This document shows positions 1-26,423 of a DNA stretch of 26,423 nucleotides, in pieces; positions within the stretch are counted from its first letter, which is position 1; every line of letters starts with the position of its first letter. The position numbers and the translations under genes are program-made. The DNA is from a virus. The DNA lies in the IMG/VR virus record IMGVR_UViG_3300027329_000055, positions 1-26,423 of that record; one strand, written 5' to 3'. The notes beneath the pieces are model-generated. The model was not told where the DNA came from and did no database searches. It saw nothing but the letters and a program-made list of their open reading frames with translations.

Positions 1-1257
1 CTTCACCCCGTCAAAGGCACCTTGGAAGGTCCCAACCGCAGAATTGCCCCAGCCGACAACAGCCGACAGCGCTGATTGCAGGCCGTCGTAAATCCCCGCT
101 TGCGCGCCCGCCCAACCCGCCTCGACGCGGGGCCAGGCGGCTGTGGCCGCCAGCGCCAGGCGATCCCACGCCTCTGCCGCCACGTCGCGCAAGAGGCTGA
201 AGGCCGCACCAACCCCGCCGACTTTGCCCGCCAGTTGGGTGAACTGGTAAACAAGCTCACCCGCGCCGACGATAAGCGCGCCGATCCCTGTGCGGATCAA
301 GGCGCCGCGCAAAACCACCAGCCCGGTTGCCAGACCCTTGACCGACAGCGCAGCCGCCGCCAGCCCCGCGACCCAGCGTCCGGCCATCAGTGCGGCAAAT
401 GTTGCGGCATAGGTTGTCAGCCGCCCCAGATTGTCAAAGACCGCCGTCACCGCCTGGCCAAGAACGCCCGTGCCACGGGCCGCATCCCCAAGCGCATTGG
501 CAATGGTTTCCAGCGCAGGCGCGACCGCCGCCGTGAGGCGATTGGTCAGGCCCAGCCAGATCAGGCTGAGCTTGGCAATCGCATCCCCCGTCCTTTCGAT
601 CTGTGCCGCATCGGTCGCGCTCACGGCCACCCCGAAGTCGCGCACGTCCTTGACCGCCTCTCGCAAGGTGGCAGGATCAATCCGCAAGAAGGCGAGCGCT
701 GCCTTGTCGCCAAAGAGGTCCGAGGCCACGGCCGCGCGTTCCGCCTCAGGGACAAGTCGGGCCAAGGCCTCCTGGATCGTGACGATCCGTTCATCCAAGG
801 GCAAAACCTGAAGATCCCGCGCCGAGAGACGCAACCGCTCCAACGCCCCAACAGCAGATCCTGAACCCAACGCGGCTTCAGACAGCCGCGTGGTCAGCTT
901 CTTCGTCGCCTGTTCGATCTCGCCCAGTGAGACCCCGGCCAATTCACCCGCCAGGGTCAGGACCTGCAGGCTTTCCACCGATGTCTTCAGCGAGGCCGCC
1001 ATGTCAGCCTGCGCACCAATCGTGTCGAGGCCCGAGCGGATCATCGCCACACCGGCCGCCGCTGCTGCGGCGGTCATCGCCGCAACAGCGATCCCGGCCT
1101 TTGTTGCAAAACCCGCAAGCCGCGTGTTCGCCCGCTCCATTTCTGAAGACAACCGACCAAAGCCCTTGGTGCCAGCCTCGCCGATTCCCTCAAGCTCGGC
1201 ACGAACCTGACGGCCGCCTACAGCCGCAAGCCGGACAGAGATGCGTTTTTCGGCCAT
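1..1257 (-). CDS. Phage tail tape measure protein (lambda gpH-like), N-terminal part
   Basis: The frame opens at ATG 1257 and stays open to base 1, giving 419 visible residues; the C-terminal part lies beyond the window. Tape measure proteins set tail length and are threaded inside the tail tube. The N-terminus has the 'GEAGTKGFGRLSSEM' type segment usual in lambda-family tape measures, followed by Ala-rich hydrophobic stretches (around residues 50-65), a long helical region, and further hydrophobic segments around residues 255-320. The gene follows the tail tube and G/T chaperone genes exactly as in lambda (V, G-T, H), which supports the call. The T-frame stop lies 27 nt upstream. An AGGA-type ribosome binding site precedes the start. 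Large plus-strand frames over it are antisense shadows. Confidence 0.85.
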   Translation of the reverse strand, partial: MAEKRISVRLAAVGGRQVRAELEGIGEAGTKGFGRLSSEMERANTRLAGFATKAGIAVAAMTAAAAAAGVAMIRSGLDTIGAQADMAASLKTSVESLQVLTLAGELAGVSLGEIEQATKKLTTRLSEAALGSGSAVGALERLRLSARDLQVLPLDERIVTIQEALARLVPEAERAAVASDLFGDKAALAFLRIDPATLREAVKDVRDFGVAVSATDAAQIERTGDAIAKLSLIWLGLTNRLTAAVAPALETIANALGDAARGTGVLGQAVTAVFDNLGRLTTYAATFAALMAGRWVAGLAAAALSVKGLATGLVVLRGALIRTGIGALIVGAGELVYQFTQLAGKVGGVGAAFSLLRDVAAEAWDRLALAATAAWPRVEAGWAGAQAGIYDGLQSALSAVVGWGNSAVGTFQGAFDGVK

Positions 1258-1284
1258 TGGGAGGACAGGTCCTGTTGATGAAGG

Positions 1285-1605
1285 TCAGTCGTGGTTTGCG
1301 GCGATCTGCGCGTTCACGCAGCGCACCATCACCGCCTCGACGGCGGGCAAGAGTTCTGCGATAGCGGGGGCCGGCACACCTAAGGCCGCACCAAGCGCAA
1401 AGGCCGCGTTCATGTCCCAACCGATCACCGCGCCGGGGACGATGCGAAGTTGGCCTCCCATGCGGCCGACCAGGTCCCAGACCTGCCAGCCCTCAAGTGT
1501 GAGCGGCTGGTTCAGTCGTGCAGGGCAGTCAGGGCAGACGGCTCCGCAGGCTGCGCAGTAGCTGTCGCCCCCGCCGAACTCCCACTCGGCACGGGCGATG
1601 AGGCG
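1285..1605 (-). CDS. Tail assembly chaperone T domain, read by -1 frameshift from G
   Basis: This 106-codon frame ends at TGA 1287-1285 and is in the -1 frame relative to the upstream gene. It has no ATG, GTG or TTG between the preceding in-frame stop (upstream of 1640) and well inside the domain, so it cannot be started conventionally. It joins the upstream frame exactly at the slippery heptamer 1611-1605, giving a predicted 221-residue G-T fusion (115 + 106). The sequence resembles short phage T/DUF1799-type chaperone domains: a W-x-x-W segment, then 'GGQLRIVPGAVIGWDMNAA' and a hydrophobic helix. Near its start it carries a CxxC-x3-CxxC cluster (YCAACGAVCPDC) that could bind zinc. G and G-T coat and guide the tape measure during tail assembly. 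The short product is G alone. Confidence 0.8.
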   Translation of the reverse strand, partial: RLIARAEWEFGGGDSYCAACGAVCPDCPARLNQPLTLEGWQVWDLVGRMGGQLRIVPGAVIGWDMNAAFALGAALGVPAPAIAELLPAVEAVMVRCVNAQIAANHD

Positions 1606-1949
1606 TTTTTTTCCGCGTCCAAGAGCAGGCCCTTCGCGACATAAACGCTCTGGAAGGCCTCAAAGATCGGCCAGATATCCAAAAGCGCGTCGATGGCATC
1701 AGGGCTTACCGGCAATGGCTCGCCCTCGGCATCCCCAATCCCCTCCCAGTCGAGGATCGCCGAGCGCGCCAGTGCCTTGGCCATCGCCAATGCCGCCTCC
1801 TCCGTCCTCGCCTCTTTCGGCAGGTCGGTAATCGCGGGGTCGCTGCGTGCCGCGACCATCAGCGCCGTGGTGAGCGGGCGAAGCTTTACGCGTACGCCGG
1901 GGGCGAGGTCGCACCAAAAGGGTGCGTTGGTGAGATCAAGTGTCAGCAT
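1512..1949 (-). CDS. Tail assembly chaperone G (zero-frame product)
   Basis: 145 residues starting with MLTLDLTNAPFW at ATG 1949. A longer frame begins further upstream, but it would run into the tail tube gene, whose stop is at 1961, so 1949 is preferred. The protein is mainly helical with a beta-like N-terminus, and its size is close to lambda gpG (140 aa). It sits between the tail tube and tape measure genes, the fixed place of tail chaperones in siphophages. About 30 residues before its end it passes through A AAA AAC. Most ribosomes should continue to the TGA at 1512, and a minority should shift to -1 and make the G-T fusion. The last ~30 zero-frame residues are Ser/Ala/Pro-rich low complexity, as expected for a tail that overlaps a constrained frame. 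Confidence 0.8.
   Translation of the reverse strand: MLTLDLTNAPFWCDLAPGVRVKLRPLTTALMVAARSDPAITDLPKEARTEEAALAMAKALARSAILDWEGIGDAEGEPLPVSPDAIDALLDIWPIFEAFQSVYVAKGLLLDAEKNASSPVPSGSSAGATATAQPAEPSALTALHD
1605..1611 (-). promoter_or_regulatory. Programmed -1 ribosomal frameshift site (A AAA AAC)
   Basis: On the minus strand the zero frame reads GAA AAA AAC, i.e. the X XXY YYZ heptamer A AAA AAC, inside a run of seven A (1606-1612). Slipping back one base continues as CGC CTC ATC, the T frame. A small inverted repeat, GCCGA (1590-1586) and TCGGC (1577-1573), starts 14 nt downstream and could stimulate shifting; its stem is weak and a larger GC-rich fold is possible. Confidence 0.8.
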
Positions 1950-1960
1950 GGGTGGGTGTC

Positions 1961-2899
1961 TCAGTAGGAAGCGACAGTGTTGACGAGGACGGCGGTACAA
2001 AGGCGCGCAGGACTTGCGGCCTTGGCCGCCTGCCATTCGAAGGTGGCCTGAATGCCCTGCGGCCCGGGGATTTCGATCCGAGGGCGCGGCAGGTAGACAG
2101 CATGGGCCGTGAAGGTGAAGCTGGCACTTGCCCCAAGGCTATAGGCAAAGACCAACTCACAAGGCGTGCCGTCCAGGGCTTGGGTGATGAGGGCGGTGTC
2201 GGCAAAGCGAACCTCCATCCGCCCGGTCAGGGACGCCATGCCGGGATCAGCGCCCTCGATCTTGCCGTCAGCGCGGATGGTCTCGATCCGATCGAGCCCG
2301 TTGGAATAGGTGACCTCCGCCGAGATGACATTGCCGAGCGGCGTCCCGTTGCGGGTAATGGATCCGTTGAAGTGGCCAAAGCGCTGCTGCGCCAGAGCCG
2401 TGGTCGTACCTGCAGCCGTTGCAGCGGCGGCGCTCTCCCCTTGCGCCACCAGCCGCGCGGTTGCGGTCAGAAGCCCTGACCGTGACATCTGCCAGCTTAG
2501 CTGATCGCAAACGCAGCCCGTGTACATCGCATAGCGCGGCACTTCGGGCATGCCCGTCTCGATCGCCATACTCGGCAGCGACCAGTTCCCCGACTGGAAC
2601 GTGTGGGTCTTAGGCGTCGTGCCGGTGGTGGTAGGACCTCCGAAGGCGGCCTTCAGCCAGAGGCCAAAGTTCTCAACATCGATCGGTACGACGACATCGC
2701 CATCCGCCGTGACCGCATCCTTGATCGGGGCTAGTGGATCGCGCCCTTGGCCCAAGAGCTCCGAGGCAATCAAGGGCTGCTCGGACCCAAGCGTGGTGCT
2801 GGCAAAGGGCACCGTGCGGAACCCTGTCGCGGGCGCAGTGCCATAGACAGTCTCGAACGCCAGCGCCATTTGCGCCCGCGCCCCATGGGCTCGTGCCAT
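1961..2899 (-). CDS. Major tail tube protein (lambda gpV position)
   Basis: 312 residues from ATG 2899, with a GAGGGG ribosome binding site about 9 nt upstream. It resembles the phage_tail_tube family of lambdoid prophages: an N-terminal 'ETVYGTAPATGFRTVPF' segment, a beta-rich body with a TATARL-type strand around residues 140-155, and a C-terminal region on nucleotide-polymer-like beta scaffolds. Many copies stack into the hollow tube through which DNA passes. It lies between the U-like terminator and the G/T chaperones, as in lambda. A plus-strand nuclease gene starts 70 bp upstream in the opposite direction, so it may have its own promoter in that short divergent gap. Confidence 0.8.
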   Translation of the reverse strand: MARAHGARAQMALAFETVYGTAPATGFRTVPFASTTLGSEQPLIASELLGQGRDPLAPIKDAVTADGDVVVPIDVENFGLWLKAAFGGPTTTGTTPKTHTFQSGNWSLPSMAIETGMPEVPRYAMYTGCVCDQLSWQMSRSGLLTATARLVAQGESAAAATAAGTTTALAQQRFGHFNGSITRNGTPLGNVISAEVTYSNGLDRIETIRADGKIEGADPGMASLTGRMEVRFADTALITQALDGTPCELVFAYSLGASASFTFTAHAVYLPRPRIEIPGPQGIQATFEWQAAKAASPARLCTAVLVNTVASY

Positions 2900-2968
2900 C
2901 CTCTTTTCCCCTCTAAAGATTGATTGTGTTCACGGCGCAGCCTGCCATCTTCTCGACAAGGGTGCGGA

Positions 2969-3409
2969 ATGAACAGATTATCGAGATATACGGCCGACTT
3001 GGCCGGGTCGCAGACGTCGCGTGGCCTTTCTTACGCTGCGGTCATGGCGACGTGCATTTCCATGATGCTCGCGCCCACATCGGCGACCGCCGAAGAGTTT
3101 TCAGGGACTGTGACGCGCGTCACAGACGGCGATACCTTCCATTTGAGCGGGGTCGACCCCGCAATCCGCGTGTGGGGCCTTGATGCTCCAGAACGTAATG
3201 AGCGTGGAGGTTCTGCCGCCACCCGGGCCATGCGCAGCTTGATCGGCGGCCAGCCTCTGACCTGTGTGCTCGTCGACATTGATCGCTACCAGCGCCTCGT
3301 CGGCCAGTGTTTCTTGCCAAATGGCCGCGACATCGCCGAAGCCATGATCTCCATGGGCGTCGCCACCGAATATTGCCGCTATTCTCGCGGCTTTTACGGC
3401 AATTGCTGA
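2969..3409 (+). CDS. Exported thermonuclease-like (SNase family) protein
   Basis: 146 residues from ATG 2969, chosen because AAGGGTG lies just upstream and the downstream N-terminus forms a signal peptide (hydrophobic residues ~21-36, likely cleavage after Ala-Thr-Ala at 41). A longer frame from 2924 adds 15 unlikely residues. The mature part is a staphylococcal-nuclease fold: DGDT at 53-56 (metal ligands), R67, D72 and E75 in RVWGLDAPE, and R109 in DRYQRL, matching R35, D40, E43 and R87 of the Staphylococcus enzyme. All catalytic positions are present, so it should be active on DNA and RNA outside the cytoplasm. Four cysteines in the mature part (C99, C114, C136, C146) could form disulfides. 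It is the only plus-strand gene inside the tail genes, inserted between U and V: a moron by position. Confidence 0.85.
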   Translation: MNRLSRYTADLAGSQTSRGLSYAAVMATCISMMLAPTSATAEEFSGTVTRVTDGDTFHLSGVDPAIRVWGLDAPERNERGGSAATRAMRSLIGGQPLTCVLVDIDRYQRLVGQCFLPNGRDIAEAMISMGVATEYCRYSRGFYGNC

Positions 3410-3431
3410 GCGAAGACACGCGTTTTGCAGC

Positions 3432-3851
3432 TCACCCGAGTGGGTCTGTCGTCGAATAATGCAGGATGACCGGGATGACTGCCGCTTTCAGGCTGGCCGC
3501 GCCTTCAACTGGCAGATCGACGGGCTGCGGTGCTTCGGCCTCGACCCAGTCGCAGAGCCCCTCCAGCGTGCGGCCAGCAGCAATGACGGCGCCGATGCTG
3601 GCGCAGAGGGCATCGAAGGTGGCGTCGCGGTTCGCGCCCTGCACAACTGCCTCGATTTCGGCGCGGTGCCGGTAGTGATAGGTCAGCGGCGACAGTGTCA
3701 CTTCCGGCTCGCCGGGTTCACCGTCGCGCAAGATCATCAGCCCTGCGGGTGGGATGCGGTCCGGCAAGACCTCGCCCCGCAAAACCGGCACATGCGGGAT
3801 CGTGCGCAACAGAACCGCCAGGGCGGTGAGGATGGTTTCTCGTTGTGTCAC
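3432..3851 (-). CDS. Tail terminator-like protein (lambda gpU position)
   Basis: 139 residues; the best start is GTG 3851, which overlaps the upstream stop as GTGA. The size is close to lambda gpU (131 aa), and the gene sits between the Z-like and V-like genes. It has an N-terminal helix, then beta strands ('GLMILRDGEPGEPEVTLSP') and a second helix, compatible with the U/terminator fold that caps the tail tube. In databases related proteins are often mislabelled acyl-CoA transferase; nothing here supports an enzyme. It ends 22 bp from the convergent nuclease gene, with no strong terminator visible between them. Confidence 0.65.
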   Translation of the reverse strand: MTQRETILTALAVLLRTIPHVPVLRGEVLPDRIPPAGLMILRDGEPGEPEVTLSPLTYHYRHRAEIEAVVQGANRDATFDALCASIGAVIAAGRTLEGLCDWVEAEAPQPVDLPVEGAASLKAAVIPVILHYSTTDPLG

Positions 3852-4480
3852 CAGCCCCTCCCTTCAATCCAGTTCGCAGCAATCGCACCGGGGATGCGCT
3901 TTACTGCGGTCTCGGCTGACCGTGACAGATCCAGCCGTTTGGTAAGTTTGACCTGCCGAACCAGCAGAAAGATTGGCACCGTAGCCATTCCGCGACCGGT
4001 TTTCGCGCGCGAGGCAACGCCAAGGCCGTGGCTGTTGAGCCTGCCCTCTGCCACCAGCAGGCTGGGACCACGCGATCGATAAACGAACCGCAGTTGCAGC
4101 CCACGTCGCTGTTCCCACTCTCTCGGTGTGATGCGACCACCCCGAGTAGACTTGCCAGCCGCTGCCGTCGGAATGGCCAGCCATAGGCCACTTTTTGAGC
4201 GAATGAGTGGGCCAGTTTCGTGTGCACCCACAATCATGGGAGCGTTGGACCAAACGAGGGCCGCCGCATTGAGGCTGGCCTTGCCCTTGGGGTATTGCGC
4301 CGATCGGATGGTGCGCGCCAAACGGTCCCCAAGGCCCGCACCGGTGATCTGGCGGCGCCAGTCTGACTTGAGGCCCGAGCTCGCTTCAAGGATTGCTGCC
4401 GATACCGCTCGCTCGCCCGCATTGATTTCCGCCTGCATCATTGCGACCAAGTTGAGATCAATGCCAAGCGTCAGTTTCAT
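3848..4480 (-). CDS. DUF6441 family protein, Z-like tail completion
   Basis: 210 residues from ATG 4480 (MKLTLGIDLN). The frame extends to a TTG at 4507, but this would overlap the preceding gene by 20 bp, while ATG 4480 leaves a 7-nt gap. It begins with a helix, then has Arg-rich segments and a basic C-terminal half. I recognise the DUF6441 pattern of alphaproteobacterial prophages. Its position after the FII-like gene and before the U-like gene equals lambda Z, a tail completion protein needed to join head and tail. The function is inferred from order; the family itself is uncharacterised. Confidence 0.65.
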   Translation of the reverse strand: MKLTLGIDLNLVAMMQAEINAGERAVSAAILEASSGLKSDWRRQITGAGLGDRLARTIRSAQYPKGKASLNAAALVWSNAPMIVGAHETGPLIRSKSGLWLAIPTAAAGKSTRGGRITPREWEQRRGLQLRFVYRSRGPSLLVAEGRLNSHGLGVASRAKTGRGMATVPIFLLVRQVKLTKRLDLSRSAETAVKRIPGAIAANWIEGRGW

Positions 4481-4487
4481 GCTGGGG

Positions 4488-4799
4488 TCACGCCGGGTTA
4501 AGGTCAATGCTCCAGATCAGCCGTTCGCGGTCACGGCGCGGCTCGCCCTGGATCAGGAAGGTCTCTTCCCCGATCAGGATCTGTTCCTGTGGGCGCGGAT
4601 CAGGAATATCCACCACCCGAACGTCAATCCGGGTGGTGTCAGAAAGCAGCCGTGCCGACCCAAACTCTGTAATTTCGTCGGGACGTCGCAGAATGCCGCG
4701 CGCGCGGGTGAACTGCCCCTTACCATCCCGATGCCACAACTCGACCGAGATGTTGGGGTCGGTAAAAAGAACCCCCAGCGCGTCTGCAAAGGCGGTCAT
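4488..4799 (-). CDS. Head-tail joining protein (lambda FII-like)
   Basis: 103 residues; ATG 4799 overlaps the capsid stop by one base (TGATG), indicating translational coupling. The protein is beta-rich: 'ARGILRRPDEITEFGSARL', then 'TRIDVRVVDIPDPRPQEQI' and 'LIWSIDL' at the end, the usual pattern of phage_attach/FII proteins, which close the filled head and bind the tail. Lambda gpFII is 117 aa. It follows major capsid directly; no lambda FI equivalent is present between them. Confidence 0.65.
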   Translation of the reverse strand: MTAFADALGVLFTDPNISVELWHRDGKGQFTRARGILRRPDEITEFGSARLLSDTTRIDVRVVDIPDPRPQEQILIGEETFLIQGEPRRDRERLIWSIDLNPA

Positions 4800-5812
4800 C
4801 AGGTCCGCCGCGCAGAGCGCAGAACCTGAGGACGGGTGCAGATCGGCAGCGGGTTGCTTTCAATCTCGAGCCGCACCCATTCGTCACGGTCGCGGTCTGG
4901 GATCATGCGCGCATAGAGCGGCAGGCCGAGCGTATTCACCGTCTCGAACGTGTCGGCGGGGGCGTAGTAGATCTCGAAGAGCCCCTCGACCCCCTCGGGG
5001 TAGAAATACGCCTTATCCGTCGGCACACCGAAACCGAGGCCTCCGCGATAGCGGCGGAAGGTAATGCCGCCGAAGCTGACCTCTTCGCCCACACGCCCGC
5101 GCAAATCGGCAGCGGCAGCGGTGTTGAGATAGGTCTCGCGCACCTCCTTGTGGGCAACGAGATCGGCGAAGAAGGCCGAGCCGCATTCGGCGCGCAATTG
5201 AATCTGCCCCGCAGCAAGACCGCCGAGGCTGTCCTCGACGCTTTCGATCAGCGCCTGGCAGCGTTTGCGCAAGGCGCCCGAGGCGGGGGTCGCGTTGTCG
5301 AGGTCGAAGTCAACCTCCGCGGCCGGCGTGATGCCGAACTCGGTGTAGTAGTTGACGACCGTGGCCCCATCCTTGGGGTCCTTCACCACGCCCTGGATGC
5401 CGTTGAAGAGGTGGAACTCGAAGGTGGCTTCCGCGTCGTTGCGCAGGCGACCCATCTTGCGGGCTACTTCGGTTTGCACCTGCTGGGTCGCAGTCTCGGA
5501 ACCGAAGTCGCGGATCGCCTGGATTTCGGAGGCCCAAAGCACGTCCTGCTTCTTGAACTGACGGCAGACGAAGGCGCGCATGTCGCGCCGCTCAGGCACT
5601 TGGCTCTCATAGGCCGAGCCACGTTCTGAGAACGGGATCAGCGACAGTGTGCCATCGCGGCTTTCGATCATCACGGTGCGTTGGCGCACGCCACGCGATC
5701 CGAAGAGGCCTGCACCCGACAGGATTGCCGGTTTGAACGGGATGTTTTCCAGAGCCCGGGTGAGCTCGATGATGCTGAAGGCGTCGCCCTCAAAGATGTC
5801 CATGGTTGCCAT
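4799..5812 (-). CDS. Major capsid protein (lambda gpE family)
   Basis: 337 residues, close to lambda gpE (341). The start at ATG 5812 has AAAGGA 7 nt upstream. Features of the phage capsid protein E family (HK97 fold) include the N-terminal 'DIFEGDAFSIIELTRALEN', the 'PFSERGSAYESQVPERRD' region around residues 60-75, 'EFHLFNGIQGVVKDP' in the middle, and a C-terminal 'YARMIPDRDRDEWVRLEIES' that ends with 'LPICTRPQVL'. It builds the head shell with the decoration protein encoded just upstream (5837-6208). Confidence 0.9.
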   Translation of the reverse strand: MATMDIFEGDAFSIIELTRALENIPFKPAILSGAGLFGSRGVRQRTVMIESRDGTLSLIPFSERGSAYESQVPERRDMRAFVCRQFKKQDVLWASEIQAIRDFGSETATQQVQTEVARKMGRLRNDAEATFEFHLFNGIQGVVKDPKDGATVVNYYTEFGITPAAEVDFDLDNATPASGALRKRCQALIESVEDSLGGLAAGQIQLRAECGSAFFADLVAHKEVRETYLNTAAAADLRGRVGEEVSFGGITFRRYRGGLGFGVPTDKAYFYPEGVEGLFEIYYAPADTFETVNTLGLPLYARMIPDRDRDEWVRLEIESNPLPICTRPQVLRSARRT

Positions 5813-5836
5813 GGGTGTGTCCTTTCAGTGGAAGGG

Positions 5837-6208
5837 TCAGCGCAGCACGATGCCGAGCGCAGCGAGGGAGGTGGTTGCAGTCGTGATCTGCGCCTCGGTC
5901 GCGCCCGCAGGCCAACCGATCTGGTGTCGGCTGACGATGGCAGGGCCGCGCAGTACGACGACACCAGAGGCATCGGCGGCTGACGCGTCAACGCCCGCCC
6001 AGAGAATGCCAGCGGCATTCTGACTGCCGTTCGTCGCCGCCGGTGCGAGCCCGGTGTATTTACCGCCCGTGGAGATCTTTCCGAGAACGGTCCCAGGCTC
6101 GAGCTTTCCAGCACCGGAAGTGATGGTGACGGTTTCTCGGGTGTAATCGCGCAGGACTTCCCAGACGAGGAAGCCGCCCGCGTGTTTGCCTTCAGTGAGC
6201 GTGGTCAT
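5837..6208 (-). CDS. Head decoration protein (lambda gpD-like)
   Basis: 123 residues (lambda gpD is 110) from ATG 6208, with AAAGGA upstream. The N-terminal half is 'KHAGGFLVWEVLRDYTRE', followed by a 'GTVLGKIS...' segment, and an Ala/Gly-rich C-terminus carries 'AGILWAGVDA' and 'VVLRGPAIV', as in gpD-type proteins of HDPD family. Trimers bind the expanded head shell and stabilise it against DNA pressure. It lies between the protease and the capsid gene as in lambda. Confidence 0.85.
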   Translation of the reverse strand: MTTLTEGKHAGGFLVWEVLRDYTRETVTITSGAGKLEPGTVLGKISTGGKYTGLAPAATNGSQNAAGILWAGVDASAADASGVVVLRGPAIVSRHQIGWPAGATEAQITTATTSLAALGIVLR

Positions 6209-6214
6209 GGACGC

Positions 6215-7195
6215 TTATCCTTTCGTCTTGAAGGTGCGGGCGATGACCTCGCCCCAGGGATTTGTGGTGGCCACCCGCCCGGGCTGGGCATGCGCAGCGG
6301 TGATGTCGGGAGTTGCCTCGGCCTTTGCCGCCAGAAGCAGGTTGCGGACCTCGTCCAGGCTGGCATCCTCTTCGAGGAATCGCCCAGCCATCTGCGGCTG
6401 GCCTGCAAGGCGACAGAGATCGATCACGGCCCGTGCATGGGCGATGGCCTGGGCGCGGATCCCGACGGCATCCGAGGCCATTAGATTATCGTCGCCCGAA
6501 GGCGGTTCTTCAGGTTCAACCTTTGCGAGGTCAGGCTGGGTGTTGGCGTCGGCAACACGCTCGGCCTGCGGCTCCGGGATTGCAGGCTCATCGGGTTCAC
6601 TTGCCGCGTCCACCACTTCCGGCGGGGCGTTGCGGAACCGCGCCACATCAAAGGACGCGGCGAGTTTCACCGGCTCGGCGATGCGATCGATAAACCCGAA
6701 ATCCAGTGCGTCTTTGGCATCGAGCCAGGTCTCTGCCGCCATCAGAGCGGCGATCTCGTCATCCGGCTTTCCAGACTTAGACGCATAGCCTTGGATCAGG
6801 CTGCCCTTCACCTTGTCGAGCGCCTCGGCCGTTGACCGCATATCCTCGGCCGTGCCCATGACCAGCCCCGAGGGGTCATGGATCATCAGGAAGGCGTTTT
6901 CCGGCATGACGATGGTGTCACCTGCCATGGCGATATAGCTCGCCGCTGAGGCCGCGATCCCATCGATCCAGACGGTGATTTCACCCACATGGCGTTTGAT
7001 CGCGTTGTAAATTGCGACAGCATCAAAGACCGAGCCGCCAGGGCTGTTGAGGCGCAGGTCGATCGCCGCATCGTCGGGCAGCGCGCCCAGCTCTGCCAGA
7101 AAGCCTTTCGCCGTGACGCCGTAAGCGCCGATTTCGTCATAGATCAGCACTTCCGTGCCTGACGCGCGGGCACGGATCGAGTACCAGGATTTCAT
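6215..7195 (-). CDS. ClpP-type head maturation protease with C-terminal scaffold
   Basis: 326 residues from ATG 7195, with AGGAG 7 nt upstream and a 4-nt gap from the portal stop. Residues 1-200 are a ClpP/S14-like serine protease: 'LRLNSPGGSVFDA' (48-59), the nucleophile region 'GIAASAASYIAMAG' with probable Ser83, and 'MIHDPSG' with His106. Residues ~200-240 are an acidic Pro/Glu-rich linker. Residues 240-326 are helical and probably serve as the internal scaffold, like the Nu3 part of lambda gpC. The enzyme trims head proteins during procapsid maturation. No internal start for a separate Nu3-like product is obvious, although an ATG in 'NLMASDAV' (near 6485) is possible. Confidence 0.85.
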   Translation of the reverse strand: MKSWYSIRARASGTEVLIYDEIGAYGVTAKGFLAELGALPDDAAIDLRLNSPGGSVFDAVAIYNAIKRHVGEITVWIDGIAASAASYIAMAGDTIVMPENAFLMIHDPSGLVMGTAEDMRSTAEALDKVKGSLIQGYASKSGKPDDEIAALMAAETWLDAKDALDFGFIDRIAEPVKLAASFDVARFRNAPPEVVDAASEPDEPAIPEPQAERVADANTQPDLAKVEPEEPPSGDDNLMASDAVGIRAQAIAHARAVIDLCRLAGQPQMAGRFLEEDASLDEVRNLLLAAKAEATPDITAAHAQPGRVATTNPWGEVIARTFKTKG

Positions 7196-7199
7196 GAGT

Positions 7200-8705
7200 T
7201 TACTCCTGCTGCGGTGTCGTGGACGACCCGCTGCCGTCCTCGTTGGGGGTATTCGGGTCAGGGATCCCAGTTGGTGTGGCGCGCGCGCCCTGCGTCTCGC
7301 CGGGACTGGCGCGATAGGTCAGTCTCAGATCAGATGCGCGCTTGGCATCCGCTGCGTTCTCGCGATCAACCTCTTCGATGTCGTAGCCGGTGGCCTCGAC
7401 CACCTTGCGCCGCGAGGTTAGCCCGGCCTCCATTGCCAGCACCTGCGCTTGAATGTCCTTCAACGGATCCACCCAATCCCACCGGGGCGGGATCCATTGA
7501 ACCGGCCGAGCCGTGACAGGATCTGCATCCAGAGCCCCCGAGAGCACGACCGTGTCCAGCCAGCGCCGCCAAACGGGACGGCAAAGCTGATGGGCCATGA
7601 CCCCATGCTGCAACTGGCCAACGCGGCGGCGGAACTCCACCAGTTCGGCCCGCAGGCTCGAATAGTTCGCCTGCCGAACGTCGCCGGTGACGAGGTGATA
7701 CGGCAGCCCCAGCGAGGCCGAGACCGCAAGCAGCGTGCGGTATTGGAACGCCTCATAGCCCCCGCCCACATCGGCGGGGCTCGAGAACTTCACATCCTCG
7801 CCGGGCAACAGCACCTGCATGGTGCCGGGCTCAAGGCTCGCAATGGCGGCACCATCGAGATCAGCTGCCCCTTCGCCCATCATCGGGTCTTCGGGTGCCG
7901 TCTTGGTGATGAAGCCCGCGAACATCGCCGCGGTCTTTTTGCGGTCGAGTTCAGCGTCATCGTATTGATCGAGAAGGAACAGCCGCACCATGGCGGGAGC
8001 TACATGCGGCAGGCCCCGTATTTGACCCGCATCGATCGGCCGATAGATGTGCAGAACCTCTTCGGCTGGCACGCGGACAGTATCTGGCACCGCCACCCGC
8101 TGATCCGTGCTGTCGCCCGGATGGCGGCGGCGGAAGTGATAGGCCACTCGCCGCCCAATCAGGTCGAACTCGATCCCGCAGCGGATACGGTTCCCGTTTG
8201 GATCCGTTTCGGTTTTCTCAAACGGCAGCATCTCGGATTGCAGAAGCTGCAATTGCAGTGGAACCAGCAGCCCGTCTTCCGCCCGTCTGGGCCGAAGGCG
8301 AACGAAGCACTCGCCCGCAACAAACATCTCGCGCGCGACCATGGCCTGCAGGCCGTAGAAATCGGTCAGCCCATCGGCATCGGCTTCGTCAGTCCAGGCG
8401 AGCCAGAGCTTCTGGACCCGGTCACGCAGTGCCGCATCCGTAATGAGCGAAGACGGTTTGATGCCGTCGCCGACGAGATTTGCTGCGAAAGCCTCGCAAG
8501 CATTGGCGGCATAGCCGTTGGTCACCACCAGTTCACGCGAGCGGGCCAGCAGTCTGGGCCCGCCAGAGGCGACCAACGCATTGATGTTTTCGAGCGGCGG
8601 GTTCCAGCCGCGCAGGCGGCGCTTGGCCATCGCCCCTTCGAGACGCGCGCGCATGGCTTCAGGGCCGCCTGGCTTGGAGCGGCGAAACAGGTCAAACATC
8701 CCCAT
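7200..8705 (-). CDS. Phage portal protein (lambda gpB family)
   Basis: 501 residues (lambda gpB is 533). The start at ATG 8705 gives MGMFDLF; a second ATG follows two codons later. It lies 5 nt after the gpW stop. It shows lambda-family portal hallmarks: 'LVVTNGYAANACEAFAANLVG' near residue 60, 'VAREMFVAGECFVRLR' around 115-130, 'ADEVLHIYRP'-like 'AEEVLHIYRPIDAGQ', and 'SLGLPYHLVTGDVRQANYSS' around 340-355. The dodecameric ring forms the DNA entry vertex and the docking site for terminase. The C-terminal ~40 residues are low-complexity Pro/Gly/Ser. Confidence 0.92.
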   Translation of the reverse strand: MGMFDLFRRSKPGGPEAMRARLEGAMAKRRLRGWNPPLENINALVASGGPRLLARSRELVVTNGYAANACEAFAANLVGDGIKPSSLITDAALRDRVQKLWLAWTDEADADGLTDFYGLQAMVAREMFVAGECFVRLRPRRAEDGLLVPLQLQLLQSEMLPFEKTETDPNGNRIRCGIEFDLIGRRVAYHFRRRHPGDSTDQRVAVPDTVRVPAEEVLHIYRPIDAGQIRGLPHVAPAMVRLFLLDQYDDAELDRKKTAAMFAGFITKTAPEDPMMGEGAADLDGAAIASLEPGTMQVLLPGEDVKFSSPADVGGGYEAFQYRTLLAVSASLGLPYHLVTGDVRQANYSSLRAELVEFRRRVGQLQHGVMAHQLCRPVWRRWLDTVVLSGALDADPVTARPVQWIPPRWDWVDPLKDIQAQVLAMEAGLTSRRKVVEATGYDIEEVDRENAADAKRASDLRLTYRASPGETQGARATPTGIPDPNTPNEDGSGSSTTPQQE

Positions 8706-8710
8706 CTCTG

Positions 8711-8938
8711 TCAGAGCCCCTTGGCCGTTGTCACGCGCACCTGCCGCACAATCCGCCGGCCCTCTGCCAAGGCGATGTCACGATCGAGCGCTTCGATGGC
8801 CCGGTCGATCTCGGCAAGGCTGCGATAGTCCACCGTTTTGCCGTCGTAGCTGACGCGAGCAACGCCCGAGGCGCGCTGCGAGGTTAGGGCCTCCCGGCGG
8901 AGTTTCAGTGTCGCCAGATCCGCCATGCCCAAACTCAT
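8711..8938 (-). CDS. Head-tail joining protein gpW-like
   Basis: 75 residues (lambda gpW is 68). ATG 8938 overlaps the terminase stop as ATGA, which supports this start over the internal ATG four codons on. The layout is the gpW one: helix (DLATLKLRREAL), short beta hairpin (ARVSYDGKTVDYRS), helix (LAEIDRAIEALDRDIALAE), basic tail. gpW plugs the portal after DNA packaging and receives FII. The order A-W-B is conserved with lambda. Confidence 0.8.
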   Translation of the reverse strand: MSLGMADLATLKLRREALTSQRASGVARVSYDGKTVDYRSLAEIDRAIEALDRDIALAEGRRIVRQVRVTTAKGL

Positions 8939-10908
8939 CCCATGTATGTTGACCGCGAAACGCGGCGCACCTGTGCGTTGCGTACAGATTGCGGGCCTGT
9001 GGTAGAGGCCGTGCCCCTGCCATCAGCGACCGCAAACTGCGCCGCGAGTTCTTCCCACCTCGCGTCTGACCAGCGATCGGCTCCGAGGATCCAAGCGGCT
9101 GCCCGCGCATAGACACGGCAGTCGAGTGCTTCGTTGCGTTCCCTCAGCTTTTGCCATTCGAGCTTAGCGAACCCGCGCTTGTTCTTGACCGTCACCAACT
9201 GCTCGGCCGTGAGCTGTTTCAGCCATTCAGCGTCGACCCAGCCCGGCAGATGAAGAAAGCCGGGAGGAAACCGCTCCCCATCCCCCGGGCTGGTGATCTC
9301 CGGCGGATCGAGCCGCAGGAAACGATAGGTCTCGGCCTTGAAAGTCGAGGTGGCGATGGTCCAAAGCCGCGCCCCCCTGCGCAGACGTTTGCCCGCGATC
9401 GTCGCGTCGACAAACGTCGGCCCCGTCACCGGGCTTGCCCGATTGAAGCCCTCAACGCCCTTAACAGGTGCGACCTGCGCAAAGCCAACCTGACGCGCCC
9501 AAGCGTAGACGGCTGCGGTTTCATAGCCGGTATCGATCGCGAGCCGCGCGATTGTCATCGGCGTGCCACTAGCGTGAACCCAAGTTCGGCCGAGTAGGTC
9601 AGTCAGTTTCTGCCAGCACGCCTGATCGCCCGGGCCGCCGTCGATGACGATGTGATCAATGAGCCAGCTTTGCAGGCCTTTGCCCCATGCCCAGACATCA
9701 ACCTCGATCCGGTCTTTCTGGACGTCGACCCCGGCAGTCAGGAACAACCCGCCCGCCGGCACCGTGCCTGCACGCCAATCTTCCTTCAGACCCTGCAGGC
9801 GCTGCCAATCCGGGGCCTCCCCGCTTTCCATCCAGGTCTCGCCGAGGGAGGTGTTGATGAAGGTCTTCATCGTCTCGTCCCCACCGGCGCGCGCCGATAG
9901 AAACGCCTTGGCCATGGCCTCGAGCCGCACCCACGGCGAATAGATTTCATTTAGATGGAACCCTGCAGTCCCGTTGAACGGCGCATCCGCGATCCAGCGG
10001 CCCTTCGAGATTGCGGCCCAGCGGGTCTCATCCTTCCAGACGGCTTCGCAGTCCGCGCAGTGGTAGCGCGCGGTTTCCGGGCGGTGGCCGCCGTTCTCGT
10101 CCTTGTCCCATTTGACCTGGCCCCAGGTCAGCAACTGTTCTGCGCCACACGCGGGACACGGGACCCAAAACCGGCGCTGGTCGCTTTCCTCAAAGGCCAC
10201 CTCGATCCGGCTCGCGCCCTTGTTCGTCGGCGTCGACACGAGCACGATCTTGCGGTTCCAGAACGTCACCGTCCGCTTTTTCGCGAGGTTGACCGGGTCG
10301 CCCTCGGCCCCTGCGCTGAACGGATAGCGGTCGACCTCGTCGCAAAGCAGCAGCCGGATCGGTCGGCTCGCAAGTCCCGAGGGTGCGTTGGCCCCGACGA
10401 TGGTCAGATGCCCGCCCGGGAACCGCTTGTGCAGGATCTTGTTGTTGCCATCCCGCGAACGCGGATCGGCGATCTTGCCCTGCAGGCAGGGCGTGTCCCG
10501 CGCCATCGGCGAGAAGCGGTCTTTCGACCAGGTTTCGGCATCCCGTTCGGTCGGCATCACCACCATGATCGGCGCCGGATCGTGGTCGATGTGATAGCCG
10601 ACCATATTAAGGATCGACTCACTTTTCCCGATTTGACTGCTCGACATGATCACGACGGTTTCGGCCGCCGGATCCGAAATCGCATCCATGATCCCGCGCT
10701 GGTATTCGGCGCGGCTCGTGCGCCACTGGCCGGGCTCGGCGCTGGCCTCAGAGCTCAGCCGGCGGTTCTGATCGGCCCAATCGCTGATCGTCAGATCCGG
10801 CGGCGGCTTCAGAACTGCCAGTGCTTTCGCCACAGTCCGCTTCAGGATCGGTGACCCCTGCAAGGTCAATATCGGCGTCAAGTTCAATGTCTGGCTGCGC
10901 GAGATCAT
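8935..10908 (-). CDS. Terminase large subunit (GpA family)
   Basis: 657 residues (lambda gpA 641). The ATPase has a Walker A-like motif SSSQIGKSE at ~89-97 and Walker B LLLCDE at ~186-191. A zinc-binding pair CPAC (251-254) and CADC (284-287) follows. The C-terminal nuclease contains 'AGVDVQKDRIEV' with Asp395 and 'AIDTGYE' with Asp459. The enzyme translocates and cuts phage DNA at the portal. The assigned ATG 10908 lies 161 bp inside the small subunit gene in another frame; a GTG at 10833 is a shorter alternative and still overlaps by 86 bp. Family homology is clear only from about residue 28 (KALAVLKPPPDLTI), so the exact start is uncertain. Confidence 0.92.
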   Translation of the reverse strand: MISRSQTLNLTPILTLQGSPILKRTVAKALAVLKPPPDLTISDWADQNRRLSSEASAEPGQWRTSRAEYQRGIMDAISDPAAETVVIMSSSQIGKSESILNMVGYHIDHDPAPIMVVMPTERDAETWSKDRFSPMARDTPCLQGKIADPRSRDGNNKILHKRFPGGHLTIVGANAPSGLASRPIRLLLCDEVDRYPFSAGAEGDPVNLAKKRTVTFWNRKIVLVSTPTNKGASRIEVAFEESDQRRFWVPCPACGAEQLLTWGQVKWDKDENGGHRPETARYHCADCEAVWKDETRWAAISKGRWIADAPFNGTAGFHLNEIYSPWVRLEAMAKAFLSARAGGDETMKTFINTSLGETWMESGEAPDWQRLQGLKEDWRAGTVPAGGLFLTAGVDVQKDRIEVDVWAWGKGLQSWLIDHIVIDGGPGDQACWQKLTDLLGRTWVHASGTPMTIARLAIDTGYETAAVYAWARQVGFAQVAPVKGVEGFNRASPVTGPTFVDATIAGKRLRRGARLWTIATSTFKAETYRFLRLDPPEITSPGDGERFPPGFLHLPGWVDAEWLKQLTAEQLVTVKNKRGFAKLEWQKLRERNEALDCRVYARAAAWILGADRWSDARWEELAAQFAVADGRGTASTTGPQSVRNAQVRRVSRSTYMG

Positions 10909-11344
10909 CGAGCACCTCGCGGATGGCGGCGCGGATCAGGTTCCGGGTGTCTCCGACGGTTGATTGTTCAAAGGCCTGAGGTGCCAGCCGGTCCGGCAGT
11001 GCCAGCAGGCGGGTGCGCAAGAGCGCCAACACTGCGATCCAGGCCACCTCGATCTGTTCGGCCGCGATCAGGGAGCAGCGCTTTTCTTCGGCCTCCATCT
11101 CGGCGAGGTCAGCCCGCGCTCGGATGAACCGCGCACGTTCAGCGGCATAGTCTGGCGCGCCCGCCTGCGCCTTCAGCGCCTGATCGCGCAGATAGCGGAC
11201 ATAGCCACGCACAGACCCGATCAGATCATACTGGCCACGCTCAGCTTTCGGGATCACGCCCTCGCGGCTCAGTTGCTGGACCCGCCGTTCCGAAAGGTCG
11301 AGCAGCCGCGCGATCACGCCGATGGGCTGTGTGGCTGTCGACAT
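10748..11344 (-). CDS. Terminase small subunit (Nu1-like)
   Basis: 198 residues (lambda Nu1 181). The N-terminus is a MerR/Nu1-type winged helix: 'GVIARLLDLSERRVQQLSREGVIP' at residues 9-32. Next comes a long helical region with 'YAAERARFIRARADLAEME', as in Nu1-family terminases, and an acidic Ser/Asp-rich C-terminus. It recognises the packaging site and loads the large subunit. The C-terminal 53 codons overlap the large subunit frame. It is the first gene of the late structural operon, and the 113-bp gap upstream probably carries its promoter (AT-rich around 11365-11380). Confidence 0.8.
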   Translation of the reverse strand: MSTATQPIGVIARLLDLSERRVQQLSREGVIPKAERGQYDLIGSVRGYVRYLRDQALKAQAGAPDYAAERARFIRARADLAEMEAEEKRCSLIAAEQIEVAWIAVLALLRTRLLALPDRLAPQAFEQSTVGDTRNLIRAAIREVLDDLAQPDIELDADIDLAGVTDPEADCGESTGSSEAAAGSDDQRLGRSEPPAEL

Positions 11345-11457
11345 GCGCGCCCCCGAACCTTCGATTAACTATATGTAATTGCGTCGAACTCACTGGATAA
11401 GCCTGACCACTAGAGCGAAGCTCAAGACAGCAGAAAACGCATTCAGGACGCCTCCAG

Positions 11458-11670
11458 ATGAGCCACCGCCCGACAGCCCAAGACGCGTTCATCGCCAAGA
11501 AGGCCGCGATCGACACGATGCTCGCGCGGCTACAGGCGCTGAGCGACGATCACTTCGACACCCACCCCGACGAGGTTCATTGGGGCCATGTCGGCAACCT
11601 TGACTACTACGCCGAGCTCCTGAAGCGCATCACCGACAGCGCCTTCAAGGAAGGCGAGCACGCAGAGTGA
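11458..11670 (+). CDS. Small conserved prophage protein, unknown function
   Basis: 70 residues (MSHRPTAQDAFIAKK...), plus strand, with AGGA 9 nt before ATG. Mostly helical and acidic at the C-terminus, with no cysteine pairs or membrane segment. I recognise the pattern from other alphaproteobacterial prophages, where it also sits beside terminase genes, but no function is known to me. It overlaps the next gene as GTGA, so the two form a two-gene operon running against the surrounding leftward genes. The 113-bp gap to the small terminase gene is a divergent promoter region. Confidence 0.7.
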   Translation: MSHRPTAQDAFIAKKAAIDTMLARLQALSDDHFDTHPDEVHWGHVGNLDYYAELLKRITDSAFKEGEHAE

Positions 11671-11894
11671 ACCCCATGGAAACCACCAGCATTCGCTTCC
11701 CCATCCGAAACCTGCCCGAGCATTTTGACCGCAGCCGCATAACCGTCGTCCTTGAGGAGATCGAAATGGCATTGATGGACGATGGCGGCGTTTACTGCAG
11801 AACCTTTGCGGACAGCTTCACCATCACGGTCGAGGTCCCGACCCATCAGCTGATGGACACAGCCAGCTGCCTGAAAGGCCTCGGCCTGATCTAA
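11667..11894 (+). CDS. Small hypothetical protein
   Basis: 75 residues from GTG 11667 (GTGA overlap with the preceding stop) or 72 from ATG 11676. It is a compact alpha/beta-looking protein: 'SIRFPIRNLPEHFDRSRITVVLEEIEMALMDDGG' and then strands 'FTITVEVPTHQ'. The name is unknown to me. Its TAA (11892-11894) interlocks with the TAG of the convergent membrane protein gene (11893-11891), leaving no intergenic space and no room for a terminator. Confidence 0.6.
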   Translation: MNPMETTSIRFPIRNLPEHFDRSRITVVLEEIEMALMDDGGVYCRTFADSFTITVEVPTHQLMDTASCLKGLGLI

Positions 11895-12118
11895 CTGCGT
11901 CGCTCGGCAACGCGGAAGGACTCAAAGAACCGCCGCAGAGCGAACGATCGGAGCAGGCTGACGATCGTGAATATCCCGCCCATAGCAAGATTTTGTCCCA
12001 ACGTCGTTTGCAGCCCAAAGATCGGAAAGATCAGTATCTGCGTCAGAACCGCGACGCCATAGCCGACGACCACGTTGGTGATGGCCTCAACCATCGACAT
12101 GAGACGGGACTGTTTCAT
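11891..12118 (-). CDS. DUF7220 family small membrane protein
   Basis: 75 residues from ATG 12118, which overlaps the methyltransferase stop as ATGA. It has two predicted membrane segments (about residues 11-32 and 42-57), a short basic N-terminus (MKQSRLMS) and a strongly basic C-terminal tail (RRFFESFRVAERRS), so the loops probably face the cytoplasm. I recognise the DUF7220 pattern of alphaproteobacterial phages. A two-TM small protein next to late genes could be a holin-like or superinfection protein, but nothing in the sequence decides this. Confidence 0.7.
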   Translation of the reverse strand: MKQSRLMSMVEAITNVVVGYGVAVLTQILIFPIFGLQTTLGQNLAMGGIFTIVSLLRSFALRRFFESFRVAERRS

Positions 12119-13347
12119 GCGGCCACACGTTTAGTTTTCAGGGCATCGAACGTCTGCTCTCCGCCGTCAAGAATGGCCTGCTTGCCTGTAAATTTCTGCC
12201 AGCGCGCAACCGCCACATCAACGTAAGCCGGATTCAACTCGATGCCGTAGCAGACGCGGCCAGTCGTCTCGGCCGCAATCAGCGTAGTTCCTGATCCCAT
12301 GAAGGGCTCATAGACTGCCTGACCCGGGCTCGAGTTGTTCAGGATCGGGCGGCGCATGCATTCCACCGGCTTCTGCGTCCCGTGGACGGTTTTCTCGTCC
12401 TGATCCTTGTTGGCAATTTGCCAGAGCGTCGTCTGCTTGCGGTCCCCGGCCCAGTGGCCCTTGCCGGATTTGCGCACGGCATACCAAGCGGGCTCGTGCT
12501 GCCAGTGGTAATCACCCCGGCTCAGGACAAGCCGATCCTTGGCCCAGATAATCTGGGACCGGATGGTGAAGCCTGCGACCTCCAAGCTTTCGGCCACTGT
12601 CGCTGCATGCAAAGCACCGTGCCAGACGTAGGCGACGTCGCCGGGGAAGAGCGCCCAGGCCTCGCGCCAGTCAGCGCGGTCGTCATTCAGCACCTTGCCC
12701 GTGCGTTTGGTCTTGGCCGCGCCCGCCTGGTTGCGCCAGCTGGGATCGTATTCCACACCGTACGGTGGATCGCTGACAAGCAACAGCGGCTTTACGCCGT
12801 TCAGCACTCTCTCGACATCCGTGGCCACGGTGCTGTCGCCGCAGAGCAGCCGATGGTTACCAAGGATCCAGAGATCGCCCGGGCGGCTGATCGGATCCTC
12901 GGGGGGGTCTGGAACATCGTCCTCACCCTCCTGCGGGCCGGCGCGGTCCTCGAGGCTGTTCATCAGCGCGTTCAATTCGTCGTCTGTGAAGCCCGTCAGC
13001 CCGAGGTCAAAATCCGCCTCAAGCAGATCCGCCAGTTCGAGGTTCAGAAGGTCTTTGTCCCACTCGGCGTTTTCGCTGGAACGGTTGTCCATGATCCGGA
13101 AGGCCCGCGCCTGGGACGTCGTCAGCCCTTTGGCCACATGCACCGGCGCAGTCTTGAACCCGAGCTTGCGCGCCGCTTCCAGCCGCGTGTGCCCGGCGAG
13201 AACCACCATCGCCTCGTCGACAACGATAGGCTGGCGCCACCCGAATTCCTGGATCGACGCCGCGACCGTCGCAATCGCCTGCTCGTTCCGGCGCGGGTTG
13301 CGCGCATAGGGAATGATCTGCTCGAGCGGCAGGTCGACGACGTCCAT
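12115..13347 (-). CDS. ParB-domain DNA methyltransferase (N6-adenine or N4-cytosine)
   Basis: 410 residues from ATG 13347, with AAGGA upstream. Residues 1-110 are a ParB/Srx-like nuclease-fold domain with the box GHTRLEAAR at 52-60. Residues ~155-400 are an amino-methyltransferase: DPPY at 193-196 (motif IV) precedes FMGSGTT at 349-355 (SAM-binding motif I), the beta-class order. An acidic linker (QEGEDDVPDPPEDP) separates the domains. It modifies phage or host DNA, probably to protect it from restriction; the target site cannot be read from sequence. No partner restriction endonuclease is adjacent, so this looks like an orphan methylase. A 419-bp gap upstream likely holds its promoter. Confidence 0.85.
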   Translation of the reverse strand: MDVVDLPLEQIIPYARNPRRNEQAIATVAASIQEFGWRQPIVVDEAMVVLAGHTRLEAARKLGFKTAPVHVAKGLTTSQARAFRIMDNRSSENAEWDKDLLNLELADLLEADFDLGLTGFTDDELNALMNSLEDRAGPQEGEDDVPDPPEDPISRPGDLWILGNHRLLCGDSTVATDVERVLNGVKPLLLVSDPPYGVEYDPSWRNQAGAAKTKRTGKVLNDDRADWREAWALFPGDVAYVWHGALHAATVAESLEVAGFTIRSQIIWAKDRLVLSRGDYHWQHEPAWYAVRKSGKGHWAGDRKQTTLWQIANKDQDEKTVHGTQKPVECMRRPILNNSSPGQAVYEPFMGSGTTLIAAETTGRVCYGIELNPAYVDVAVARWQKFTGKQAILDGGEQTFDALKTKRVAA

Positions 13348-13766
13348 GGTGATGTCCTTGAGGATGCTTGATGCGCGAACTCGAGGTTCGCAAAGCGAAA
13401 TGGGGTCGGCTCCCCGTTTCGGTTCAGGCGGGTTGTGTCAGACCGTCAGGCCTTTGTTTTGTTGGGTGTCGTGTGAAAGCGAAACGAAACGGGTGTTTTC
13501 AGGGGTGTCACTGGGAAACCCTCGGGCCTCGCCCCCCCGAATACGGTCACGAACAGGAGGGACCCATTCAATTTCAATGGGTTGCGAGGCGGATCATTTT
13601 GTGCGGAGACAGTTTTTCGGAAAGCCGATCACCGGTTGCACTGCTTCGACCACCCAAGTCCAGAACAGAAAAGGGGAGATACGTCTTCCCGACGCACTCT
13701 CCCCATCATGCCTTTCAGATAGCATGAATTTGTTGCAAATGTCGAAAGGAAAAGTGTTGCAACACT
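13348..13766. other. Gap without a supported gene; inverted repeats
   Basis: No convincing gene. A plus-strand frame (13371-13727) exists, but its codon use is unlike the neighbours and no family is recognisable. The stretch holds several inverted repeats: GCGAAC/GTTCGC (13375-13391), ACCCATT/AATGGGT (13562-13568 and 13576-13582), ATTTG/CAAAT around 13735, and the 18-bp palindrome at its right edge. It is relatively AT-rich from 13700 and probably includes the end of the early operon and a promoter for the methyltransferase. Confidence 0.5.
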
Positions 13767-13768
13767 TT
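13751..13768. repeat. 18-bp perfect palindrome at the DUF6362 stop codon
   Basis: AAAGTGTTGCAACACTTT is its own reverse complement and covers the last two bases of the stop codon of the leftward DUF6362 gene. Read leftward it is a stem followed by TTCCTTT, so it could end early transcription. As a perfect palindrome sharing TGTTGCAA with a second imperfect one about 20 bp away, it could equally be an operator. Confidence 0.6.
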
Positions 13769-14153
13769 ATGCACCTGCAGCATTTAGCCGGGCTGCTATC
13801 TTGGTCAGCGCAAGCTTGTGCTGCCGCCAAGCGGTGCTGCGATCGACGCCCAATTCGTAGGTGATCTCCTTCCAGGAGCGGCGGGCTGCCCGCCACCAGA
13901 CCAGCCTGCGCTCGGCCTCATCAATCCAGAGCACCCAATCGAACGTCTGCTCAAGCCGGGTGATCGCAGAGGTCGAAGGCCAGACCCGCATCGGCTGCGG
14001 CTCCATCGCGAGGATCTCCTTTTCCGACCGCACGATGTCGGGCCAGGCGTTGAAATATCCCTGCACTCTTACCAGCGGCAGCTTGCGCAGGGTTCGGAAC
14101 GCCTCCTCGAAATGATCGGCGACGTCGTCGGCGGTCCAGGTGCGGTCAACCAT
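13767..14153 (-). CDS. DUF6362 family HTH protein
   Basis: 128 residues from ATG 14153 (MVDRTWTADD); the open frame begins upstream with a TTG that would lie inside the preceding gene. Helical throughout, with 'EQTFDWVLWIDEAERRLVW' in the middle and a C-terminal helix-turn-helix ('SWKEITYELGVDRSTAWRQHKLALTKIA', in two parts: 99-112 and 113-124). I recognise DUF6362, common in Rhodobacterales and Rhizobiales prophages between replication and late genes. The position, last in the early operon and just before packaging and methylase genes, would suit a late-gene regulator, but that is inference. It overlaps the upstream small gene by 8 bp. Confidence 0.75.
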   Translation of the reverse strand: MVDRTWTADDVADHFEEAFRTLRKLPLVRVQGYFNAWPDIVRSEKEILAMEPQPMRVWPSTSAITRLEQTFDWVLWIDEAERRLVWWRAARRSWKEITYELGVDRSTAWRQHKLALTKIAARLNAAGA

Positions 14154-14346
14154 GGCGCGCCTCCTTTGCCGGGCTCCGCTTGCCGTAGAGCTTGGAGCCC
14201 AGCTGTTCGACCAGCGCAAGCTCCGGCCAGGTTAACCGATGATCGTCGATGCTGACAGCAAGCAGGCCCTGTTCGTGCCAACCGTCGCGCTTTACCTGCT
14301 CAGGATCTCTGCGCTGGCCACCGTAACCTTTGGGGTAGAGCCTCAT
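14146..14346 (-). CDS. Small conserved prophage protein, unknown function
   Basis: 66 residues starting MRLYPKGYGGQRRDPEQ at ATG 14346, which overlaps the RuvC-like stop as ATGA. The open frame extends further upstream but only as a shadow of the RuvC-like gene. Basic at both ends, with a central 'LTWPELALVEQLGSKLYGKR' helix. No known domain that I can name. Its tight coupling on both sides (4-bp and 8-bp overlaps) shows it is a real member of the operon. Confidence 0.65.
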   Translation of the reverse strand: MRLYPKGYGGQRRDPEQVKRDGWHEQGLLAVSIDDHRLTWPELALVEQLGSKLYGKRSPAKEARHG

Positions 14347-14879
14347 GCCACACCTCCCCGGGTGTCTAGGGCCCAGTGCAGGATGGCGATCGCATCGGCC
14401 TCGTTGTCGTCCGCCGGGCAGTAGCCGCGGGCACGTGCCGAGGCGATCATGGCCTCTTTGGGAGCATTGCCGCGGCCAGTGGCATGGCGTTTGATCGTGC
14501 CCACCGGCACTCCCTCGTAGGGAGTGCCGCGCAATTCGCCCCAACTGGTCAGTGAGGCCATCAGCCCACCGTAGACATGGGCCGCGTCAGTGCCTGCGTG
14601 GCGGCGCACTTCCTCAAACCAAATCGCCGAGATTGGCCCGGACAACCTATCGAGTTCTGTCAGCCAGTTCGTGAAACGCAAAAAGCGCATGCCGCCGCCG
14701 TCATAGCGGCCGGGCTTAAACGATGCGGTGCCACTGGTGATCAGGCCGTCGAAGCCACGAAGCGCCCAGCCAGTAGTGGTGCCGAGATCAAGTGCAAGGA
14801 TCGTGCGTGCCGGTTCGGACCGTGACGGCGTTTTCAGGGTTGCATCAGGATTGACGCTAGGGAGAGTCGGGTCAGCCAT
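14343..14879 (-). CDS. RuvC-like Holliday junction resolvase
   Basis: 178 residues from ATG 14879 (MADPTLPSVN); the frame extends upstream through the hairpin region, but with no homologous sequence. The RNase H-like/RuvC fold is visible: 'ILALDLGTTTGWAL' with Asp31, 'AIWFEE' with Glu89/Glu90, and 'DDNEADAIAILHWAL' with Asp162. These acidic residues bind the metals of phage RuvC-type nucleases. It would resolve recombination or replication branches before packaging. It follows a 337-bp gap rich in hairpins, so it may be read from its own promoter or be modulated there. Confidence 0.8.
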   Translation of the reverse strand: MADPTLPSVNPDATLKTPSRSEPARTILALDLGTTTGWALRGFDGLITSGTASFKPGRYDGGGMRFLRFTNWLTELDRLSGPISAIWFEEVRRHAGTDAAHVYGGLMASLTSWGELRGTPYEGVPVGTIKRHATGRGNAPKEAMIASARARGYCPADDNEADAIAILHWALDTRGGVA

Positions 14880-15216
14880 GTGCGGCCTCCTCTTCTGGTT
14901 GGCTGCTCGGGTGGAAGACGACGGCGGTTGATGCTTGGCGGTACCGGCCGCCGTCGTCGGATCAGAATGCAATCCGCACCAAGTGGTGGCCCCCGCGATT
15001 GGGCCTGACGCACGGGAGGAGAGGCCAACCCCAGGGGGTGGCCTCCCCATACGTAGTATGGGGGTTTAGCACCTAACTGCTCCTGAACGGCCAATATACT
15101 GAAATCATTACAAAAAATGACTTCAGGAAGTCTTCGGCTATGACATAGGCGCCAAAGACATATCATATGGTAACACATTGATTTTATTGAGCTCACACAT
15201 ACCGATGTCATATGAG
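14880..15216. other. 337-bp gap in the early operon; hairpins, possible origin
   Basis: No supported gene. The left half is GC-rich with two adjacent inverted repeats (15022-15063). The right half (about 15060-15215) is clearly AT-richer, with GACTTC-AG-GAAGTC near 15120, several CATATG steps and a further inverted repeat at its edge. It follows the primase-helicase gene. Candidate roles are a phage replication origin, a terminator plus promoter, or both. No clear iterated repeats (iterons) are seen. Confidence 0.45.
15022..15063. repeat. Two adjacent inverted repeats
   Basis: First, AGGCCA-A-CCCC / GGGG-G-TGGCCT with centre at 15033 (one mismatch in 11 bp). Second, immediately after, CCCCATAC-GTA-GTATGGGG (15045-15063), perfect over 8 bp. 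Both could form RNA hairpins upstream of the RuvC-like gene on the minus strand. Neither is followed by a U-run on that strand. Confidence 0.65.
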
Positions 15217-15234
15217 TTAGGCCTCACTCATATG
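15209..15234. repeat. Perfect 9-bp inverted repeat over the primase-helicase stop
   Basis: CATATGAGT (15209-15217) and ACTCATATG (15226-15234) flank an 8-bp spacer and straddle the stop codon (TAA at 15219-15217) of the leftward primase-helicase gene. The arms are AT-rich and not followed by a T-run, so a protein-binding or origin element is as likely as a terminator. Confidence 0.6.
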
Positions 15235-17538
15235 AGATGGGTCGTCTTCAGCACCCTCCGGGTAGACCCAGACAGTGGGGTTTTCGACCTGCAGCGAGAC
15301 CCCGGATTGGGGGCATTTGAAGTGGCTCGGCAGCACCGGGCGGGCCTTTGTGGTGATCTCCCCAGTGATCGGATCGACATGGTCGATGGGCGTGCCGAAC
15401 TGCATGCCTTCGACGCAGAGGTAGCCAAATCGTGACCGGGTCATGGGGTAACCAAACTCGGACGGATCGCGCAGGAATTTCACGAAACCTTTGGTTGCCA
15501 GCACGCTGAGGCGCTCGCGGATGGTGTGCTTGCTGCCCAGACCGCTCTGGTTCTCGAAGCTCTCAGCGAACTGCGTTCCGGTGTAGAGGCGTTCGCTGGC
15601 AGCTTCATCGAGCAACATGCCTAGGATGACGTCGTGCTTGCGCAGGCGTTCGGCATCGAAGCGTGCGCCCACTTCCTTCCGCACCAGGCGTTCGTTCATC
15701 GGGTTCAATTCGACCCATTCACCATTTACCTTGTCGATGAGCTTGCCTGGTAGCGCGGGGCCGTTCCTAAGCTCGATTTCCAGCCGACGTGCGCTGCTCT
15801 CCTCCTCCGGCCGATGCATAAGAAGCCCGGAGGTGTAGAAGCCCCGAAGCGCACTTGCGCCCGAGAGCGCAAGGAAAGGGTCTTCCTTCACCTGTGTCTT
15901 CGACGCTTTCCGGGTGTGGTGGGCGAGAATGATGCCGGCGTCCGGATTGACAGCCTCGCGCAGGGGCTCCACCCTGTCCCTCAGGAAGAACATCATGGCG
16001 GTGTTGTCGTTCTCACCGCCCCCCTCAGGGCCGCCATCGAAGATATTGCGTATCGGGTCGATGACAATGACGTCAGGCGGCGCCTCTGGAAAGGCGGCCC
16101 GGATAGCATCGGCCACACGGGCGACGCCCTCTGCATCAAGCAGGATTTTCAGCTTTGGCGTGGCGATGAAGGTATCGCGCGCAGCGGTAATGACGGCGGC
16201 CGGCAGCGCTATCTGGCGTATGCGCTCGCGCAGGTAGTGATACTGGATTTCGGCCTGAAGGTAGAAAACGCGCAGCGGTTGGGGCGGCGTGAAGCCGAGG
16301 AACGGCACGCCAGCAGCCATGTGCACGAGCCAGGAAATCAGGAAATCGCTCTTGCCCACCTTGGGTGCGCCGCCGAGCACAAGAAGACCGCCAGGCGTCA
16401 GAACACGTGGCCCAATGATGTCCTCGGGCATCGGGCTGGTATCATCCAGCAGTGCACCTAGACTGAAGGCCGGCAATGGCCCGGCAGGTGTATCCGCACG
16501 GGGCAGTCGCAGGAGCGGTGGGCCGTTTCTTTTGACATGTAGCGCCCAGAGACGCTCGGACTCGGCCTGCAGTCGGTCCAGCGGCCAGGACGGGCGCAGC
16601 ATGGCAGCGTTGTAGCCGCAGATGGCTTCCCAGCCTTCCAGCGGATCCAAGCGGCCTTCATGGACCAGACGAACATAATGTCCGATAGCAGCGCTGGCGC
16701 CTTGAAATCGTGACCAGTCGTCAGCAGCGCCCTCCCGGACCGGCGTCGTCAACACGGCCTCTAGTGTGGGTTTGGAGGGCACAGATGTGGTATCGCTCGC
16801 GAAGCCCACACCAGGCAGCGGCGGCATTTCGGCGACCCGTTCGGCCAAATCCGAAAGCTCAATCTCGACGTCGCGATGTTCGCGGATCTGCACGAGGCGC
16901 TGGTGCCCGTGCTTATGATAAACTGTGCCTGGGACCCGGATCGGCTGGTGCGCTGAGCGAAAATGGGTATCGCCACCAACCTTTACGGCGATGTCGCCCC
17001 GCAAACGGCACAGGGTGACGAGGTCCTCGCCCTCCACCGGCTCTGTCAATTTCCACCACACATGAAGCTTGGCCGCCCCTTCAGGCGTGCGGCCGCCACT
17101 TTCAATCAAGAGGGTGGGCGTTCCGAGGTGGCGGGTAACATGCTCGAGCTTGGCGGGAATGTCGCCAGCATCGAGGTCAACAATAATGGCCTGCATCTGC
17201 AGAACATCTGCGGCACGGGCCTGTCCCTGCTCGGCAACTGTGCCCGGGATAACATAGACAGCCGCGCCCTCGCGGTTTGCCCAGGCAGCGAAGGTTGCGA
17301 GTTTTTCGGGCGCGGTGTCGTCGGCCGAGATCCAGATGTTATGCGGTTTGCCATCCCGGCCTTGCCCTTTGTCGACAAAGCCCCTCAGCGGGATGAGCCC
17401 CTCACACCAGCTAAACACCGTGTCGAGGAAGATGGCGACCTGCTCTGGTTCGGGATCGCAGCCAAAGGGGTTACCAGACGGTGGGCCGTCGTTGAAGTCC
17501 ATCCACGGGTTGAAATGCAGGATGCTGTCGTCGCTCAT
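15217..17538 (-). CDS. Primase-helicase: AEP/RepB-like primase plus RepA-like ATPase
   Basis: 773 residues from ATG 17538 (ATGA overlap with the nuclease gene). Residues ~30-240 look like an archaeo-eukaryotic-type (RepB-like) primase: 'AIIVDLD' with D121/D123, 'KLHVWW' with H159, and 'PIRVPGTVYHK' near 199-209, the three catalytic motifs. Residues ~355-600 are a RecA-fold ATPase: Walker A GGAPKVGKS (389-397), Walker B VIVID (490-494) and 'ILAHHTRK' (537-544), as in hexameric RepA/DnaB-type helicases. The C-terminus (~635-700) resembles a winged helix. It would prime and unwind phage DNA, probably being the core replication protein. No separate DNA polymerase is in the window. Confidence 0.8.
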   Translation of the reverse strand: MSDDSILHFNPWMDFNDGPPSGNPFGCDPEPEQVAIFLDTVFSWCEGLIPLRGFVDKGQGRDGKPHNIWISADDTAPEKLATFAAWANREGAAVYVIPGTVAEQGQARAADVLQMQAIIVDLDAGDIPAKLEHVTRHLGTPTLLIESGGRTPEGAAKLHVWWKLTEPVEGEDLVTLCRLRGDIAVKVGGDTHFRSAHQPIRVPGTVYHKHGHQRLVQIREHRDVEIELSDLAERVAEMPPLPGVGFASDTTSVPSKPTLEAVLTTPVREGAADDWSRFQGASAAIGHYVRLVHEGRLDPLEGWEAICGYNAAMLRPSWPLDRLQAESERLWALHVKRNGPPLLRLPRADTPAGPLPAFSLGALLDDTSPMPEDIIGPRVLTPGGLLVLGGAPKVGKSDFLISWLVHMAAGVPFLGFTPPQPLRVFYLQAEIQYHYLRERIRQIALPAAVITAARDTFIATPKLKILLDAEGVARVADAIRAAFPEAPPDVIVIDPIRNIFDGGPEGGGENDNTAMMFFLRDRVEPLREAVNPDAGIILAHHTRKASKTQVKEDPFLALSGASALRGFYTSGLLMHRPEEESSARRLEIELRNGPALPGKLIDKVNGEWVELNPMNERLVRKEVGARFDAERLRKHDVILGMLLDEAASERLYTGTQFAESFENQSGLGSKHTIRERLSVLATKGFVKFLRDPSEFGYPMTRSRFGYLCVEGMQFGTPIDHVDPITGEITTKARPVLPSHFKCPQSGVSLQVENPTVWVYPEGAEDDPSHMSEA

Positions 17539-18305
17539 ACGGGCAACCCCCAGCAGCGGTCAGACCACGGACAGAAGCGGCATTCGAAGAAGTCGGACGT
17601 GGTCGCGATGCGAGGCAGCAACTCGCCCGCATCAGTCGCCTGCAGGATCCGCACGCCCCTGTCGGACATGCGCTGCGCGAGGTCGGCGTCGAAAGGCACC
17701 AGTTCGTGGTGCAGTTCTGCTGTGTCCTTGTTGATCGCCGTGAAGAGCGCAGGCGCGGTGCTGATGCCGGGCACGCTCGTTTCCATGTAAGCCTGATAGA
17801 CCGCGATCTGGGCGGCGTAGACCGGTTTCGACTTGGTCACGCCGTCCTTGACGCAGGCCCGCCAGTTCTTCGCGTTCATGGTTTTGCATTCCCAGAGAGC
17901 GGGAACAGCAAGCCCGAAGCCATCGGGGCCATCGGCAATGATGCCATCGACATGGCCCCGAATGCGTCCGCCCGCGACCGAGAAGCCGAACTGACCACCA
18001 TCAGGGCGATTGCCCTTGCGGGTGAAGAGATCAAACCCTGCCTGCCTCAGCCAGGCGACAGCGAGGTCTTCAAGGACATGCCCGATGGCAAAGATGCGCA
18101 GCGACTGGCCACTGAAGTCCTTGCCATCGTCCTTGTGTGTTGCCGTGAGTTCGAATTGCAGTGCGCGTTCGCAGGCATGACCGAGGCGGGACCCTCCAAG
18201 ATAATCGCGGGGCGTCCGCGTGGCCTGATCGGCGGTGAGTGCGCCGTCCACAGCTTCATTGATACGGTCGGCAAAGCTGGGCTTGTGGTTGAAGTCCAAG
18301 GTCAA
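17535..18305 (-). CDS. Cas4/RecB-like PD-(D/E)XK nuclease with Fe-S cluster
   Basis: 256 residues. The best start is TTG 18305, overlapping the preceding stop as TTGA; no ATG fits before the conserved part. The nuclease core has Asp120 (GHVDGII) and E139-x-K141 (WECKTMNAKNW). Cys45 near the N-terminus (LGHACERALQ) and three C-terminal cysteines, C242, C245 and C251 (ECRFCPWSDRC), match the four-cysteine 4Fe-4S pattern of Cas4 and AddB-type nucleases. No Cas1, Cas2 or CRISPR array is present, so this is a phage recombination or replication exonuclease, probably producing 3' overhangs for the annealing proteins encoded upstream. Confidence 0.8.
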   Translation of the reverse strand: MTLDFNHKPSFADRINEAVDGALTADQATRTPRDYLGGSRLGHACERALQFELTATHKDDGKDFSGQSLRIFAIGHVLEDLAVAWLRQAGFDLFTRKGNRPDGGQFGFSVAGGRIRGHVDGIIADGPDGFGLAVPALWECKTMNAKNWRACVKDGVTKSKPVYAAQIAVYQAYMETSVPGISTAPALFTAINKDTAELHHELVPFDADLAQRMSDRGVRILQATDAGELLPRIATTSDFFECRFCPWSDRCWGLPV

Positions 18306-18712
18306 AATGGCACCTCCAGCGCGTTCGCCTTTGCGATGTCGGACATGGCTTCCCGGAAGCCTTCGATGGCTTCCTCAATCAGCGAGCGCACCTGCGCCTC
18401 AGAGAGATTGGCCAGTGAAGTGCCCCAGCCGATCTCCTCCATCAGCAGCGCCATGCGCTTCATGGTGGTTGTGATCGCGGCATGTTCTTCGTCGGTGAGA
18501 TCAACCATGGCGAAACTCTCCTTGGCCAATCGCGTCCAATAGGACTGACAGGGCATCGAGCAGAACCAGACCGATGGCCGGGGCCGTCTCGAACGAACCG
18601 GGTCGAACCAACCCAAACCACGGGTGGGTTGCCGGCAGACAGCACACAGCGTTCCACGCGGATGCCAGAGCTTGCGCCGCTCCTCGGCGCTGAGGGGAGC
18701 GGAGAACGTCAT
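18302..18712 (-). CDS. DUF6511 family zinc-binding protein
   Basis: 136 residues from ATG 18712, 3 nt after the helicase stop. The N-terminal ~55 residues form a zinc-binding segment with CAVC (23-26) and C51/C55 in 'WFCSMPCQ', separated by an Arg-rich loop. The C-terminal part is 'MVDLTDEEHAAI...' and helical, ending with AMSDIAKA. I recognise DUF6511, a prophage-associated family of unknown role. Its place between helicase and nuclease suggests a DNA metabolism accessory. An internal ATG at MVDLTD could give a shorter product. Confidence 0.75.
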   Translation of the reverse strand: MTFSAPLSAEERRKLWHPRGTLCAVCRQPTRGLGWFDPVRSRRPRPSVWFCSMPCQSYWTRLAKESFAMVDLTDEEHAAITTTMKRMALLMEEIGWGTSLANLSEAQVRSLIEEAIEGFREAMSDIAKANALEVPF

Positions 18713-18715
18713 GGA

Positions 18716-20404
18716 TCATGCCGCCCTCCGGTCCGGGGCTACCGCGCTGTTGATCAGCTGGCTGATGCCCTGCTTGTTGAAACCGAAGGTCATAAGCGCC
18801 GAGGCACGATAGCGCGTCAGGCCAAAGTCCTGTCGGCATTCAGGCGGCAGGTATTTCAGCTGCTTTTCAGTCGGGGGCTGCCCCAGCCAGCCGCGCGTCT
18901 TGAAGGCGCTCTCATCGGTTTCGTGGGTGTTCAGCCAGTCATCCGCCTGAGCCAGGCACACAGTGCGCTCGCCGATGCCAAGAAGATGCGGACGCACGCC
19001 CTTGGCCCCACCGATCGCGTACCAGACACCATTTTTCCAGAAGATGCCGCCCCAGCCATTGAAGCCTGCCGCCATCAATGCGGCGTCGGTTCCGAAGAGA
19101 TCGACCCAAGCGAAGCTCGAGCGCTCCAAGAGGTCAATTTCGGTCATCATGAAGCCTGACAAAGGCGCAGCAGCGTTGCCTTCGCCGGCCCCCTCCTCCT
19201 CACGTGGGAAGGCCTCACCGCAGAGCGGGCATTCCGTGGAAGCGAGAGGAATGTCCGCCTCACAACAGGGGCAGGTCTTGGTGGGCGCGTCGCCACCCTC
19301 TGTCCTGCCCTCGAGATCGACGTCCTGTTCCAGTGTGCCGTGGATCAGGCTTGATGTACCGAAATCCAGCACAATGCAGTCTGTCTTGACGACGCCCGGG
19401 TGTTCCTCCGGGTCAACCGTGCGCAGTCCCCGGCCAACCATCTGGATCATCGTGGACTTGTAGGAACTGGGGCGCAGCAGTACGACGCAGGAGGTGGGCG
19501 GGTGATCCCAACCTTCGGTCAGCACGGCCACATTCACGATAATGCGGATGCTGCCCTCGGCGTAGTCGGCAAGGATCGCCTTGCGGGTCTCAGCCGCGAG
19601 GTCGCCGTGAATCAGCGCGGCGGAAACACCCGCCGCCCGGAATGCATCGGTGACGTGCTCGGCATGGGCGACGGTGGAGCAGAACACTACAGTCTGCCGG
19701 TCGCCCGCCTTCTCCTTCCAGTGGCGGATCACTTCGTCGGTCACAGGGGCGCGGTCCATAATCCCAGCCACCTCAGCCATGTCAAAATCCGACATCGACT
19801 TGCGGACTGACCGCAGCTCGTCTTGCACGCCGACGTCGATGACGAAGGTGCGCGGCGGCACGAGGTGGCCAGAGGCGATGAGCTCGCCCAGCCGCACCTG
19901 GTCGGCGACGTTGTCGAAGACCTCACGCAGTCCCTTCCTGTCGCCCCGGTTCGGTGTCGCTGTGACCCCGAAGATGCGGGCATCGGGATTGGCCTCGCGG
20001 ACCCGGTCAATAATGCGGCGATAGCTGTCGGCAACGGCATGATGGGCTTCGTCGATGACCAGCAGATCAAGGCGCGGCATGTCGGCGAGGTTCGAGGCGC
20101 GTGCCAGGGTGGGAACCATCGCGAAGGCGACCTGTCCGCCCCAAGATTTCTCGCTCGCATCAATTACCGATGTGGCGACACCCGGCACCACGCGCTGGAA
20201 CTTGGCGCGGTTCTGCGCAGTCAGCTCGTCACGATGCGCGAGCACGCAAGCCTTGGCACCGTCGCCGATCATCTCACCGGTCACTGCCGAGAGCATGACC
20301 GTTTTGCCCGCGCCGGTTGGCGCGACACCCAGTGTGTTGCCGCGGCCGGCGAGCGCAGCCAGGCTGCGATCGACGAATGTCTTTTGGCGGGGACGCAAAC
20401 GCAT
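18716..20404 (-). CDS. DEAD/DEAH-box (SF2) helicase with zinc ribbon
   Basis: 562 residues from ATG 20404, preferred over a GTG six bases earlier because AAGGGGG then sits about 7 nt from the start. SF2 motifs: Walker A APTGAGKT (28-35), DEAH (118-121), TAT (148-150), and motif VI QMVGRGLR (321-328). A cysteine cluster CPCC (378-381) and CPLC (392-395) forms a probable zinc ribbon. The C-terminal ~150 residues ('FGTDAALMAAGFNGWGGIFW' and on) are an extra domain usual in phage versions. It probably remodels branched or R-loop DNA in phage replication or recombination. Confidence 0.85.
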   Translation of the reverse strand: MRLRPRQKTFVDRSLAALAGRGNTLGVAPTGAGKTVMLSAVTGEMIGDGAKACVLAHRDELTAQNRAKFQRVVPGVATSVIDASEKSWGGQVAFAMVPTLARASNLADMPRLDLLVIDEAHHAVADSYRRIIDRVREANPDARIFGVTATPNRGDRKGLREVFDNVADQVRLGELIASGHLVPPRTFVIDVGVQDELRSVRKSMSDFDMAEVAGIMDRAPVTDEVIRHWKEKAGDRQTVVFCSTVAHAEHVTDAFRAAGVSAALIHGDLAAETRKAILADYAEGSIRIIVNVAVLTEGWDHPPTSCVVLLRPSSYKSTMIQMVGRGLRTVDPEEHPGVVKTDCIVLDFGTSSLIHGTLEQDVDLEGRTEGGDAPTKTCPCCEADIPLASTECPLCGEAFPREEEGAGEGNAAAPLSGFMMTEIDLLERSSFAWVDLFGTDAALMAAGFNGWGGIFWKNGVWYAIGGAKGVRPHLLGIGERTVCLAQADDWLNTHETDESAFKTRGWLGQPPTEKQLKYLPPECRQDFGLTRYRASALMTFGFNKQGISQLINSAVAPDRRAA

Positions 20405-20416
20405 GGCCACTCCCCC

Positions 20417-21040
20417 TTACTTCGCCCAGCTCGGCCGACCGGAATGACCGGGCGCGGAAGCGGACTGAATGGTTTGGGGGGCACTGGCGAACTGCTGGGG
20501 CGCATAGCCCTGCGACAAGGCCACAGGCGTTTGCGGGTTTTCCGCACCCATCACCGCGGCATAGTCCCGATGATCCGGCGTCACGGCGGCGCGGATCTCG
20601 TTCTTGTCGTCGCCGTTTGTGTCCTGGCCGATGTCAATGCGTGCGACAAACTCAAGTCCATCAAGATCGCCAAAGCCGTTGATCCGGCGGCGGAGCTGAG
20701 CCTCGGGAGAGTTGTCCTTGTCAGACACGCCGCGTGCAGAGTTCAGCATGCCCCGAACCAAGCCACGCCCCATGTTGCCCCACTCCGGTCCCTTCGGGCT
20801 GTAGAGCCCGATCAGCGACCAAATCTTGCGACGGGCATAAGGGCCCTCAAGAACTGTGTATTCGGCATCGAGATAGACGGCGCCGGTCGTGGCGCGACGC
20901 GCCCATCCTCCAGTCCACCCCTGCGAGGCATCGTCAAAGCCGCCGGGACGCAGGGTCAGGCGAACCTTGGCAATCGTGCCTTTCGGGATGACGTTGGTGT
21001 TCGATTGCGCCGAGTTGAAGTCGTTCCATGGTCCGGTCAT
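20417..21040 (-). CDS. Phage protein, possible ssDNA-binding (DUF669-like)
   Basis: 207 residues from ATG 21040 (MTGPWNDFNSAQ); the upstream extension of the frame lies in a leader repeat and is not coding. The N-terminal ~120 residues are beta-rich ('IPKGTIAKVRLTLRPGGFDD', then 'YLDAEYTVLEGPYARRKIW'), reminiscent of DUF669-type OB-fold proteins that accompany phage RecA-like ATPases. The C-terminus is Gln/Ala/Pro-rich and disordered, as in SSB proteins, though without an acidic tip. It lies next to the Sak4-like ATPase gene, a common pairing. The ssDNA-binding role is inference. Confidence 0.55.
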   Translation of the reverse strand: MTGPWNDFNSAQSNTNVIPKGTIAKVRLTLRPGGFDDASQGWTGGWARRATTGAVYLDAEYTVLEGPYARRKIWSLIGLYSPKGPEWGNMGRGLVRGMLNSARGVSDKDNSPEAQLRRRINGFGDLDGLEFVARIDIGQDTNGDDKNEIRAAVTPDHRDYAAVMGAENPQTPVALSQGYAPQQFASAPQTIQSASAPGHSGRPSWAK

Positions 21041-21086
21041 TGCGCGGCTCCGTGTGTGTTGATGGGGGACGCTCAGGGGCGTCGAA

Positions 21087-21119
21087 TGGGAAAAGCCAAC
21101 CCGGAGCCCCGATCGGGAC
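21087..21119 (-). repeat. Leader repeat, copy B
   Basis: On the minus strand this runs from GTCCCGATC to GGCTTTTCCCA and lies 47 nt before the start of the possible ssDNA-binding gene. It matches copy A (22281-22313) at about 27 of 33 positions with one short gap on each side. The similarity continues weakly towards the start codon (GACGCCCCTGAGCGTC here). Confidence 0.65.
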
Positions 21120-21141
21120 ACCGGGTGCCGCTGCAGGCTTT

Positions 21142-22011
21142 TCAGCCGCGGTCAGACTCGTTCGAGGGATCGGCCGGGGTCACCACAGGCCATGCGAGCC
21201 GCCCAGAAGCCGGCCGAGACGGGCGTTGGATCTTTTCCATAAGGCGGCCAAGATGCGGGGGTTCGACCAACTCAAGACGGCCTGAGCGGTCCTTGGCCGG
21301 AAACCCCCACATGTTCAGCGTCTGACAGACAAATGCCCGCTGCGGCTTGCCATCTGCATCGGGGATATCAGCCATAGTGACGACCTGATCGACGATGCCT
21401 GGCAGTTCGAGGCCAGTCTTGCTGCCGTCGATCTGCGGCTGGAAAACCTTGCGATTGAAGTCATCAAGCTTCTCGTCAAGGATTCCTACAAACCAGACAT
21501 TTTTGCCGCGCGTGTGCTGCAGATGCGTGAGCCAGGCGATCATTTCGCGCCCATGGAGCCCATAGGCACCGCGAATGTCGGCCTTGCCAGTTTTGTCCGA
21601 GAAAGCTTCCGGTTGCCCGCGACACCATTGAAAGCAGAGCCGGCCGGCCACGGTGATCGAGTCAATAAAGACGGTTTGATACTTTTCGATTACCGCGGCG
21701 TCGCCGTACCGGCTGCACACTTCCGCGAAATGCGCCTCGCTATAAGGCTGGTCGTCGCGAAGTGCGGGGTTTGGTCCACCGATGAACACCGCGAAATCGC
21801 GGCACTCCTTCCATGTGCGCGGCCTTAGCGTGTCGATCTCCAAGCCTTCAACGGAAAGATCGCCAGCCTCCAGGTCCAGAAAAAGCGTGGTCTGGGCATC
21901 CAGGGTCCACAAAAGTGACGTTTTGCCGATACCAGACCGGCCGAAGATGACGCCCTTGATGCCTTTGCGCTGCGCGAGTCGTTCATCGGCGCTGATGATC
22001 GGGAGGCTCAT
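21142..22011 (-). CDS. RecA-fold ATPase, Sak4-like (AAA_24 type)
   Basis: 289 residues from ATG 22011 (ATGA overlap with the upstream small gene). Walker A GRSGIGKT (24-31), Walker B VFIDS with Asp117, and 'NVWFVGILDEK' near residue 170, where a sensor glutamine or histidine usually sits. This is the single-domain RecA core seen in phage annealing/recombinase proteins of the Sak4 group. With the adjacent possible ssDNA-binding protein and the Cas4-like exonuclease downstream it forms a single-strand annealing recombination set. The C-terminal ~40 residues are Pro/Ser-rich. Confidence 0.75.
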   Translation of the reverse strand: MSLPIISADERLAQRKGIKGVIFGRSGIGKTSLLWTLDAQTTLFLDLEAGDLSVEGLEIDTLRPRTWKECRDFAVFIGGPNPALRDDQPYSEAHFAEVCSRYGDAAVIEKYQTVFIDSITVAGRLCFQWCRGQPEAFSDKTGKADIRGAYGLHGREMIAWLTHLQHTRGKNVWFVGILDEKLDDFNRKVFQPQIDGSKTGLELPGIVDQVVTMADIPDADGKPQRAFVCQTLNMWGFPAKDRSGRLELVEPPHLGRLMEKIQRPSRPASGRLAWPVVTPADPSNESDRG

Positions 22012-22235
22012 TTGCGCACTCCACTCATCAGCACTTCGTTCGTGCCCAGGTCCGTACCCGCGTATGCGGCTTCGCCGACGTAAATCGCCAGAAGCGGCGT
22101 ACCGTCGGCATGGGTTCCCGCATCCTCGATCTGATAGTTGCGGTTGGGCTCGCAGACCTCTGTCAATTCCCAGCGGCGGTACAGCCCCGGGAGGCGGCGG
22201 TAGTTCTCAAGCGATAGATCGGCAGTCATGTTCAT
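22008..22235 (-). CDS. Small hypothetical protein
   Basis: 75 residues from ATG 22235, or 73 from the second ATG. Acidic, alpha/beta, with 'LENYRRLPGLYRRWELTEV' and 'PLLAIYVGEAAYAGTDLG'. It is coupled to the Sak4-like ATPase by an ATGA overlap, which supports reality and a shared role in recombination. The homologous leader (copy A) lies 46 nt upstream. I do not recognise the family. Confidence 0.6.
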   Translation of the reverse strand: MNMTADLSLENYRRLPGLYRRWELTEVCEPNRNYQIEDAGTHADGTPLLAIYVGEAAYAGTDLGTNEVLMSGVRK

Positions 22236-22280
22236 GCATGTCCACTTTCGGTTGGAGGGACGGCGCTCCAGGCGCTCAAG

Positions 22281-22313
22281 TGGGAAAAGCCGACGGCGGA
22301 GCCAGATCGGGAC
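22281..22313 (-). repeat. Leader repeat, copy A
   Basis: The minus strand reads from GTCCCGATC to GGCTTTTCCCA, 7 nt after the stop of the sigma-like gene and 46 nt before the next start (22235). It is homologous to copy B at 21087-21119. Between it and the start there is a GAGCGCC-TG-GAGCGCC tandem repeat. Confidence 0.65.
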
Positions 22314-22319
22314 ATGCGC

Positions 22320-23042
22320 TCAGGGGATGTCTGCGAGGGCGTCGCGCAGTTTGCGAAGCGCACGTTGGTAGCGTTTGCGAGCAGCGGCCTCAGTCAGGCC
22401 CAGCTCAACACCAGCTTCGACTTGCGAATAGCCCTCGATGGCAACGCGGATCACCAGAAGCGCATCCGCGCCGAGCAGTTTGTGCAGATGGCCAGGGAGA
22501 GCCGCGTCCTCGGGCAGCGATTGCAGTCCGAGTTCGTGGGCGGAGACTTCATCAGGCGCGATGTCGCTGCCAAGTTTAGCCCGCCCAGCTTCGCGGTTGC
22601 GTGCCCGGATCATATCCCGTTCGACGTTCCGCAAAACCGTGGCGGCAACCCAGTTGACGCGGCCCAGATCCAGGCTGCGCAAAACGTCAACGGTTCGCGC
22701 CAAGACGTCGGAGGCGATTTCATCGATGGTGCCCAGCTTGCGCCAGATAGACCGCCGCCGGATCGCATCGAGCCCTGGCCAGAGCGCCAACAACAGGAAC
22801 GTCAGCGCCGTATCGGCGGAAGGATCATCAGCTTGCGCCGCTTCAATCAAAGCGACGAGGATGCGGTTTTTCGCATCGCCGTCACACGTTTTGCGGTGCA
22901 ACGCGTCAAGCAATGATGCCGGATCGCGGTAGGGTTTCAGCGAGGCCTGCGAACGCCGGATGGCATCGAAGCCACGCTGAAAACTGAACGTAGTAGAAGA
23001 AACCGTGATCTGATCACGGATCTCGTGCCATGCGAGACACAT
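22320..23042 (-). CDS. Sigma-70-like regulator
   Basis: 240 residues; ATG 23042 is the only start, because an in-frame TAA lies 12 nt upstream. The C-terminus is a sigma region 4-type helix-turn-helix: 'LLVIRVAIEGYSQVEAG' followed by 'LGLTEAAARKRYQRALRKLR' (about 195-233), with the usual EGYSQxE and RxxRALRKLR signature. Residues ~78-150 resemble region 2 (helical, ending 'WVAATVLRNVERDMIR'). The N-terminal 75 residues are helical and family-specific. It could direct RNA polymerase to phage promoters. The start codon directly abuts a hairpin that contains the ribosome binding site. Confidence 0.6.
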   Translation of the reverse strand: MCLAWHEIRDQITVSSTTFSFQRGFDAIRRSQASLKPYRDPASLLDALHRKTCDGDAKNRILVALIEAAQADDPSADTALTFLLLALWPGLDAIRRRSIWRKLGTIDEIASDVLARTVDVLRSLDLGRVNWVAATVLRNVERDMIRARNREAGRAKLGSDIAPDEVSAHELGLQSLPEDAALPGHLHKLLGADALLVIRVAIEGYSQVEAGVELGLTEAAARKRYQRALRKLRDALADIP

Positions 23043-23071
23043 TGGACGCCTGCCTTACGGCCAGGCGTCCA
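23043..23071 (-). promoter_or_regulatory. Hairpin covering the ribosome binding site of the sigma-like gene
   Basis: Perfect 10-bp arms TGGACGCCTG (23043-23052) and CAGGCGTCCA (23062-23071) flank a 9-nt loop. In the leftward mRNA the 3' arm ends on the base before the AUG at 23042. The only Shine-Dalgarno-like bases (AAGG in the loop, AGG in the 3' arm) are inside it, so folding should block initiation. There is no U-run, so it is not a terminator. Confidence 0.7.
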
Positions 23072-23158
23072 GCGCCTTCTCGTGGCCAGGTCAGGACGTC
23101 ATGCGTCTCTAGGTTTAGAGGGAATGTTCTGGGCTGCTGAGCGTCGGTAAGCGCGCGC

Positions 23159-23395
23159 CTAGCCGCTGTTGCGCAGGTTCAGCCGAGTGCAACCGGGACA
23201 CCTTGCCGTCACCGGAAAGCTCGCAAAAAGCTCGAAGGGCTTACGAAGGATGTGCATTTGTCCACCCTTGGCCTTTCCAAGAAGTTTGCCACAGTGGTCG
23301 CACCGCCATTCAGCGTTGCTGGAAACTTCGGTGGCGTGATGGCCGTGGCGTTGGCCGCAGCCGCTAACCTTTCTGCCGGTGTCGTCGAACATCAT
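23159..23395 (-). CDS. Com-like zinc-ribbon protein
   Basis: 78 residues from ATG 23395 (or 77 from the adjacent ATG), with a very strong AAAGGAGG ribosome binding site. Two CxxC knuckles, C32/C35 (RCDHCGKLLGKA) and C66/C69 (ARCPGCTRLN), with the flanking 'CGKLL' and 'RCPxCxxLN', match the Com family. In phage Mu, Com is an RNA-binding zinc protein that activates translation of mom by opening an RNA hairpin. Here the next gene, 117 bp on, is the sigma-like one with a hairpin at its start. A further Cys/His group (C13, H17, H19, H20) precedes the domain. Confidence 0.65.
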   Translation of the reverse strand: MMFDDTGRKVSGCGQRHGHHATEVSSNAEWRCDHCGKLLGKAKGGQMHILRKPFELFASFPVTARCPGCTRLNLRNSG

Positions 23396-23487
23396 CTTGT
23401 GCCCTCCTTTGGGCGTCTTTGGGCATGAGGGGGTTGTTCGGAGCAGCGCTTACCGCTCCGGCCTGTATCGAATTTGCGTTTGATGCC

Positions 23488-24006
23488 TTAAGCGGCGCGA
23501 GTTTTCGGCGCAGATTTCCTAGCTTTGGCCGCTCTGCGGGCTGACACCTCTGCAACTGCCTTATCGGCCGCCTCATCCTTCTCGGCCTGAACCCGCTCCA
23601 GTTCCTGAAGCTTTTTCACCAGGCCTTCCAAGAAATAGAAATTGGACATCCGGGCGTGGTACTTGTTCCAGCGCTCGCCGCGTTGCACGAGGCCAGACTT
23701 CTCAAGTTTAGCGATGATGCGCTGAACTTGCCGCTCCGTAACATCCAGCCGCATCGCAAGTTCGGCTTTGCCCGGAAACGGCGTATTTGCCGCTTGCCAC
23801 CAATGGTCAGCAATTTGCAGCAGTAGCACCAGCTCTGCAGCACTGAGCTTGAGCGTGTGTTGCTCTCTCAGAAGCAAGGACGGTACGATGCAAAAGCCCC
23901 TATCGATGACCTTCTTACCCCACTTTTTGTCAGCCTCGGTAAGGTTCTTCTTCTTTGAGACCGCCGGAGCAGTTTCATCCGATTCTTCTTGATTTTCTGC
24001 GCTCAT
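23488..24006 (-). CDS. Winged-helix DNA-binding protein, candidate regulator or initiator
   Basis: 172 residues from ATG 24006, with AGGAGG 5 nt upstream. Residues 1-30 are acidic and then basic; ~35-125 form a winged helix ('ELVLLLQIADHWW', recognition region 'AELAMRLDVTERQVQRIIAKLE' split 81-90 and 91-102, wing around 'WNKYHARM'). Residues 125-160 are a coiled coil, followed by a basic Lys/Arg tail. It is the first gene of the leftward early operon. It could be an autoregulator or a replication initiator; no CI/Cro-like repressor is seen elsewhere, so it is the best candidate for control of the divergent region with its paired palindromes. Confidence 0.65.
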   Translation of the reverse strand: MSAENQEESDETAPAVSKKKNLTEADKKWGKKVIDRGFCIVPSLLLREQHTLKLSAAELVLLLQIADHWWQAANTPFPGKAELAMRLDVTERQVQRIIAKLEKSGLVQRGERWNKYHARMSNFYFLEGLVKKLQELERVQAEKDEAADKAVAEVSARRAAKARKSAPKTRAA

Positions 24007-24066
24007 TTCGGCCTCCTGTGCGAGAAGAATATGGAATGCGCAGTCAATTACAAGACACGAGCATCG

Positions 24067-24078
24067 GACATAAATGTC
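24067..24078. promoter_or_regulatory. Operator-like palindrome 1 (GACATAAATGTC)
   Basis: GACA-TAAA-TGTC, dyad symmetric except for the two central bases. It lies 61 bp upstream of the winged-helix start. Its centre is 23 bp (about two helical turns) from that of palindrome 2, the spacing expected for cooperative dimer binding. Confidence 0.5.
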
Positions 24079-24086
24079 TATACAGG

Positions 24087-24104
24087 AGAGACAAATTTGT
24101 CTCT
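24087..24104. promoter_or_regulatory. Operator-like palindrome 2 (18 bp, perfect)
   Basis: AGAGACAAATTTGTCTCT is perfectly palindromic, with the same GACA-N4-TGTC core (24090-24101) as palindrome 1. A further TGTC/GACA pair in the opposite arrangement occurs at 24121-24138. A repressor or initiator site in the early promoter is the simplest reading. Confidence 0.6.
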
Positions 24105-24448
24105 ACCTCCGAGGCGTGATTGTCTCCTGATTCAGACAGTTTGATCTAGGACGAAGCTGAGCCGGACAAAATAAGCAAGACCCACTGGACAAAAATACCT
24201 CCCCAACAGCTCAAAAAAACGCCGACCCCTCAAAACAAGAAACTTCGAATCTGCCGGGTGGCTGAAACAATCAGGTAAAAAATGACGCAGATAAGCTTTC
24301 CGGCATCACCCGCTGGATTGTTGCGGACCAAGGCAATCTTGCGGTTTTGGGCGTAAGAAACATCCTTCCGAACTGTCTCGTTCCAAGCAAGTAGGTGGCT
24401 TTTGCCAAGTAGAAGCCGACTGATGGTCGGCGCTAAGGCGAGGCCAGA

Positions 24449-24652
24449 ATGAAACGTCCCAACCCGCTGCATCCCGACCGCATGACGGCGCATGAACGCC
24501 GCACCGAACTGCATGGTCTACTGGCCACGGCGGTGGTGCGCTTGGCAGGCCGCGATCGCGACCATCTATCGCAGAATACTGGAGACAGTTCGCTACACTT
24601 CGCGGGCAAACAGAGCGGTACTGCAACTCCAACTCCGAGGAGATCTGCATGA
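24449..24652 (+). CDS. Small protein of the DUF2924/recombinase cassette
   Basis: 67 residues (MKRPNPLHPDRMTAHERR...), with GGCGAGG before the ATG, and a stop that overlaps the DUF2924 start as ATGA. N-terminal 'NPLHPDRMTAHERRTELHGLLATAVVRL' type helix, then a Ser/Thr-rich tail. I recognise this short protein from many alphaproteobacterial genomes, always directly before a DUF2924 gene and a serine recombinase. No function is known to me; the conserved order suggests a role in integration or excision. Confidence 0.75.
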   Translation: MKRPNPLHPDRMTAHERRTELHGLLATAVVRLAGRDRDHLSQNTGDSSLHFAGKQSGTATPTPRRSA

Positions 24653-25104
24653 CCACACATGAACCAATCCTGGCGCGTTTGGCTGCCTTGAAATCCATGT
24701 CTGTCAATGAACTAAAGACCGAATGGCAGGCGCTGTTTGATGCGCCCGCCCCGAACAACAGCCGCACGTTCCTAGAAAGCCGTTCGGCCTATCGGATCCA
24801 GGAACTGATCTATGGCGGCCCGGACAAGCAAACCCGCCGGCTGCTGGACCTGCTGGCCGACGAAGTAGAAGGCACACTGAAGCGTAAGGCCCAGATTGCC
24901 GATCCCCGTAACCCCGTGGTGGGCACCAAGTTGATCCGCGAATGGGATGGTGTCGCCCACACTGTTACCGTGCTGAAGGACGGCTTCGATTGGGGCGGGC
25001 AGCGCTACAAATCGCTCTCGGCTGTTGCCCGCGCCATCACCGGCACACGCTGGAACGGCTATCGCTTCTTCGGGCTGCGAGAGATGAAACGAGGTGAAGC
25101 ATGA
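24649..25104 (+). CDS. DUF2924 domain protein
   Basis: 151 residues from ATG 24649. Begins 'ARLAALKSMSVNELKTEWQALF', contains 'LESRSAYRIQELIYGG' in the middle, and ends with a beta-rich domain 'GTKLIREWDGVAHTVTVLKDGFDWGGQRYKSLS' (two parts) and 'ARAITGTRWNGYRFFGL', the DUF2924 signature. Overlaps the recombinase start as ATGA. The C-terminal SWIB/RNA- or DNA-binding-looking module suggests a recombination directionality factor or accessory, but this is inference from gene order. Confidence 0.85.
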   Translation: MTTHEPILARLAALKSMSVNELKTEWQALFDAPAPNNSRTFLESRSAYRIQELIYGGPDKQTRRLLDLLADEVEGTLKRKAQIADPRNPVVGTKLIREWDGVAHTVTVLKDGFDWGGQRYKSLSAVARAITGTRWNGYRFFGLREMKRGEA

Positions 25105-26423
25105 AAGATCATGTGACAAAACCCGCCCGCCGCCTGCGCTGCGCCATCTACACCCGCAAATCGAGCGAGGAAGGCCTCGAGCAAGAGTTCAACTCGCTCC
25201 ACGCGCAGCGGGAGGCTTGCGAGGCCTATATCGCGAGCCAGAAATCCGAAGGCTGGGCCTTGGTTCGCGATCAATATGATGATGGCGGCATCTCAGGTGG
25301 CACATTGGAGCGCCCTGGGCTGAAGCAGTTGCTGGCCGACATTGAAGACGGGTTGGTGGATGTGGTTGTCGTCTACAAGATTGACCGTCTGTCGCGCTCT
25401 CTGATGGACTTTTCCAAGCTAGTGGAGGTCTTTGATCGCAACGGGGTTACCTTCGTCTCGGTGACGCAGTCCTTCAATACGACCACCTCGATGGGACGAC
25501 TGACGCTGAATATCCTGCTCAGCTTCGCCCAGTTCGAGCGTGAGGTCACCGCCGAGCGCATCCGTGACAAGGTGAAGGCCTCGCGCATGAAAGGCATGTG
25601 GATGGGAGGCTATGTGCCCCTGGGCTATAATGTCGTCGACCGCAAGCTGGTAGTGAACGAAGAGGAAGCCGCCAAGGTCCGCATGGTGTTTGAGCGTTTT
25701 GTTGAGGTAGGCTCTGCCACCGTTCTGGCCCGCGAACTGCGCAACGATGGGTTCCGCAGCAAACAAGGCGCGCTGATCGATAAGGGCTACCTCTACCGCC
25801 TGCTGAACAACCGCGTCTATCGCGGTGAAGCCGTTCACAAAGGAGAGGCATACGCTGGAGAACACGAGGCCATCATCGACAATCGCCTGTGGGAGCAGGT
25901 GCATGACATCATGGGCGAAAGCCCTCGAAAGCGGGCAAACAACACTCGGACGCAAACGTCCGCATTGTTGAAGGGGCTTCTCTTCACTGCAACGGGTGCG
26001 GCCATGACACCATCCAGCACCAAGAAGGGTAGCCGAAGATATCGGTACTATGTGTCGATGGACCTTCTAAAGAACCGCGAAACGCCTGAAGATGGCATTC
26101 CTCGCCGCCTCCCTGCTGATATTGCCGAGGCGGCGGTGGTTGCCGAAATCCGCAGGGTGCTGCGGACACCAGAAACCGCAGCCTACGTTATCGCTGCATT
26201 GGGCCGGGATGACATTCAAGAGGCTGATGCAATCGCAGCACTAAGGGACTTTCCAGAGCTGTGGACGCAGCTGTTCCCGGTTGAACAGGCGCGCATCATT
26301 CAGTTGCTTGTACGGCGTGTCACAGTGACCGCAGAGGGGCTCGTCATCGACCTGCGTACTGACGGCATCGCGGGCGTCATGCGCGAAATGATGACCCCAC
26401 GACAGCTTGAGGCGGCAGAGTAA
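25101..26423 (+). CDS. Large serine recombinase (integrase)
   Basis: 440 residues, complete, with TAA as the last codon in the window. The N-terminal resolvase domain has YTRKSSEEG with probable nucleophile Ser21, 'YKIDRLSRS' near residue 93 and 'FAQFEREVTAERIRDK' near 140-155. The recombinase domain follows (~165-260; 'GYVPLGYNVV', 'LYRLLNNRVYRGE'). The zinc ribbon region, 'LLKGLLFTATGAAMTPSSTK', keeps the shape but lacks the usual CxxC. No long C-terminal coiled coil of the phiC31 type is evident. It would integrate or excise the prophage; the attachment site is probably just beyond the right edge or in the 24.0-24.4 kb gap. Confidence 0.9.
   Translation: MKDHVTKPARRLRCAIYTRKSSEEGLEQEFNSLHAQREACEAYIASQKSEGWALVRDQYDDGGISGGTLERPGLKQLLADIEDGLVDVVVVYKIDRLSRSLMDFSKLVEVFDRNGVTFVSVTQSFNTTTSMGRLTLNILLSFAQFEREVTAERIRDKVKASRMKGMWMGGYVPLGYNVVDRKLVVNEEEAAKVRMVFERFVEVGSATVLARELRNDGFRSKQGALIDKGYLYRLLNNRVYRGEAVHKGEAYAGEHEAIIDNRLWEQVHDIMGESPRKRANNTRTQTSALLKGLLFTATGAAMTPSSTKKGSRRYRYYVSMDLLKNRETPEDGIPRRLPADIAEAAVVAEIRRVLRTPETAAYVIAALGRDDIQEADAIAALRDFPELWTQLFPVEQARIIQLLVRRVTVTAEGLVIDLRTDGIAGVMREMMTPRQLEAAE

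Follow-up and report, generated by a model that had tools for sequence, protein, structure and literature searches.

The Com protein has been studied as a curiosity of phage Mu that controls a single DNA-modifying enzyme. In the named phages examined, the targets of Com are mom or DNA methyltransferases. The Com of Haemophilus recognizes CC(N)2-3GAG, with a footprint that covers the GA and the first C of the loop, and its site lies in a short hairpin adjoining the start-codon hairpin of mom (PMC6483171); as of that account, no structure of Com with RNA had been solved. In Mu, the Com site CCUGCGAG lies at -27 before mom. The Mu-like phages JD024, Chuche, and UMP151 have CC(N)3GAG at -29, -30, and -32 ahead of their Mom-like or methylase genes. 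The locus described here has a comparable anatomy before a gene of another class, and is probably (about two chances in three) a translational switch of the com-mom type with a phage sigma factor as its target.

The DNA analyzed, referred to as the window, is the 26.4-kb virus record IMGVR_UViG_3300027329_000055. Structural phage genes lie at low coordinates, replication and recombination genes at ∼15-24 kb, almost all of them in minus-strand orientation; 25101-26423 encodes a serine recombinase. The com-like gene (23159-23395) and the sigma gene (22320-23042) stand in tandem on the minus strand, with com ending 116 nt upstream of its neighbor. A sequence-only reading had placed a Com-like ORF, a hairpin, and a sigma-like ORF here, and its coordinates were correct when checked against the ORFs and the sequence. 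The 67 nt preceding the sigma gene (23043-23109, minus strand, -67 to -1) form a near-invariant leader, delimited by its identity to other lineages and their consensus. Two hairpins were recognized on this strand: H2, which abuts the sigma start codon (apical stem, 23043-23071), and H1 just upstream of it (23111-23092), which the sequence-only reading had missed. The ORF at 12115-13347 reads by eye as a ParB-like and DNA methylase protein; it has no linkage to the com-like gene, even though DNA modification genes are what Com controls elsewhere.

The upstream gene is assigned from its ORF, zinc knuckles, profile matches, and strong Shine-Dalgarno sequence, AAAGGAGGG. The 78-residue product (RCDHCGKLLG...ARCPGCTRLN) carries RCxxC...CxxC. 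Its similarity to Com is below the Pfam cutoff, PF10122 giving 16.3 bits on the protein and 21.4 bits on the best relative against a threshold of 22.9. A PHROG profile annotated as translational regulator (phrog_6417) matches at E 0.005. When the profile of the Com-like lineages was aligned by hhalign with Com of Mu, JD024, Chuche, and UMP151, the result was 96.3% with E 2e-9, over 36 columns at 39% identity that cover both zinc knuckles; the motifs RCxxCxKLL and CxxCxxLN are common to both sides. The Com-type zinc ribbon claimed earlier thus stands on the cysteine motif and this profile homology, and the protein is, judged by alignment, a homolog of the Mu Com group. Searches of named phages by tblastn with the Com-like and sigma proteins gave no usable match, and Foldseek with the Com-like model gave weak zinc-ribbon matches only. 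Across the alignment RC..C and C..C are invariant, except in L288 and L289, which have CxxxxC. The com gene of L283/L284 (upstream of 3001) has a shortened first zinc knuckle, reading WRCCCGALLG in L238, on the same contig as L283, versus WRCCRCGALLG in L286; this is possibly a degraded Com before an intact leader.

The sigma-like ORF (minus strand, 240 aa) matches Sigma70_r4 (PF04545) with 25.6 bits, above the Pfam cutoff of 24.1. The ECF-type model TIGR02937 matches residues 104-236 at E 1e-5, under its curated cutoff, and the relative L010 at E 1e-8, where a score of 34.8 is likewise below the cutoff of 42.9. The sigma profile matches Mycobacterium tuberculosis SigL in the PDB at E 4e-6. 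A structure model with a mean pLDDT of 82 gave, among the best PDB matches listed by Foldseek, sigma factors and a few integrative models, the best at a modest E 1e-3. Regions 2 and 4 occupy about residues 104-236 and are preceded by an extra helical part of ∼100 aa. The presence of both regions, together with the above-cutoff Pfam match, confirms the earlier description of a sigma-70-like gene, and the product is predicted from sequence and model to be an ECF-like sigma factor that presumably directs promoter choice. A start codon further upstream is excluded by an in-frame TAA in the window-type H2 loop.

The two genes and the leader travel together. Of the 130 loci whose upstream DNA is long enough, 129 have a Com-like ORF that stops 94-116 nt short of the sigma start; in the remaining one (L133), the com region is replaced. 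A hairpin-pattern scan of viral contigs, pooled with the earlier loci, yielded 269 places, and wherever the available DNA allows a judgment, a sigma-like ORF follows the hairpin. Four of the 269 first seemed to lack Com and resolved into two diverged Com genes, one replaced region, and one broken Com. In 346 Rhodobacterales genomes, the 27 strong matches to a covariance model of the leader fell in 25 genomes, and an independent search with the Com-like profile found 27 places in the identical 25. No strong leader match was seen apart from a com-sigma pair in the 346 genomes, a few having a truncated sigma gene or a contig end, and no Com-like gene lacked the leader. Four weak leader-model matches (L300, L301, L324, and L325) were judged to be chance. 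A survey of 399 genomes across the phylum returned matches only in four already known alphaproteobacteria. As read from these searches, the com-leader-sigma arrangement is present in hundreds of alphaproteobacterial prophages.

Individual loci show what is kept when the rest diverges. In the most divergent lineage, L288/L289, in which the L288 sigma protein is 36% identical, Com, H1, H2, and a start directly after H2 are all retained. The Com of this lineage, with its CxxxxC second knuckle, looks nearer to Mu Com, and its H1 loop (CAAAGA, CAAUGA) has one extra base, as in Mu. Com is missing from L133 (Antarctobacter heliothermus, upstream of 5973), although both the leader and the sigma gene are intact; the replacement DNA, read from its translation, may encode an integrase-like protein. 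Decaying copies also occur, with a Com lacking one zinc cysteine and a broken sigma frame in L219 (∼1194, minus strand) and truncated sigma ORFs in L310 and L312. The genes upstream differ by lineage and include a DnaD-like gene and genes for a ∼677-aa and a ∼406-aa protein.

Homologs were collected via the sigma protein, so the leader itself was not selected for. Between the window and six other lineages (L144, L009, L010, L016, L063, and L081), whose sigma proteins are about 65-75% identical, identity over the 67 nt before the ATG is 91-94%, against 47-60% just upstream, 49-57% in the com region, and 64-75% in the sigma gene. The leader is hence more conserved than either adjoining gene, and the DNA flanking it is at background on both sides. 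Early sigma codons are unusually fixed, with codons 6-8 showing no synonymous differences wherever the residue is shared. Rfam holds nothing at gathering score for the leader, with a single chance match at E 0.76. RNAalifold finds the H1 core and H2 unaided in sets of 30 and 24 diverse leaders. Over the 24 leaders, 92.1% of cells pair, and the covariation score of 0.094 compares with 0.058 in shuffled alignments (0/500) and exceeds all slid controls, a statistic to be read with the relatedness of the leaders in mind.

H2 (23071-23043, 29 nt) is a perfect 10-bp stem with loop GCCGUAAGG, for which an alternative of 9+3 bp with a GUAA tetraloop can be drawn; its consensus is GGACGCC-YG-GCC-GNAA-GGC-W-GGCGUCC. 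The fold has -22.4 kcal/mol and a z of -5.9, none of 200 shuffles being as stable, and the surrounding 151-nt region has a z of -4.1. The 3′ end lies one base before the sigma ATG at 23042, and the only Shine-Dalgarno-like bases of the sigma gene (AAGG, AGG) sit inside the hairpin, unlike those of com. Sequence and fold therefore bear out the earlier observation of a perfect 10-bp stem that adjoins the AUG and contains the sole Shine-Dalgarno bases. Perfect stems of at least 10 bp with a short loop occur at three sites in the window (14505, 15208, and 23043), whereas shuffled windows average 0.6; the other two inverted repeats span 14505-14530 and 15208-15235. Such a stem is scarce but not unique by sequence alone, and it is conservation that lifts H2 above chance.

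H2 is retained in all lineages. At the N of its GNRA loop U, C, A, and G all occur, with ACAA and UGAA as rare exceptions, while 7 of the 12 pairs never vary in the 24 leaders. The second pair changes from G-C to U-A in L144 and L319, which are far apart on the sigma tree, and is broken in L167, L289, L322, and L323. In the window's minimum free energy fold, the start codon is partly paired (GCG with UGU) within a longer stem (23027-23086, minus strand) that joins the UG of AUG to GCG at 23075-23073 and codons 2-6 to the 5′ flank; this extended stem is the predicted optimum in the window and most relatives. With codons 2-7, the stem had p 0.13 in a swap control, and the synonymous-codon test was mixed, with a z of +1.35 for the window, +1.2 and +2.2 for L288 and L289, and values below -1 for 13 of 20. 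For the window, a helix with the first sigma codons is unsupported and not established. H2 was also rejected as an intrinsic terminator, no U-run following it. A palindrome, CCGTGATCAGATCACGG followed by TTTCTTCT (23019-23003, within sigma codons 8-16), looks terminator-like; as a terminator it was dismissed, being absent outside the window's lineage.

H1 reads UAG-A-GACG[CAUGA]CGUC-CUG in the window (minus strand) and CAG-A-GACG[CNNGA]CGUC-CUG in most relatives, and is delineated by RNAalifold, pair changes, and loop conservation. Of 93 haplotypes, 92 have a C(N)2-3GA loop: CGCGA occurs 74 times, CAUGA 7, CACGA 6, and CGUGA 2, with CGAGA, CAAAGA, CAAUGA, and the sole exception, CGCGG, once each; L322 adds CCCGA. 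Of the 24 leaders, 15 have A-U and 7 have G-C at the pair 23106-23096, which is shifted in the two sequences with an N3 loop. On the sigma tree this pair changed three times, at least two changes being forced by well-supported branches, which points to at least two, and probably three, independent compensatory changes. Stem covariation, which the sequence-only reading had proposed as a check, is therefore seen in H1 and in outer pairs of H2; double changes in the 10-bp stem are few, because that stem hardly varies.

The H1 loop agrees with the Com core C(N)2-3GA and is thus a candidate Com site. Because the comparison involves only three loop positions, and further hairpins were inspected as well, the match is a strong lead and not proof, and the H1 loop is closed by G-C where the SELEX motif of Haemophilus Com has an invariant C-G. 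A first candidate, CC-AC-GAG at 23085-23079 beside H2, was dropped because, unlike the H1 loop, it varies freely (GAA, CCG, CAA, AAC).

These features suggest the following order of events. Com and sigma would probably share one transcript, from which Com would be translated at once, its strong ribosome site being visible in the sequence. H2 is predicted to mask the sigma start region and the only Shine-Dalgarno-like bases, which would keep initiation low. The Com-like protein may then bind the C(N)2-3GA loop of H1, as Com of Mu and Haemophilus suggests, and the bound protein would open or remodel H2, as in Mu, so that sigma is made. Sigma would steer the host RNA polymerase to phage promoters, presumably those of later genes, and may in this way provide the two-step timing switch that the sequence-only reading proposed. 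Com-type translational control, as the sequence-only reading proposed it, is on anatomy and comparison well supported, by the Com homology, the one-to-one linkage, the RNA-like pattern of change, and the H1 loop. We infer from the Mu analogy that this control is activation, a sign that the present evidence does not distinguish from repression.

The likeliest alternative, though unlikely in itself, is that the Com-like protein represses translation, clamping the leader to prevent sigma synthesis until the protein is titrated or degraded. Linkage and leader conservation are compatible with either sign. H2 is about three times as stable as the start-codon hairpin of Mu (-6.8 kcal/mol), so opening it would need more than local binding, and a bound protein could instead stabilize a hairpin this strong. 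A repressor nevertheless seems unnecessary where H2 alone already buries the start region; moreover, Mu Com activates (PMC6483171), and the position of H1 beside a start-codon hairpin repeats the order in Mu.

Less probable is a leader that acts as DNA (a replication origin, or an operator or promoter amid replication genes), the hairpins being by-products of inverted repeats, which are common at such sites. The leader does lie in the replication module of the window, behind an O-like (DnaD_N) gene. Yet the upstream genes are specific to the lineage, which led to the rejection of an origin, and the change pattern is RNA-like, with GNRA and C(N)2-3GA loops and compensatory changes; both points make a DNA role less likely. 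Near-fixed spacing to ATG, GTG, or TTG is a sign of translation, and the element was not found away from the sigma gene. The lowest probability falls to an element that works without Com, whether protein-independent or through a host factor (RNA thermometer, RNase III site, or ribosome standby site), or as an autoregulatory site of sigma, with Com acting elsewhere. The contact between Com and RNA is here drawn from analogy, and H2 is more nearly invariant than base pairing requires. Because most of its pairs never vary, its sequence could also reflect recognition by a protein or as DNA. Such an element would leave two observations unaccounted for, namely that the Com-like gene never occurs without the leader in the 346 genomes and that the H1 loop matches the Com core.

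The broader proposal, rated at somewhat better than even odds, is of an uncatalogued, widespread RNA switch in which a Com-type protein opens a near-invariant leader and turns on translation of a phage sigma factor in alphaproteobacterial prophages, by a C(N)2-3GA code shared with Mu mom. If true, Com would represent a general class of phage translational activators and not an accessory of mom. If Com-type proteins gate sigma, a phage transcription program would be set by a protein-RNA translation switch, a layer of control rarely sought in prophages. The leader, absent from Rfam and highly conserved, is a ready test object, and the natural H1 loops (CGCGA, CAUGA, CACGA, CGUGA, CCCGA, CAAAGA, and CAAUGA) provide a series for studying how Com reads RNA.

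Mu had already revealed both the protein family and the principle. This class of target, the family of leaders, and their spread among alphaproteobacterial prophages were not found in the literature searched. No report linking Com to a sigma factor was found, most subscription journals lying outside the scope of the search, and a literature match to 'Com family' concerns competence proteins. Likewise, the literature searched held no report of a phage ECF-like sigma factor with a structured leader and a zinc-ribbon partner. The present sigma protein resembles phage ECF-like sigma factors (PHROG 1740; TIGR02937) in regions 2 and 4 and in its sigma fold, and differs from them in the ∼100-aa N-terminal part, the structured leader, and the zinc-ribbon partner. 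The com-methyltransferase pairs of JD024, Chuche, and UMP151 likewise have Com upstream of a single target gene, but their targets are Mom-like or DNA methylase genes, and these pairs have no sequence in common with the present leader. The closest comparison is with com-mom of Mu (PMC6483171). In contrast with Mu, the target is sigma-like instead of a DNA modification enzyme, the two genes do not overlap, the leader measures about 67 nt and its start-codon hairpin is far more stable, the Com-like protein has an insert of ∼14 residues between its zinc knuckles, and the H1 loop is closed by G-C instead of the C-G of the Com site. As in Mu, a small four-cysteine zinc protein is encoded just upstream of the target, the start codon is predicted to be bound in a hairpin, and 5′ of it lies a predicted short hairpin whose loop is C(N)2-3GA.
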